From: Lachnospiraceae bacterium
GTDB lineage: Bacteria; Bacillota; Clostridia; Lachnospirales; Lachnospiraceae
Direction of reading: 5' to 3'
Assembly: GCA_030524705.1 (NCBI GenBank)
Contig: JAUNGD010000020.1
Location: forward strand, 1-54,972
DNA length: 54,972 bases
The position numbers were made by a program, and so were the translations under genes. The notes beneath the pieces were generated by a model, which searched no databases, was not told where the DNA came from, and saw only the letters and a list, made by a program, of their open reading frames with translations. Shown one piece after another: positions 1-54,972 of this stretch; position 1 is the first letter of the stretch; each line of letters opens with the position of its first letter.

Positions 1-1162
1 CAGAGAACAGCGTGATATTTCGGATCAGCCTTCCCGGCTCTCCCATGGTCTCCGTGACGGTCATGGACATTCCCAGCGCAACGCCGGCCTGGGGAAGCAA
101 CGTGATTCCCAGATACTTTCTGATCGTATCGCTGCACTTCATCCATTTGGCTCCGGCATACGCGCCGACGCATTTTCCGCCGGAACGGAAAATAATATAT
201 GTAATGCCGATTCCCACAATCGCAATATTGCTGAATACGCTGAGCTCCAGCTCCGCTCCGCTGAGCACAAAGAACAGTACGAACAGCGGCGCCGTCCACC
301 GGTCCGCCCGCGCCATCATGTCCTCGGAGAAATCACAGATATTGCAGAATATCGTTCCCAGCATCATACATACCAGCAGAGAGGAAAATCCGATCTCGAT
401 GCCGCCCACCTCAAACTTCAGCATGGAAAGCGCCACCGTAAACAGCACAAAGGTAATCACAATGGAAAGCCGGCGGCTGTTCGACTCAAAATAACGCTCT
501 GCAATCGTCAGGAGCCAGCCCATCAGGGAGCCCAGCAGCAGAGATAAAACGACCTCCAGCAGCGGCTGTACCAGAACAGAAACGACGCTGACGCTTCCGC
601 TCTCAAGAGCGTTTGCCACGCCGCAGGATACTGCGAACACCACAAGCCCGATGGCGTCATCCAAGGCCACAATCGGCAGCAGGATCGTCGTCAGAGGCCC
701 CTTCGCCTTGTACTGGCGAACGACCATCAGAGTAGCCGCCGGAGCCGTTGCCGTCGCAATCGCGCCCAGTACCAGAGCCATAGAAATACTTACCACATCC
801 GGCATCAGGAAATGCAGGCCTATCATCGCCGCGTCCACAAATACCGTGGCAGTAAGGGCCTGCGTAAAAGCAATCACGGTAGCCTGTCTTCCGATCGCCC
901 TAAGCTGTGAAAGCCTGAATTCATTACCAATATCAAAGGCGATAAATCCCAGGGCCACATCACAGAAAATCGCATACTCCTTTACATTTTCCGCACTGAC
1001 GAAGCCAAGACCGCGGATGCCGAACTGTCCAAGCACGTACGGCCCGATCAGGATGCCGCCCACCAGATAGGCAGTCACCGCCGGAAGCTTCAGCGCCTTG
1101 GCAACTCTGGACATCAGAAGACCGGCCATCATTGCAATACTCAGACTGAATAATTGTTCCAT
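1..1162 (-). CDS. Cation:proton antiporter (CPA2/KefB-type), partial
   Basis: Integral membrane exchanger, probably swapping Na+ or K+ for protons. The reading frame starts at the ATG at 1162, preceded by AGGAG, and runs off the left edge, so 387 codons are seen and the C-terminus is missing. The N-terminus is a series of hydrophobic helices. Typical CPA2 stretches are visible: AYLVGGILIGPYVLG near residue 30, DVALGFIAFDIGNEF near 75, and the helix pair ATATAPAATLMVVRQY and LDDAIGLVVF, whose acidic residues resemble the ion-binding site of this family. It follows the sugar operon on the same strand, but its own promoter lies at 1252-1279, so it is probably a separate unit. Whether a TrkA-N or other regulatory domain follows cannot be seen. 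Family is fairly sure, ion specificity unknown. Confidence 0.85.
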   Translation of the reverse strand, partial: MEQLFSLSIAMMAGLLMSRVAKALKLPAVTAYLVGGILIGPYVLGQFGIRGLGFVSAENVKEYAIFCDVALGFIAFDIGNEFRLSQLRAIGRQATVIAFTQALTATVFVDAAMIGLHFLMPDVVSISMALVLGAIATATAPAATLMVVRQYKAKGPLTTILLPIVALDDAIGLVVFAVSCGVANALESGSVSVVSVLVQPLLEVVLSLLLGSLMGWLLTIAERYFESNSRRLSIVITFVLFTVALSMLKFEVGGIEIGFSSLLVCMMLGTIFCNICDFSEDMMARADRWTAPLFVLFFVLSGAELELSVFSNIAIVGIGITYIIFRSGGKCVGAYAGAKWMKCSDTIRKYLGITLLPQAGVALGMSMTVTETMGEPGRLIRNITLFS

Positions 1163-1251
1163 AACATTCTCCTCTTTTCATACATTATCCGCCGCAGCCC
1201 TGACAGGCTTTCCTCCTCCCGGACCGCGGCTTTTCTCAATAGTCCATGGCA

Positions 1252-1279
1252 ATTATAGCGCAGAATCTGAAATTTTCAA
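1252..1279 (-). promoter_or_regulatory. Promoter of the antiporter gene
   Basis: On the minus strand, TTGAAA (1274-1279) and TATAAT (1252-1257) are separated by 16 bp. This lies about 90 bases upstream of the antiporter ATG and downstream of the permease stop codon. Confidence 0.6.
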
Positions 1280-1301
1280 GAAGAAAATGTTTTAAAATGC
1301 T

Positions 1302-2174
1302 TTAACCCTTCACGCCGCCGGAAGCGAGTCCGCTCACCAGATGCTTCTCAATACACATAAACAAAATGATAACCGGAATCGTCGCAAACAATGAGGAGGC
1401 AAACAGGTACTGCCACTCTATCATGTTATAGCCATTGAAAATGGTAATACCCACAGTCAGAGGCTTGTTCAGATCCGTAGAAATCAGGGTAAGGGCTATC
1501 GTATATTCATTCCATGCATTGATGAAAATGAAAATCAGGGTAGTCACAATCCCGGGAGCCGCCATCGGCAGCAGAACCTTGATCATAGCCTGTACCTTGT
1601 TGCACCCGTCAATACGGGCAGCCTGCTCCATATCAGGAGAAATAGAAATAAACGCCCCGCGCAGCAACCAGATCGCAAACGCCTGGTTAAACGCAGCATT
1701 GATGAAGATAAGCCCCAAGAGGCTGTCTGTCATATGCATCGAAAACATCACGCGGTAAATACCGATCAGCAGAACCACCGGAGAGAACATCTGGGATACG
1801 ATTACCAGTCCCAGAAAGAACTTCTGTCCTTTAAATTTCATACGCGCCAGCGCATAGGCTGCCGGTATGCCACAGATAATTGCAATCAGCGTCGAACCGC
1901 CCGCCACAATGACAGAGTTTGCAAAATAACGCAGCAGCGGCGCCTTGGACCAAATATCGGTAAAATTGCTCCACACCCATGTGACCGGAAAGACGGTACC
2001 CTGCGCCGCATAGATCTCCGCCCGGCTTTTCAGCGCGGTGGTGAACATGACCAGATACGGATACAGGATAATCAGTGCCATGATAAGAACAAAAACATAC
2101 AGGCAAACCCTCAGCGCCTTCTGTTTCGGCGTTTTTGCCTTTTTAGTGATCCTTTCTTCCTTCTGTTTACTCAT
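1302..2174 (-). CDS. Carbohydrate ABC transporter permease (MalG type)
   Basis: Inner membrane permease of a sugar importer, about 290 residues, six predicted helices. The cytoplasmic EAA loop that contacts the ATPase is visible near residue 190 (DGCNKVQAMIKVLLPMAAPG). The family-typical C-terminus ends in GLASGGVKG. Two adjacent ATGs exist; the second (2174) has the better spacing from AAGGAGG and is used here. The start overlaps the stop of the partner permease by a few bases, indicating translational coupling. No ATPase gene is in the operon, which is normal for this family because a shared MsmK-like ATPase is usually encoded elsewhere. Position as last gene of the operon fits the order binding protein, MalF, MalG. 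Confidence 0.93.
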   Translation of the reverse strand: MSKQKEERITKKAKTPKQKALRVCLYVFVLIMALIILYPYLVMFTTALKSRAEIYAAQGTVFPVTWVWSNFTDIWSKAPLLRYFANSVIVAGGSTLIAIICGIPAAYALARMKFKGQKFFLGLVIVSQMFSPVVLLIGIYRVMFSMHMTDSLLGLIFINAAFNQAFAIWLLRGAFISISPDMEQAARIDGCNKVQAMIKVLLPMAAPGIVTTLIFIFINAWNEYTIALTLISTDLNKPLTVGITIFNGYNMIEWQYLFASSLFATIPVIILFMCIEKHLVSGLASGGVKG

Positions 2175-3060
2175 CATCGCCCTCCTTCCTCAGAGATACT
2201 ATCATATAAACGGAGGCACAGACACAAAGAATCAGAAATCCGATTACGGATACCGCTGCAGCTTCTCCTGATTTTCCATTATAAAATGCCAGCTTATACA
2301 GATATGTAACAAGGGTATCCGTGCGGTTTGCCGGATCTCCCTTAGTGATCGTCCAGATAATCGGGAAAGAGTTAAAAACATAAATAATATTCAACACTGT
2401 GCTGACCGTCAGGGAAGGCTTCACCAGAGGAAGCGTGATCTGAAACAGCTTCTGCCAGTATGTCGCACCATCCACTGTCGCAGCCTCATAATAAGCATTG
2501 TCGATGCTCTGCAGTCCTGAAAGCACACAGAACATGACAAAGGGCACCGTAACGAAAATACCCACCCAGCATTCCCATGCGAAGTAAGCGCCGGGGGTCG
2601 GCGTCCAGTTGGCCGCCTTCTGGATGATCCCCAGTCTCATCAGAAGGGTATTTAATGCGCCGTAATCCGTATCAATAATAAATTTCCATACACCCGCCTG
2701 AATGATCAGGGAAGTAGCCCAGGGAAATACAACCACCGCCCGGGCAATTTTGCGTCCCCGGAACTGATTATTCAGTACAAGCGCCAGGATAAATCCGATC
2801 AGGGTAGATAGTCCGACTACTGCAACAGTCCACACCAGAGTGTTCCTCAGAACCATCGGAAAAGCAGATCCCTTCAAAACCTTCTGAAAATTCTCCAGTC
2901 CGATAAACCCTTTGATCAGGCCGGCCTTTGTGACCTTGCTGAAAGAGATCCTAAAAACCTCATAAATCGGGATCAGTATAAAAATCGCCATCAGCAGCAT
3001 ACTGGGCAAAAGCCAGATATACGGCTCCACCGAACCCCAAATTTTCTTTTTCCTTTTCAT
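2167..3060 (-). CDS. Carbohydrate ABC transporter permease (MalF type)
   Basis: Partner permease, 297 residues, with an N-terminal helix (about 15-38) and the typical sequence YIWLLPSMLLMAIFILIPIYEV. The EAA loop is seen near residue 200 (YYEAATVDGATYWQKLFQIT). It sits between the binding protein and the MalG-type permease and overlaps the latter by 8 bases. The start ATG at 3060 has an AGGTGG ribosome binding site. Together with the binding protein it forms an importer, by context for an N-acetylhexosamine or a related sugar, but nothing in the permease itself shows the substrate. Confidence 0.93.
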   Translation of the reverse strand: MKRKKKIWGSVEPYIWLLPSMLLMAIFILIPIYEVFRISFSKVTKAGLIKGFIGLENFQKVLKGSAFPMVLRNTLVWTVAVVGLSTLIGFILALVLNNQFRGRKIARAVVVFPWATSLIIQAGVWKFIIDTDYGALNTLLMRLGIIQKAANWTPTPGAYFAWECWVGIFVTVPFVMFCVLSGLQSIDNAYYEAATVDGATYWQKLFQITLPLVKPSLTVSTVLNIIYVFNSFPIIWTITKGDPANRTDTLVTYLYKLAFYNGKSGEAAAVSVIGFLILCVCASVYMIVSLRKEGDDE

Positions 3061-3107
3061 TGCATCACCACCTGTAAGATTGAAATACCAAGTCGAACAT
3101 TATAAAT

Positions 3108-3138
3108 CGGGAGCAGAGCCGTCAGAACCCTGCTCCCG
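3108..3138 (-). terminator. Intercistronic hairpin between binding protein and permease
   Basis: Perfect 9-bp stem (CGGGAGCAG with CTGCTCCCG) with a 13-base loop in the gap between the binding-protein gene and the first permease. On the coding (minus) strand only a weak T run follows, so it is more likely a partial terminator or an mRNA-stabilising end than a full stop. Such hairpins usually raise binding protein output relative to the permeases. Confidence 0.6.
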
Positions 3139-3195
3139 TATTTTTCATTTATCCCGCAAAATCAGCAGACAATGAATAAATCAGGTCTTGTAGGA

Positions 3196-4416
3196 TCAGC
3201 CCGCGATCTCAGCCTGCAGATCGTCCAAAAGTGTCTGAACGTCTCCGCCGAGAAGCGCCTGCTGCTCAACATTGATAACGCCCTGCTTTACGTCTGCCCA
3301 CTCAGTCTTTGCTGTCGGGTAGAATTTGCTGGATCCTACGATATCAACCCATGCCGCCATGCTCTCGTCAGCTGCCGCAACTGCCTCGCCGCCTGCCATA
3401 GTTGCCGGAAGGAAGCCCTCCATCAGCACCCAGTCAGAATAGCGGGTATCCTCATAGAAGTAATCAAAGAATGTCGTAACTGCCGCCAGCTCTTCCTCAG
3501 AGTAATCGTTGTCGAAGCACATGAAACGGTCCATAACGCCTGCAGATACGGATTCACCAGTGTTGCAGGGGATCGGAGCTACTGCATAGTTTACTTCGTA
3601 ACCGCCGTCAGCAACGTAGGTCGGAAGGCTGTTCGGAGCGATAACCATAGCGATCTGTCCTGCGCCAAACATATCCTGCAGATCATAACGGGTATCATTT
3701 GCCGGGTCGCTGTTGGTGTAGCCGGAATTTACAAGGCCGATGGCATACTCGATGGCTTCTACATTCTCAGGACTGTTCAGCGCCCAGTCTCCGTTCTCAT
3801 CCACGAAGCCGCCGCCGTTGTTCCAGGTATAGTATGCAAAAGCAGCCTGTCCTTCGTCGGTGGTCATATCAATACCCCAGGGATAAATACTGTCATCATA
3901 CGCCTTGATCGCTTCACAAGCGGCGGTCAGCTCTTCCCAGGTAGTCGGAACCTCTACGCCTGCTGCCTCAAGGATGTCAGCATTGTAATACAAAGCACGG
4001 GCGGAAGCCAGATCCGGTACTGCCCATATTGTGCCGTCAATCTCGGACTGCTCCAGGAATGACTCATACATCTTTGCATAGGTCTCCTCGGAAACATAAT
4101 CCTGTGCCGGAAGCAGAAGATCGTCTGCCTGATAATCTGCAAATACGTCGATATTCAAAATGTCAGGAGCCTGACCATTTGCCAGACGCGTATTAACCAC
4201 AGTGTAAATATCGTTCCAGGAAACAACCTCCACATTCAGGTTGATCCCGGGATTGTCCGCATTGAAATCCTCAACAAAGCCTGCCCACCAGTCTGCGGTA
4301 TTCTGGCCATACTGTGCAGCGATGACATTCAGGTCAACCTTCTCCTCTGCAGATACGCTCATAACCATAGCTCCTGCCATCAATGCCGCGAGGCCCCATG
4401 TAACCATTTTCTTCAT
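3196..4416 (-). CDS. Sugar ABC transporter substrate-binding protein
   Basis: Extracellular solute-binding protein of family 1, 406 residues. The N-terminus is a signal peptide (MKK, hydrophobic core, then SVSA|EEK), followed by a mature domain with periplasmic-binding-protein traits such as ADILEAAGVEVPTTWEELTAAC near residue 150. Unlike most Gram-positive binding proteins, and unlike the one at 52893-54464, it has no cysteine in the signal region, so there is no lipobox: it is either tethered by an uncleaved signal or released. It has its own strong promoter (4498-4526) and a good AAGGAGG site. Upstream are the NahK-like kinase and nucleotidyltransferase, which suggests an amino sugar or amino-sugar glycan as ligand. 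Confidence 0.92.
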   Translation of the reverse strand: MKKMVTWGLAALMAGAMVMSVSAEEKVDLNVIAAQYGQNTADWWAGFVEDFNADNPGINLNVEVVSWNDIYTVVNTRLANGQAPDILNIDVFADYQADDLLLPAQDYVSEETYAKMYESFLEQSEIDGTIWAVPDLASARALYYNADILEAAGVEVPTTWEELTAACEAIKAYDDSIYPWGIDMTTDEGQAAFAYYTWNNGGGFVDENGDWALNSPENVEAIEYAIGLVNSGYTNSDPANDTRYDLQDMFGAGQIAMVIAPNSLPTYVADGGYEVNYAVAPIPCNTGESVSAGVMDRFMCFDNDYSEEELAAVTTFFDYFYEDTRYSDWVLMEGFLPATMAGGEAVAAADESMAAWVDIVGSSKFYPTAKTEWADVKQGVINVEQQALLGGDVQTLLDDLQAEIAG

Positions 4417-4497
4417 ATTATGTAACCCTCCTTAAAATGATTTTTGGTAAACTATCAAATCCGTTTTCGGATCTCCTGTCAGCTTACCGTTGTTAAA

Positions 4498-4526
4498 ATT
4501 TTATAATACAATTCTGTATTTGTCAA
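4498..4526 (-). promoter_or_regulatory. Internal promoter before the binding-protein gene
   Basis: On the minus strand TTGACA (4521-4526) and TAAAAT (4498-4503) are exactly 17 bp apart, 80-110 bases upstream of the binding-protein ATG. The transporter genes can therefore be expressed separately from the two upstream enzyme genes. Confidence 0.75.
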
Positions 4527-4621
4527 TTATCTCTAACAAATTATGCAAATACCAGAATGTATTTCCCTCTTTTTGAAAAAATTTCCGATAATTTTGCCCT
4601 GCAGGCAGGAAATGCCGAAAA

Positions 4622-5737
4622 CTATACGACCATATTCTTGTATTTCTCCCCAATCGCTTTCATCTGCTCCAGCTTCTCCTCCATATCCTTCACCAGCTTG
4701 AACTGTGTTCTCGCCCGGTCCAGATTGTGGCCCTCTCTGTGAATCTTAAAGTAATGATCCCCCTCCAGATAATCGGTCAGGAAACGCATTCCGCACTCAA
4801 AGGTCATCAGGATCGCTCCCATGGGAAGCGTATCAATCTCCTTCTCCGTCAGAGCGCCGCAGCACCCCTCAATAAAGCCCCTGGTATACACCTCATACAG
4901 GTGAAGATCGCACTCTATCTTTGAGAGATCCTTCTCATCCTCCGCCCCTGTACTGGCGCCGAAACGAATGGAATCCCCGAAATCATTGGCTGCCAGTCCC
5001 GGCATCACGGTATCCAGATCTATCACGCAAATGCCCTTCCGGGTCGCATTGTCGATCATGATATTATTCAGCTTTGTATCGTTGTGGGTCACCCGGAGCG
5101 GCAGCTCTCCGCTGCTCTGCATGTCGCACAGCGTATGGGCCAGCGCCTCCCTTTCCAGCACAAAACTAATCTCAGGCTGAACCTCCTCCGCCCGGCTGCA
5201 GATATCTGATGCCAGGGCCGCTTTAAATTTGGCAAACCGGTCGATCGTATTATGGAAATTCGGGATCGTCTCATGCAGCGTCTCCGCCGGATAGTCTGCC
5301 AGAAGTCTCTGAAAATGGCCAAAGGCAACGGCGCTCTGATAGAAATCCTCCTCCCTCGCTACCTGGTCAAAGCAGGAGGCATCCTCGATAAAAACGTATG
5401 ACCGCCAGTAATCCCCGGCAGAATCCACATAATACGGCTTCCCCTGCACGGTGGGAACCAGATTCAGCGTCTCCCGCTCCGGGTCTCCTCCCTCCTCCTG
5501 AATCTTCCTTCGCAGCCAGGAAGTAACGCCGCTGACATTTTCCATCAGCTCCTCCGGCTTCTCGAATATACTTTTGTTCATTTTCTGAAGAATATAATGC
5601 TGTTGTCCGTCCTCCCACTGAAAGGTCAGGCGGTACGTATCATTAATATGTCCGCTTCCAAACGGAACACACGCTTTCAAAACGCCCCGGAATAAAAACT
5701 GAGCTATTACCTCGTCAAAAATCGCCTGCTGTTCCAC
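4622..5737 (-). CDS. NahK-like N-acetylhexosamine 1-kinase (APH-fold phosphotransferase)
   Basis: Cytoplasmic kinase of the aminoglycoside phosphotransferase fold, 371 residues, close to the usual size of NahK (about 360). It resembles bifidobacterial N-acetylhexosamine 1-kinase: the catalytic loop VTHNDTKLNNIMID (around residues 215-230) carries the presumed catalytic Asp, and IDLDTVMPGLAANDFGDSIR follows with the metal-binding Asp. The start is a GTG at 5737 directly after the TGA of the upstream gene, with GGGAGGAAG as ribosome binding site. The reaction inferred is HexNAc + ATP to HexNAc-1-phosphate, which the upstream nucleotidyltransferase could convert to a UDP-sugar. No GH112 phosphorylase gene is nearby, so the free sugar probably comes from other hydrolases such as the GH20 enzyme at 45683-47632. 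Exact substrate unproven. Confidence 0.83.
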   Translation of the reverse strand: MEQQAIFDEVIAQFLFRGVLKACVPFGSGHINDTYRLTFQWEDGQQHYILQKMNKSIFEKPEELMENVSGVTSWLRRKIQEEGGDPERETLNLVPTVQGKPYYVDSAGDYWRSYVFIEDASCFDQVAREEDFYQSAVAFGHFQRLLADYPAETLHETIPNFHNTIDRFAKFKAALASDICSRAEEVQPEISFVLEREALAHTLCDMQSSGELPLRVTHNDTKLNNIMIDNATRKGICVIDLDTVMPGLAANDFGDSIRFGASTGAEDEKDLSKIECDLHLYEVYTRGFIEGCCGALTEKEIDTLPMGAILMTFECGMRFLTDYLEGDHYFKIHREGHNLDRARTQFKLVKDMEEKLEQMKAIGEKYKNMVV

Positions 5738-6670
5738 TCAAACTTCCTCCCATAATTTTTCGGGATATACCCCTTCTGCCTTCAGCCGTGCAATTGCATC
5801 CATGACACCCTGCTTGTCCTCCTTGTACGTAACGCCGTACCATTTATCAGGAGATTTCAGGACCTTGACCGCCGCCTTCTTCTCCTCCAGCAGGTCACCC
5901 ACAACAAAGGGAAGGAAATACTCGCACTTCAGGGGATTTTTTTGAAGATTTTCCGACAGGAACGCCGCGAACCGCTCCTGCAGCTCCGTAAGGATACTTG
6001 GGGTAAAGCCCCACATATTCATAGATACCGTGCTGCCTGCCGGAATCAGGGTCCAGGAAGCGCCGTCATCCTCCGTGTAGGCCGCGCCGTCTCCCCGCTT
6101 CTCGATCCGGGTGCGTTCATGAATCTGCGTAAGATATCCCTCGTCATCCGTTTCACAGATCCCCCGGGCCACATGGCCGTTCTCCGTCAGCGTATTTTCG
6201 ATTTTGTAGCCCACCATCATATACTGATACGTTTCCTCCGTATCCTCATGCTCCGAAAGGAAATCATACACCATCTCAAAGGCATGCCTTCCGTAATAAT
6301 CATCCGCATTGATGACTGCAAAGGGCCCGTCCAGTTCACCGATACAGCTCAAAACAGCGTGCCCTGTCCCCCAGGGCTTCTCTCTTCCCTCTGGAACTGT
6401 ATAGCCCTCCGGCAGATGATACAGATCCTGGTAAACGTACGCCACCTCCACCTGCCTGCTCAGCCGGTCGCCGATCGCTTCTCTGAAATCCGCTTCGTTT
6501 TCTTTTTTTATGATAAAAACCACCTTGCGGAATCCGGCGCGAACCGCATCATAAATGAAAAAATCCATGATAATATGTCCGGCGCTGTCAATGGGATCAA
6601 TCTGCTTCAATCCACCGTAGCGGCTCCCCATTCCGGCCGCCATCACCACTAAAACCGGTCTTTTTCTCAT
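5738..6670 (-). CDS. Sugar-phosphate nucleotidyltransferase
   Basis: NDP-sugar pyrophosphorylase of the GT-A-like nucleotidyltransferase fold, 310 residues. The N-terminal nucleotide-binding signature is VVMAAGMGSRYGGLKQIDPI and an AVINADDYYG motif (metal-binding Asp) lies near residue 115. A longer frame exists from a GTG at 6697, but the ATG at 6670 has an AAAGGAAG ribosome binding site with good spacing and starts just before the conserved domain, so it is preferred. First gene of the operon. It directly abuts the NahK-like kinase gene, a pairing that suggests HexNAc-1-phosphate as substrate; glucose-1-phosphate cannot be excluded from sequence alone. Confidence 0.85.
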   Translation of the reverse strand: MRKRPVLVVMAAGMGSRYGGLKQIDPIDSAGHIIMDFFIYDAVRAGFRKVVFIIKKENEADFREAIGDRLSRQVEVAYVYQDLYHLPEGYTVPEGREKPWGTGHAVLSCIGELDGPFAVINADDYYGRHAFEMVYDFLSEHEDTEETYQYMMVGYKIENTLTENGHVARGICETDDEGYLTQIHERTRIEKRGDGAAYTEDDGASWTLIPAGSTVSMNMWGFTPSILTELQERFAAFLSENLQKNPLKCEYFLPFVVGDLLEEKKAAVKVLKSPDKWYGVTYKEDKQGVMDAIARLKAEGVYPEKLWEEV

Positions 6671-6791
6671 CGTCCATCTTCCTTTCGCTTCTGACACTTC
6701 CCGTCACACTGCTGGTTTGCTTTTCCTTCCGGCACAGCCATTCTCCGGCTTGTCCGGCATTTTTTACTCAAACCACATCTTCCTGTAATCA

Positions 6792-6821
6792 ATTTTAGCA
6801 CTTTTATACAAATAGTATTTG
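6792..6821 (-). promoter_or_regulatory. Putative operator and -10 box of the HexNAc operon
   Basis: A perfect 13-bp palindrome CAAATAGTATTTG (6809-6821) lies where the -35 box of a minus-strand promoter with TAAAAT (6792-6797) would be. No good -35 sequence is present, as expected for a promoter that needs an activator. The divergent AraC protein is the obvious candidate. Confidence 0.45.
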
Positions 6822-6848
6822 CACAATCATCCATTTCTTTTATGCGTA

Positions 6849-6877
6849 TTGCTGATACTGCCGAAATTTGTTATAAT
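6849..6877 (+). promoter_or_regulatory. Promoter of the AraC regulator gene
   Basis: TTGCTG (6849-6854) and TATAAT (6872-6877), 17 bp apart, about 85 bases upstream of the ATG at 6963. Confidence 0.6.
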
Positions 6878-6962
6878 CCAGTCAGAGAAACGGTTCATAC
6901 ATTGGGAAAATTGCACATGGATGCCCTTCATTCTGCAATTGTTCCAGAGGAGGATAGGATAA

Positions 6963-7856
6963 ATGGCATTTGAAAGCATTCGTCTTGAAACAGATATTCA
7001 CATAGAAGATATTTACACAATCCATTACTTCGAATACAGAAGCGATTTTCATTTTCCGGGAGAACGCCACGACTTCTGGGAATTCCAGTGCGTGGATAAG
7101 GGAGAGGCTGAGGTCCGCACCGACGACAGCACCCATTATCTGAGCCGGGGGCAGGTCATTTTCCACAAGCCCAACGAATTCCACACCCTGACCGCCGCGG
7201 GCAGAAGCGCCCCCAACATCGTGGTCGTTTCCTTTGCCTGCAATTCTCCCAGCATGAATTTTTTTGAAAAACGCATCCTGTCTATCTCTGACACGGAGCG
7301 GAGCCTGATGGGGCTCCTGATCGCGGAGGCCCGCCGCTGCATCGCTTCCCCGCTGGACGATCCGTATCTCGAAAAAATGGAGAAGCGGCCGGACTGCATG
7401 TTCGGCTCCCAGCAGCTCATCCGGCTGTATCTGGAGCAGCTTCTGATCTCCATGATCCGCAGGCACACGATGCCCCAGCTTTCGGTTCACCTGGAGCAGA
7501 TGGGCACTCACCCGCACTCTGCCGCCTACAACAAAATCCTGTTCTATCTGGAGGAGCACGTCCGGCAGTATGTATCCATCGAGGAGATCTGTCACGACAA
7601 TCTCATCGGCCGCTCGCAGCTCCAGAAAATGTTCCGGGAGCAGCACGGATGCGGCGTGATCGAGTTTTTCTCCCGGATGAAAATAGAATTTGCCAAGCAG
7701 CTTATACGGGAAAATCAAATGAACTTCACACAGATATCCGATTTTCTCGGCTACTCGTCCATCCACTATTTTTCGAGACAGTTTAAAAAAATTTCCGGGA
7801 TGACGCCTTCCGAATATGCGAATTCCATCAAGGCGCGTTCAGAGCGCAGTCACTGA
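6963..7856 (+). CDS. AraC family transcriptional regulator
   Basis: 297-residue DNA-binding regulator. The N-terminal part is a cupin-like ligand domain (HFPGERHDFWEFQCVDKGEAE, around residues 30-50). The C-terminal 100 residues hold two helix-turn-helix motifs: IEEICHDNLIGRSQLQKMFR and ISDFLGYSSIHYFSRQFKKI, the second being the AraC signature. An AGGAGG site precedes the ATG at 6963. It is transcribed divergently from the nucleotidyltransferase/kinase/ABC operon, so it probably controls it, perhaps with a HexNAc sugar or its phosphate as signal. A long open frame on the opposite strand is a shadow. Confidence 0.92.
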   Translation: MAFESIRLETDIHIEDIYTIHYFEYRSDFHFPGERHDFWEFQCVDKGEAEVRTDDSTHYLSRGQVIFHKPNEFHTLTAAGRSAPNIVVVSFACNSPSMNFFEKRILSISDTERSLMGLLIAEARRCIASPLDDPYLEKMEKRPDCMFGSQQLIRLYLEQLLISMIRRHTMPQLSVHLEQMGTHPHSAAYNKILFYLEEHVRQYVSIEEICHDNLIGRSQLQKMFREQHGCGVIEFFSRMKIEFAKQLIRENQMNFTQISDFLGYSSIHYFSRQFKKISGMTPSEYANSIKARSERSH

Positions 7857-7865
7857 TGCTGCCGA

Positions 7866-7917
7866 AAGCCCGCCCGAACCGAACATATCAAACTCTTTGA
7901 AGGTATCAGGCGGGCTT
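7866..7917. terminator. Bidirectional terminator between araC-type and kamA-type genes
   Basis: AAGCCCGCC (7866-7874) pairs with GGCGGGCTT (7909-7917), and an inner TCAAA/TTTGA pair extends the arm. It lies between two convergent genes. Confidence 0.55.
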
Positions 7918-7968
7918 GTCAGCCTTTTCTTTTACATTTCCGGCCACGGCCTTATTTTATTATGCTTA

Positions 7969-9084
7969 TTACAGCTCCACTGGATCAATCGTATCCAGCC
8001 AGCACTGGTTGTCCTCCACCTTCTGCACAAATATTCTGCCAAAGTCCTTCTCATACTTGGCCTGATGATACTTGAACAGCATCCTGCCGTCTCCTAAATC
8101 TCCGAGAATCTCGATTTTCCCGGTCACATGGGACATCGCATAGCGGATGCATTTTCCCTGGCCGTCCTGCATGACCTTCGCGCCCTCCACGATCCGGTAC
8201 GCCTCCCGAAGCGGCACCTGGAACTGACTGTGGACGCCCGTAACCGGGCGGCACTGGAACACGTAATACGGCACTACGCCTATGGATACGACCTTGCGCA
8301 GCAGTTCTCCGAGAACCTCCGGCGAGTCATTCACGCCCCGCAGCAGCACGGTCTGGTTCTTTACCACAATTCCCGCACGCAAAAGGGTCCGAACGGCTGC
8401 CCTGGACTCCTCCGTCACTTCCTTCGGATGATTGAACTGCGTCACCACATAGATCTGCTTTTTCTCCGCATATTTCACCAATATGTTCATCAGCTCTGGA
8501 TCTCCGGTAATTCTCTGAGGCAGCACCACCGGCGTCCTGGTGCCGAAACGGATCAGATTCAGATGAGGGATATTGATAAACTCATCCAGATATCTCTTAA
8601 TGATCGCATTGCTGTTCAGAAATGCGTCGCCGCCGGAAATCAGAATATTGTCCACCTCCGGATGCTCTCTCACATACTGGGCCATATCGGATATGTACTC
8701 TGCCGTCTCCTCCGAGGTCAGCCCCACCATACGCTTCCTGAAGCAGTGCCTGCAGTACATGGCGCACTGATTCGTGGAAAGGATCAGCACCGTCTGACGG
8801 TATTTGTGCTGCATCCCCGTGATCACCGTGTTGTCCTGCTCTCCGCTGGTATCCTTTGCACCGCCGACGTTCAGTTCCGAGAGGGAGGGAATACACATCT
8901 TCTTGATCGGATCATTGGGGTCATCCATATCAATCAATGAAAAATAGTACGGATTTACATACATCGGAAACTTTTCCTGAATCCCGCACAGCTCTTGCAG
9001 TTCCTCCTCGCTCACACAGAATTTGTCCTGAAGCTCCCTCATGTCGTCAAATCCCTGCTGCAGTAATTCTTGCCAAATAGTCAT
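7969..9084 (-). CDS. KamA-family radical SAM aminomutase-like protein
   Basis: Cytoplasmic PLP-dependent radical SAM enzyme, 371 residues, shorter than lysine 2,3-aminomutase (about 416). The iron-sulfur motif CAMYCRHCFRKR is near residue 110 and NILISGGDAFL follows near 148. By my alignment the PLP-binding lysine is in HVTGKIEIL near residue 325. The Asp that binds the side-chain amine of lysine in KamA, seven residues before that lysine, appears to be Ala here, so the substrate may not be lysine. It is not the translation-factor enzyme EpmB on present evidence. The gene has its own promoter, shared as a divergent pair with a MarR regulator. Family confident, substrate unknown. Confidence 0.85.
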   Translation of the reverse strand: MTIWQELLQQGFDDMRELQDKFCVSEEELQELCGIQEKFPMYVNPYYFSLIDMDDPNDPIKKMCIPSLSELNVGGAKDTSGEQDNTVITGMQHKYRQTVLILSTNQCAMYCRHCFRKRMVGLTSEETAEYISDMAQYVREHPEVDNILISGGDAFLNSNAIIKRYLDEFINIPHLNLIRFGTRTPVVLPQRITGDPELMNILVKYAEKKQIYVVTQFNHPKEVTEESRAAVRTLLRAGIVVKNQTVLLRGVNDSPEVLGELLRKVVSIGVVPYYVFQCRPVTGVHSQFQVPLREAYRIVEGAKVMQDGQGKCIRYAMSHVTGKIEILGDLGDGRMLFKYHQAKYEKDFGRIFVQKVEDNQCWLDTIDPVEL

Positions 9085-9155
9085 AGTAATCCCCCTTTCG
9101 CCTTCTCAAAACGATCCATTCAGCAAATATAGCTTACCGTACCCCCCATGTTTTC

Positions 9156-9173
9156 AGTAAACTTATATTTACT
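9156..9173. promoter_or_regulatory. Inverted repeat at the KamA-type gene start site (possible MarR operator)
   Basis: AGTAAA and TTTACT flank six bases (9156-9173). The repeat sits just downstream of the minus-strand -10 box, about where transcription of the radical SAM gene starts. Confidence 0.4.
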
Positions 9174-9176
9174 TTT

Positions 9177-9205
9177 ACTATACATAATATAAGTTCTTAA
9201 GTCAA
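9177..9205 (-). promoter_or_regulatory. Promoter of the KamA-family gene
   Basis: TTGACT (9200-9205) and TATAGT (9177-9182) on the minus strand, 17 bp apart. Confidence 0.7.
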
Positions 9206-9217
9206 GCTTTTCATTTC

Positions 9218-9246
9218 TTGACATTTTTTCAGCATGAGTGTACACT
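9218..9246 (+). promoter_or_regulatory. Promoter of the MarR regulator gene
   Basis: TTGACA (9218-9223) and TACACT (9241-9246), 17 bp apart, back to back with the promoter of the radical SAM gene. The leader to the ATG at 9337 is about 85 bases. Confidence 0.7.
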
Positions 9247-9336
9247 CGGTTTGTGGAATTTTACCATGATTTCTATTACAGATATGATACGTACAGCAGA
9301 TTCCATTTTACGGAAGAAAATGGCAGGAGGAGAGTT

Positions 9337-9780
9337 ATGGAAATAGAACCAATACAAGAATCGTTGCTGGCAGTCATGCCTTACTGGAATTATCGGATTT
9401 CAAAGCCATTTAAACACCTTTTGGACGACGGCGTCAGTATGGAAATGTACTACTGCCTTCAGATCATCCGCGGCTTCGACGAAGCCCTGACCATGACGGA
9501 GCTGAGCCAGCGGATACAGATGTCGAAGCAGCAGATGACCAAGATCATAAACCGACTGGTGGAGCGCGGATTTGTCAAACGGATCTACGATCCCTCCAAC
9601 CGCAGAATCATAAAAATTCAGATCACAGACCGGGCGCTGGATTATATTGAACATTTTTTAAAGGAAAACGCCGAATGCTTCCGGGAAACCCTGGAGGCCA
9701 TGGACAGTCAGGAGCTTGCCGACTTCAAGCAGGCCATCGACATCCTCACCAGGGTGCTGTCAAAGCTGCCCCGAGATTGA
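9337..9780 (+). CDS. MarR family transcriptional regulator
   Basis: 147-residue winged-helix regulator. The recognition part is MTELSQRIQMSKQQMTKIIN followed by the wing KRIYDPSNRRIIKIQI, both typical of MarR. The ATG at 9337 has AGGAGG seven bases upstream; a longer frame from a GTG at 9238 lies inside the promoter (9218-9246) and is rejected. The gene is divergent from the KamA-family gene and probably regulates it and itself. It is followed by a 24-bp tandem repeat and then a bidirectional terminator. Ligand unknown. Confidence 0.9.
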   Translation: MEIEPIQESLLAVMPYWNYRISKPFKHLLDDGVSMEMYYCLQIIRGFDEALTMTELSQRIQMSKQQMTKIINRLVERGFVKRIYDPSNRRIIKIQITDRALDYIEHFLKENAECFRETLEAMDSQELADFKQAIDILTRVLSKLPRD

Positions 9781-9838
9781 TCTCATAAAATCTCCCGGGA
9801 CTGATCACGCAAAATCTCTCGGAATCGATCACGCAAAA
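9777..9838. repeat. 24-bp tandem repeat, about 2.6 copies
   Basis: Units start at 9777, 9801 and 9825; the shared core is GATC then AAAATCTC. The first copy overlaps the stop codon of the MarR gene. Confidence 0.65.
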
Positions 9839-9876
9839 AAGGGACATACGCCCTCATACGGCTATGCCCCTTTTTT
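9835..9876. terminator. Bidirectional intrinsic terminator
   Basis: AAAAAAGGG (9835-9843) pairs with CCCTTTTTT (9868-9876), with an inner CATA/TATG pair. It serves the convergent MarR and RpiR genes. Confidence 0.75.
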
Positions 9877-9897
9877 ATTTTATCCTTTTAAACCATT

Positions 9898-10749
9898 TTA
9901 AAGCTTATCTCCCGCCAGCAGCAGCTCCGGCCGGTTTGCCTGCGTCACTTCAATCAATTCTTCATTCACTGTAAAGCTCAGCAATGCATCAATGATGACA
10001 AACTCATTCAAATAAGAATACCCTTTGTAAACACTGAGCGGCTCCTGTTTTGCGCTGCTTGGCAGGACATAATCGGCAAGCTCCGCCGCCGGCGACTGGA
10101 TGTTGGCCGTAATGGCAATCATTTTCAGGTTCTTTTCCTTCGCCAGCCGCATTGCTTCCAGGACCCGCTTTGAGGTCCCGGACTTTGAAATCGCAATCGC
10201 GATATCCCTCTCGTCGGAAAGGTTGATATGGTTGATATAATATTCCGGCAATTCAGAATACGTGCTCTTGATTCCCAACCTTTCCAGCCGGAAGCCCATG
10301 TACCTTGCAAGATTGGTCGTATTGCCCACGGAAATAATATGTACGGTGCCCGCGTTTTTGATCAGGTCGATGCAGGATCGCAGCGTCTCCTTGTCAAAGC
10401 TTTTTCCGATCTCCAGCACGGTCTCGGCAAAATCCTCAAAGGTTTTTCTTACGATATCATCTGAGCCCTCTATCCCGGTCACCTTGAACTGCTTTTTCCC
10501 CAGGTCCCTCGCCAGGGCGATACGAAACTGATAGTACCCGCTGTAGCCCAGATGATGACACATCCGAACAATAGTCGCATCGCTGACCTCGCTGGCCCTT
10601 GCCAGCTCAGAAACCTTGTAATTGACGACCTCCTGCGGTTTTCTCAGAATCAGATCAGCCACCTTTTTTTCCGCTGGAAAAATAGCCGCGTAGCTGTCCC
10701 TGATCACTTCCAGTACTTCCCGGTCTACAATATTCTTATTTTCTTTCAT
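9898..10749 (-). CDS. RpiR/MurR family transcriptional regulator with SIS domain
   Basis: 283 residues. The N-terminal helix-turn-helix (VSELARASEVSDATIVRMCH, residues about 45-65) is typical of RpiR. The C-terminal SIS domain binds phosphosugars (AGTVHIISVGNTTNLARYMG near 135 and AIAISKSGTSKRVLEAM near 185). It is the last gene of a sugar operon 20 bases downstream of the aldolase gene, so the effector is probably a phosphorylated intermediate of that pathway and the target the operon promoter at 17231-17259. Start ATG with GAGG eight bases upstream. Confidence 0.93.
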   Translation of the reverse strand: MKENKNIVDREVLEVIRDSYAAIFPAEKKVADLILRKPQEVVNYKVSELARASEVSDATIVRMCHHLGYSGYYQFRIALARDLGKKQFKVTGIEGSDDIVRKTFEDFAETVLEIGKSFDKETLRSCIDLIKNAGTVHIISVGNTTNLARYMGFRLERLGIKSTYSELPEYYINHINLSDERDIAIAISKSGTSKRVLEAMRLAKEKNLKMIAITANIQSPAAELADYVLPSSAKQEPLSVYKGYSYLNEFVIIDALLSFTVNEELIEVTQANRPELLLAGDKL

Positions 10750-10768
10750 CCGATTACCTCAAATCTGA

Positions 10769-11632
10769 TTAGTAAAGAGATGCCTTACCTGTCGTCTGGA
10801 ACAGATCCAGTTTGTGCTTTGCAACCACCTTCATTGCCTCAATGCAGGGCGGCTCGATCTCGTTCGGCTCTCTTAAGCCCTTGTTCTGCAGTACCTCACG
10901 CATCTTCTCAAAGTATGCAACCTTAATATCAGAAGAAATGTTGATCTTGTTGATACCAAGAGTAACAGACTCGCCGATCTCCTTGTCCGGGTTGTTGGAA
11001 CCGCCGTGAAGAACCAGCGGAATATCTACCTTAGCTGCGATCTCCTTGAGAATATCCAGCTTCAGCTCCGGCTTCATGCCTGCCGGATACAGACCGTGGC
11101 AGGTACCGATGGCAACTGCCAGTGTATCAACGCCTGTCGCCTCTACGAATTTTGCTGCGTCATCCGGATCTGTGTAAATGATCTTAGCGGAACCGCCCTC
11201 AAGATCTGCCGGGTTGGTGGAACCGATGGTGCCAAGCTCAGCCTCAACGGATACGTTAGCCGGATGAGCTGCCTCTACGACCTTCTTTGCACCTGCGATA
11301 TTCTCTTCGAAGGAAAGCTCAGCACCGTCAAACATAACGGAGGTGAAGCCAGCCTGAATTGCGTAGATGATCTTTCCGAAGTCTCCGCAGTGATCCAGAT
11401 GGATGCATACCGGAACCTTGGATTTCATTGCGCGCTCTCTGATGCTCGGCATAAAGTCAGCGCTGGTGAAGCTCAGCTCGTCTGGATGGATCTCGATGAT
11501 AACCGGAGAATTGGTCTCTTCGCAAAGATCCATAATTCCCAGGAACATCGGCCAGCTGCTGATATTAAAAGCCGGAATTGCAAATTTGTTTTCTTTTGCT
11601 ACTGCAAGAATGTCTTTCATGTTGTAAAGCAT
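10769..11632 (-). CDS. Class II ketose-bisphosphate aldolase (FbaA/GatY/KbaY type)
   Basis: Zinc-dependent aldolase, 287 residues, normal family length. Metal-binding and catalytic stretches are present: VCIHLDHCGD (family usually HLDHG), VSVEAELGTIG, AIGTCHGLYP and LVLHGGSN. It would split a ketose-1,6-bisphosphate into dihydroxyacetone phosphate and glyceraldehyde-3-phosphate; fructose, tagatose or another ketose cannot be told apart here. The gene follows the two kinase genes on the same strand, which gives the order expected for double phosphorylation then cleavage. AGGAGG lies before the ATG. Confidence 0.92.
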   Translation of the reverse strand: MLYNMKDILAVAKENKFAIPAFNISSWPMFLGIMDLCEETNSPVIIEIHPDELSFTSADFMPSIRERAMKSKVPVCIHLDHCGDFGKIIYAIQAGFTSVMFDGAELSFEENIAGAKKVVEAAHPANVSVEAELGTIGSTNPADLEGGSAKIIYTDPDDAAKFVEATGVDTLAVAIGTCHGLYPAGMKPELKLDILKEIAAKVDIPLVLHGGSNNPDKEIGESVTLGINKINISSDIKVAYFEKMREVLQNKGLREPNEIEPPCIEAMKVVAKHKLDLFQTTGKASLY

Positions 11633-11689
11633 TGTTTTTTCCTCCTGTTTTCATTAATTTATAATTCAGTTATCGTCGGATCCAGGCGC

Positions 11690-13006
11690 TCAGAAGCACA
11701 TCTGCACCCCGCCGGTAAACGAATCACCAAGACCTATTGTGTACTTTGGTTTGTCAATATACTTTGTCGGAACAAGAACGACTCTTTTTTCATAGGGGCT
11801 GCCCTCCAGCCTTCTCAGATTCCACATCCCCTTGTCGCTCATATCGAACTTCAGAACCTCCTGAATCTGTTCCCGGCTGCCGTAGTCTCCGTTCGCCGCC
11901 TTAGCGGTCGCCATAAGTGTACCATACATCAATCCGCTCTCTATGTCAATATTTCCCGGGTCTCCGACAAACATCGCATAGTCCTTCGTGTGGACGATAA
12001 TGCCCTTCCGAATGCCGAACCTTTGCAGAAGGAACTCCACGCCCTCCACGCAGGAGTAAATATCATTGATATCCACTTCATAATCGTACATCTCCTTCAG
12101 CGTGTACTGCAGCTCCTCCTCGTTCATGCTGAGAATATCCACCCAGGGAGAAAGCGTCTCGACACACAGCCTGCGGACATCGGCGTCGTGATAATGCGCA
12201 TCCTCAAAATATACGATCCCCTCTGGATTGTTCTGACGGTAAACCCTTACATGCCTCTTCACGTACTCCAGGCGTTCCTTCAGAACCTCCGTATCCAGAA
12301 TGGAATTAAAGCTGGATAACACATTGCTGCTGACCCTTTCCGCATTCTGCTCAATCCAACGGAAATACGGATCCCAGAACGGAACGTATTCATTTACCGT
12401 ATTCTTGGTCAGAATGACCCGGTTCGAGCACGGGATTTCTGCCGTCTGACCCTCCAGCCGGATCACATCTCCCTTTTTGAACTGTACAATGAAATGTATC
12501 TCCTGGGGATTGCGGCTCACGACCTCATCCGTATGTCCCAGTCTCCCGTCCTCCAGAGCAACATGGATATAAGGCGATTTCAGAAGCTCACATACCTCTT
12601 CTGAATCGTCGGTCAGATGCACCAGGGCCTCTCCGCCGATCTCGGCCAGAGCCAGCGCCGCCTGCACCGCAGTCCCGCCCATACCGTTCTTGAAGGGAAA
12701 GCTGGTTCTCACAAGCTCCGCGTCCTCCACATCCGCTTCTCCGCCGATTCCATGCATACAGTAATAAACGACCGTCTCCAAAAGCTCTTCCATTGTACGG
12801 ATATTTTTTGCAATTTTCATCTCCGAAAGCTTCCTGCCGGACATGTGCTCCGCCAGAAGCTCATTCAGCCTTTCCACCCGGAAATCGCACAGAAGATCCA
12901 GATTGCTGGTATATCCCATCGCCGTATACTTATTCTCCCGGGAGCGTCTTTCGATACAGCTCTCCAGCGATTGATAGGCTCTCTGAAATTTTTTCTCGAT
13001 ACTCAT
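11690..13006 (-). CDS. ADP-dependent phosphofructokinase/glucokinase-like sugar kinase
   Basis: 438 residues, much longer than ordinary PfkB kinases (about 310). The overall plan matches the ADP-dependent glucokinase/phosphofructokinase family of the ribokinase superfamily: MGYTSNLDLLCDF near residue 30, a glycine-rich NGMGGTAVQAALALAEIGG near 110, HFIVQFKKGDVI and SNRVILTKN near 170-195, and a C-terminal TIGLGDSFTGG with the presumed catalytic Asp. The gene begins seven bases after the PfkB kinase gene and precedes the aldolase, so the inferred role is to make a sugar bisphosphate, perhaps with ADP as phosphate donor. The family call is from pattern memory; phosphate donor and substrate are unproven. 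Confidence 0.72.
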   Translation of the reverse strand: MSIEKKFQRAYQSLESCIERRSRENKYTAMGYTSNLDLLCDFRVERLNELLAEHMSGRKLSEMKIAKNIRTMEELLETVVYYCMHGIGGEADVEDAELVRTSFPFKNGMGGTAVQAALALAEIGGEALVHLTDDSEEVCELLKSPYIHVALEDGRLGHTDEVVSRNPQEIHFIVQFKKGDVIRLEGQTAEIPCSNRVILTKNTVNEYVPFWDPYFRWIEQNAERVSSNVLSSFNSILDTEVLKERLEYVKRHVRVYRQNNPEGIVYFEDAHYHDADVRRLCVETLSPWVDILSMNEEELQYTLKEMYDYEVDINDIYSCVEGVEFLLQRFGIRKGIIVHTKDYAMFVGDPGNIDIESGLMYGTLMATAKAANGDYGSREQIQEVLKFDMSDKGMWNLRRLEGSPYEKRVVLVPTKYIDKPKYTIGLGDSFTGGVQMCF

Positions 13007-13013
13007 ACTCTTT

Positions 13014-13955
13014 TCAGTGCTCCTTCATGAACTGTACTACTGTGTCAAAATCAGGAACAGCCGTGCTGGGCCCCACGGCGGAAATACCGAAGGCCGCAAC
13101 GGCGGTGGCAAATTTCCCGCACTCCTCCAGAGTCCAGCCCTTTAAGTATGCACAGAGAAATCCGCCCATGAAGCAGTCCCCCGCACCGGTGGTATCTACG
13201 ACCTGGACCCCCGGATAAGGCTTCAGTCTGACGTAATTTTTAAAATCCTCCGTCAGGATGCATCCGTCTCCGCCCAGCTTGATACCGAACACCTTCAGCG
13301 GAAAGCTGCTAAACGCCTCCATAATATCCTGAATATCGGTCTTCTGGGCCAGATAGGAGGCCTCCTCGTAGCTCGGGATGAAAATATCCGTATACTGCAG
13401 CGTCTCCCTGAGCAGATCCATCTTGCACTCGGCGTTGTCCTTCACCGCCACGGACGCATCCATGGCAGTCAGCCTTCCATGCTCATGTGTTCTGCGAAAC
13501 AGCGCGGCAATCTCCGCATCATCCATCCCCGCCAGAGCCAGCGCACTTCCGAAAAATACCAGGTCAGCCCCGGCGATCGCATCCTCCGGCACATCCGCAT
13601 TTTTCAGGAGGCTGTTAATCCTGCAGTCCACCAGAAAATGCCGCTGTCCGTCTTCTTCGATCAACTGGTACGAGGTGGCCGTCGAATAATCCTTCTCCAC
13701 CATCATCCTGTCGCAGTTCACTCTGTTTTTCACCAGCTCGTTCAGGACAAACCTTCCGTTCCCGTCGTCGCCGACCTTTACCAGCAGAGACACGTTCTCT
13801 CCCATCTTAGCTAGCACCACCGCCACCGTCAGCGCATCCCCTCCAGTATGGGCCTCCACCGTGTCGATCATATAATTGTCAAGCTCCATAATGTTCGCCG
13901 GACAAGGGCGCAGCGGAATATCACAAAATGCCATGCCAACTGATAAAATACTCAT
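13014..13955 (-). CDS. PfkB family carbohydrate kinase
   Basis: 313-residue kinase of the ribokinase fold. The second PfkB signature DTTGAGDCFMGGF with its catalytic Asp is at about residues 250-262; the N-terminal part has VEAHTGGDALTVAVVLAKMG. First kinase in the operon after the transporter genes, so it probably phosphorylates the imported sugar. Specificity cannot be read. Just upstream of its ribosome binding site lie three copies of a 13-bp repeat (13967-14005), each containing an AAAGGCAG segment on the coding strand. Confidence 0.92.
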   Translation of the reverse strand: MSILSVGMAFCDIPLRPCPANIMELDNYMIDTVEAHTGGDALTVAVVLAKMGENVSLLVKVGDDGNGRFVLNELVKNRVNCDRMMVEKDYSTATSYQLIEEDGQRHFLVDCRINSLLKNADVPEDAIAGADLVFFGSALALAGMDDAEIAALFRRTHEHGRLTAMDASVAVKDNAECKMDLLRETLQYTDIFIPSYEEASYLAQKTDIQDIMEAFSSFPLKVFGIKLGGDGCILTEDFKNYVRLKPYPGVQVVDTTGAGDCFMGGFLCAYLKGWTLEECGKFATAVAAFGISAVGPSTAVPDFDTVVQFMKEH

Positions 13956-13966
13956 CCTTTATCCCC

Positions 13967-14005
13967 TTTTCTGCCTCTGTTTTCTGCCTTTGATTTCTGC
14001 CTTTC
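13967..14005. repeat. 13-bp tandem repeat, three copies
   Basis: Units at 13967, 13980 and 13993 (consensus TTTTCTGCCTTTG). It fills the gap between permease and PfkB kinase genes; on the mRNA strand every copy has a Shine-Dalgarno-like AAAGG. Confidence 0.75.
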
Positions 14006-14035
14006 TTTACAGAACCTCTCATCTTAAAGAATAGA

Positions 14036-14869
14036 TTATTTTACAGAACCTGCCGTCATACCAGCAATAAAGTACTTCTGGAAGAACAGGAACAGCAGAA
14101 GAATCGGAAGTGAGCCGAGAACGCTCATTGCCATCATCTGGTTCCACTCATAGGCGTGCTGCCCCATCAGAAGGTTGATTCCCACCGGTACGGTACGCAT
14201 ATCATTTGTCTTTGTCAGGGTCAGTGCAAACAGGTATTCGTTCCATGCCTGCATGAAGGTATACATGCCAACGGACACCAGCCCCGGGATTGCTGACGGC
14301 ACAAGGATCTTCCACAGCGCGGTCCATCTGGAACCGCCGTCAATCATAACGGCCTCATCCAGATCCTTCGGCATCGTGTTCAGGTATCCCGTTACCATCA
14401 AAATACAGTACGGCAGCGTGAATACGAGATACGTCAGGATCAGCGCACCGTAGGTATTGTACAGCTTCAGCGTAACGATTAGGCTCAGATACGGGATCAG
14501 CAGCGTGATCGGCGGAACCGCCTGTACAGAAACGATGATTGTATTGATCACGCTCTTGCCCTTAAAGTTAAAGCGGCTAAACGCATAGGAAGCCATAATT
14601 CCGATGAACAGAGTCAGAACAACCACGATCGCTGAAATCATGTAGCTGTTCAGGAAAAATCTGACCTGCTCTGGATTCATGAAGATCTTTGCATACGCCT
14701 CAAAGCTGAAATTCTCAGAAATCCAGGTCGGCGGAAACGTAAAGATCTCCGCATTTCCTTTAAATGAGTTTGACAACATCCACAAAATCGGGAATCCGGC
14801 CCAGACCGCTCCAAGAATAAGGAGAATAATCACAAGTATCTGGACAGATGTTTTTTTCTTTCCAACCAT
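14036..14869 (-). CDS. Carbohydrate ABC transporter permease (MalG type)
   Basis: 277 residues with six predicted helices, the EAA loop near residue 180 (DGGSRWTALWKILVPSAIPG) and the family-typical C-terminal MTAGSVK. It starts three bases after the stop of the partner permease with a GGAGG site, so the two are translationally coupled. Second importer of the window; the neighbouring kinases and aldolase indicate a catabolised hexose or hexose-containing oligosaccharide. Confidence 0.93.
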   Translation of the reverse strand: MVGKKKTSVQILVIILLILGAVWAGFPILWMLSNSFKGNAEIFTFPPTWISENFSFEAYAKIFMNPEQVRFFLNSYMISAIVVVLTLFIGIMASYAFSRFNFKGKSVINTIIVSVQAVPPITLLIPYLSLIVTLKLYNTYGALILTYLVFTLPYCILMVTGYLNTMPKDLDEAVMIDGGSRWTALWKILVPSAIPGLVSVGMYTFMQAWNEYLFALTLTKTNDMRTVPVGINLLMGQHAYEWNQMMAMSVLGSLPILLLFLFFQKYFIAGMTAGSVK

Positions 14870-14872
14870 ATC

Positions 14873-15760
14873 TTATTCCTCCGATCTCTGGTGTCTGACG
14901 TAAAATACGCCGATGATGGAACATACAATCAAAAGAAGCACCGCACCAGTGGAAGCCATTGAATACTGGTACTTCGTAAAGCCCTGCTTGTAGATCCATG
15001 TACTGATTGTCTCTGTTGCATTAACCGGGCCGCCTCCGGTGGTCATCCAGATCAGTGCAAACTGCTGAAGTGTCCACACGAAATCCAGCATCAAAAGGCT
15101 GATCAGGATCGGCTTCAGCTGCGGAATCGTAATGCCGAAGAAGGACTGAATCGTATTTGCCCCATCCAGTGAACACGCCTCATACAGATCCGGTGAGATT
15201 CCCTGCAGGCCGGCAAGAATGCTGATCATGTAGAACGGATAACCGGACCAGATATTGATCAGCGTAACAGACTGCAGTGCAATATCCCTGGAAGCCAGAA
15301 AGGTAATTTTCTCTTCGGAAATGTGGAACAACAGGATGAAATAGTTTAATACGCCGTTCGGATCCAGCATCATTCTCCAGAGAATCGCGATAACGGATGC
15401 CGTGAACATCCAGGGAAGTGCATAAATTACACGGAAAATACCCTTTGTCTTAGAGCCCAGATAACGTGTATTCAGGATCAGGGCGAACGTCATGCCGATT
15501 ATCATATGTACAATAATGCTGACAATTACAAAAAACAGGGTATGTGATACTGCCGTCCAGAATTCCTTGTCTGTCAGGACGGTTTTATAATTCTCCAGTC
15601 CGACAAAGACCGGATTCTTGTTGGCGATTACATTGTCGAACAAAGAATATCCGATCACCATTACGATCGGGATAACCAGAAGAATCAGCATCAAAATAAT
15701 AGTTGGGAGCAGATATCCATACGGTGTCAGCTTCTTTTTCAGAACAGCCTTGTTCTTCAT
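14873..15760 (-). CDS. Carbohydrate ABC transporter permease (MalF type)
   Basis: 295 residues. N-terminal membrane segment TPYGYLLPTIILMLILLVIPIV, then TYGFALILNTRYL-like region and an EAA loop near residue 200 (YEACSLDGANTIQSFFGITI). AGGAGG lies upstream of the ATG. Pairs with the adjacent MalG-type protein and the binding protein; no ATPase is encoded here. Confidence 0.93.
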   Translation of the reverse strand: MKNKAVLKKKLTPYGYLLPTIILMLILLVIPIVMVIGYSLFDNVIANKNPVFVGLENYKTVLTDKEFWTAVSHTLFFVIVSIIVHMIIGMTFALILNTRYLGSKTKGIFRVIYALPWMFTASVIAILWRMMLDPNGVLNYFILLFHISEEKITFLASRDIALQSVTLINIWSGYPFYMISILAGLQGISPDLYEACSLDGANTIQSFFGITIPQLKPILISLLMLDFVWTLQQFALIWMTTGGGPVNATETISTWIYKQGFTKYQYSMASTGAVLLLIVCSIIGVFYVRHQRSEE

Positions 15761-15788
15761 GAAGCAATCAACCTCCTTTCTCTAAATA

Positions 15789-15818
15789 ATGGGAGCGCAC
15801 ATCACTGTACGCCCCCAT
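15789..15818 (-). terminator. Intercistronic hairpin between second binding protein and permease
   Basis: ATGGGAGCG (15789-15797) pairs, with one mismatch, with the arm ending GCCCCCAT (15811-15818). Same location in the operon as the hairpin at 3108-3138, so probably an mRNA processing or partial termination site. Confidence 0.55.
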
Positions 15819-15863
15819 TCTTTTGCTAAATCATTAACAGGTTAACGTGCCTGTAAATTATGT

Positions 15864-17120
15864 TTAGTTATAAGCTGCCTCCCAAGCTTCCTGTGTTGCA
15901 GCAAGCATATCGTCAACGCTTTCTGTGTCGCCGTCGAAGTAAAGGATCAACTGCTCATTCATGCTTCTCATAAGGTCTTCTGCTGTCGGAGCTCCTGTGA
16001 ACTCATTGATTGCATAACCAGACTGGAAGATTTCGTATGCTGTCAGGAACAGCTCATCATTTGCAGAGTAATCCGGTTCTGCTGTAGAGTTGCCAGGGAA
16101 TGCGTTTGCCAGCTCAGCAAGCTTAGCATTTACTTCCGGGCTCATCATGTACTCAACAAACTTCATAGCCTCTTCCTTGTGCTCGCAGTTCTCAGCGATA
16201 CCAATGCCCCAGTTAGCAACGTCCATACCGCTTTCGCCTTCGTAGCCATCCTGTACCGGCATCGGAGCGTATGTAAAGTTGAGGTCCGGGCTCTCTGTCT
16301 TGATGGTGGTCAGATGAGAAATACCGTCTACCATGAATGCAAGACGTCCGTTTTCGAACTCGTTAACCATATCCTGCTCTTTCATTGCTTCAGCGCCGTC
16401 AGAAAGATATCCGTTGTCCTTCATCTGCTTAAACAGGTCGATAACAGCTACCAGGGATTCGTTGTCTGTCAGAGCCGGCTTGCCGTCTGTCATCAGAGAT
16501 CCGCCTGATGCCCACAGCCATGTACTGAACTGGTTCTGGATACCATTCGGTGCTTCTGTGTTCAGCGGGATAGCGTAAGCAGCCTTGTCCGTGTTGGATG
16601 CGATCGCATCACAAGCCTCCAGGAACTCAGTCCAGGTAGTCGGAATCTCGGATACGCCTGCTTCCTCCAGGATGTCCAGGTTCACATACAGCGGGTATGC
16701 AAAGTTAACAACCGGGATCATGTAGGTGTTGCCTTCCCACTTGATCTGGTCGGAGAGCTGGCTGTCATCGTATCCGTCTGCTGTCATCAGCTCGGTCAGG
16801 TTAGCAATAGCGCCCTGCTTTGCGAAGTCATAAACCCATGCTCCGTCAAGACCTACAACGTCTGCCATGGTTCCTGTAGCTGCGCCTGCAGAAATCTGTG
16901 TCTTGGTATCTGCGTACGGGTTGCTGAGAAGGTCGATCTTAACGCCTGTCTCCTCTGTGAATCCGTCTACGATCTCCTGAAGAGCTCCATCCGGAAGCTC
17001 AACGCCCCACCACTGCTGGAATTCCAGTGTAACATCATCTGCAGATGCACATGCGCCGATTGCCATTGCTGCCAGAGCTGCCGTAAGCACTCCGTGTTTC
17101 ATTAAATTTCTTGCTTTCAT
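15864..17120 (-). CDS. Sugar ABC transporter substrate-binding protein
   Basis: Extracellular solute-binding protein, 418 residues. The signal region ends AAMAIGACASADD, where IGAC fits a lipobox with Cys at about residue 24, so it may be a lipoprotein; cleavage after ASA is the alternative. The mature part begins VTLEFQQWWGVELPDGALQE, typical of family 1. A GTG lies just before the ATG at 17120; the ATG has the better distance from GGAGG and is used. First gene of the operon, behind a perfect consensus promoter. Confidence 0.92.
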   Translation of the reverse strand: MKARNLMKHGVLTAALAAMAIGACASADDVTLEFQQWWGVELPDGALQEIVDGFTEETGVKIDLLSNPYADTKTQISAGAATGTMADVVGLDGAWVYDFAKQGAIANLTELMTADGYDDSQLSDQIKWEGNTYMIPVVNFAYPLYVNLDILEEAGVSEIPTTWTEFLEACDAIASNTDKAAYAIPLNTEAPNGIQNQFSTWLWASGGSLMTDGKPALTDNESLVAVIDLFKQMKDNGYLSDGAEAMKEQDMVNEFENGRLAFMVDGISHLTTIKTESPDLNFTYAPMPVQDGYEGESGMDVANWGIGIAENCEHKEEAMKFVEYMMSPEVNAKLAELANAFPGNSTAEPDYSANDELFLTAYEIFQSGYAINEFTGAPTAEDLMRSMNEQLILYFDGDTESVDDMLAATQEAWEAAYN

Positions 17121-17230
17121 CACGTACCTCCGTTATAAAATTTTTTTTCATGTCTTTAGGAAAAATCGTCGAATTGTTTGTGCGTTTTCAACATTTTTTC
17201 CGCAAGAAATGATGCTTTTTTGTATTTTTG

Positions 17231-17259
17231 ATTATAGGCGCGAAATTATATTTTGTCAA
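17231..17259 (-). promoter_or_regulatory. Consensus promoter of the second sugar operon
   Basis: TTGACA (17254-17259) and TATAAT (17231-17236), 17 bp apart on the minus strand: both boxes match the sigma-A consensus exactly. The leader to the ATG is about 105 bases. A promoter this strong suggests control by repression, which fits the RpiR gene at the operon end. Confidence 0.8.
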
Positions 17260-17388
17260 TGGAATTTTAAACCATTTATGCAAATCGTCGTTTTACACAA
17301 AACCGTGCATCTTTATTTGGCAATTTTTCCTTCTCATGAAATTTTATTTCTTACAGACCCGCAAGAAGGAATTTCTGGATTACGGCGC

Positions 17389-17426
17389 AAAAAGCCCCGG
17401 CGGCGTTACACCGTCGAGGCTTTTTT
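17389..17426. terminator. Terminator after the alpha-galactosidase gene
   Basis: AAAAAGCC (17389-17396) pairs with GGCTTTTTT (17418-17426), with an inner CGGCGG/CCGTCG pair. It lies just past the GH36 stop and separates it from the ABC operon. Confidence 0.75.
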
Positions 17427-17427
17427 C

Positions 17428-19617
17428 TTATCGGATTTTCTGCAGGTGGAACTGAAATGCCGTATACTCCGGTACCTCTCTGTTGATCGGAAATCCGGCG
17501 TTCATCAGAGCCGAACCGGAATAGGCCTCCTCTCCGTCGTTGACGGTATACATTGCGTCCGGCTCAAGCCCTTTGGCTTTGATATATTCCTGCGGCCCGT
17601 TGCAGGTGAGGTTGGTAACCACCACGCTCACAAGTGATTCGCTCTTGTCCTTTGCCACATGCTGCCATGCGGTCATGTTGCCGGGCTCAAAGGGGTTCGT
17701 CAGACGATAGTAATCTCCCGCAAAAATAAGCGGATAATATTTACGGAACAGGTCGCTCTGCTCCCGGCAGATTTTTTGCTCTTCCTCAGTCAGCTTAGTC
17801 GCATCCAGCTCATAGCCGAAGGTGCCGCACATGGCCACCATCGCTTTGGTGCGAAGCGGGACGAATCTGCCGCTGTCTGAAATATGCGCCCCCATCGTGC
17901 AGACCGGATATACAAAGGAGGTCCCATAGTGAAGCTTCAGCCGGTCGATGGGATGGTTGTTATCGCTCACCCAATACTGGGGATAATAGTGCAGCATTGC
18001 CGGGTCGTACCGCCCGCCCCCGCCGCTGCAGCCTTCAAACAGAATGTCAGGATGCGTCTTGATGATATTGTCCATCACGCGGTACAGCCCCAATATGTAA
18101 CGGTGGTATACCTCGCCCTGTCTTTCGGCCGGGAGGCAGTTAGACCAGATATCGGTCAGCGAACGGTTGATGTCCCATTTCACGTAGAAAATATTGGCGT
18201 CATCCAAAACAGCGTTCACCTTCTCTATAAGGTAATCCTGCACCTCCCTGCGGCTCATGTCAAGGGCCATCTGATTCCGGCTGCGCACCGCGGGACGGCC
18301 CGGTATCTGCATGGTCCATTCTGGATGCGCCCGGTACAAATCGCTGTCCTCGGAAACCATTTCCGGCTCAAACCAGATACCGAACTTCATGCCCAGATCG
18401 TTGATCTGCTCCACCAGCCTGTGCAGGCCGCACTTGATCTTATTCTCATTTACGTACCAGTCCCCGAGGCTGCTGTTGTCATCATCGCGCTTTCCAAACC
18501 ATCCGTCATCCATGACGAGAAGGTCAACGCCCATCTTTCTGGCCGCTTTTGCGATCTCCACCAGCTTTTTATCGTCAAAATCCATAAAAGCCGCTTCCCA
18601 GCTATTGATCAGCACCGGCCGTTCTGTCTCGCTTACAAATTTGCTCCTGCAGAGGTTGGAACGGTAAAAATCGTGATACAGATGCGAAAGCCCCGTGAAG
18701 CCCTGATCTGAAAACGCCATCACCACCTCCGGTCCTTCAAAGATCTCTCCCGGCGCCAGCTCATACACAAACTGCTTTGGATTGATCCCCATTACAAGCC
18801 GAAGCTGGTCGTACTGATCAAGCTCCGCCTCCGCCAGGAAATTCCCGCTGTACATCAGGGAAAAACCGTAGCATTGCCCGTAATCCTCCGTGGCATTTTT
18901 ATCACACAAAATAACAAAGGGATTTTGCTGATGGCTGGAGGAGCCGCGGACGCTGCCGATCGTGTGGATATGGTGCGTCATATGCTGGCGCTCCACCTGC
19001 CGCTCCTGCCCGTAGCGCCCCGGAAGGCTTACCAGATCAAAATTTCGCCCATTCAGAAAATCAAGGCAAACTGACATAATCTTTTTCAGATGAATCGGAG
19101 TATCCCCGGAATTGAGCACCTTTACTGCCCGGGTAATGATATCCGCCTCTTCAAACACACTGTAGAGAAGCACGACCTGTACCTTGCTCACAGCATCGGA
19201 TAATGTGACCTCCAGGGTATCCGCGGTATCTCCCTCATTGGCAAACACGCAGGGGAGCGTATCTAACTGATATTTTCCCTTTTTTATCCTGAAATCAACG
19301 GCCTTTCCATGAAAGGAATAGCTGCCGTCTCCATTCACCACCTCAATGCTGGCGGTGCGGAAATCTCCCTGCTGCTGTGTGGAGAATTCCTGCGGCTGTG
19401 CGTCCAGAGAAAATGTCCTGGCATTTCTGGACTCATATGGATTACCTGAAAATCCACGGTCATACTGCATGATCTGATAGCTCATGTCCGCGTCGCAAAT
19501 CGCCGGCCCATAGTACAGGTGAAACAGATAATCCAGATTTCCTATTTTCATCTGATAGGACGAGTGTCTTGTGTGCAATGTGATCGTTTTGCTCTTCTCA
19601 CTAAAAATAATTCCCAT
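17428..19617 (-). CDS. Alpha-galactosidase, GH36
   Basis: 729 residues, the usual length of clostridial GH36 enzymes, without signal peptide, so cytoplasmic. It would release galactose from melibiose, raffinose or related alpha-galactosides. The nucleophile motif FYVKWDINRS (around residue 480) and the acid/base region EGCSGGGGRYDPAM (around 535) are intact, as is LVMDDGWFGKRDDDN near 370. The gene has its own promoter (19687-19715) and terminator and lies just upstream of the ABC operon, which therefore may import alpha-galactosides. The ATG at 19617 has GAGGA upstream. Confidence 0.95.
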   Translation of the reverse strand: MGIIFSEKSKTITLHTRHSSYQMKIGNLDYLFHLYYGPAICDADMSYQIMQYDRGFSGNPYESRNARTFSLDAQPQEFSTQQQGDFRTASIEVVNGDGSYSFHGKAVDFRIKKGKYQLDTLPCVFANEGDTADTLEVTLSDAVSKVQVVLLYSVFEEADIITRAVKVLNSGDTPIHLKKIMSVCLDFLNGRNFDLVSLPGRYGQERQVERQHMTHHIHTIGSVRGSSSHQQNPFVILCDKNATEDYGQCYGFSLMYSGNFLAEAELDQYDQLRLVMGINPKQFVYELAPGEIFEGPEVVMAFSDQGFTGLSHLYHDFYRSNLCRSKFVSETERPVLINSWEAAFMDFDDKKLVEIAKAARKMGVDLLVMDDGWFGKRDDDNSSLGDWYVNENKIKCGLHRLVEQINDLGMKFGIWFEPEMVSEDSDLYRAHPEWTMQIPGRPAVRSRNQMALDMSRREVQDYLIEKVNAVLDDANIFYVKWDINRSLTDIWSNCLPAERQGEVYHRYILGLYRVMDNIIKTHPDILFEGCSGGGGRYDPAMLHYYPQYWVSDNNHPIDRLKLHYGTSFVYPVCTMGAHISDSGRFVPLRTKAMVAMCGTFGYELDATKLTEEEQKICREQSDLFRKYYPLIFAGDYYRLTNPFEPGNMTAWQHVAKDKSESLVSVVVTNLTCNGPQEYIKAKGLEPDAMYTVNDGEEAYSGSALMNAGFPINREVPEYTAFQFHLQKIR

Positions 19618-19686
19618 AACTATCCTCTACTTCCACTATCTTACTGTCTTTTTGCATTGCCCCTTATCCGGGGGCACGCGTTTTTC

Positions 19687-19715
19687 ATTATACCATATTA
19701 TGGGAGAAACGCCAA
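19687..19715 (-). promoter_or_regulatory. Promoter of the alpha-galactosidase gene
   Basis: TTGGCG (19710-19715) and TATAAT (19687-19692), 17 bp apart on the minus strand. A CCCC/GGGG hairpin lies in the leader near 19660-19676. Confidence 0.65.
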
Positions 19716-19762
19716 ATAGATCAGCCGCTGATACCGCAAATTTTTATGAGCCAAATTTTCAT

Positions 19763-19795
19763 TAAAAAGAAAGAAGCCGTCTCCCGGACAGCTTC
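19763..19795 (-). terminator. Intrinsic terminator of the Pyr4/PaxB-like gene
   Basis: GAAGC-GTCC stem around a GGGA loop (19773-19795), followed on the minus strand by a T-rich run. Confidence 0.7.
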
Positions 19796-19831
19796 TTCTC
19801 TTTCTCTGAACCACATTTTTTTCTAATCCAC

Positions 19832-20455
19832 TCAGACGCCTTCTTTTTCGCTCTTCTTTGCTCTGTACAGCAAGGCGATATAGATGAGATCGTAAACCGT
19901 ACACAGCACGCCGCAGGCCAGTACCACATAATTCGTAGACATAATTCCCATCGTGATGGTGGGCGCCAGTGTTCCGATCCATTTTGCTACGGCCAGCAGC
20001 ATGCTCTGGCCCTTTGTGTTCCCCCGCTTTACCAGCATATGGATAAATGCTATGGACATAAGCAGATTCTGTGGGAAGGCAGAGTACTGTGCGGAGAGAT
20101 GTCCTGCCAGTCCGAACTCCTTCACAAACGCCAGCTGTACTACCACCATCGAGGCCACGCCGAGGATCGTCCAGGCGTAAAATACGCTGTCGCTTTTTGC
20201 TTCATGGCTCTTCTTTCCATATTTAAAATACAATATAAGGATCACAATATCCAGACAGAACCACAGGAGGTTCACGATTGCCTGTACTCCGCCTGTGCTC
20301 ATATCGGTAACTGTATAAATTCCTTCCCATGCAATGTTCAGAGCCAGCGCCCAAAACGGCATTGCATACGTTTTGTCCCGGATCGCAAGCCGAATGCACT
20401 CTTCGTACACAATGCACCATCCGATCCCGCTCAATAAAGTTAAAAACATTTCCAT
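19832..20455 (-). CDS. Membrane protein resembling Pyr4/PaxB transmembrane terpene cyclases
   Basis: About 207 residues with seven predicted membrane helices. The first helix and the following loop (GIGWCIVYEECIRLAIRDKT, then YAMPFWALALNIAWEGIY) align well with my memory of the fungal Pyr4/PaxB family, including the conserved NIAWE with its acidic residue. Other family-like stretches are NLLWFCLDIVIL (second acidic residue) and RGNTKGQSMLLAVAKWIGT. The annotated frame could start at 20482, but the AAGGAG site is correctly placed for the ATG at 20455. It stands alone with its own promoter and terminator; no prenyltransferase, epoxidase or terpene gene is nearby. Membership is likely; the bacterial function is unknown. 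Confidence 0.75.
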   Translation of the reverse strand: MEMFLTLLSGIGWCIVYEECIRLAIRDKTYAMPFWALALNIAWEGIYTVTDMSTGGVQAIVNLLWFCLDIVILILYFKYGKKSHEAKSDSVFYAWTILGVASMVVVQLAFVKEFGLAGHLSAQYSAFPQNLLMSIAFIHMLVKRGNTKGQSMLLAVAKWIGTLAPTITMGIMSTNYVVLACGVLCTVYDLIYIALLYRAKKSEKEGV

Positions 20456-20499
20456 TTCCTGCATCTCCTTTTTCTTTGACATCTGTCAAGGTTTGTTTT

Positions 20500-20528
20500 A
20501 TCATACCGAAAGAAAAGGGATATGTCAA
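20500..20528 (-). promoter_or_regulatory. Promoter of the Pyr4/PaxB-like gene
   Basis: TTGACA (20523-20528) and TATGAT (20500-20505) on the minus strand, 17 bp apart, about 50 bases before the ATG at 20455. Confidence 0.7.
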
Positions 20529-20636
20529 CTGGTACGGAGCAACTTGTACACACCGGAAGCAGTGTCAATGTTTTCACCGAGACAAACATATTGTAATATC
20601 CATTGACATTTTCCTTCAACGTGTTCTGAGAAACGC

Positions 20637-21368
20637 CTACTCCTCTGACAAATTCTCAGTGGCAAACAGATGAATAGCAGCTTCCATGGCGGCATCGTCG
20701 TAATCTGCTGCAATGGCTCCCACGTTCCAGTATGCATATGCGCCCTCGAACCAGCTTTCCAAATCTGACGCATCTTCGGAATAGCGGAATTCCAGGTGAT
20801 ACGTTTCTTCCATAGTATCCGGCGCGAAGGAGAAGTAAGTAAACTGACCGGAATTTTCATCCTCACTTTGATAGAGGAAGAAGCCGTTTTCGTCTGTATC
20901 CACGTAATCATATACATGGCTAAACACCTCGTTCCCCTCTTCATCCGTACCGCTGATGGTGTCCCCCTGGACTGTAAATTCGCTGACGCCGCCCAGGAAA
21001 TAACAGTCAAAGGCAATGCCCTCCGATCCGTCGCCGTACTTGTCAATTGCCTCCTGTCCGTAGATATTTGCCATGCACATTCCCAGGAGCTTGTCTGTGG
21101 CAGCATCGGCGTTTTCCTCCCCTACGAGGGCGCTGGTTTCCTTCAACCAAATATCCCGGTATTCTTCCCTGTCCATTTCCGGGAACAGTTCAATATAACT
21201 GCCCTGTATCTTACTGAGAAAGTCTGTTTCTTCCTGATTTGCGGTTTCTTCCAGGTTCTCCGTCTCTTCCACATTCTGAGCTTCTTCAGCCATAGCGCAG
21301 AAGCTGCTGCCAGCTACAGAAAGTGCCAGTGTACTGCCCAGTAATAAAGCCAAATGTTTCTTCTTCAT
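20637..21368 (-). CDS. Secreted protein with ZinT/YodA-like domain
   Basis: 243 residues with a clear signal peptide (MKKKHLALLLGSTLALSVAG, cleavage probably after CAMA). A short acidic Glu-rich stretch follows. From about residue 55 on, the protein recalls the ZinT/YodA zinc-binding lipocalin-like fold: EFTVQGDTISGTDEEGNEV, then TYHLEFRYSEDASDLESWF and a closing helix AAMEAAIHLFATENL. Only one His of the expected metal-binding cluster is present at the usual place, so zinc binding is doubtful. The Cys in the signal region is not a lipobox. A DtxR-like palindrome lies in its leader, which fits a metal-linked role. Moderate to low confidence in the family. Confidence 0.55.
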   Translation of the reverse strand: MKKKHLALLLGSTLALSVAGSSFCAMAEEAQNVEETENLEETANQEETDFLSKIQGSYIELFPEMDREEYRDIWLKETSALVGEENADAATDKLLGMCMANIYGQEAIDKYGDGSEGIAFDCYFLGGVSEFTVQGDTISGTDEEGNEVFSHVYDYVDTDENGFFLYQSEDENSGQFTYFSFAPDTMEETYHLEFRYSEDASDLESWFEGAYAYWNVGAIAADYDDAAMEAAIHLFATENLSEE

Positions 21369-21389
21369 TGATATTTCCTCCTCACTTTA

Positions 21390-21421
21390 GTTAGCTATTG
21401 CTAACCTATGGAAGGATTATA
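21390..21421 (-). promoter_or_regulatory. Palindromic operator and -10 box of the ZinT-like gene
   Basis: GTTAGCtattGCTAAC (21390-21405) is a perfect inverted repeat; its outer bases extend to TTAGTTAGC and GCTAACCTA, which recalls DtxR/IdeR-type iron or manganese regulator sites. It begins a few bases downstream of TATAAT (21416-21421) on the minus strand, a position where a bound protein would block transcription. Confidence 0.55.
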
Positions 21422-21477
21422 TAAAATACTATGTTCTGCTTCTACTCCATTTCAAAAAAAATGTTCCATTTCAAATT

Positions 21478-22374
21478 TTAATTTTTATTTTCATTCCGAT
21501 ACCTGGTGGGCGTCATTCCATACCTTTTTTTAAATTCCTGGGAAAATTTGCTGGCATTGGAAAATCCTGCGCTTAGCGCCAGCTCCATAACAGGATCGTC
21601 TGTGCTGATAAGGTTCACTGCCGCCTGCTCCAGACGGTATTCCTTGAGATATTTGTATATGGGCATCCCGTATACCTCCCGGAACAGCTTTTGGAGCTGC
21701 GGAGCGGAAAGCCCGTGATCCCTCGCAAGCTGTTCCACCGATGAGTAATTTTCGCTGTCTGTAATAATATGATCCCGGATGTGCTTTACCAGCTCTATCT
21801 GTCTCCTGGTATGATAGAAATCTCTTTGGTCAGTCTGAGGCAGTCTGGCCATCAGCATAAACAGCTCCACAAGTTTCAGCCGGATAAAAGACTTCTCCTC
21901 ATATTCGATGCTGTCATAAATCTCCCGGAACACATGCTCGCAGCGAAGCCCCGCTTCTCCCGCCCAGTACCAATGCTTCGACAGAAGCTTCTTTTTCAGC
22001 AAATTCAAATCTACAGAAATAGAGCCAAGAGATTTCTTCATCCACTCTGTGGCCCTGTCACAGTCCGCCATAATGCAGATGCCTTCATAGAAGCCCAGCG
22101 GAAACTGCGTGTAGGATTTTGTTCCATTCTCCCCGTCAAACATGCTGACTGCCATATCCCCCGGCTTCAATATTCCTGTATCCCGCTCTGTAAACTCACA
22201 TTCAAACCGTCCGTTTACGCAGAAATTTATCTCCAGCTTATTGCTTTTTTTCCTTTCCTCAATAAATCCCGGCATACGGTATCCCACCTTCACCACGTAC
22301 ATCCCTGGAAATACATCGTACACCGCCGCCTTTTCCCCATGTTCATTCTCCGTAATCATCTTTGTTCGTTTCAA
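21478..22374 (-). CDS. AraC family transcriptional regulator
   Basis: 298 residues. The C-terminal domain has both helix-turn-helix motifs (VEQLARDHGLSAPQLQKLFR and LALSAGFSNASKFSQEFKKR). The N-terminal part (FPGMYVVKVGYRMPGFIEER, NGRFECEFTERDTGILKPGD) resembles the sensing domain of siderophore-type AraC regulators such as PchR. The start is uncertain: the frame opens with a TTG at 22374, 13 bases after GGAGG, and the first ATG is at 22359. A short overlapping frame with its own ATG right after the GGAGG (ATGCAGAAG) could serve as a coupling leader. The promoter overlaps a TTAGTTTAAACTAA palindrome. Confidence 0.88.
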   Translation of the reverse strand: MKRTKMITENEHGEKAAVYDVFPGMYVVKVGYRMPGFIEERKKSNKLEINFCVNGRFECEFTERDTGILKPGDMAVSMFDGENGTKSYTQFPLGFYEGICIMADCDRATEWMKKSLGSISVDLNLLKKKLLSKHWYWAGEAGLRCEHVFREIYDSIEYEEKSFIRLKLVELFMLMARLPQTDQRDFYHTRRQIELVKHIRDHIITDSENYSSVEQLARDHGLSAPQLQKLFREVYGMPIYKYLKEYRLEQAAVNLISTDDPVMELALSAGFSNASKFSQEFKKRYGMTPTRYRNENKN

Positions 22375-22397
22375 CGGTCTTCTGCATCCTCCGTGAG

Positions 22398-22444
22398 TTA
22401 GTTTAAACTAATTTAATTTTAGTTTGGTTCAACCACACTGTCAA
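22398..22444 (-). promoter_or_regulatory. Promoter and palindrome of the second AraC gene
   Basis: TTGACA (22439-22444) and TAAAAT (22416-22421) on the minus strand are 17 bp apart. The perfect 14-bp palindrome TTAGTTTAAACTAA (22398-22411) lies just downstream of the -10 box, suggesting autoregulation or a metal regulator. Confidence 0.6.
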
Positions 22445-22471
22445 GCATATTTTTATCCTGTTACGTGCCTG

Positions 22472-23338
22472 CTATTCTATCCAGCCTGCCCCCAATCTGC
22501 TCAGAATTTCATTCGAAATAGTGCCCGCCGTATGTGCAAATTCACTGGCCGTAATCTGCTCATTTCCGCATTTTCCTATAAAGACAGCCTCATCCCCCGG
22601 AGCTGTACCAGGAATCTCAGATAGATCTACCATCAGCTGATCCATGCAGATCCGCCCAACCACAGGAGCTTTATGTCCCTTGATCAGGGCAAATCCTTTA
22701 TTGGACAGTTCACGGGGAATCCCATCCGCATATCCAATGGAAACGGCTGCAATTTTCATTTCCCTCGCTGCTGTATAGGTCTGCCCATATCCCACAGCTT
22801 CCCCCGTATGCAACTGCTTTACACATTCTATCCTCGCCTTCAGTGACAGCACCGGCTTCAGGTTTACAGCAGCGGCGGTTTTGTCATAGGGTGAACTTAA
22901 TGCGCCGTAGAGCGCAATTCCAGGCCGGACATAATGTTTGTATGTAAATCCTTTTTCCGACTCAGAAATCCCGTCTGATACACATAAGTGAGAAAATACT
23001 CCTGTGATCTGCAGCTGCCTGGCATAGCAAAAATCAATTACAGTCTGAGTCAGACTGTACTTCCAAAGCTCCTGGAATTGCTCTGGGAAGGTATATCCCA
23101 AAACTAATATTCTTCCGGTGATCCCCGCTTCTCTCAGTTCAATCGCCTCCCCTACAGAGGCCACACAAAAGTCCTGAACGCCCATATCCTGCAAGGCCCG
23201 GCCGATCAGAACTGCTCCGTGTCCATAGGCATTTGCCTTCACCGCCGGCATGACCATACATTCTGATGGTAAAAATTGTTTTAACTGCCGCAAATTATAA
23301 GACAGATTCGCCGGCTTAAGTTCAATCCATGCCCGCAT
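22472..23338 (-). pseudogene. Alanine racemase with two internal deletions
   Basis: PLP-dependent racemase-like protein, 288 residues from the ATG at 23338, against about 370 in the family. The PLP lysine (MPAVKANAYGHG), EAVGYGQTY, SIGYADGIPR and GRICMDQLMVDL are present. Two blocks of about 40 residues each are missing in frame: one between YARQLQ and ITGVFSHL (where KIDTGMHRLG-like residues normally sit) and one between GFTYKH and YVRPGIALYG. The well-placed GGAGGG ribosome binding site points to an ATG in a different frame, so a frameshift near the start is possible. It lies directly after a ddl remnant. Probably inactive; a functional short form is not excluded. Confidence 0.7.
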
Positions 23339-23386
23339 AGTTTTTACGCATGATCTTCCCTCCAAAGGCTCAATACAGCCCCGCCT

Positions 23387-23662
23387 TCATTTCCAACACG
23401 TACCGTCCTCTCCATTTTTTCCATGTAAAATCGGCAAAGCCCCATCCAGAGGGACAGTCTGCAGCCATCCATGCTCCAGATAACACAGGCCATGAGCCTC
23501 TTTGTCAAAGCTCACAAATACCTGAACACACATTGTTTCCGACTGCCAGCAGTCCTTCCCGATCTGTTCTGCCTCCCCGCGATGCCAAAATCATTTTCCT
23601 GAAAAATGGTTTATCCCAATCAATACAAGATTGTATCTTTTTCTGTGTAAATATAAATAGCT
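23387..23662 (-). pseudogene. Remnant of a D-alanine-D-alanine (or VanG-like) ligase
   Basis: In one minus-strand frame the translation reads RYNLVLIGINHFSGK, stop, FWHRGEAEQIGKDCWQ, and ends LPILHGKNGEDGTCWK before a second stop. PILHGKNGEDGT is the hallmark of D-Ala-D-Ala ligases, and the upstream part matches the family's N-domain. The first TGA stands where a Trp codon would be expected. The C-terminal two thirds, with the catalytic ATP-grasp domain, are gone, and the frame ends about 50 bases before the shortened racemase gene. A decayed ligase-racemase pair is the best explanation. Confidence 0.65.
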
Positions 23663-23765
23663 CCTGTTCAATAATCATTCTACTGAACAAGAGCTACTTG
23701 TACTTTAACATTTCGTTGTTGAAATCCTAAGAAAAAGTTAATGTCAAATAGAGATTCTGCTAATT

Positions 23766-24614
23766 TCAAACATTTTCGTGATGATCCGCAGCATACAGCA
23801 AACGGCAGATTTCATGCGCCACACCGTCCTCATCGTTGGAAAGCGTCACCAGGTCCGCCGCACGCTTACATTCCGGCGACGCATTTCCCATGGCAATGCC
23901 GACTCCCGCAAACCGCAGCATGTCCGCATCATTATCCCCATCCCCGAAGGCCGCCAGCTCCCTGGCATCCAGACCCAAGTATTCCAGAAGGAATTTAACG
24001 CCGGAATGTTTCCCGCAGTCCTTATAAGAAATTTCCAGAAGCTGCCGGATCGACGAGGTGATATAAATATCCTCTATCTCTCTGCGGAGTTCCGCCCATA
24101 TTTCCTGCTTTTTCTCCTCGCCCTTCACCACAATGTCGAGACAGTCCAGCTCTCCGATATGCTCCTCCAGAAATTCCAGCATATTTTCCACCGGCTGCCG
24201 CGTGGTCTGAACGTATGGTACTGCGCTGACCGTCGCCCCAAATCGTACCGGATCCTCTACGTAGGGCTTCCAGGCATACGGTTTTCCGTTGATAAAGGCC
24301 TCGAAAGCAACACCTTTCTCCTTCGTCAGCTCCACAATGCGTCTCACGGAATCCGCTGTCAATTTATACTGCTTCAGGCATTTTCTGGTATGTAAGTCAT
24401 AAATTGCCGCGCCGTTGGAGGTAACGGCGTACTGTACGCCCCCGATCCCGCAAACCTCCCGCGGCAGAGAATTGAGCGCCCTTCCGCTTGCTATTACAAC
24501 GTGGATCCCATTTTTTACCGCCAGCTCTATCGCTTTTTTATTTGCCTCGCTGAGCCGCCCCTGGCTGTTCAGCGTTGTGCGGTCCAAATCCAGCGCAATA
24601 CATGAAATTTTCAT
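23766..24614 (-). CDS. HAD family hydrolase, Cof type
   Basis: 282-residue phosphatase of the Cof subfamily (HAD class IIB). Motif I is IALDLDRTTLNS at the N-terminus with both Asp residues, motif II VVIASGRAL, and motif IV AAFGDGDNDADML near residue 225. It probably dephosphorylates a small sugar phosphate or cofactor. A longer frame starts at 24641, but the ATG at 24614 follows AGGGAGGAAG closely. It is 28 bases downstream of the DUF3786 gene and probably cotranscribed. Confidence 0.9.
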   Translation of the reverse strand: MKISCIALDLDRTTLNSQGRLSEANKKAIELAVKNGIHVVIASGRALNSLPREVCGIGGVQYAVTSNGAAIYDLHTRKCLKQYKLTADSVRRIVELTKEKGVAFEAFINGKPYAWKPYVEDPVRFGATVSAVPYVQTTRQPVENMLEFLEEHIGELDCLDIVVKGEEKKQEIWAELRREIEDIYITSSIRQLLEISYKDCGKHSGVKFLLEYLGLDARELAAFGDGDNDADMLRFAGVGIAMGNASPECKRAADLVTLSNDEDGVAHEICRLLYAADHHENV

Positions 24615-24642
24615 CCTCTTCCTCCCTGTTGTGACAGCCATT

Positions 24643-25311
24643 CTATTCTTTTTCAGATGCTCCGCCCAGCTGTGACAGCCGTTCCATCAGATCTGAGATC
24701 AGACAGCCCACCGTCTCAAAATGTACAAAATCGGTGACTCTCTGGTCTGCAAAAACCTGCACCTGCGCCGGAAAATCCTCGTCCGCATCCCAGAAAACAA
24801 GCTGCAGGGACAGGCACGGAAATACCTCAAACTGAAAAGCCGCATCGCCTTTTTCCAGCCGTTTTCCTCCGGCCTTCCCGCAGGCCTCCGCAAGCTCCGC
24901 CGCCCGGCCTGTCCACTCCCGGCAAAATGCAGAAAACAGAGGATCCGGCACCCTTGGATTCCTGCTCACTACGCCGTCAATGGAATAGCTGGGAACCCAC
25001 TGACCGCTCACGGTCGGAATGTCCTTCGTATAATGAAGCAAATGATAGATCGCCATAGCTTCGTTGAAATACAGCTCATCCGTCCAACCTTCCTCCGTCT
25101 GCTTTTCCAGGCAGCCCTCCGAAAGTCGCAGCCGGTACGGATTTCCGTAATACGGTATGTACAGGAAATTTTCATCCGTCTCCAAATGCAGAATTCCTGC
25201 GATCCGCTCCGGGTCAAACCCGGCAAAGGCACTGTGCCACTGTTCGCACACGGCTTCACATTCGGAAAATAAAACTCCTCGGTTCTGAAATGCATGGTAA
25301 TTTACGCTCAT
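24643..25311 (-). CDS. DUF3786 domain protein
   Basis: 222 residues, soluble. It follows the DUF3786 pattern: an N-terminal strand region (ENFLYIPYYGNPYRLRLSEG), AIYHLLHYTKDIPTVSGQW in the middle, and a C-terminal FPCLSLQLVFWDADEDFPAQ followed by VQVFADQRVTDFVHFET. Function unknown in all members known to me; in some genomes the family sits by corrinoid or redox proteins, not here. The ATG at 25311 has AAGGAG; an upstream GTG at 25332 is less likely. Confidence 0.8.
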   Translation of the reverse strand: MSVNYHAFQNRGVLFSECEAVCEQWHSAFAGFDPERIAGILHLETDENFLYIPYYGNPYRLRLSEGCLEKQTEEGWTDELYFNEAMAIYHLLHYTKDIPTVSGQWVPSYSIDGVVSRNPRVPDPLFSAFCREWTGRAAELAEACGKAGGKRLEKGDAAFQFEVFPCLSLQLVFWDADEDFPAQVQVFADQRVTDFVHFETVGCLISDLMERLSQLGGASEKE

Positions 25312-25339
25312 ATTTTTGCTCCTTTTCTCCACACACTTT

Positions 25340-26503
25340 TTACATGGATAATCTGCGCTTTTTCAATATATGATTGATAATCCCGCCTCCCACGATGATG
25401 GCCAGCGCAATATACACCACCTTTTTGGCCGCTTCCTGGGGAAGCTCGCTCTTCGGCCCGATGGATTCCGCATAAAGGATCAGGGAATACTCTATCTCAT
25501 GGGGCGTCCCCATAGCGGTGGTATCCGCGATCACCGTAACCGCACGGTCGAAGGCCTCCACTGGAATCTCAAAGGTCGAATTTCCGCCGTCCGTATTGCG
25601 GTTCAAATATTTTTCCGTACCGACCTTCATATAATCATAGTTAGAGCTGCTCCACACGATCCGCACATACGCTTTTCCATCCCGCACGATAAAAACAGTG
25701 GGTGAAGAAACGCTGGCCTTTCCGCTTCCTCCCGTCAGGTCAAGATCAATGGCATACTCTCCGTCCTCCATATCGACGGCAACCGGATCCACGGGAGTCT
25801 CCGCAGTCTCCTCCGTCTCCCGCACTTCTGCGGCTTCCTCCGCTTCTAAATCCTCCGCTGCTCTGGTCTCTTTTGAATCTTCCTCTTCCAAATTCTCTGC
25901 TGCTCCGGCCTCTTTTGAATCCTCCGCCCCTTGATATGCGGCCACCGCCGCTTCTATCAGGTCATAATCCGGCAGCTCCACAAGAAGCGCGTCAGCCGGA
26001 AGCGTCCCCGCATCAAAAAGAACCCTCCGGTCATACCACTGTTCCTTTCTTTTGCTGAAAGCCGCAAGATCCAGTTCCTTATCCAAAGCCTCCACCGGAA
26101 CTTCATACGTATATGATCCATCCTCCGCTTCCGTATAGCCGATATAATCTGACAGCTCCGCGGCAGCAGCCTCCCGGGCAGTCCCTGCAAAAAGCTTCAG
26201 ATACCCCTGGCCGCCCAGCGTAATGGCCGCCGTCATCTCGCCCTGCTCCACCGTCAGCTCCGCTTTTGTAATCTGAAACATGGAGGAGCTGGATTCTGCC
26301 TCTATGGAGTAAACGCCGTCCTTTACGTCCCGGCCGTAGACGGGAAGCATCCCGTATCTGCCTACCGGCTCCACGGCAGCCATCTCCTCCCGGGGCGCCA
26401 CCCGGTCATAGGATGGTTCCGTCTGTTTCTCCGCCAGTGCATGTCCCTGCAGCATGGCACAGACCGCAGCGGCCATAAAAATTTGAGTAACCCATTTTTT
26501 CAT
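25340..26503 (-). CDS. Surface protein with two NEAT-like domains and a C-terminal anchor
   Basis: 387 residues: signal peptide (cleavage near HALA|EKQ), a first beta-rich domain (DGVYSIEAESSSSMF, about 60-180), an acidic linker with a 14-residue repeat (EDSKEAGAAENLEE, EDSKETRAAEDLEA), a second domain (DGEYAIDLDLTGGSGKASVS, about 245-355), and a C-terminal helix followed by KKRR. The second domain with VWSSSNYDYMKVGTEKYL and STFEIPVEAFDRAVTV resembles the NEAT-like domains found in clostridial iron or heme surface proteins. Ligand binding is not shown. Downstream are DUF3786 and HAD genes. Confidence 0.6.
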   Translation of the reverse strand: MKKWVTQIFMAAAVCAMLQGHALAEKQTEPSYDRVAPREEMAAVEPVGRYGMLPVYGRDVKDGVYSIEAESSSSMFQITKAELTVEQGEMTAAITLGGQGYLKLFAGTAREAAAAELSDYIGYTEAEDGSYTYEVPVEALDKELDLAAFSKRKEQWYDRRVLFDAGTLPADALLVELPDYDLIEAAVAAYQGAEDSKEAGAAENLEEEDSKETRAAEDLEAEEAAEVRETEETAETPVDPVAVDMEDGEYAIDLDLTGGSGKASVSSPTVFIVRDGKAYVRIVWSSSNYDYMKVGTEKYLNRNTDGGNSTFEIPVEAFDRAVTVIADTTAMGTPHEIEYSLILYAESIGPKSELPQEAAKKVVYIALAIIVGGGIINHILKKRRLSM

Positions 26504-26596
26504 ATGCTTTTACCTGTTCCATTTTTTCCTATAATAATAGTTTTGATTTTTTCGTCACTGCTTCGAATATAGCATACGCAGGATTTAAAGTAAAGA

Positions 26597-26625
26597 TTGA
26601 AAAAAGGCAATGCCGCTAGTATAAT
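26597..26625 (+). promoter_or_regulatory. Promoter of the ABC-2 exporter genes
   Basis: TTGAAA (26597-26602) and TATAAT (26620-26625), 17 bp apart, about 35 bases upstream of the ATPase gene. Confidence 0.65.
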
Positions 26626-26660
26626 GGTGATTATATCTGTAAAGGAGCATGTTGCACGGC

Positions 26661-27503
26661 ATGATAGAAATAAAAAATCTCACCAAAAAATTTGACAATT
26701 TCACGGCTGTCGATTCCCTGAACCTGACGATAGACACCGGAGAATTTTTCGGGCTTCTCGGCCCCAACGGAGCCGGAAAGACGACAACCATCAGCATGTT
26801 GTCCACTCTGCTGCTCCCCTCCTCCGGTGAAATTTTAATCGACGGGGAACGGCTTACCCGGCAGCGTCCCGAACTGAAGCGGAAGATCAGCGTGATCACC
26901 CAGGAATATTCCATGCGCCAGGATATGAATATGGACGAGATCATGGAATACCAGGGGCGGCTGTATTTTATGCCTCTGAAGCAGATCCGGGCCCGCACGG
27001 AGGAGCTTCTGGAATTCTGCGGACTGATTGATTTCAGAAAAAGAAGCGTCCGCAAGCTTTCCGGCGGAATGAAGCGTAAGCTGATGGTCTGCCGTGCCCT
27101 GCTCACCGAACCGGAAATATTGCTGCTGGACGAGCCCACCGCCGGTATGGACCCGCTTTCCCGAAGGCAAATGTGGAACCTGCTGCGCCAGCTCAACGAG
27201 AAAAATCTGACTATCCTGCTCACAACGCATTACATCGAGGAAGCACAGTCCCTGTGCGGCCGCGTCGCACTGATGAACGCCGGAAGACTGGAGGAGGTCA
27301 ACACCCCCGCCGGACTGATTGACAAGCTGGGGGCCTATGCAGTGGATCAGATGTCCGAAAGCGGCATCGAAAGCCACTACTTCCACGACCGTCAGGAGGC
27401 CATCGCTTACCTGGCCGGGCTGAAGGGACAGACTGCGTTGAGGGACACAACTCTGGAGGACGTATTTCTGGAGCGCGCCGGAAAGCATCTCACGCCGTCA
27501 TAG
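26661..27503 (+). CDS. ABC transporter ATP-binding protein (exporter type)
   Basis: 280-residue ATPase. Walker A LLGPNGAGKTTT near residue 37, signature LSGGMKRKLMV near 135, Walker B ILLLDEPTAGMDP near 155 and the switch His in LTTHYIEEA. Two ATGs are possible (26649 and 26661); 26661 gives the usual beginning MIEIKNLTKKF. It pairs with the ABC-2 permease 120 bases downstream, so it probably drives export of a drug, lipid or peptide; the substrate cannot be read. Confidence 0.92.
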   Translation: MIEIKNLTKKFDNFTAVDSLNLTIDTGEFFGLLGPNGAGKTTTISMLSTLLLPSSGEILIDGERLTRQRPELKRKISVITQEYSMRQDMNMDEIMEYQGRLYFMPLKQIRARTEELLEFCGLIDFRKRSVRKLSGGMKRKLMVCRALLTEPEILLLDEPTAGMDPLSRRQMWNLLRQLNEKNLTILLTTHYIEEAQSLCGRVALMNAGRLEEVNTPAGLIDKLGAYAVDQMSESGIESHYFHDRQEAIAYLAGLKGQTALRDTTLEDVFLERAGKHLTPS

Positions 27504-27623
27504 CAGATCCCAAAGAAGAGTTGCTGCAAATAAAAAAATATCGCAGAAGCCGCTCTGCTCCGCGAACATTAATATGAAATACTGCCGCAGGATTTTCACC
27601 ATCCTGCAAAAAGGAGAACTGTC

Positions 27624-28355
27624 ATGGGAATTATTACGATCCTATGGGAAAAATGGACAGAATTTAAACGTGATTTTTATAAGATTACTCTGGCGGCAAT
27701 GGTCGCGCCGCTCATGTATCTGATCGTATTCGGGCTTGGGATCCAGACCTCCTCCCACGGGGAGCCGTATCTGTATTTCCTGATTCCCGGCGTCGTATCT
27801 TTGACCACCATGAACGGCAGCTTCAACGCCATCGCCCAGAACCTGAACGTTCAGAGGCTTTACGAAAAAGCCTTTGACCAGGTTATGATCTCGCCGACGC
27901 CGCTGTGGCAGTTTATTGTCGGCCAGATCATCGGCGGAAGCCTCCGGGGACTGTACGCAGGCAGCGTGATCCTGATCCTCACTCTGCCCATCCGCACCGG
28001 ACTTACCTTTAACGGTCTGTCGTTTTTTATCATGTTTTTAAACGGCGCAGTATTCTCTGCCATCGGCGTCGTCGTATCCTTTCTTGCCAAAAACCACGCC
28101 GATGTACCGAGATTTTCCAACTACATCATCATGCCGATGGCATATCTGTGCAACACCTTTTTTTCCACAGACAGCATGCCCGGCGGACTGCGTCAGGCAG
28201 TTTCCATCCTGCCGCTCTCTCAGACCAGCGGCATGATCCGGGGTATCGCCTCCGGCACCGGGGCCGACCTCCGTGGAATTGCGGTTCTGCTGGTATATCT
28301 CGTTGTATTTACAGGAATCGCTTTTGGATTCATCTACAAGAAAAAAAATCTTTAA
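27624..28355 (+). CDS. ABC-2 type transporter permease
   Basis: 243 residues, about six helices, ending in a positively charged YKKKNL tail. The ABC-2 pattern is visible (FLIPGVVSLTTMNGSFNAIA, then FDQVMISPTPLWQFIVGQII). It follows the ATPase gene in the same direction with an AAGGAG site at the end of a 120-base gap, and both probably share the promoter at 26597-26625. The terminator at 28360-28388 closes the unit. Confidence 0.92.
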   Translation: MGIITILWEKWTEFKRDFYKITLAAMVAPLMYLIVFGLGIQTSSHGEPYLYFLIPGVVSLTTMNGSFNAIAQNLNVQRLYEKAFDQVMISPTPLWQFIVGQIIGGSLRGLYAGSVILILTLPIRTGLTFNGLSFFIMFLNGAVFSAIGVVVSFLAKNHADVPRFSNYIIMPMAYLCNTFFSTDSMPGGLRQAVSILPLSQTSGMIRGIASGTGADLRGIAVLLVYLVVFTGIAFGFIYKKKNL

Positions 28356-28359
28356 ATTC

Positions 28360-28388
28360 CGGGGGCATTCATATTTGCCCCCGTTTTT
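28360..28388 (+). terminator. Intrinsic terminator of the ABC-2 exporter
   Basis: CGGGGGCA/TGCCCCCG stem (28360-28383) with an 8-base loop followed by TTTTT. Confidence 0.85.
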
Positions 28389-28390
28389 CA

Positions 28391-28444
28391 TTGCCGCAAT
28401 TTATCCTGTTGCCGCAATGTATCTCGTTGCCGCAATGTATCCTG
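28391..28444. repeat. 18-bp tandem repeat, three copies
   Basis: Units at 28391, 28409 and 28427, consensus TTGCCGCAATGTATCCTG. It lies directly after the terminator, in the gap between two convergent genes. Confidence 0.8.
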
Positions 28445-28482
28445 CCTTTCATCTGTCTGCTTCTCAGATTCTTCCCGCCTTT

Positions 28483-28677
28483 TCAACATGATTGATCCGG
28501 GCTGACAGGAGTAACAATCGGTTTGCCGTCCTTATCTACCAAAACGGTCACTCCACAGCCGCTTGACATATTAGAAGACAGCAGTACATAATTTACTCCC
28601 GTTTCCGTATCAACAATGATTTTACGGATATTGGCGACCCCCTGCGAATAAGTTTCTATAAACCGTTCTTTAGCCAT
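28483..28677 (-). CDS. DUF6440 family small protein
   Basis: 64 residues from the ATG at 28677 with an AAAGGAG site. The family pattern is RKIIVDTETGVNYVLLSSN followed by a Gly-rich turn and VLVDKDGKPIVTP. Soluble, function unknown. It follows the 158-residue protein gene by 47 bases on the same strand. Confidence 0.72.
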   Translation of the reverse strand: MAKERFIETYSQGVANIRKIIVDTETGVNYVLLSSNMSSGCGVTVLVDKDGKPIVTPVSPDQSC

Positions 28678-28724
28678 GCTGCACACTCCTTTCTTCATTA
28701 TAACGTGTTTCTCGGTTCTCATCC

Positions 28725-29201
28725 TCATGCACTCAGCGCTCTCAGCGCCTCCAGCGTGGCACCCAGATTCTTGCAGTGCCAGTTTTCCGGCCTGAGATAT
28801 TTTGAACCTGGTATACCGGTTTCCAAACCGCCCGCAGCCAGCGTACCGGAGGAACGGAACTCACTGAGCTCCTTTTGCTGAGCAGAAAGCATAATTGTCC
28901 CTTCCCCCGTATCCAGCTCAATGCGGTAATTCAACATATCCTCCTCTATACGCACCGCGCGGATGCTGTCAAACGGAAGCTGCAGCGCCACCTCCCTTTT
29001 GAGGTTCAGAAACAGCTTTCCGAAGGGAACAAGTACAATAGAGTCCCGGCATATCTGAAGAACATAAAATTCATTTTGAAAAAACCGGGCGATTCTCTCG
29101 CTCAGGTTCGCCGCTGCGTATGTCACAATAATTCCGCGGTTCTTTACAGGCTCAAAGCCTGCCTCTTTTAAAATTTCAGTCACTTTCTTTTCCGTTGCCA
29201 T
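28725..29201 (-). CDS. Hypothetical protein, possibly PH-like fold
   Basis: 158 residues, soluble, unrecognised. The central part alternates hydrophobic and charged residues (NEFYVLQICRDSIVLVPFGK and VRIEEDMLNYRIELDTGEGT), which suggests a beta barrel such as a bacterial PH domain; this is an inference only. AAAGGAG lies nine bases before the ATG. It is downstream of the LytTR regulator gene and upstream of the DUF6440 gene. Confidence 0.6.
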   Translation of the reverse strand: MATEKKVTEILKEAGFEPVKNRGIIVTYAAANLSERIARFFQNEFYVLQICRDSIVLVPFGKLFLNLKREVALQLPFDSIRAVRIEEDMLNYRIELDTGEGTIMLSAQQKELSEFRSSGTLAAGGLETGIPGSKYLRPENWHCKNLGATLEALRALSA

Positions 29202-29302
29202 AAAAATGTTCTCCTTTGTTTTGTTGGGGTGAGCATATCATAATCCGGTCCGTTTTTTTCCTTTTTTTCGCCAACGGTCCGTTTTCCTTCGCCAATGGCA
29301 AA

Positions 29303-29327
29303 GGCCGGAGCATCACATGCCCCGGCC
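29303..29327 (-). terminator. Hairpin at the end of the LytTR gene
   Basis: GGCCGGAGCAT and ATGCCCCGGCC form a nearly perfect stem with a 3-base loop that includes the stop codon of the LytTR gene. A TTTGCC run follows on the minus strand. Confidence 0.5.
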
Positions 29328-30059
29328 CTCCGTTTTGTCCCGATATTCACTTTTTGCCCTGCGGGATAAAAGACAGGTCTCGCCGTTATCCAGCTCAACC
29401 AGCTGCTCCTTCATCCGCACAGCCCGTATGCGGCTCCGGTTCACAAGAAATCCCCGATGGCACCGCCAGAATGCTTCTCCCAGCTCCTTTTCAAAATGTT
29501 CCAAACTGCTGTTGAATTCCAGCAATTCATCCTTAAGGTGCAGCCGCAGGGTATGCCGGTAGCCTGCCGCTTCAAAATACAGAATATCCTCCGTGGGAAT
29601 ATGGCGTACCGTATCCAGTATTTTAACAGTACAGTAGCCCTCCGGCGCCGGGGGCTGTGCCCGCATCCGTTCCTGGATACTTTCCAGACAGCTTCGCACC
29701 CGCACAGCCATCGCATCGGCGTCCCCTTTCACGATGTAATCCAGCGCCTCCAGACGAAGCCGAAAGGTCTCAAAGGCAAAATCTCCATGAGCAGTGATAA
29801 ACACGATAAAGCCCCGGGGATCATACCCCCTCAGCTTCTGCGCCAGCTCAAGCCCGCTCATTTTCCCCGGAAAATCAATGTCCAGAAAATAGACCGCCGG
29901 TACCGTATCCTCCCGCTGCAGATCAAGCAGGACGTTCGGATCATCCGTTGTCCGAAGCGGTCCCATATCTCCATCCAGAATCAGTATCTGCCGGGAAATA
30001 ATCTGTTCCAGGCGGTTTCGAACCGGCCGTTCATCGTCACATATGTATACAGGTATCAT
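29313..30059 (-). CDS. LytTR family response regulator
   Basis: 248 residues: an N-terminal receiver domain (VYICDDERPVRNRLEQI; phosphorylation Asp in VYFLDIDFPGKMSGL near residue 56) and a C-terminal LytTR DNA-binding domain (ILYFEAAGYRHTLRLHLKDE, FWRCHRGFLVNRSRIRAV). AgrA-like family, typically linked with peptide sensing or quorum-type signalling. It follows the GHKL-type gene by 29 bases, and that partner is shortened, so how it is phosphorylated is unclear. Confidence 0.93.
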   Translation of the reverse strand: MIPVYICDDERPVRNRLEQIISRQILILDGDMGPLRTTDDPNVLLDLQREDTVPAVYFLDIDFPGKMSGLELAQKLRGYDPRGFIVFITAHGDFAFETFRLRLEALDYIVKGDADAMAVRVRSCLESIQERMRAQPPAPEGYCTVKILDTVRHIPTEDILYFEAAGYRHTLRLHLKDELLEFNSSLEHFEKELGEAFWRCHRGFLVNRSRIRAVRMKEQLVELDNGETCLLSRRAKSEYRDKTEGRGM

Positions 30060-30088
30060 AAATTTTTCCTTTCCGATATCCGCCCCTC

Positions 30089-30742
30089 TCAGGCTGCAGG
30101 AATATGCAGCTCCTGCACAAACATTTCTTCTTTCAGATAGGTGCGTGATACACAGCCGCGGTATCTGGAAATGATTTTGCGGTAGCTGGAGAGACCTGTC
30201 CCGTGCCCCTTTCCTTTCGTGGTATATCCTTTCCGCACCAGCGCAGACAGATCCGGAGCAGTATCATAATTGTTGGCTACCGCAAGATACAGTTCCTTTT
30301 CCTCCTGCAAAAGTATGATCCGCACGATCCCACCGTTTCTGGCCGCCGCATCCAGGGCATTGTCCAGCAGGATTCCCAGAACCCGCAGCAGATCCTCCGT
30401 CCCGATGGTCTGAGCAGGATTCATGGGCCGCAGTACCTCCAGCACCGCCGCTGTCAGCGTCTGAATCAGCGGAACACGGTATATTTTCGTCAAAAGTATG
30501 CCCAGCACGGCGGCGTGCAGGGTGGAAAATGCCAGTTCAAGCAAAAGTCCTTCCCACGGTTTATCAAGCCAGAATATGAGAAAAGACTGACCCCAGGATA
30601 CTGCGCAGAAATATACCACATAAACCGCGCAGGGAAGCTTTTTCATTTTCTGCCCCAGCAATCCCAGCGCCATTTTAAATATGCCGAATCCAAAGCAAAG
30701 AAAGACCAGGAAAATGGTCGCTAACCGGAAATATAAAGGCAT
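30089..30742 (-). CDS. Shortened GHKL-type sensor (AgrC-like) without the dimerisation/His region
   Basis: 217 residues, half the usual length of about 430. The N-terminal part has roughly two to three membrane helices. The C-terminal ATPase domain is recognisable (LLRVLGILLDNALDAAARNGG, N box; KGYTTKGKGHGTGLSSYRKI, G box). Between TLTAAVLEVL and PMNPAQTIGTEDLL the remaining membrane helices and the HDxxNH-type phospho-accepting region are missing, in frame. It could be an inactive relic, a dominant-negative variant or a kinase acting through another partner. It is coupled to the DUF1349 gene upstream by a 12-base gap. Confidence 0.8.
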   Translation of the reverse strand: MPLYFRLATIFLVFLCFGFGIFKMALGLLGQKMKKLPCAVYVVYFCAVSWGQSFLIFWLDKPWEGLLLELAFSTLHAAVLGILLTKIYRVPLIQTLTAAVLEVLRPMNPAQTIGTEDLLRVLGILLDNALDAAARNGGIVRIILLQEEKELYLAVANNYDTAPDLSALVRKGYTTKGKGHGTGLSSYRKIISRYRGCVSRTYLKEEMFVQELHIPAA

Positions 30743-30754
30743 AAAACAATCCTC

Positions 30755-31402
30755 CTACAAATCGGAATCTGCCATTTTCTCTGCGGAGGGTATGCTGCTG
30801 CCCTGATCCGGCTGCTGTCCGTCATGCGCCTTCCATTTGCAATCCGTTAACTGCATGCCGGAAAACACCGCCTTAAAGGAGGAATCCTCCGGGGAACAGG
30901 CATAGATACCGAAGCGTATCCGCCCCTTTCCGGCGTGCATATGGCAAATCCGCATCTGACTGAATACCTCTCCATCCGCCGAACATTCAATACAGTAATC
31001 ATCTTCCCTTCGGCTGAAGCGGTACCACATTGTTTTTACGGAAGCGTCTATGGCCGTTGTCGCCCAGTCTGAATACCCCTGATTCGTAACCACACTTCCC
31101 AAATGCTGATATTCATAATTCTCATACTCAACCGAAGCCTTCAGCCAGTTTTCGCTGTCCAGATACATCACAATACCGCACTGGTCAAACCTGTGATGAC
31201 TCTCATGAAAGTCTGTTTTTACAATGAAGCTGAAATACGTTTCTTCTGTTTCCATCTGTAAAACAGGAGCGTTGTCGTTTTGGAAATGATAGTACGTTCT
31301 CTGCCACAGATCCGTATGGGGCTTTGTGACAATCTCAATCGTATCACCGTCTATTTTGCAGCGTTCCGGCTCCCTTGTCCATTTAAACCTGCTTAAATCC
31401 AT
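30755..31402 (-). CDS. DUF1349 domain protein (concanavalin-like)
   Basis: 215 residues from the ATG at 31402, which has AAAGGGG upstream; a longer frame overlaps the HelD gene and is not used. The pattern fits DUF1349, a jelly-roll domain related to the C-terminal module of some beta-xylosidases: DLWQRTYYHFQNDNAPVLQM, DQCGIVMYLDSENWLKASVE and the end FKAVFSGMQLTDCKW. No signal peptide, so cytoplasmic. Carbohydrate binding or hydrolysis is not shown. Confidence 0.8.
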   Translation of the reverse strand: MDLSRFKWTREPERCKIDGDTIEIVTKPHTDLWQRTYYHFQNDNAPVLQMETEETYFSFIVKTDFHESHHRFDQCGIVMYLDSENWLKASVEYENYEYQHLGSVVTNQGYSDWATTAIDASVKTMWYRFSRREDDYCIECSADGEVFSQMRICHMHAGKGRIRFGIYACSPEDSSFKAVFSGMQLTDCKWKAHDGQQPDQGSSIPSAEKMADSDL

Positions 31403-31466
31403 TACTTTTATCCCCTTTCCCTTTTTTCGCCAAGGCATCCTGCTCCTGGCTGACATGCCGTCAAAT

Positions 31467-33479
31467 TTACACGCTGTACACATACAGCTCATGCAGCGCC
31501 CTGGTGGCGCTGATATAAAGAAACTGTCTGTAAAATGAATTTTCCCGGTCTCCTCCCAGGATAAATACCTGGTCGAATTCCAGCCCCTTTGCCTGGTAGA
31601 AGGTAGTCACTGTGACGCCCTTTTTGAAAACGGAGCTGTCCCGGTCGATGTAGGAGACGTGCTCCATCCGGCCCTCCAGATAAGCGAAGCATTCCCTGGC
31701 CTCCGCCTCCGTCATGGTCAGAACTGCCGCCGTCTCGTAGCCTTCTTCTCCCAGCCTTACGCGGCGGAGCATTTCTTCCAGGGCGTCGCCAGCCTTCGGA
31801 AACTGTCTTTCCTCCACTTCTTTCCCATGCCTTTGCAGATATTCGATCCCCGTGACCCCGGATACCCTCTGCGCATACTCTGCAATTTCCAGCGTGTTCC
31901 GGTAGCTCTTGTTCATCTCGATCCGGCGCACCTGGCGGCCGAATATCCTGTGAAGAAAGGTCTGCACATCCATCCCGGCGCCGTCCACGGTCTGCGCCCG
32001 GTCTCCCAGTATCGTCATGCTGCAGGAAAACATTCTTTCCAGAATAACATACTGCAAATACGTATAATCCTGCATCTCGTCAATAACAAGATGACGGATA
32101 TTTTTTCGGCTGCCGTTTCCCAGAAGACGCTGTTTCAGATACAGGATCGGGTAAACGTCCTCATACTCCAGCATGCGCTGCTCTCTGGGCACTGCCTGAA
32201 GCGTCGGCATATCATACGCCTCCAGGAGCCAGTTGTATATCTCGTATACGTCCGTGGTCACATACATACGCATAAACCGCTCCCGAAGCAGCTCCAGTTC
32301 GTCCTCCTTCAGCGATTTTCCCCGAAGCGTCTCGTACTCATCCACGAAATAATCCATGAGAGCCCCCACTCTGGAAAGAAGAGGAACCTCCATAAATTTG
32401 TAATAAAACAGCTTTGTAAGCTCCTCTGCCGTCTTCTCAAAGCCCTTGTATTCTATATCCCTGAAGTCGATGAGTCGGTCCTCCAATTCGATCAGAAAGC
32501 CCTCCACCGCCCGGACGTACTGCTCTGACTGCTTCCAGCCGCCGTATTCGGATTTTCCGCCCCGAATCTGGTGTTCAATATAATGATAGCGGTCCTCACA
32601 GTCCGCCGCCACGTCCTGAAGCTGCCGGTATGCGAACAGGTCAAAGCTCATCTCCCGAATATTTTCCTCCCCCAGCTCCGGGAGAACATGGGAAATATAA
32701 TCAGAGAAGACACTGTTCGGCGACAGAATCAGGATGTTGGAGGATTTCAGCCGTTCCCGGTCATGGTAGAGCAGATACGCAATCCGGTGCAGTGCAATAG
32801 AAGTCTTTCCGCTGCCTGCCGCCCCCTGGATCACCAGTATCTTGTCCTTCATATTGCGGATGATCGCATTCTGTTCCTTCTGAATCGTACGCACAATGTT
32901 TTTAAGCTGCGTGTCGCTGTTGGCGCTCAGCTCTTGCTTCAGAATATCGTCGTCAATCTTCGTATCGCTCTCAAACTCGTAGATCATCCTGCCGTCCCGG
33001 ATTTTGTACTGCCATTTGGAAAGGATTTCTCCCTCCATCCTGCCTCCCGGAGCTTCATAGGACGCCTCTCCCTTGTCATAATCGTAAAACAGGCCGCTAA
33101 CCGGGGCCCGCCAGTCATAGATCAGCGGCACCCGGCCTGATTTTTCCGAAAAGTTACCGATCCCGATGTAAAAGATCTCCGGCTCCTCTTCTCCCTCGTA
33201 CACAAAATCCACACTGCCGAAAAACGGAGCATCCAGCATTTTCTTCAGGCGGTGATTCATTTTCAGATTCTCTTTGTTGGCATTTACCTGTGTCAGAAGA
33301 GCCTGCTGGTTGTCAAAATCCTCGTAGCCGTACTGGTCCATCTCCGTATAATTTTCCCAGTAATAATCGTGCATACTCTCAATGTCCTTCTGGACTGCCT
33401 CTATCTTATCACCGATTTCCAGAATTCTTTTCTTCAGCAGGTCCGTCACAAATGTAAGATATTCTGTTCCTCTGCTCAT
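31467..33479 (-). CDS. helD: HelD-type RNA polymerase recycling ATPase
   Basis: UvrD/Rep-like superfamily 1 protein, 670 residues, close to the Bacillus HelD length (774) but shorter. Walker A IQGAAGSGKTSIALHRIAYL is near residue 215, the motif II region is IRHLVIDEMQDYTYLQYVIL near 465, and the C-terminal VTTFYQAKGLEFDQVFILG near 640. The N-terminal 70 residues contain a predicted coiled coil, as expected for HelD insertion into RNA polymerase. GGAGG lies six bases before the ATG at 33479. It follows the OGG1-like gene by 31 bases. Confidence 0.88.
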   Translation of the reverse strand: MSRGTEYLTFVTDLLKKRILEIGDKIEAVQKDIESMHDYYWENYTEMDQYGYEDFDNQQALLTQVNANKENLKMNHRLKKMLDAPFFGSVDFVYEGEEEPEIFYIGIGNFSEKSGRVPLIYDWRAPVSGLFYDYDKGEASYEAPGGRMEGEILSKWQYKIRDGRMIYEFESDTKIDDDILKQELSANSDTQLKNIVRTIQKEQNAIIRNMKDKILVIQGAAGSGKTSIALHRIAYLLYHDRERLKSSNILILSPNSVFSDYISHVLPELGEENIREMSFDLFAYRQLQDVAADCEDRYHYIEHQIRGGKSEYGGWKQSEQYVRAVEGFLIELEDRLIDFRDIEYKGFEKTAEELTKLFYYKFMEVPLLSRVGALMDYFVDEYETLRGKSLKEDELELLRERFMRMYVTTDVYEIYNWLLEAYDMPTLQAVPREQRMLEYEDVYPILYLKQRLLGNGSRKNIRHLVIDEMQDYTYLQYVILERMFSCSMTILGDRAQTVDGAGMDVQTFLHRIFGRQVRRIEMNKSYRNTLEIAEYAQRVSGVTGIEYLQRHGKEVEERQFPKAGDALEEMLRRVRLGEEGYETAAVLTMTEAEARECFAYLEGRMEHVSYIDRDSSVFKKGVTVTTFYQAKGLEFDQVFILGGDRENSFYRQFLYISATRALHELYVYSV

Positions 33480-33510
33480 TGTCATCCTCCATCTAACCTG
33501 TCAGTATGTT

Positions 33511-34392
33511 TTATTTTGCCCCAAACAGCTCATAATAAAATATGTATTGCTGCATCACTCCCTGAAGCCCTCTGTAGCGGCGGTTCGGGAATCCGCGTTT
33601 ATAATGCTTCTGCATCGCCTGATTGATGTGCGTATCCACCGGAAAGGCCTCCAGATGGTGCAGCGCAAAAAGGCAGATGCAGTCTGCCACCTTCTCTCCG
33701 ACGCCGAACAGGGTGAGCAGCTCCTCCTTCGCCCTTTTATAGGGCATCCGGCTGACCGCATCCAGATCAAACCCGCCGGAGACGACGCTCCTAGCCGCCC
33801 GGACCACGTACCTGCTGCGGTAGCCGAGGTTGCAGGCCTTCAGAGCATCGTCCTCCAGCCCCGCCAGCGCCTCCGGCGCCGGAAATGCGTGATAGACCTT
33901 TCCGTCCTCCGTCTCCATCCGCTCGCCGTAGCTCTCGCAAAGGTTCTCAATACACCTGCGGATCCGCACGATATTGTTCTGCTGGGAAATCAGGAATGAA
34001 ACGATCATCTCCCACAGATCCTGCCGCAGGATGCGGATACCCGACCCGAAGGACGCGGCATTCACCAGATAAGCATCTCTCGGATTGATCTTTTCTATAC
34101 ATGCTCCATAGTCACTGTCCAGATCAAAATAGCTGCGCCAGAACTCCGAAAATTCCGCTTCGGAGCAATAAAAAACACATTGTTCTCCCCGCTGTGCGAC
34201 CTTCAGATACCGGTCTCCCGCTATCACTGAATATACCGTTCCCGGCTCCTGCTCTGCTTTTTCCGCTTCCTTTTCCTCATTCTGCTCTTGACCCGAGCAT
34301 TGTTCAGAGCCGCAAATCTGCTCCATGCGGAAGCACTGGCCGGAGCGGCATATCTGTTCCAGACTGAAATTTGAGACCGTCATTTCCACCAT
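33511..34392 (-). CDS. OGG1-like 8-oxoguanine DNA glycosylase
   Basis: 293 residues. The helix-hairpin-helix motif LLTLFGVGEKVADCICLFAL carries the catalytic Lys (in GEKV) and FPVDTHINQ the catalytic Asp. It should excise 8-oxoguanine opposite cytosine. The N-terminal domain begins SNFSLEQICRSGQCFRM and is followed by an unusual insert with a repeat of that sequence (MEQICGSEQC) and a Glu/Lys-rich stretch, about 30 residues in all. AGGAGG lies eight bases before the ATG. Downstream gene is HelD, upstream gene the Nif11-like protein. Confidence 0.9.
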   Translation of the reverse strand: MVEMTVSNFSLEQICRSGQCFRMEQICGSEQCSGQEQNEEKEAEKAEQEPGTVYSVIAGDRYLKVAQRGEQCVFYCSEAEFSEFWRSYFDLDSDYGACIEKINPRDAYLVNAASFGSGIRILRQDLWEMIVSFLISQQNNIVRIRRCIENLCESYGERMETEDGKVYHAFPAPEALAGLEDDALKACNLGYRSRYVVRAARSVVSGGFDLDAVSRMPYKRAKEELLTLFGVGEKVADCICLFALHHLEAFPVDTHINQAMQKHYKRGFPNRRYRGLQGVMQQYIFYYELFGAK

Positions 34393-34431
34393 ATCATTTT
34401 CCTCCTGACTGTATTCCCTCCAGCACGTCCA

Positions 34432-34695
34432 TCAGCATCTCAAAAAATCGTCCTCTCCCTCCAGCATCGGAGAATTTTCCCCGCCGCCGTTCGTACTGCG
34501 CTTCATCTGTGCATGAAATTCCTCTCCGGCAGCAATCAGCTCCATCGGATATAGTTCATAGCCAAGCTCCCGGCAGACATTGCAGAAAGCCAGCAGCGGC
34601 TCCCCGTCCTGCCGTGTCTCCAAAAGTCTCCGCCTCATTTCAGTATCCGTAACAGCTCTTCTTTGTATTTCATCTAACAGCTCTGTCGTACTCAT
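34432..34695 (-). CDS. Nif11-like small protein, possible frameshift near the end
   Basis: 87 residues as read, in a single frame. The N-terminal helical part TTELLDEIQRRAVTDTEMRR then AFCNVCRELGYELYPMELIA recalls the Nif11-type leader domain. It ends KRSTNGGGENSPMLEGEDDF and then LRC. In the next frame, reached by a one-base shift in the T6 run at 34442-34447, the end would read FFEMLMDVLEGIQSGGK with its stop at 34394, just ahead of the OGG1-like start. That continues the acidic C-terminus typical of these proteins. No RiPP maturation enzymes are nearby. The start ATG at 34695 follows GGGG with seven bases spacing. Confidence 0.62.
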   Translation of the reverse strand: MSTTELLDEIQRRAVTDTEMRRRLLETRQDGEPLLAFCNVCRELGYELYPMELIAAGEEFHAQMKRSTNGGGENSPMLEGEDDFLRC

Positions 34696-34755
34696 ATACA
34701 ATCCCCGCCCGTCTTCTTCTGATTTTGTTCTTTCCTGCTATCATCTGGTTTTATT

Positions 34756-36306
34756 TTATTCTTTTATCAGTCCGTGCCGTGTCAGTCGGTATACTTGGCC
34801 GCAGACCTCTTCGATATACTTTCTGTCATGGGAAATACTTATGATCGCTCCGCCGTAATCTCTCAAAGCTTTCCGTATCACCGGACCGGACAGAGGCGAA
34901 AAATTTCTGGTGGGCTCATCGAGAATCAAAACCTCCGCCCCTGACATGTTCATTTTCAGAAGCAGTATCTTGGCCTTCTGTCCACCGGACAATTCTGCCG
35001 CCGGATGCTCCATCTCCTGCGCCGTATATTTCATAGAACCGAGATACGTGCGGATTCTCGCAATCTCTTCCCTGTCTCCTGTCTGCACCAGATACTCCAC
35101 CGGCGTTTTGTCCATATCCAACAGCTCCTCATAATCCTGAGGCATATAGCATGCGCGAATGTCGGTGCGGCTCAGCAGCTCCTCCGCGATCTTTTTCAGC
35201 AAAGTCGTCTTTCCAGCACCGTTTCGTCCTACGATGCAGATTTTTTCTCCGCCTTTTACGAAAAGACTGATGTTCTCCGCCAGTACCTGATCGGAAATTT
35301 CTGGTGCGGAATCGCGCACAGTAAGACGTTCCAGACGAAAATCCAAAACTGTTTTTCCGGCAGGCAGAGAAACATCCTGCCCGAGTTTTAGAAAAATAGC
35401 TTCCTCTGATTCCGGCATTCCAGTCATCCCGGCGGCCTCCCGCTGAAATCGGCGCTCCATGGATTTCACCGCCTTCATTTTTTTCTTCAAGAGCTGCCCC
35501 GCATGCGGATCCTGCCTCGATACGGCATTCTGGGCATTTTCTACCTTTTGCTGAAGCCTTTGATATTTTTCCTGACGCCGCTTTTCCTGCCGTCTCTCAT
35601 TCTGTGCTTCCCGGCGCTGGCTCTCAAGCTGTGCGCTCCGCTGCCGCAAATATGCACGGTACGACGTATGTGCCACCGTATACCGGCTGACGGTCTTTCT
35701 TCGAAGCTGTTCGATATGAATAATCACGTTCGCAGTTTTCTCGATCAGTGTTTCATCGTGGGAGACATACAGTACAGGCTGATGAGCCTTCAAGAGCATG
35801 CTCTCCAGCCATTCCAGCGTTTCAATATCAATGTCGTTTGACGGCTCATCCAAAAGCAGTACCGTGGGCCGGGCCATCCATATTCTAGCTAACTGAGCTT
35901 TTATCTTTTCTCCGCCGGACAGCGTATGCATCCGCTGTTCCCAAAAGAAAAAATCCGGTGTCACCCGAAGATTTCCGGCAAGCGCACCAAGCTGCCCCGG
36001 AGTTTGATCCCAAAACAACGGTTCTTCACAAAAGAACTCGTAGACACTTTTTTCCTTGTCACTTTGCGAAAGCTCCTGGGGCAGATAGCCGAGACGCTCC
36101 CCGGTGCAGATCCGCTCTCCGGTCACCTCTGCATACGCTTCCACCGTCTCCGGATCCGCAAGCCATTTCAGCAGCGTGGATTTTCCGTTTCCCTCTTCTC
36201 CTATGATAACCGCCCGGTCTCCCGGATTTAATACAAACGAAAAATTTTCAAGTATCGTGTGCAGATCCTTTTTATGCACAATGTTCAGATTTCTAATCTG
36301 CAGCAT
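34756..36306 (-). CDS. ABC-F family ATPase (possible ribosome protection protein)
   Basis: 516 residues from the ATG at 36306 (GGGGG site), two ABC domains and no membrane helices. First Walker A IGEEGNGKSTLLK, signature TLSGGEKIKAQ, Walker B LLLDEPSNDID; a charged linker rich in Arg and Gln follows (about 240-300). Second Walker A VGRNGAGKTTLLK, signature LSGGQKAKILL and Walker B LILDEPTRNFSPLS, which differs from the usual DEPTNHLD. ABC-F proteins act on the ribosome, and many of those with attenuator leaders give antibiotic protection; the 400-base leader here has such features. Specific drug unknown. Confidence 0.85.
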   Translation of the reverse strand: MLQIRNLNIVHKKDLHTILENFSFVLNPGDRAVIIGEEGNGKSTLLKWLADPETVEAYAEVTGERICTGERLGYLPQELSQSDKEKSVYEFFCEEPLFWDQTPGQLGALAGNLRVTPDFFFWEQRMHTLSGGEKIKAQLARIWMARPTVLLLDEPSNDIDIETLEWLESMLLKAHQPVLYVSHDETLIEKTANVIIHIEQLRRKTVSRYTVAHTSYRAYLRQRSAQLESQRREAQNERRQEKRRQEKYQRLQQKVENAQNAVSRQDPHAGQLLKKKMKAVKSMERRFQREAAGMTGMPESEEAIFLKLGQDVSLPAGKTVLDFRLERLTVRDSAPEISDQVLAENISLFVKGGEKICIVGRNGAGKTTLLKKIAEELLSRTDIRACYMPQDYEELLDMDKTPVEYLVQTGDREEIARIRTYLGSMKYTAQEMEHPAAELSGGQKAKILLLKMNMSGAEVLILDEPTRNFSPLSGPVIRKALRDYGGAIISISHDRKYIEEVCGQVYRLTRHGLIKE

Positions 36307-36427
36307 ATAAATTCCCCCTGTCCCTCTGCCGCAGGCGGGCCGCAAAATTGCGTATCCTGACCCGAGCTTCCCTTTGCCAGAGAAAACCGTGGGCTTCACT
36401 GCACGAAGGACTTTCCTTATATAGTAC

Positions 36428-36461
36428 AAAAAAATCTGTTTTCACAGCCGAAAACAGATTT
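36428..36461 (-). terminator. Attenuator-type terminator before the ABC-F gene
   Basis: AAATCTGTTTTC (36432-36443) and GAAAACAGATTT (36450-36461) form a 12-bp stem; on the minus strand a run of seven T follows. It lies 126 bases ahead of the ABC-F start. ATCTGT at 36584-36589 (ACAGAT on the mRNA) could pair with the 5' arm on the mRNA as a competing antiterminator. Confidence 0.75.
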
Positions 36462-36625
36462 ATGCACAAAAAGAAACCTATTGAACAATCAAAGGCTCCG
36501 AAATGTCCACTCATCTGCTGCAGCGGTCATACCGCCGTCTTATCTGGCATACGCAAACAAACCTGTCGGCAGGCTTAAAAAATATCTGTCTGTTACGTAC
36601 CAAATAAGATTATCTGAACATTTCC

Positions 36626-36649
36626 TCACCTGTACATGTCCCTGAACAT
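36626..36649 (-). CDS. Possible seven-residue leader peptide
   Basis: ATG TTC AGG GAC ATG TAC AGG TGA would encode MFRDMYR. An AAAGG lies three bases before the ATG, which is closer than ideal. It lies upstream of the terminator in the ABC-F leader, where short leader peptides usually sense ribosome stalling. Evidence is only position and the short frame. Confidence 0.3.
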   Translation of the reverse strand: MFRDMYR

Positions 36650-36718
36650 GTGCCTTTCTTTTATAAAATATTTTTCTGTAAATGCCGGGTCAAATACCGC
36701 CGGCATTTAACTGTGCAG

Positions 36719-36747
36719 AGTATACCATACTCCATGGGAAAAAGCAA
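36719..36747 (-). promoter_or_regulatory. Promoter of the ABC-F leader
   Basis: TTGCTT (36742-36747) and TATACT (36719-36724), 17 bp apart, on the minus strand, about 410 bases ahead of the ABC-F ATG. Confidence 0.6.
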
Positions 36748-36815
36748 TTATTTTTGTCGCAGACCGCTGCCACCCTATTGCCAAACGTGAAAATCAGTCT
36801 CTGCAGCCTGCTGCC

Positions 36816-37442
36816 TCATTTTAGGGACAAAGTCTTTCGCTTTTTGCGGATATTTTTTCGTTTCGAGGCCCTGTATTCCCGGATCACCTGCCCGATCTCA
36901 GTGTAATCCCGCTCAAATAGTACCTCGCTGACCTGCCAGGCCAGTTCTTCCTTTGAAACCCTCTGAAGCAGCTTATCTATCACGAAGTCCTTGCTTTTCT
37001 CCCGGTATTTCGGCAGGCTGTTCCATTCCTGAAGCTGTGCCAGCTCAGGCCGCCACAGAATACTCAGCTTCCGCCTCCAGTCGGTTTTAGGATTTCGTCC
37101 GGGCTGTCTGAGCATGTAAAAATCTGTCTGCCCTTCGGCCTCCTCCACAGTGATAATCCCCCACCAGTCCGGCACATGCTCTCCGATGTGCAGTCCATGA
37201 GTGGAGCCTGCCACAACATAATTATAATCAAAAAAGCGGTCGTAATCCTTCACCTGCCGTTCCAGCCGGGCATACGTATCCGCATCGCTTTTTATCTCTA
37301 TTCCCACCAGAGCCTCCGGCAGCACCATCATGATGTCTGCCCTGGACCGGCCCATCTGCTTTTCCTCTATAATCCTTGATTTTTCATACCTCTCTTCCAG
37401 AAAATCGAAAAGAGGCTCCCGTATGTCTCTGTCGTATAACAT
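36816..37442 (-). CDS. sce7726 family protein (PDDEXK-like)
   Basis: 208 residues. The N-terminus YDRDIREPLFDFLEE and the stretch SRADIMMVLPEALVGIEIKS fit the sce7726 family; RAD and EIK give the Asp and Glu-X-Lys of a PDDEXK nuclease-like core. A basic C-terminal tail (SKRKNIRKKRK) could bind nucleic acid. Role unknown; no other phage or restriction gene is next to it. It begins 21 bases after the stop of the GyrI-like gene on the same strand. Confidence 0.75.
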   Translation of the reverse strand: MLYDRDIREPLFDFLEERYEKSRIIEEKQMGRSRADIMMVLPEALVGIEIKSDADTYARLERQVKDYDRFFDYNYVVAGSTHGLHIGEHVPDWWGIITVEEAEGQTDFYMLRQPGRNPKTDWRRKLSILWRPELAQLQEWNSLPKYREKSKDFVIDKLLQRVSKEELAWQVSEVLFERDYTEIGQVIREYRASKRKNIRKKRKTLSLK

Positions 37443-37463
37443 GCAACAACCTGCCGTATTTTT

Positions 37464-38105
37464 TCACTCAGGATGCCTTTTCCGAATCGGGTGCCGCAGC
37501 ACGGTTCGAAGCCGCTCCGGCGCCGTCCGCCCCGGGTCGCCCAGGTAAATCTCATGGTGGCGGCGTTCTCCCGTAAAATCCGGCTCATAGCCCTGAGCCT
37601 CGGCAAACTCATCCATCCTCAAAATCGTCGCCGTCTCCTCATCATAAGGCCCCACATGCATGCACTGCACGCACAGCCCTTCCTCATAGGTCAGAAATTC
37701 CACTCTGGAATAGTCTGTTTTCTTTTTGGTCTCTGCCTCCGAAACAGCCCAGTAAAACTCTTCCCTCGTGACAAAATCCGGCAGACGGATCATGGCGATC
37801 CACTGAAACTCTTCCTTGCGGCTGTCCTTGATCCCTTCCATGCCCTCCAGCCACCAAAGGCCCTCCAGCGGCGGCACGACGTAAGAAAAGTATCCCTCTA
37901 TCCTGTGATTTCCTTTATAACTCATTTTTATCGTAAATGCAATCCCATACAGCAGCCCTACGGCCTGTTTATATTCGCCGCCCGTTTCATTCGGGGCGCC
38001 TTTCCCCCGCACCGCGATATAATTCATGGCCGGAATTTCTATAATTCCCGGTTGTTTCGTCGGCAGATAAAGCTCCTTGTACTCCTTCTTATAATCAAAC
38101 GCCAT
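37464..38105 (-). CDS. GyrI-like small-molecule binding domain protein
   Basis: 213 residues from the ATG at 38105. It follows the GyrI-like/effector-binding pattern: IIEIPAMNYIAVRGKGAPNE near residue 20, FSYVVPPLEGLWWLEG in the middle and CVQCMHVGPYDEETATILRM near 150. Such domains bind hydrophobic drugs or act as regulators' sensor halves; here no DNA-binding domain is attached. It lies 40 bases downstream of the WYL-domain regulator and is probably cotranscribed. Confidence 0.82.
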   Translation of the reverse strand: MAFDYKKEYKELYLPTKQPGIIEIPAMNYIAVRGKGAPNETGGEYKQAVGLLYGIAFTIKMSYKGNHRIEGYFSYVVPPLEGLWWLEGMEGIKDSRKEEFQWIAMIRLPDFVTREEFYWAVSEAETKKKTDYSRVEFLTYEEGLCVQCMHVGPYDEETATILRMDEFAEAQGYEPDFTGERRHHEIYLGDPGRTAPERLRTVLRHPIRKRHPE

Positions 38106-38145
38106 CTCCGTTTTCCCCTTCCTCAAATAACCGTTTGCTTTTCCA

Positions 38146-39063
38146 TCAAATCCCCTGCGGGTGATACTTTTCCTGAAGCTCTCTTCCAATCTGTGCCAGC
38201 TCCTCCCGCAGCTCCACCGGCTCCAAAAGCTCTGCCCTGCTGCCGAAGGTCAGAATCCACCCAAAGAGATGGCCGCGGTCCGCGAACCCGGCCTGAAACA
38301 GCAGGCTGCCCTCCGGCTCTTCCTGAAAGCTGTCCGCTCCGAATTCCTCAATGAGCCGCCACTTGTATTCTGCGCTGAAGCGCGCTTTTACCTGAAGCGT
38401 TGCCGGAAAAATCCGTTCCGGTGAAAGCTCCGGCATCGGAACCGGCCTCTCCTCAAACCTTTCTCCCGTCCGCTGCGGCCAGGCCATCCGGTTAAGCTTA
38501 AACATGCGAAAGTCCTCCCGGCAGGCACACCATCCCCAGACGTACCAGGTGGACCAGTGAAACACGAGATAATACGGTTCTATCCGCCTTCTGGTCTCTC
38601 CCCCCGGAGCATAATAATCAAAGGCTACCAGCTCCCTCTGCTCAATCGCAGCCCGGAACAATTCAATTTTGGGCGCCAGCGCATTTTTATCCCAGGAGGA
38701 AAGGTCAATCAGCATGGTTTCATCCCCTGTCACCAGTTTCGAAGACCCCGCCGAAAGCTTTTCCATCAGCTGGCCGTACCGGTTGGTCCCGCTGACCGAA
38801 TCGAGGCTCCGCAGCCCGGCCAGAATCGCCTGCATATCCGAAGAGGTCAGCAGAGTACGGTGAATGGAATAGCCCTCCATGATGGAGATTCCGCCGTTTG
38901 CTCCCTGTGATGTAACAATCGGGATCCCGGCCCTGCACAAATCCTCTATGTCGCGGTGGATCGTCCGTCTCGACACCTCAAAACGTTCCGCCAGCCAGGG
39001 AGCCGTCACCTTTTTCTTCTGCAATAATATAGATAAAATCCCGATCAAACGGTCAATTTTCAT
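38146..39063 (-). CDS. YafY-type HTH/WYL domain transcriptional regulator
   Basis: 305 residues. The N-terminal DeoR-type helix-turn-helix is KVTAPWLAERFEVSRRTIHR. The middle WYL domain (LVAFDYYAPGGETRRRIEPY, VFHWSTWYVWGWCACREDFR) binds a ligand, often a nucleic acid fragment or metabolite. Precedes the GyrI-like gene, which suggests that the pair forms a small sensing unit. Confidence 0.92.
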   Translation of the reverse strand: MKIDRLIGILSILLQKKKVTAPWLAERFEVSRRTIHRDIEDLCRAGIPIVTSQGANGGISIMEGYSIHRTLLTSSDMQAILAGLRSLDSVSGTNRYGQLMEKLSAGSSKLVTGDETMLIDLSSWDKNALAPKIELFRAAIEQRELVAFDYYAPGGETRRRIEPYYLVFHWSTWYVWGWCACREDFRMFKLNRMAWPQRTGERFEERPVPMPELSPERIFPATLQVKARFSAEYKWRLIEEFGADSFQEEPEGSLLFQAGFADRGHLFGWILTFGSRAELLEPVELREELAQIGRELQEKYHPQGI

Positions 39064-39151
39064 GCTGTTCTCCTTTTATCATAGCGCAAGCTGTTCAGAT
39101 CCGTTTTTCCCGGAATCATACTGGTTGGCCGACGCTCCTTTTCCAAAATTT

Positions 39152-40021
39152 CTAAAACAGCGTAAGCTGCTCATAGCTCCCTTTTTCCTCAAATTCACGG
39201 AGATACCGAAATACAAGTTCTGCGTTGCTCTCCAGCTTGTGCTCCCGGCATCTCCTGTGAAGCAGCTCCATCAGCTCCGCATTATGGTCGCTGGTCGCCT
39301 CATATGCATACCGGTATTTTCTGTGATACTTTCCCTTCATTCCGGGAAAATGACGGTCCAGAGCCTGATAGAAATATTCCCGGTCCCCCTCCCGCAGGGT
39401 TACGCCCATTCCAAAGCAGATGATCCCATATACCCCGGCACGGATACAGTAATCCAGAATCCCCTCCAGATTTTCTCTCGTATCATTGATAAACGGAAGG
39501 ATCGGCGACAGCCAGACCACCGTGGGGATTCCGTTTTCGTGCAGGATCTGCAGGGCCTCGAAACGCCGTCTCGTTGTACAGACATTCGGCTCCAGTATTT
39601 TACACAGCTTTTCGTCGTACGTCGTCAGCGTCATCTGCACCACACACTTTGTCTTCTCATTGATGCGCTTGAGCAGCTCAAGATCCTGCAACACACGGTC
39701 CGATTTCGTCTGTATCGCAGCTCCAAAGCCGTACCGCTCAATGATTTCCAGACATTTTCTGGTCATCCGAAGCTCCTCCTCACAGTGCATGTACGGGTCG
39801 CACATAGCTCCCGTCCCTATCATGCATTTCCTTCGCTTGGAGCGCAGCGCCCTCTCCAGCAGCTCCGGTGCATTTACCTTGACCTCGATGTCCTCAAACC
39901 TGTGTGTAAACTGATAGCATTTGCTCCGGCTGTCACAATAAATGCAGCCGTGGGTGCATCCGCGGTAAATATTCATGCCGCCGCCCGCGGATAAAATGCC
40001 CTTCGCCTCTACAAAATGCAT
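39152..40021 (-). CDS. SPL-family radical SAM protein
   Basis: 289 residues. The iron-sulfur motif is CTHGCIYC near residue 22, and the pattern of the following barrel (KCMIGTGAMCDPYMHCEEEL, VQMTLTTYDEKLCKILEPNV) matches the spore-photoproduct-lyase-like family SPL_Rv2578c. Real spore photoproduct lyase is larger and has a further cysteine near the end, which is not clearly seen here, so the function is likely different. Downstream of a 39-bp tandem repeat. Confidence 0.85.
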   Translation of the reverse strand: MHFVEAKGILSAGGGMNIYRGCTHGCIYCDSRSKCYQFTHRFEDIEVKVNAPELLERALRSKRRKCMIGTGAMCDPYMHCEEELRMTRKCLEIIERYGFGAAIQTKSDRVLQDLELLKRINEKTKCVVQMTLTTYDEKLCKILEPNVCTTRRRFEALQILHENGIPTVVWLSPILPFINDTRENLEGILDYCIRAGVYGIICFGMGVTLREGDREYFYQALDRHFPGMKGKYHRKYRYAYEATSDHNAELMELLHRRCREHKLESNAELVFRYLREFEEKGSYEQLTLF

Positions 40022-40060
40022 ATTTCTTTATGACCTCCCGTAAAGCCTTTCTGACCTCTG

Positions 40061-40156
40061 TAATACTTTGTTATTCCCATAACACCCTGCTGTCTCTTAT
40101 AATACTCTGGCATTCCCATAACACCTTGCTGTCTCCCATAATACTCTGGCATCCCC
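40061..40156. repeat. 39-bp tandem repeat, about 2.5 copies
   Basis: Units start at 40061, 40100 and 40139 with the core ATAATACTCTGGCATTCCCA. It fills the gap between the SPL-type and GNAT genes. There are no spacers, so it is not a CRISPR array. Confidence 0.75.
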
Positions 40157-40210
40157 TTATCTTTATTGTCTGTCCGCAGCGTCTGCTCAGATTCTTTTCA
40201 TCCTGAAAAA

Positions 40211-40960
40211 TCAACGTTTTTCATGCATCGCGAGAAATTTCTTCACGGACAGAATCTCATTCGTCACAAAATTGCCATCCGAAAACAGAGCGAAATTCGT
40301 CACCGCTGCCGGAGCATTTTTTGCTTTTTCCAATGTATCGACTAACGTCGATTTAAATGGGATCTGATGCTCCCTTGCTGCCTGTTCCAGCAGGGGTACA
40401 TATTTGGCTGTGAAAGGGCACTGGTGAGTATAATAAACTACATATCCATCCTCACCAATATGAGTTTCCTTTACCTGATGATTAAAGCGTGGAACCGGAG
40501 CCTCCTCATCGAAGGGAAGATACCACAGCTCAAAATACGGCGGCGCCGCATCGGCACGGCAAAAGCCTTTGTATTTTAAGTAGCCCGGATCCGCCAGAAA
40601 CGGCATCTTCCTTGCGGCGGAAAGAATACAGAGCCCATGCTTGTTCTGACTGCGGCTGTCACGGATACATGCATCCAAAAGCTGGCTCGAAAAGCCCTGT
40701 CCTTTGAACTGCCCTGCTACCCAAAGGCAGTTAATATACATATAGCCGTCTGCCCTCACAGGACTCCAGGCGTATTCTGCCGGAATATATTCGATAAAGC
40801 ATTTCCCCCGCACATTGCCTTTTAAAAACACAAGCCCTTCTTGAAACCGCTCCTGTAGCCAGGCTTTTTTCGCCAATACTCCACAGTCCTTTTTCCCCGC
40901 TATCGCGCAGCAGATATGCTCCTTTTCCAAATTTTCTGCGTTAACTCTGATCCATTCCAT
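40211..40960 (-). CDS. GNAT acetyltransferase with YoaP-like C-terminal domain
   Basis: 249 residues. The N-terminal acetyl-CoA binding part is YINCLWVAGQFKGQGFSSQL near residue 80. The C-terminal 80 residues resemble the YoaP domain (VVYYTHQCPFTAKYVPLLEQ), which has a thioredoxin-like start. Substrate unknown. Starts with ATG at 40960; it stands alone. Confidence 0.82.
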   Translation of the reverse strand: MEWIRVNAENLEKEHICCAIAGKKDCGVLAKKAWLQERFQEGLVFLKGNVRGKCFIEYIPAEYAWSPVRADGYMYINCLWVAGQFKGQGFSSQLLDACIRDSRSQNKHGLCILSAARKMPFLADPGYLKYKGFCRADAAPPYFELWYLPFDEEAPVPRFNHQVKETHIGEDGYVVYYTHQCPFTAKYVPLLEQAAREHQIPFKSTLVDTLEKAKNAPAAVTNFALFSDGNFVTNEILSVKKFLAMHEKR

Positions 40961-41041
40961 AAACTGCCCTCCTCATGCTTACTGACGCTATTATAAATAA
41001 AGAATGGTGACAGCTGTATGTCATGTTTCAATCTGAAAAAA

Positions 41042-41893
41042 TTATTCTTCCCTCAAAAACAGCAGGTTTTCTTTCCTGCCCTGACAGGCCTTTTTCATTT
41101 TATGAGAGGCAATCGACAGCATCACCGGATTGAGCCTCCGGGCCCTCTGCGGACAGACTGCAGCGCAGTGCATACAGGAAATGCATTTGTTTTTCTCCAC
41201 CCTGCGCGGATTGTCCTTCGATATTGCCCCCACCGGGCACGCCGCCGCGCACCGCCCGCACCGGTTACAGCCTTTTCCGGCGGTGGGCTTAAAGGGCACG
41301 CCGTTATATTCCCGGTACTTATGATTTCCCGGAAGCACCAGGCGGCTCTTCCCTCCATCCTTCATTTCCGGCATGTCCTTTTCCGATCTGCCCTTTTCCA
41401 TCATATTCTTCTCTGGCACAATGCTTTCCGGCACGTGCTTTTCCAGCATGTTCCTTATCTGCTCCGCAAAATGCCGAAGCTCCTTCTCATCCTCCGTATC
41501 CGGTCTTCCCGCGCCGAACTGATGCATCAGGGAATGCTCGGCCACCGCTGCGATTCCTGCCACGCAGCAAAATCCCGCCGCCTCCAGAATGTCCTGAAGC
41601 TCCGTCAGAGTGTCGTCGATTGCCCGGTTTCCGTAGACCGCCGTCAAAACGGCCCTGGCCCCATTTCCTTTTATTGCCTTTATGCGCTCCGCTGCGATGC
41701 CCGGAACCCGGCCGCCAAAAGAAGGAACCGCCACAATACAGACATCCTCCGGCTTCAGCCGGATCGTTCCCGACTCCGGCTTATTGCTCAGCAGATCAAT
41801 CTTAATCCTGTCCATCTTCCAGACGCCCGAAAGAATGGACGCCACCTTTGCAGTACCCCCGGTGGGGCTGAATACCATCTCATATAATCTCAT
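41042..41893 (-). CDS. EFR1 family ferredoxin/flavodoxin protein
   Basis: 283 residues from the ATG at 41893, which follows GGAGGAGG. An N-terminal flavodoxin-like domain (EMVFSPTGGTAKVASIL; VPSFGGRVPGIAAERI) is followed by a variable charged linker (about 180-200) and two 4Fe-4S ferredoxin motifs: CNRCGRCAAACPVGAI and CISCMHCAAVCP. It probably carries electrons in the cytoplasm. Its promoter lies at 41974-42003. The linker has a short EK/MP repeat, another case of repeat growth in this window. Confidence 0.92.
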   Translation of the reverse strand: MRLYEMVFSPTGGTAKVASILSGVWKMDRIKIDLLSNKPESGTIRLKPEDVCIVAVPSFGGRVPGIAAERIKAIKGNGARAVLTAVYGNRAIDDTLTELQDILEAAGFCCVAGIAAVAEHSLMHQFGAGRPDTEDEKELRHFAEQIRNMLEKHVPESIVPEKNMMEKGRSEKDMPEMKDGGKSRLVLPGNHKYREYNGVPFKPTAGKGCNRCGRCAAACPVGAISKDNPRRVEKNKCISCMHCAAVCPQRARRLNPVMLSIASHKMKKACQGRKENLLFLREE

Positions 41894-41973
41894 TCTGAAG
41901 ACCTCCTCCTTAACCTTCTGTACGATCTTTGTTTTCACTCGTATTTCCTGTCCACCCGTAACACATGATATTC

Positions 41974-42003
41974 AGTATAGCATGGATGATTTTACCCCTT
42001 CAA
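41974..42003 (-). promoter_or_regulatory. Promoter of the EFR1 gene
   Basis: TTGAAG (41998-42003) and TATACT (41974-41979), 18 bp apart, on the minus strand. Confidence 0.55.
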
Positions 42004-42133
42004 TCTCTTTCTTTCCGTTATACGTCTCCTACTTTCAAAACAAAAAAATTTTAAAATAGTATTGATTTTTATCCCAAAATCTGTTTATCTATTATAGGAA
42101 AACCTATAGAATTATGATAGTGAGGTACGTAAA

Positions 42134-42997
42134 ATGAAACCGATTAAAGAAGGAAAAGTCCGCGAGATCTATGACAACGGCGACAATCTGATCATGGTTG
42201 CCACCGACCGTATCAGCTGTTTTGATGTAATCCTGAAAAATGTTGTAACCAAAAAGGGAACCGTTCTGACCCAGATGTCGAAGTTCTGGTTCGATCTGAC
42301 GAAGGATATTCTTCCTAACCATATGATTTCCACTGACGTCAAGGACATGCCGGAATTCTTTCAGAAGCCGGAATTTGACGGCAACAGCATGATGTGCAAG
42401 AAGCTCCATATGCTTCCCATCGAATGCATCGTCCGGGGCTACATCACCGGCAGCGGCTGGGCAAGCTACCAGAAGGACGGCACCGTATGCGGCATCAGGC
42501 TCCCGGAGGGCCTGAAGGAATCCGACAAGCTCCCGGAACCGATCTATACTCCGTCCACAAAGGCCGAGATCGGCGACCATGACGAAAATATCTCCTACGA
42601 GCAGAGCATCGCTCATCTGGAAAAATATTTCCCGGGCAAGGGCGAAGAATACGCTGCAAAGCTTCGCGACTGCACCATCGCACTTTACAAAAAATGTGCG
42701 GACTACGCCCTGAGCCGCGGTATCATCATCGCAGACACCAAATTTGAGTTTGGTCTGGATGAGGAAGGCAATATCGTCATCGGCGATGAAATGCTGACCC
42801 CGGACAGCTCCCGTTTCTGGCCGGCTGACGTATACGAACCGGGGCATGGACAGCCTTCCTTTGACAAGCAGTTCGCCCGCGACTGGCTGAAGGCAAATCC
42901 AGACAATGACTGGACTCTGCTGGAGGACATCGTGGAAAAGACCATCAACAAATACCTTCAGGCATATGAAATGCTGACCGGAGAAAAGCTTCAGTAA
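42134..42997 (+). CDS. purC: Phosphoribosylaminoimidazole-succinocarboxamide synthase
   Basis: SAICAR synthetase of purine biosynthesis, 287 residues, full length. It joins aspartate to CAIR with ATP. Motifs: KPIKEGKVREIYDNGDNLIM at the N-terminus, LPIECIVRGYITGSGWASYQ near residue 95, ADTKFEFGLDEEGNIVIGDE near 205, and LTPDSSRFWP. Start ATG has GAGG upstream. It stands alone here without other pur genes. A small TATAGG/CCTATA inverted repeat (42093-42108) precedes it. Right after it lies the intron remnant at 43010-43090. Confidence 0.97.
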   Translation: MKPIKEGKVREIYDNGDNLIMVATDRISCFDVILKNVVTKKGTVLTQMSKFWFDLTKDILPNHMISTDVKDMPEFFQKPEFDGNSMMCKKLHMLPIECIVRGYITGSGWASYQKDGTVCGIRLPEGLKESDKLPEPIYTPSTKAEIGDHDENISYEQSIAHLEKYFPGKGEEYAAKLRDCTIALYKKCADYALSRGIIIADTKFEFGLDEEGNIVIGDEMLTPDSSRFWPADVYEPGHGQPSFDKQFARDWLKANPDNDWTLLEDIVEKTINKYLQAYEMLTGEKLQ

Positions 42998-43009
42998 AAG
43001 CCAAAAAAT

Positions 43010-43090
43010 CAAACGAGTGGGAGGCGGTGATTAACCGCCGTCCTCTCACACCACCGTGCGTACCATTCGGGCCGCAGCGGTTTCTTCCTG
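43010..43090 (-). mobile_element. 3' remnant of a class C-like group II intron (domains V-VI)
   Basis: On the minus strand the sequence contains a stem region like the class C domain V (TGCGGCCCGAATGGTACGCA), then GGTGTGAGAGGACGGCGG, and ends near CCTCCCACTCG, as the 3' ends of these introns do. The GGCGGTTAATCACCGCC hairpin would be domain VI. Everything upstream (5' part, reverse transcriptase) is missing. Group IIC introns insert behind terminators, which fits a place just behind purC. The assignment is by memory of the motif, not by alignment. Confidence 0.6.
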
Positions 43091-43097
43091 TGTACCT

Positions 43098-44213
43098 TTA
43101 GTCCAACCGTACGGAAATCAACTCATAAAACGCATATACATATTCACTTCTCTCTCCCGGCAATTTAACCGTATAATTCTCTATGAAGTTACCTCTCATA
43201 TACCCTACAGAAGACTTATTACTTTGCAGAAGCAACAGATTAAATTCGTCTTCATTGTAATATAGGTCTTTTCCGGCTTGCCACTCCTTACCGCCGGACT
43301 CCACCCTTTCTTCTCTAAATGTATTATCTCCATTGGATATATACAGTGTATATTCACCGTTTTGTTCCACTATACAAGCTGCCCCTTTTGGTGGATTCGT
43401 AAATTTCTGTACTGTAAGTCTGCACTTCAATGTCTTTCCATCCACTTTGGCAATGATATTTGTAATACCCGCATTTTTTCCAACTACCCACAAATGCTGT
43501 TTACTTGCCTGCGAAGGGCATATTTCTGCAATATTCTTGTTCTCAATATCCCACGTAACAGTTGAACTTGTTCCTAATACGCCCAGAGAAGCCTGTGATC
43601 CGCCTGCATATACTGTCATGCTTGCTTGATCCAAATATGGATTTTTTACCGTAGCCTTAGCCTTAACAATCACTTTACACTTATATGTTTTATTTCCTAT
43701 TTTCACTTTAATGTAAGCTGTACCAGCCTTTTTCGCCTTCACGCGGTATACATATTTTGACTGCTTAGAAATAGTAGCAACTGATTTTTTTGAGGTACTC
43801 CATTTCGCTGTTTTTGCTGTGCCTGTAACTTTCAAATCATATGTTTTGCCTACTGTCAAGGTCAGAGACGTTTTATTCAGCTTTGGCGAATCCTTAACTG
43901 TAATCTTACATATGTATTTTTTTGAACCTGCTTTAACTGTAATTTTAGCTGTTCCCGCCTTTTTCGCTGTCAGCTTTACAGTATTATTGTTTACCCTTTT
44001 CCCCGTTACAACAGCTTTGCTTGAAGAAGAAAAACTTACCTTCTTACTATAGTTCTTTAACGTCAAATTGTAACTCTTTCCCACCGTTAAAGTTTTCTTT
44101 GTTGCCGATAATTTCGGCTTTCCTGCCGCATGAGCTGTGATTGATAAGGACATCATAAATACCAGCAAGGCGGATACCACTAGCAAACATTTTCTCCTGG
44201 CTCTTTTTCCCAT
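43098..44213 (-). CDS. Secreted protein with Ig-like (BIG2-type) domains
   Basis: 371 residues, signal peptide ending SITAHAAGKP. Two or three Ig-like domains follow with the pattern KLSATKKTLTVGKSYNLTLK, TLTVGKTYDLKVTGTAKTAK and a last domain from about 190 (SMTVYAGGSQASLGVLGTS). The C-terminal 100 residues have no recognised fold. Many Lys and Ser residues suggest a cell-wall-associated protein. No sortase signal. Its AT-rich codon use differs from the neighbours, so acquisition is likely. Starts with ATG at 44213 behind AAGGAGG; a TTG one codon earlier is also possible. Confidence 0.82.
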   Translation of the reverse strand: MGKRARRKCLLVVSALLVFMMSLSITAHAAGKPKLSATKKTLTVGKSYNLTLKNYSKKVSFSSSSKAVVTGKRVNNNTVKLTAKKAGTAKITVKAGSKKYICKITVKDSPKLNKTSLTLTVGKTYDLKVTGTAKTAKWSTSKKSVATISKQSKYVYRVKAKKAGTAYIKVKIGNKTYKCKVIVKAKATVKNPYLDQASMTVYAGGSQASLGVLGTSSTVTWDIENKNIAEICPSQASKQHLWVVGKNAGITNIIAKVDGKTLKCRLTVQKFTNPPKGAACIVEQNGEYTLYISNGDNTFREERVESGGKEWQAGKDLYYNEDEFNLLLLQSNKSSVGYMRGNFIENYTVKLPGERSEYVYAFYELISVRLD

Positions 44214-44334
44214 CAAGTTATTTCCTCCTTTGATAATTTTATTTTATCTTTCTACTATTATACCCATTTTACCGGGTATGTTCAAGGCTTTTCTATAAAT
44301 CTATAATTATATTATCAAATTTATGAGGTATTCT

Positions 44335-44544
44335 ATGATAGACTACACGCCCCTTTGGGAAACCATGAAACAGCAGAATATATCCACCTACAGACTATTG
44401 AAAGATTATGGTTTTTCAAAAGGTACGCTGGATTCTCTAAAGCAAAATAAAAATGTTACGCTTAATACTATTGAAACCCTATGTACCATCTTGAACGTTC
44501 CGATAGAACAAATCGTTAGAATCGTTCCCGATAAAGACAAATAG
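44335..44544 (+). CDS. Small XRE-type helix-turn-helix protein
   Basis: 69 residues, one Cro/CI-type domain: STYRLLKDYGFSKGTLDSLK followed by LNTIETLCTILNVPIEQIV. AT-rich, like the Ig-like gene from which it is divergent, so the two may have come in together. GAGG lies six bases before the ATG at 44335. A strong terminator follows. Target unknown; possibly the divergent gene. Confidence 0.85.
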   Translation: MIDYTPLWETMKQQNISTYRLLKDYGFSKGTLDSLKQNKNVTLNTIETLCTILNVPIEQIVRIVPDKDK

Positions 44545-44581
44545 CATTCCCAAATCATCTTGTATTGGGAATGCTATTTTT
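44541..44581. terminator. Bidirectional intrinsic terminator
   Basis: ATAGCATTCCCAA (44541-44553) pairs with TTGGGAATGCTAT (44565-44577), followed by TTTT. It lies between the convergent XRE and nitroreductase genes. Confidence 0.85.
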
Positions 44582-44603
44582 AAATGCCTATAGTCTTATC
44601 CGC

Positions 44604-45122
44604 TCACAGCTCCTCATAGGACACCAGCTTATCCAGCGGCTTACGCATCTTAGAATGGCGCTGCGGGTCCGCCGCCGTTCCTGCGCTGTATCCCACCGCC
44701 AGGATATTCACCGGTTCAAGGTTGTCCGGCAAGCAGAACTCCTCTTTTATGACATCCGGCTTAAAATAGCAGATCCATACGGAGCCAAGCCCAAGCTCGG
44801 TGGCCTCCAGCATCATGTGATCAGTCAAAATGGAAGCATCAATGTCCGTTGTCCTTTTGCCGTCAAAGGGGCGCTTCCAGTTTCTCGCGGTATCGGTGCA
44901 GACAATAATTGCCAGGGGAGCGCCGTAAATATCCGCGGCCCTTGAAATTTTTTCCAGCCCCTTCTCCTCCCTCACGACGATTAAGTGAACGGGCTGCAGA
45001 TTTGCCGCAGTGGGGGCTACGTGCGCAGCCTCCAGAATTTTATCCAGCTTTTCCTGCTCTACCTTCTTTTCCATATAATTTCTCACAGAGTACCGTGTTT
45101 TTGCAAGCTCTAAAAAGTTCAT
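44604..45122 (-). CDS. Nitroreductase family protein
   Basis: FMN-dependent NAD(P)H oxidoreductase, 172 residues. The N-terminal FLELAKTRYSVRNYMEKKVE and AAHVAPTAANLQPVHLIVV are typical, as is LEATELGLGSVWICYFKPDV. It probably reduces nitro compounds, quinones or aldehydes. Divergent from an HxlR regulator with which it shares a promoter region, a common stress-response pairing. Confidence 0.92.
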   Translation of the reverse strand: MNFLELAKTRYSVRNYMEKKVEQEKLDKILEAAHVAPTAANLQPVHLIVVREEKGLEKISRAADIYGAPLAIIVCTDTARNWKRPFDGKRTTDIDASILTDHMMLEATELGLGSVWICYFKPDVIKEEFCLPDNLEPVNILAVGYSAGTAADPQRHSKMRKPLDKLVSYEEL

Positions 45123-45143
45123 CCTAATTCCTCCTGATTTTGA

Positions 45144-45198
45144 TTGTTATTAAGGTTAACCTGTACTATAATTATAGCGTAAATAAAGTTTATGGCAA
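45144..45198. promoter_or_regulatory. Overlapping divergent promoters of nitroreductase and HxlR genes
   Basis: Plus strand: TTGTTA (45144-45149), 17 bp, TATAAT (45167-45172). Minus strand: TTGCCA (45193-45198), 16 bp, TATAAT (45171-45176). The two -10 boxes share two bases in CTATAATTATAG. AGGTTAACCT (45153-45162) is a palindrome between the plus-strand boxes. Only one polymerase can bind at a time, so the genes compete or are both blocked by one HxlR dimer. Confidence 0.65.
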
Positions 45199-45252
45199 GA
45201 ATGCACTTTTTAGGTATATACTTCCCAAAAAGAAAGTATAGGAGGAATCACA

Positions 45253-45588
45253 ATGAAAACCTGCAGTTCTCTCTGTCCGGTAGAAACCACGCTTCAATTG
45301 ATTGGCGGAAAATACAAGGCAGTCATTTTATGGCACCTGATGAACGATACCCTGCGCTACAGTGAATTGCATAAGCGCATGCCGAAGGCCACAGACAAAA
45401 TGCTGGCCCAGCAGTTGCGGGAACTGGAAAAGGACGGCCTGATCAGCCGGACCGTTTATCCGGTTGTGCCGCCCAAAACAGAATATTCCCTGACAGATTT
45501 CGGAAGAACGCTGAGCCCGATTTTAGATGAAATGTGCAACTGGGGAAAAGAATATTTAGAGCAGAAAACGCAGGATGCTTCTGACTGA
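45253..45588 (+). CDS. HxlR family transcriptional regulator
   Basis: 111-residue winged-helix protein. TTLQLIGGKYKAVILWHLMN and the wing region ISRTVYPVVPPKTEYSLTDF are family marks. A Cys pair near the N-terminus (KTCSSLCPVE) sits where the redox-sensing cysteine of HxlR regulators such as YodB is found, so a redox signal is likely. GGAGG lies before the ATG. Divergent from the nitroreductase gene it probably regulates. Confidence 0.92.
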   Translation: MKTCSSLCPVETTLQLIGGKYKAVILWHLMNDTLRYSELHKRMPKATDKMLAQQLRELEKDGLISRTVYPVVPPKTEYSLTDFGRTLSPILDEMCNWGKEYLEQKTQDASD

Positions 45589-45607
45589 CCTTACTTTGCC
45601 GTATCAG

Positions 45608-45636
45608 AACTGCCTGCACATCCGCTACAGGCAGTT
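45608..45636 (+). terminator. Hairpin after the HxlR gene
   Basis: AACTGCCTG (45608-45616) and CAGGCAGTT (45628-45636) form a perfect 9-bp stem; the T run after it is weak. Confidence 0.5.
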
Positions 45637-45692
45637 ATTGGGGCAGCTATTTGGGTAGCTATTTTGACAGCTATTCTGACAGTTATTTTGGC
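45633..45692. repeat. 12-bp tandem repeat, five copies
   Basis: Units start at 45633, 45645, 45657, 45669 and 45681, consensus AGCTATTTTGAC. On the minus strand each unit carries an in-frame TAA or TAG after the GH20 coding end, so the stop codon of GH20 is the first of a regular ladder of stops. Confidence 0.75.
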
Positions 45693-47632
45693 AGTAATCC
45701 CCTCCGCAAATAGTCATCACACCAGAATATCACGTCCTGGACCCGATACAGCTCCGATTCCCTGCTGACGCTGCGCCATATCTTCTTGTACTGATAAAAC
45801 CACTCTTCCAAACGCGCTGCAAGCCGATCCGCCCTTTCTTCCGTCCGCTTCTCACCGGAAACAGTCTTCTTTTCCGTCTGTTTTTCACCGGAAACAGTCT
45901 CCTCTTCCGGCCGCTTCCCAACGAAAACAGCCTTCTCTTCTATCCGTTCCTCACCGGAAACAGCCTTCTCTTCCATCCATCTCTCACTGAAAACGGCCCC
46001 GGCCTCCTGTACCAGCTCCATTCCTTCGATTGCCATCAGATATGGCTTGATCTGCGCCCTTGTCTCCGTCCCAAGACACGGAAGAATCCGGTACAGCTTT
46101 CGTTTTATCGCTTCCAAAGCTTCTGTCTCCTCCTGCAGCTTCGCAAAACGCTCCGGCGGCTTAAAGGCAGTGTCCCTATGCTCCATGTAATTCACCAGAT
46201 CACGCCATTTATAGATCCAATGCTTTGATATTTCCGCAATTATGCCTACAAGCTGCCCGGAGGCGTCCTGGTATTCAAGCACGGAAATCTGCCGGTTGAT
46301 CTCCTCAAATGACGGTACCTCCTGATTCCATGTAAAAGCGGCTCCGTAAATTATGCCTGCCGTGCTGAACTCCGGGTGATTGATATGCCCGCAGTCGCCC
46401 CAGTCGGTATTCAGCACTCCGGCAGCTCTGTATTTTGCGGCATAGCTGCACATGAGCCGGATGTTTTCATACGCAACATCCAGACGGTTCACAAGCTGGT
46501 CCCATCCGCTGACGCCGGGGCAGCAGTATTGAACGGCTCCGGCCTCCGCCAGCCGCCGCACCGTATCATCCGTCTGGTCCCGCTCATAGCCCCAGTTCAG
46601 GCAGACCGTCCCCCGGGGCAGCTCTGCGGCGATCTCCGGGAAGCTCCAGATCACATCTCCCCAGAACATCGGGATTTTCCCCTTTTCCTTCACAAAATCA
46701 CAGAGCTGCCTCAGAAAATCAAGATAGAGCTGCTTGACGCCCTTCTGCTCTGCCAGCTCCCTGCTTCTGCCCTTTCCCAGATCAAAGGTCTCGTCCGCAC
46801 AGATGTTAAAATACTTTGACGAAAACAGCGGCATATATTCCTCGATCCGCTTTTTGGCAAAGCGAAGGCTCTCCTCATTCGATACGTCCAGGGTATGGTG
46901 CTCCATCCGGTCCACAAATCCGAAGGGCTGCTCCGCCATATCCGGGAACTCGCACAAATGACGGTAGGTTTTTGTCCGAAGCGTCTTGTACAGATGGCCG
47001 AAGCACGCAAGGCTCGGCACCAGGTCGATCTTTCGTTCCCGGCAATACGTATCCAGCTCCAGAAGCTCCTCCGCCGTCAGCGGCGTGTCATCCCGCCACA
47101 CCTCGCTGCAGTCTTCAAAAAGAAAGCTGTGCTCAATGTAAAGCTGCAGCTGGTTCATCTTGTAAAGCGCCATCTGATCCACCAGCCGCTTCAGATATTC
47201 CATGGTGGGAACCCGGCCCCTTGTCACATCGTAATGCAGCCCCCTGACCGCGGTATCTGGATAATCAAAAATGCTCAGGCATGGGATGCACGCCCCCTCC
47301 TGCCGTATCATCTGCCGCAGCGTCTGGATCCCGTACAGGACTCCGGTATCCGACCCGCCCGTCAGCTCGATCCCCTGACCGCTGACGTTCAGCCGATACG
47401 ATTCCTCCGGCAGCTCATGGCTGACCGCCAGCTTCACCGCCGTTTTTTTCGAGCTTCCTCTCGTAATGTCCAGACCGTATCCGGCGTACCTTACCAGATC
47501 ATCCTTCAGCATCTTCGCGTACCGGAAGACCTCTGTTCCGCAGGAGGGATGAATCACAATCCTCCTGTCGTATTCCAAAATAAATATCCCGTCTTTTTTT
47601 GCCCATTGCTGCGGCTTCGGTATTAAATACAT
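45683..47632 (-). CDS. Beta-N-acetylhexosaminidase, GH20
   Basis: 649 residues from the ATG at 47632 (AAGGAG, six bases). No signal peptide, so it acts on imported glycans in the cytoplasm and releases terminal GlcNAc or GalNAc. The catalytic pair is in YFNICADETFDLGKG near residue 285; the N-terminal domain begins YLIPKPQQWAKKDG. Near the C-terminus are five copies of an 11-residue unit (EEKAVSGEE, IEEKAVFVGKR, PEEETVSGEKQ), which is an insertion in a normal enzyme. Last gene of the YesMN-Lpl operon, 14 bases after the response regulator. Confidence 0.9.
   Translation of the reverse strand: MYLIPKPQQWAKKDGIFILEYDRRIVIHPSCGTEVFRYAKMLKDDLVRYAGYGLDITRGSSKKTAVKLAVSHELPEESYRLNVSGQGIELTGGSDTGVLYGIQTLRQMIRQEGACIPCLSIFDYPDTAVRGLHYDVTRGRVPTMEYLKRLVDQMALYKMNQLQLYIEHSFLFEDCSEVWRDDTPLTAEELLELDTYCRERKIDLVPSLACFGHLYKTLRTKTYRHLCEFPDMAEQPFGFVDRMEHHTLDVSNEESLRFAKKRIEEYMPLFSSKYFNICADETFDLGKGRSRELAEQKGVKQLYLDFLRQLCDFVKEKGKIPMFWGDVIWSFPEIAAELPRGTVCLNWGYERDQTDDTVRRLAEAGAVQYCCPGVSGWDQLVNRLDVAYENIRLMCSYAAKYRAAGVLNTDWGDCGHINHPEFSTAGIIYGAAFTWNQEVPSFEEINRQISVLEYQDASGQLVGIIAEISKHWIYKWRDLVNYMEHRDTAFKPPERFAKLQEETEALEAIKRKLYRILPCLGTETRAQIKPYLMAIEGMELVQEAGAVFSERWMEEKAVSGEERIEEKAVFVGKRPEEETVSGEKQTEKKTVSGEKRTEERADRLAARLEEWFYQYKKIWRSVSRESELYRVQDVIFWCDDYLRRGLLPK
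45834..45998. repeat. 33-bp tandem repeat, five copies inside GH20
   Basis: Units begin at 45834, 45867, 45900, 45933 and 45966. In frame they encode an 11-residue charged repeat (core EEKAVSGEK). Differences between copies are mostly single bases, so it is fairly old or still diverging. Confidence 0.8.
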
Positions 47633-47646
47633 AGCAAACTCCTTTT

Positions 47647-49260
47647 TCAATTTTTTTCGAAAGCTGAATTGTTTCTGCACATTTTTCTATACTCATTCGG
47701 AGACATCCCCGTATTCTCCCGAAACACCTTCGTAAAATAGGAAAAATTATTGTACCCCACGTACATGGAGATCACATTGATCGGCATACTGGTATCCTCC
47801 AGCAGTTCTTTCGCCGTATCCACCCGCTTTTTCAGCAGATACGAGCTGATGGAGACCCCCATCTCCTTCTTGAACAGCCTGGAAATATAATCAGGATTCA
47901 GATATACGATCTCCGCCAGATCCGTTCTTGTAATTTCCTTCGTATAATTTTCATCCAGAAATGCCTTTATCTGCTCCGCCACAGGCTCAGGCGCCTTCAT
48001 AAAGCTCAGATAATGCCTGGTTATCTGCGTCAGATACCGAACGAACTCCATCATATCCTCTACGGAGCGCACGGCTCTCTCATAAAGACGCTCCCCCGTA
48101 TCGTTGACCAGCAGCCGGTAGGCCTGTACCTCCGTATGCTTCAGCACGGCATACATGAGCTGAAGCATATCCATCCGAAACAGCTTTAGTATCTCCTGAT
48201 TCAATTCGTTTTTCCCGCTCAGCTCCTTCAGCCAGGATTCTACCCGGGCAAGGAAATATTCCTCCTGATTTTCCTTCAGAAGCTTTTCCCATGCAGTCAC
48301 CGCCGGAAGATGGTAGGGAAGCTCCCGGTCCTCATGCTCGATCATCGACACCACCCGGCTCTCCCGCCGTACATTGTCTGCACAGATTTTTTTCAGTTCC
48401 TCAAGCGCCGCCTTTTGCTCCAGCAGCGAGCCCTCGCATCCGGCGCCCAGAAACACATCCACATGAAATTTTTCGCTGCATTCCTTTTTCAGCCTCTCCA
48501 GCGCCCCTTGAACCGCCAGAAAAAGCAGCTCCGCCTCTGTGACCTCCAAAAGCAGCGCAAAGGACAGGCCGTCCATCGGCACGGCAATAATATTGCCGAT
48601 CCCGATTTCCCGGCATGCCTCCCCCGCCAGCCTCTCTATCGTGAGGACAAGGCGCATCTGCTCCCATTTTTCCAGCCGCTTCCGTTCATCATACAGCTCC
48701 ATCCACACCGGAAGAAACCTGCTGTCCGGCGTATAGGGCAGATCTGCATTTTTTATCAGGAGGAGCAGCGCATCGCGGCTTACCTCTCCCTCCTTCTGAA
48801 ACAGAGAGCGGAAGGAATTGCGCACCAGCATTTCACGGTTTTTCTTCCAATATTCGCTTTCCTTTTTCCATGCAAGCTGTCTCGACTGCTCCTGGGCGCG
48901 CTCCACCGCCTCCCGGATCCCCTGCTCCAGCTTTCCGTAATCCACCGGCTTCAGATAATAATTCAGGCTCTTCAGCTCGATAGCCCGCTGTGCGTAGGAA
49001 AACTCGGCATAGCTGGTCAGAAAAATCGTCTGGATCCCGTAGTCCTGCCTGCGTATCCATTCCAAAAGATCCAGGCCGCTGCCCTGGGGCATCTCAATAT
49101 CGCATACCATCACCTGCACCGATACCCTTGCCAGCAGCTCCTTCGCCTGGCGGATGTTGTACGCCGCGTAGACATTCTGGATCTTCAGCCTGTCCCAGTG
49201 TATCCTTCTGCGGATTGTCTGAATAATATATTCATCGTCGTCCACCAACAATATATTCAT
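47647..49260 (-). CDS. YesN-type response regulator (AraC output)
   Basis: 537 residues: an N-terminal receiver (NILLVDDDEYIIQTIRRRIH; phosphorylation Asp in VMVCDIEMPQGSGL), a long middle region, and a C-terminal AraC domain (ARTDLAEIVYLNPDYISRLF-like, then NVISMYVGYNNFSYFTKVFR). It overlaps the sensor gene by four bases. By position it activates its own operon and probably the divergent GH2 gene; the direct repeats at 54544-54576 are the best candidate sites. Confidence 0.93.
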   Translation of the reverse strand: MNILLVDDDEYIIQTIRRRIHWDRLKIQNVYAAYNIRQAKELLARVSVQVMVCDIEMPQGSGLDLLEWIRRQDYGIQTIFLTSYAEFSYAQRAIELKSLNYYLKPVDYGKLEQGIREAVERAQEQSRQLAWKKESEYWKKNREMLVRNSFRSLFQKEGEVSRDALLLLIKNADLPYTPDSRFLPVWMELYDERKRLEKWEQMRLVLTIERLAGEACREIGIGNIIAVPMDGLSFALLLEVTEAELLFLAVQGALERLKKECSEKFHVDVFLGAGCEGSLLEQKAALEELKKICADNVRRESRVVSMIEHEDRELPYHLPAVTAWEKLLKENQEEYFLARVESWLKELSGKNELNQEILKLFRMDMLQLMYAVLKHTEVQAYRLLVNDTGERLYERAVRSVEDMMEFVRYLTQITRHYLSFMKAPEPVAEQIKAFLDENYTKEITRTDLAEIVYLNPDYISRLFKKEMGVSISSYLLKKRVDTAKELLEDTSMPINVISMYVGYNNFSYFTKVFRENTGMSPNEYRKMCRNNSAFEKN

Positions 49261-51005
49261 AGCTTCTCCCGTCTTCCAATATCCGCCGGAAGATGCAGCT
49301 CCACCACCGCGCCTCCCAGCGGATTATTATAAAACCTGGCAAAGCCCTTTCCCCCGTAAAAGTATTTCATTCGCCTGAGACAGTTTGTAATCCCCACACG
49401 ATGACCGTCCGGCGTCTGGGAAAACCTTTCCTCTCTGCCAAGCTGCTGCAGTACCTCCTGGGAAAATCCGGTTCCTGTGTCGGAAATACTGATGCTCACG
49501 TACCGCTCGCCCTGATACGCCTCCTCGCACACCAGAATCGTGATCTCCGAGGGCTGATCCAGGGTAACCGTATAATTCACTGCGTTCTCCGCAAAGGTCT
49601 GTATCATCAGGGGCGGGATCCCGCAGTCCTCCGTCTCCTGCTCCTGCTCAATATAATACGTAAAGGCATTCTGATAGCGCATCCTCTGGATTTCAAGATA
49701 ATTTCTCACATGCTGCAGCTCATTTTTGATCTCCACAAAATCCATGCTGCTCTGAAACAGATAGCGCAGATAATCCGACGTGATCACCGACATGCGTTTC
49801 GCATATTCGTAATAGCCCAGCTCCACCATCTGGTAAATATAATTCAGACAGTTCAGATAAAAATGCGGCTTGATCTGGAGCTGCAGATAATCCATCTGTA
49901 TCTCCTGCCGGTTCAGCTCATTTTCGTACAGCGTGATCTTCAGCCGCTTGATCTGTCTTAGAAGATTGCGGAACTGCTCGTTTGCCAGCTCCAGCTCCTT
50001 CAGCTCACTGCTGGTAATATCAAAAATAAACTGCTCATCATCGCTGTATTTCAGCAGATTATCGGCAAATTCCTGGATCGGCCGGAGCACCCTGCGCTGC
50101 AGATATTGATTAATGAAGATCAGCGTGCCAAGGATTGCGGCCCCCAGCACAAACAGCGCCGCCTGTATCGCCAGATATCTCTCATAGATTCCCAGATTAT
50201 CCATAAAAAGCAGGATTTTAAAGGGCGCACGCTCAAAATCATTTTTGATCACCAGATGATCCCTGGCCGTCCCGTTTGCCAGATACTGCTGCAGCGGCTT
50301 TTGCCCTTCTGCATCCACCTCCGTCACCGGCGTATTCGTGCCGTCTAAAAGCACAGCAAAGCCGGTATCTGCAAAATTCAGGCCCTCCAACGGCTTAAGA
50401 AGCGCGTCCGCCCTGATGTAGCATCCCAGATACCGCCCGTTGCTGTGCATTACTTTTAAGATATAATTTCCTCCCCGGCAGTGAATAGCCGTCCACTTTG
50501 CCTTTGCAGAGTAACCGTTCAGCAAATTTTCCTCCAAAAGCCTGCGAAAACCCGCCTCCATCTCTGGCTCCCTCGGGCCCACGGAATTCAGATCAATATA
50601 AACATCCCTTTTTTCAAGAAAAGCGAAAAACTTATAATCCGTCCCGTAATCCCAGGTATATTCCAGAAAATCATTTTTCAGCCCGGAACGCGCCACGTTG
50701 AGCTCCAGAGGATCCCGGCTGGTCTCCAGCACCGCCATCATCTCCCGGATGTCCGATTTCATTCCGCCGTCCCCCACCAGGATAGACAGCATCTGCCTGC
50801 TCAGCTTAAAAAACGCCGTGTCCTGGCTCTGGATATAGAGCTCCGCCATGTTGCTTAAATACTGAGAATTCTGCTTTTTGACGTTCTGAATCACAATCAG
50901 CGTGATGGAGGCGTCCACCGCAATCAGCATGAGCGACAGGACCAGGATCTTTTTCATCCGGCTCGACAGTGACTTTTTATTTGTTTTTCGCTTTTCTCTT
51001 CTCAC
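49257..51005 (-). CDS. YesM-type sensor histidine kinase
   Basis: 582 residues. Membrane helices at about 17-40 and 285-305 enclose an extracytoplasmic sensing domain; a HAMP-like region follows. The His-kinase box QIKPHFYLNCLNYIYQMVEL carries the phospho-accepting His near residue 375, and the ATPase domain has AENAVNYTVTLD and SDTGTGFSQEVL. It probably senses the glycan or its binding protein and phosphorylates the YesN-type partner. Part of the operon, 1 base from the permease gene. Confidence 0.93.
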   Translation of the reverse strand: MRREKRKTNKKSLSSRMKKILVLSLMLIAVDASITLIVIQNVKKQNSQYLSNMAELYIQSQDTAFFKLSRQMLSILVGDGGMKSDIREMMAVLETSRDPLELNVARSGLKNDFLEYTWDYGTDYKFFAFLEKRDVYIDLNSVGPREPEMEAGFRRLLEENLLNGYSAKAKWTAIHCRGGNYILKVMHSNGRYLGCYIRADALLKPLEGLNFADTGFAVLLDGTNTPVTEVDAEGQKPLQQYLANGTARDHLVIKNDFERAPFKILLFMDNLGIYERYLAIQAALFVLGAAILGTLIFINQYLQRRVLRPIQEFADNLLKYSDDEQFIFDITSSELKELELANEQFRNLLRQIKRLKITLYENELNRQEIQMDYLQLQIKPHFYLNCLNYIYQMVELGYYEYAKRMSVITSDYLRYLFQSSMDFVEIKNELQHVRNYLEIQRMRYQNAFTYYIEQEQETEDCGIPPLMIQTFAENAVNYTVTLDQPSEITILVCEEAYQGERYVSISISDTGTGFSQEVLQQLGREERFSQTPDGHRVGITNCLRRMKYFYGGKGFARFYNNPLGGAVVELHLPADIGRREKL

Positions 51006-51006
51006 G

Positions 51007-51906
51007 TTATCCCTTTACGGCCCCGACCGTAATTCCTTCTGCAAAATATTTCTGCAGGAACGGATAGATCACCAGCAGCGGGAGCATTGCCACGAAGGCG
51101 ATGGCCATACGGATGGACACCGCCGGCACCTTGCTGATTTCCGCCCCCACATTGAGGACCTTCCCGCTGGACAGATATTGTATGTTGGTAATCATCTGAT
51201 TCAGCAGGTTCTGTATACTGTACAGGCTCTGCCCTTCCTTTCCTGACAGATAGTACAAGCCGTTGGTCCAGTCATTCCAGTAGCCCAGGGCTGTAAACAG
51301 TCCCATTGTAACCATGATCGGCTTGCCCAGCGGCAGCACGACCTTGGAATAGACCGTAAAATGGCTGGCTCCGTCGATCATAGCCGCCTCATAGAGCACG
51401 TTCGGAATACTGGTGACGTAATACGTCCGAATCAGGAGCACGTTGTTGGCGCTCAGAAGCAGGCCGGGTACGATCAATGCAAAGATCGTATTTTTAATAT
51501 GGAATGTATTAACATACATCATGTAGGTCGGTACAAGACCGCCGCCGAACAGCATCGTGAAGAACACGTAAAACGTAATCGCTCTCCGAAGCGGCAGCTC
51601 CTTAACTGAAAGTGCATATGCGATCAGCGAGGACATTACCATGTTTATGGCAGTTCCGACAATCGTGACAAATATGGTGATCCCATACGCCCGCAGGATC
51701 GTTCCGCCCTGCTGAAGGATATACTGGTACGCATGCGCGCTGAGCTTTTCCGGGAAGAACGAATACCCGTTGGCGATCAGCACATTCTCCTCTGTGATGG
51801 AGGAAATAAAGACCAGCAAAAACGGAAGCACGATCATCAGCGTGACAAGAATCAGGATCACATTTGATACGACCTGAAAAATACGGTTGTTTCTCGAATT
51901 TACCAT
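51007..51906 (-). CDS. Oligosaccharide ABC transporter permease (LplC type)
   Basis: 299 residues, six helices. EAA loop YEAAMIDGASHFTVYSKVVL near residue 185 and the C-terminal KYFAEGITVGAVKG are typical of the LplC group. It sits between LplB and the sensor kinase gene, with short gaps. AGGAGGG site before the ATG. Confidence 0.93.
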   Translation of the reverse strand: MVNSRNNRIFQVVSNVILILVTLMIVLPFLLVFISSITEENVLIANGYSFFPEKLSAHAYQYILQQGGTILRAYGITIFVTIVGTAINMVMSSLIAYALSVKELPLRRAITFYVFFTMLFGGGLVPTYMMYVNTFHIKNTIFALIVPGLLLSANNVLLIRTYYVTSIPNVLYEAAMIDGASHFTVYSKVVLPLGKPIMVTMGLFTALGYWNDWTNGLYYLSGKEGQSLYSIQNLLNQMITNIQYLSSGKVLNVGAEISKVPAVSIRMAIAFVAMLPLLVIYPFLQKYFAEGITVGAVKG

Positions 51907-51918
51907 TTTTCTCCCTCC

Positions 51919-52863
51919 TTAGAACAATGCGCTGTCCGGGTCTATCTTTTTTACCAGCAGATTGCTCAGCAAAACGATGACAAACCCTACCAGTGACTGG
52001 TACACGCCGGCCGCCGAAGCCATTCCCACATTGCCAAGCTGGAGCAAAGCACGGTAAACGTAGGTGTCGATAACGTTCGTCGTATTCAGGATCGTCCCCG
52101 AGTTCATCGGCACCTGATAAAACAGTCCGAAATCGGAATAGAAAATTCTTCCCACACTCAGCAGGGTCAGCGTGATCACCGTTGTCTTCAGCCCCGGCAG
52201 CGTGATGTACTTGATCTGCTGCCAGCGCGTCGCGCCGTCAAGCTTTGCCGCTTCATAGTAGGTTTTGTCAATACCGATGATCGTCGATATGTAAATCAGG
52301 CACCCGTAGCCGACGCCCTTCCAGCAGTTCGTGATGATCAGGATTGCCGGCCAGTACTGCGGCTCATTGTACCAGGATTTTGGCTCCATGCCGAAAAGAG
52401 GCAGGATCGAGTTGTTCACCATACCGTTTTCAGAGCTGAACAGTGCGTAAACTATGTAGCTCAAAATAACCATAGACATCAAAAACGGTACAAGGATCAC
52501 GCTCTGATATATCTTTTTCGCAAGCTTGCTCTGAATCTCACAGATCAGGATCGCCAGCAGGATTCCCACCACCATATTCACGATGATGAATGCGAGATTG
52601 TACAAAATCGTATTCCTCGTGATAATAAAGGCGTCCTTCGTCTGGAACAGGAAACGGAAATTCTCAAGGCCGTTCCACGGGCTTCCCCAGATACCCTTTC
52701 TAAAATCCATCTTCTTGAATGCGATTACGATTCCTGCCATCGGAATATAATTGTTGATGAACAGGTACACACATCCCGGGAGAAGCATAAGATACAGAGG
52801 AAAATATTTCTTGAACTGTTTCATTTTGCTTTTCTTCTTGACAGCTATTGTCGTACTGCTCAT
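51919..52863 (-). CDS. Oligosaccharide ABC transporter permease (LplB type)
   Basis: 314 residues from the ATG at 52863, preceded by GAGGAGGG. N-terminal segment YFPLYLMLLPGCVYLFINNY is characteristic, EAA loop YEAAKLDGATRWQQIKYITL near residue 215. A GTG two codons upstream is an alternative start. Forms the importer with LplC and the binding protein. Confidence 0.93.
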   Translation of the reverse strand: MSSTTIAVKKKSKMKQFKKYFPLYLMLLPGCVYLFINNYIPMAGIVIAFKKMDFRKGIWGSPWNGLENFRFLFQTKDAFIITRNTILYNLAFIIVNMVVGILLAILICEIQSKLAKKIYQSVILVPFLMSMVILSYIVYALFSSENGMVNNSILPLFGMEPKSWYNEPQYWPAILIITNCWKGVGYGCLIYISTIIGIDKTYYEAAKLDGATRWQQIKYITLPGLKTTVITLTLLSVGRIFYSDFGLFYQVPMNSGTILNTTNVIDTYVYRALLQLGNVGMASAAGVYQSLVGFVIVLLSNLLVKKIDPDSALF

Positions 52864-52892
52864 AGCCACCCTCCTCTCTGCCGCTTCACTCC

Positions 52893-54464
52893 TTATTTAT
52901 TCTGCTCCAGATATGCGTCAAGCTGCTTCTGCTTTTCTTCGATTACCGTATCTACTCCGGCGGTCTTCAGCGCCTCCACAAATTTCGGTACGTATTCCTC
53001 CGGGTCCACCGTTCCTGAGCCGATGGAAGGCGCATACTGATTGTATACATTATCCAAGGCCGCAATCTGGGTATCCATGCCTGTACTGTCAAAGATAAAT
53101 CCAAAGGCGGTGGAATTGATGCCCTTTTCGTTCATCTCTTCTGTCTTCTTATTTACATCCGGGTCAGAGCCCTTCCACAAATGGGTCAGACGGCCGTTCG
53201 GCAGCTCCCATGCAAGGTTGAAGCTGTAGCCCACATTGTCAAGAGTCACTCCCTCCGGGTAGTCGATGATGTCCTTTTCCTCATCAATATAGACGTAATC
53301 GACGCCCTCCTCGCCCCAGTTCAGAAGGTTCATGATGTCCGCGCTTCCGTACATGTAATCCAGACACTGCATCGTTTTGTCAGGATCCTCTGAATTCTGT
53401 GCAATGGCATAAATAATATCTGAATAGTAATTGCTCTTCTTGATGGCCACATCCGTAAAATCTACTACCTCAAATTCGTAGCCCGTAGAAACCTCGAACT
53501 CGGTAAGAATTCCGGGATGGTCGCCGGTGATCATGGAAAATACCTGTCCTGCCTTAAACAGGCTGCTCCAGCTCTCGCTCTCTGTCGCCGCATCCTTGTT
53601 TATGTAGCCCGCCTTATACCAGTCGTACAACATCTTCGCCGTATCCATGTACCAATCGGATTCATACAGATTGGTCACCGTAGTGTCCCCGCTGGTCGGG
53701 TCCATCAGCACGCCCATGCTGCTGCCCAACGGATCATACGCAGTAAAACCAAGGCGGTACAGCGGCCCGTTGGTGGAGCCGTTGGAGAAGAGCATGTCCA
53801 TATTCGGCTCTCCGGCCTTGACTGCGGCAAAAACCTCTCCCAGATCTGCCGGTTCTTTAATCTTGGAAACATCAATATTGTACTTTTCCACCAGATCCTT
53901 TCTCATAAATACGCCCGGCACGCTGGCCTCCTGGAAATGAACCGGGATTCCGATGGTAAATCCGCCCACCGAAAGGCTCTTCAGACCGTATTCTCCGATG
54001 ATTTCCTTCAGATTTGTTCCGTACTTGTCAATCAGCTCCGTCATATCGGCAATCTGTCCATTGTTCATATACTGCAGCGCGTGCTGTGAATCCGTATAGA
54101 AGCAGTCAATCTTTTCATCGCCGGACAGCATGAGCTGAAGCTGCTGAATGGAGCTTCCCCAGGGCAGCACGATGAGATCAAGCTTCATATTGAGCTCCGG
54201 CTCCAGGATCGCATTGATCTTCTCCTCGATCCGCTCCTCATCCCTTTGCTGCGTTCCGGTAAGCACCATAGTTACCGTATACGGTTCCTCCTCCGTGTCC
54301 TCCTTCTTTGCGTCCTCCTGTTTTTCCTCCTGTGCATCCTCCATTGTCGTATCCTCGGTTTTCGTCCCGGCTTCGCCCTCCGTTGTTCCTCCGCCGGCGC
54401 ATCCGGTAACCGCACCACATACGGTCAGCGCTGCCAGCATAACAGCAATCACTTTTCTCTTCAT
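52893..54464 (-). CDS. Oligosaccharide-binding lipoprotein (LplA type)
   Basis: 523 residues. The signal ends TVCGAVTGCAGGG with lipobox VTGC, so Cys at about residue 22 is lipidated and the protein is anchored outside the membrane. A long charged spacer rich in Glu, Lys and Thr (about 25-65) lifts the domain from the surface. The mature part resembles family 1 solute-binding proteins of the Lpl/YtcQ group (YTVTMVLTGTQQRDEERIEE). Ligand by context a HexNAc-containing oligosaccharide. First gene of the operon. Confidence 0.93.
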   Translation of the reverse strand: MKRKVIAVMLAALTVCGAVTGCAGGGTTEGEAGTKTEDTTMEDAQEEKQEDAKKEDTEEEPYTVTMVLTGTQQRDEERIEEKINAILEPELNMKLDLIVLPWGSSIQQLQLMLSGDEKIDCFYTDSQHALQYMNNGQIADMTELIDKYGTNLKEIIGEYGLKSLSVGGFTIGIPVHFQEASVPGVFMRKDLVEKYNIDVSKIKEPADLGEVFAAVKAGEPNMDMLFSNGSTNGPLYRLGFTAYDPLGSSMGVLMDPTSGDTTVTNLYESDWYMDTAKMLYDWYKAGYINKDAATESESWSSLFKAGQVFSMITGDHPGILTEFEVSTGYEFEVVDFTDVAIKKSNYYSDIIYAIAQNSEDPDKTMQCLDYMYGSADIMNLLNWGEEGVDYVYIDEEKDIIDYPEGVTLDNVGYSFNLAWELPNGRLTHLWKGSDPDVNKKTEEMNEKGINSTAFGFIFDSTGMDTQIAALDNVYNQYAPSIGSGTVDPEEYVPKFVEALKTAGVDTVIEEKQKQLDAYLEQNK

Positions 54465-54507
54465 GTTTTACCTCCCATAAGATTAATAAATAACATAAGG
54501 TAGATAA

Positions 54508-54589
54508 ATTTTATCATCGGGCCATCCGGGAAATCTATAAGTGTTCTGACATGTGAATAACACTATTCTGACATGTTCAAATTTATACT
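54508..54589. promoter_or_regulatory. Shared control region with TTCTGACATGT direct repeats
   Basis: TTCTGACATGT occurs at 54544-54554 and 54566-54576, 22 bp apart, which is two helical turns, the layout expected for an AraC-type dimer. On the minus strand a -10 box TAAAAT (54508-54513) lacks a good -35; on the plus strand TATACT (54584-54589) likewise lacks one. Both promoters therefore look activator-dependent, with the repeats centred upstream of each. Confidence 0.55.
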
Positions 54590-54671
54590 GCAAAACGCTC
54601 CCGTTTTCTGCTATTATTTCTACAAAGCAGAGAAACAAAATTTACGATAAAAACAAAAGGATGGACAGAAT

Positions 54672-54972
54672 ATGAACGGTTTTAATTATGATAGAGTGAA
54701 GGACCCGCAATTTTTCTGCGAAAACAGGCTTCCGGCGCATTCGGACCACCGGTTCTTTGCCTCCCGAGAGGAGGCGCAGGCCCAGGAAAGCAGCTTTACC
54801 TTTTCCCTGAACGGTCTATGGTATCTATCTTATGCCAAAAATCAGGAAAGTGCCGTCAAAGGCTTTGAAAGCAGGGAATATTGCTGTAAAAGCTGGGATG
54901 AAATACGTGTTCCGGCACATATTCAGCTGGAGGGCTATGATACGCCCGTATACACGAACCTGCAATATCCCT
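54672..54972 (+). CDS. Beta-galactosidase-like GH2 enzyme, partial
   Basis: Only the first 100 codons are seen; the frame is open to the window end. The N-terminal sequence YDRVKDPQFFCENRLPAHSD then SFTFSLNGLWYLSYAKNQE and SWDEIRVPAHIQLEGYDTP match the LacZ-type N-terminal domain. No signal peptide. AAAAGGA lies upstream of the ATG at 54672. Divergent from the Lpl operon, so it could process the beta-galactosyl part of the same glycans, together with the GH20 enzyme. Confidence 0.88.
   Translation, partial: MNGFNYDRVKDPQFFCENRLPAHSDHRFFASREEAQAQESSFTFSLNGLWYLSYAKNQESAVKGFESREYCCKSWDEIRVPAHIQLEGYDTPVYTNLQYP

What the first reader, a model, noticed from the sequence alone, without database searches (positions are those of the whole stretch)
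19832..20528. Bacterial member of the Pyr4/PaxB membrane terpene cyclase family
The protein shares the helix pattern and the NIAWE and LLWFCLD acidic motifs of fungal transmembrane terpene cyclases. In the gut Clostridia such proteins are not associated with known terpenoid pathways, and no prenyl or epoxidase gene is near.
Basis: partly seen in the sequence, partly recalled or inferred. Interest (0 to 1): 0.7.

Follow-up and report, generated by a model that had tools for sequence, protein, structure and literature searches.

The report
Inducible membrane terpene cyclase of gut bacteria
A gut bacterium carries a small membrane protein with the working parts of a fungal terpene-ring-forming enzyme, apparently under the control of its own sensor rather than in a biosynthesis cluster, and its predicted shape is that of sugar transporters and cargo receptors, which could show where this enzyme family came from.

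Summary
The 216-aa protein at 19832-20482 (-) scores 109.7 bits against Pfam Pyr4-TMTC (cut-off 27). Seven family-conserved residues shown by mutation to matter in the Streptomyces cyclase DmtA1 recur with the same local spacing and are invariant in 22 sequences.

Most likely a ligand-induced, stand-alone, proton-initiated isoprenoid cyclase. Substrate, activity and the ferredoxin's role are inferred.

The parts
19832..20482 (-). Pyr4-type transmembrane terpene cyclase homologue, 216 aa from the first ATG (probable start at residue 10, about 20455); E53, D78 and D198 are the invariant buried-helix acids
20476..20489 (.). Palindrome TTGACATCTGTCAA, presumed TetR operator (binding untested)
20500..20528 (-). 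Promoter-like site TTGACA-17-TATGAT of the cyclase gene, aligned with the same element in relatives
20541..20570 (+). Remains of the divergent regulator's promoter/start region; similarity to relatives stops here and the TetR gene is missing from the window (coordinates read off the alignment, approximate)
   Evidence: own TetR orthologue is on another contig
19770..19798 (-). Terminator-like hairpin (12 pairs) followed by T-rich tail, downstream of the cyclase gene
   Evidence: consensus match only

Best explanation
A genuine Pyr4/DmtA-type transmembrane cyclase that works as a stand-alone, ligand-induced enzyme. Shown: family membership, conservation of the residues that matter in DmtA1, linkage of the family's gut members to a TetR-family gene, and one palindrome shared by the cyclase promoter and the TetR/ferredoxin promoter. 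Inferred: the TetR binds that palindrome and lets go when a hydrophobic isoprenoid (from diet, host or another microbe) binds it; the protein takes the molecule from the membrane into the cavity of its PQ-loop-like helix bundle; E53, supported by Y26, N49 and W52, protonates a double bond (or an epoxide); the cation closes one or more rings, and D198/Y201 assist. Because the cell is presumably an anaerobe, protonation of a double bond, as proposed for DmtA1 and ZigF, is likelier than opening of a self-made epoxide. The small ferredoxin would serve a linked reduction, not the cyclisation itself. The purpose would be detoxification or tailoring of a foreign isoprenoid rather than meroterpenoid synthesis.
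For: PF25129 at 109.7 bits. W22, Y26, N49, W52, E53, D198, Y201 invariant in 22 sequences and matching the seven DmtA1 residues in spacing. TetR adjacent in 28 of 39 loci, TetR domains confirmed for 5 of 6 tested over a cut-off; TetR and cyclase distances correlate, r 0.857, 0 of 5000 permutations, 24 loci. Palindrome exact in 14 and within one mismatch in 21 of 39 loci; 3 exact sites in the own genome, control 0. Ferredoxin gene overlapping the cyclase end in 7 loci and under the same palindrome in the own genome. No UbiA in the own genome and in 14 of 18 others, no squalene/phytoene synthase family in 10 of 10. Isoprenoid-type neighbours (CrtC, Caroten_synth) in G050.
Against: No activity, ligand or binding has been measured. 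11 of 39 loci lack an adjacent TetR, among them the window itself and the more distant homologues L085-L087 and L047-L049. Cyclases are not known to need a ferredoxin (recalled). The models resemble transporters and receptors, not enzymes. The own genome is only 88% complete, so missing pathway genes may be unsampled; 4 of 18 carriers do have UbiA.
Confidence: 0.5

Rival explanations
1. A TetR-controlled exporter or carrier: the protein moves a hydrophobic compound across or out of the membrane, as SWEET/PQ-loop proteins move small solutes, and the buried acids couple this to protons.
For: Fold match to SWEET, cystinosin and KDEL receptor; divergent TetR-membrane-protein pairs are typical of efflux systems (recalled); a TetR paralogue in the own genome faces an MMPL exporter gene; FUSC_2 genes follow the cyclase gene in G050 and G103.
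Against: The conserved residues are those needed for cyclisation in DmtA1, and the Pfam match is to cyclases, with no transporter family at E up to 1.
Confidence: 0.2
2. One step of a dispersed endogenous pathway acting on the cell's own polyprenyl lipids (for example undecaprenyl or farnesyl compounds), regulated by membrane stress.
For: The genome has one polyprenyl synthase, so prenyl substrates exist; CrtC and Caroten_synth neighbours in G050.
Against: Sporadic presence (12 of 397 genomes of the family) is odd for housekeeping lipid chemistry; no UbiA or squalene/phytoene synthase family was found.
Confidence: 0.17
3. A ferredoxin-dependent membrane enzyme with a different reaction, for example a reductase subunit, that keeps the cyclase scaffold.
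For: Overlapping ferredoxin genes in 7 loci and a flavin-reductase-like gene after the TetR gene in G271.
Against: No cysteine or histidine is among the invariant residues; 31 of 39 loci show no ferredoxin gene directly downstream.
Confidence: 0.08
4. A relict: the window's copy has lost its regulator and does nothing useful.
For: The adjacent TetR is gone; L032 has an internal stop and the copy beside a TetR gene in G789 is only a remnant.
Against: Frame, promoter-like site, palindrome and ribosome-binding site are intact; substitutions are strongly biased to synonymous sites; the TetR orthologue (73% identical to that of L013) and its palindrome survive on another contig.
Confidence: 0.05

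Closest known systems
Bacterial Pyr4-like terpene cyclases DmtA1, XiaE/XiaH, ZigF (Streptomyces, Micromonospora)
   Same: Seven helices, about 220-250 aa, the same catalytic residue set (W, Y, N-x-x-W-E, D-x-x-Y) by motif and spacing.
   Different: Those act inside biosynthetic clusters with a prenyltransferase; this one stands alone, is linked in most gut relatives to a TetR gene and in some to a ferredoxin, in genomes that mostly lack UbiA.
Fungal Pyr4/PaxB meroterpenoid cyclases
   Same: Same Pfam family (PF25129).
   Different: Sequence-distant; fungal members cyclise epoxy-prenyl meroterpenoids made with oxygen (recalled and PMC13307353), which this organism is not known to make.
KDEL receptor / SWEET / cystinosin (PQ-loop, TOG superfamily)
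   Different: No detectable sequence relation; those are receptors and transporters, not enzymes.
Divergent TetR-efflux gene pairs
   Same: Divergent pair with a palindrome between promoter and start.
   Different: The controlled membrane protein is a terpene-cyclase homologue, sometimes with a ferredoxin, not a known pump.

Membership tests
Pyr4-type transmembrane terpene cyclases (PF25129) | Profile score over the curated cut-off | tested here: met
   109.7 bits against 27
Pyr4-type transmembrane terpene cyclases (PF25129) | Seven transmembrane helices | tested here: met
   Seven helices of 21-34 residues in the model, pLDDT 90.0
Pyr4-type transmembrane terpene cyclases (PF25129) | Conserved catalytic residues (DmtA1 W29, Y33, N56, W59, E60, D214, Y217) | tested here: met
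   W22, Y26, N49, W52, E53, D198, Y201 invariant in 22 sequences, same local spacing; matched by motif, the DmtA1 sequence was not at hand. DmtA1 D94 and E133, said to be unique to DmtA1-3, were not mapped
Pyr4-type transmembrane terpene cyclases (PF25129) | Both catalytic acids face one cavity | not testable with these tools
Pyr4-type transmembrane terpene cyclases (PF25129) | Cyclises a prenyl chain | not testable with these tools
   Needs an enzyme assay
Meroterpenoid biosynthetic cluster | Prenyltransferase / polyprenyl synthase / epoxidase genes nearby | tested here: not met
   None among 24 of 56 window frames scanned; no UbiA in the genome; the one polyprenyl synthase is on another contig
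PQ-loop / SWEET / KDEL-receptor family | Shared fold | tested here: met
PQ-loop / SWEET / KDEL-receptor family | Sequence signature of the family | tested here: not met
   No such Pfam family at E up to 1; no PDB sequence hit with the profile; internal repeat not significant
TetR-regulated module | TetR-family gene adjacent in relatives | tested here: met
   28 of 39 loci; the window itself lacks it and has the orthologue elsewhere in the genome
TetR-regulated module | Shared palindromic site at the controlled promoters | tested here: met
   3 sites in the own genome, control 0; exact in 14 of 39 loci; binding not tested

The most novel reading that the evidence does not exclude
A new kind of module: sensor-controlled, stand-alone terpene cyclases, coupled to a dedicated ferredoxin, with which anaerobic gut bacteria cyclise foreign isoprenoids without oxygen; and the whole Pyr4/PaxB family is an enzyme family that arose on the PQ-loop/SWEET/KDEL-receptor scaffold, so that the cyclase cavity is a converted transporter or receptor cavity.
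Probability: 0.3. Interest if true: 0.85.

Novelty: new variant of a known kind. Interest (0 to 1): 0.6.

Why it matters
The characterised members of this cyclase family that I read about are steps of biosynthetic clusters, and the published survey of bacterial members set aside those without terpenoid neighbours (PMC13307353). Here is a coherent group without such neighbours that has a linked regulator, an operator-like site and a likely redox partner, which makes its substrate searchable: whatever lifts the TetR is probably the substrate or close to it. The predicted PQ-loop-like fold gives a testable account of where these enzymes came from and a structural frame for fungal and actinomycete members, for which no relative was found in the PDB by sequence.

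Tried and rejected
Viral contigs: 13 pattern hits, no relative. Phage records: no match. NCBIfam: no family. PDB by sequence, single and profile: nothing. Internal-repeat test by hhalign: not significant (P 0.33 and 0.14); the only segment found aligns D78 with D198. A search for SemiSWEET genes (PF03083) in 199 genomes of the phylum gave 2 matches, 1 over the cut-off, too few for a profile comparison. D78 as the counterpart of DmtA1 D94 was considered and dropped: D94 is described as unique to DmtA1-3, whereas D78 is invariant in the wide set. A cluster of ThuA-like and two SDR-like genes (named by eye) near the cyclase in L019, L020, L022 and L024 was not pursued.

The 39 are distinct loci but several come from close relatives. 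For the distance correlation 24 loci with one clear pair were used; L022, L026, the second cyclase copy of L023, the window and the plasmid and class-level loci were left out. A correlation of this kind also follows from joint inheritance.

Literature: ten searches. 'terpene cyclase' with 'PQ-loop' gave one paper, on a melon virus response. No row listed ties this family to the PQ-loop/SWEET fold by its title or abstract start, but held 240 and 604 papers of which 15 and 10 were listed. Only open-access papers are held; the fungal mechanism paper Tang and Matsuda 2023 was seen only as a reference, so earlier mention of the fold is possible. Papers: PMC13307353, parts 1 and 2 of 3; PMC6173783, passages and section 11; PMC11109268 and PMC9401909, passages only; all others listing only.

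Full report
The observation. It matches Pfam PF25129 Pyr4-TMTC with 109.7 bits (cut-off 27, E 2.2e-31) and no other family at E up to 1. It is the only member found in its genome. The finding's end, 20528, is not the gene end but the first base of a promoter-like site (TTGACA-17-TATGAT). Relatives suggest a start at residue 10.

Catalytic residues. In an alignment of 22 sequences (the other 21 are 44-83% identical to the window's) W22, Y26, N49, W52, E53, D78, D198 and Y201 are invariant. In the Streptomyces drimentine cyclase DmtA1, changes at W29, Y33, N56, W59, E60, D214 and Y217 abolished or lowered activity (PMC6173783, passages and section 11). The spacings 4, 23, 3, 1 and 3 are the same here, so E60/D214, described there as conserved in membrane cyclases such as Pyr4, is E53/D198. 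In that wider set N49 is a serine in the Streptomyces clavuligerus homologue. DmtA1 D94 and E133, also important but unique to DmtA1-3, were not mapped. I matched by motif and spacing; the DmtA1 sequence was not at hand.

Distribution. 12 of 397 genomes of the same family match, 11 over the cut-off; the one congener listed (G152) has none. 7 of 391 genomes of the class match, two of them weakly. A search of GTDB contigs gave 23 named loci: mostly Lachnospiraceae or Eubacteriales MAGs and the isolate Hespellia stercorisuis, but also MAGs labelled Muribaculaceae, Anaerolineae and Bacteroidetes; MAG labels can be wrong. Streptomyces and Nostoc plasmids carry 31-45% identical homologues (6 records). 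That the gene is accessory and mobile is an inference from this pattern.

A TetR-family regulator. One family sits next to the gene in most loci. Six of its proteins were scanned: 5 reach a TetR cut-off, the one of L010 falls just below both. Of 39 loci 28 have it adjacent: 26 divergent, one upstream on the same strand and overlapping (Streptomyces sp. NBC_00564), one downstream (L089). The cyclase frame of one of these, L088, is truncated. 11 lack it: the window, L018, L026 (a 71-aa remnant), L033, L035 (contig edge, cannot be judged), L085-L087 and L047-L049. The same profile finds 33 hits in the 535 kb examined; it was built from these regulators, so this is not the background of all TetR genes. 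TetR and cyclase distances rise together (r 0.857; 0 of 5000 permutations reach it; 24 loci), which joint inheritance alone would also give.

An operator and a small regulon. Between the -10 box and the ribosome-binding site lies the palindrome TTGACA-NN-TGTCAA (20476-20489). It is exact in 14 and within one mismatch in 21 of 39 loci (seen); the more distant loci do not have it. The window's genome has three exact sites in 3.87 Mb, and none of the reversed control pattern: at the cyclase; between the TetR orthologue (73% identical to that of L013) and a 72-aa two-cluster ferredoxin on contig C50; and on C64, about 2 kb from a TetR paralogue that faces an MMPL exporter gene, where I see no clear target. 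With up to two mismatches the window alone gives 2 matches, as many as shuffles give, so only the exact form is informative. In the 23 genomes of the named loci there are 20 exact sites in 16 genomes: 12 at the cyclase promoter, 2 at TetR promoters (in G781 between a TetR and a ferredoxin gene, in G789 between a TetR gene and a cyclase remnant), 6 elsewhere, against 5 for the control pattern. In the window's genome the cyclase and the TetR-ferredoxin pair thus lie on different contigs with the same promoter layout. I read this as a duplicated divergent unit of which each copy lost one half (inference).

The ferredoxin. In L016, L024, L025, L027, L028, L030 and L031 the ferredoxin gene starts 4-8 bases before the cyclase gene ends; L013 has a degenerate copy there; the other 31 of 39 loci show none directly downstream. 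Its first 15 residues look amphipathic (by eye). This ties the module to a reduction, which characterised cyclases are not known to need (recalled).

Pathway context. 24 of the 56 window frames were scanned and show sugar metabolism, transport, regulation and repair, no prenyl-transfer, terpene or oxygenase family. The genome (88% complete) has no UbiA and one polyprenyl synthase, on another contig. Of 18 other carriers 14 lack UbiA, among them the single-contig genomes G271 and G560; 10 of 10 carriers, the own genome included, lack the squalene/phytoene-synthase family. Against this, G050 has cyclase, CrtC, FUSC_2 and Caroten_synth genes in a row and a UbiA on another contig, and G103 a FUSC_2 gene directly after the cyclase. 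So isoprenoid chemistry is plausible, a standard meroterpenoid pathway is not.

Mechanism. I take the sum as a ligand-induced, stand-alone cyclase (0.5), with an exporter (0.2) as main rival. DmtA1 and ZigF are proposed to start by protonating a double bond, which an anaerobe could do without making an epoxide; that this organism is an anaerobe is inferred from its kin. Shown are family, residues, linkage, palindrome and missing pathway genes; inferred are ligand, substrate, direction of regulation, ferredoxin role and benefit.

Novelty. PMC13307353 (parts 1 and 2 of 3 read) collected 1107 bacterial Pyr4-like sequences and kept the 264 with terpenoid genes nearby; the group described here has no such neighbours as a rule and would fall among those set aside, if it was in the set at all. 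I found no paper on TetR-linked or gut Pyr4 homologues in the listings, nor on a PQ-loop fold for this family in those, within an open-access library and with most rows of the broader searches unlisted.

Noticed in passing
L092 4153-8339 (genome G050): Cyclase gene followed by CrtC, FUSC_2 and Caroten_synth genes on one strand with a divergent TetR gene: looks like an isoprenoid tailoring operon in a Lachnospiraceae relative.
   Followed up: partly
L023 8022-9313: Two cyclase homologues in tandem, overlapping by 4 bases, about half identical to the window's or a little more, in a contig labelled Muribaculaceae.
   Followed up: no
L046 7366-8678 (Streptomyces sp. NBC_00564 plasmid): TetR and cyclase genes overlap on one strand, near a gene annotated hydroxyneurosporene dehydrogenase with weak AsqO_C/Diels-Alderase matches below cut-off.
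   Followed up: partly
L045 4835-9411 (own genome, contig C64): A TetR paralogue divergent from an MMPL exporter gene, with the third exact palindrome of the genome about 2 kb away and no clear target gene.
   Followed up: partly
L091 5346-6715 (genome G271): A reductase-like gene (NAD_binding_1, 23.8 bits, cut-off 22) directly follows the TetR gene, another hint of redox chemistry.
   Followed up: no
window 22472-23365: Alanine racemase whose N-terminal domain matches only positions 4-104 of 220 before the C-terminal domain begins: it looks shortened internally.
   Followed up: no
window 20637-21368: 243-aa protein with a signal-peptide-like start and no Pfam family over its cut-off, lying where relatives have the TetR gene.
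   Followed up: no
L047 5992-7812 (Nostoc sp. C057 plasmid): A cyclase homologue lies next to a gene annotated isopentenyl phosphate kinase.
   Followed up: no
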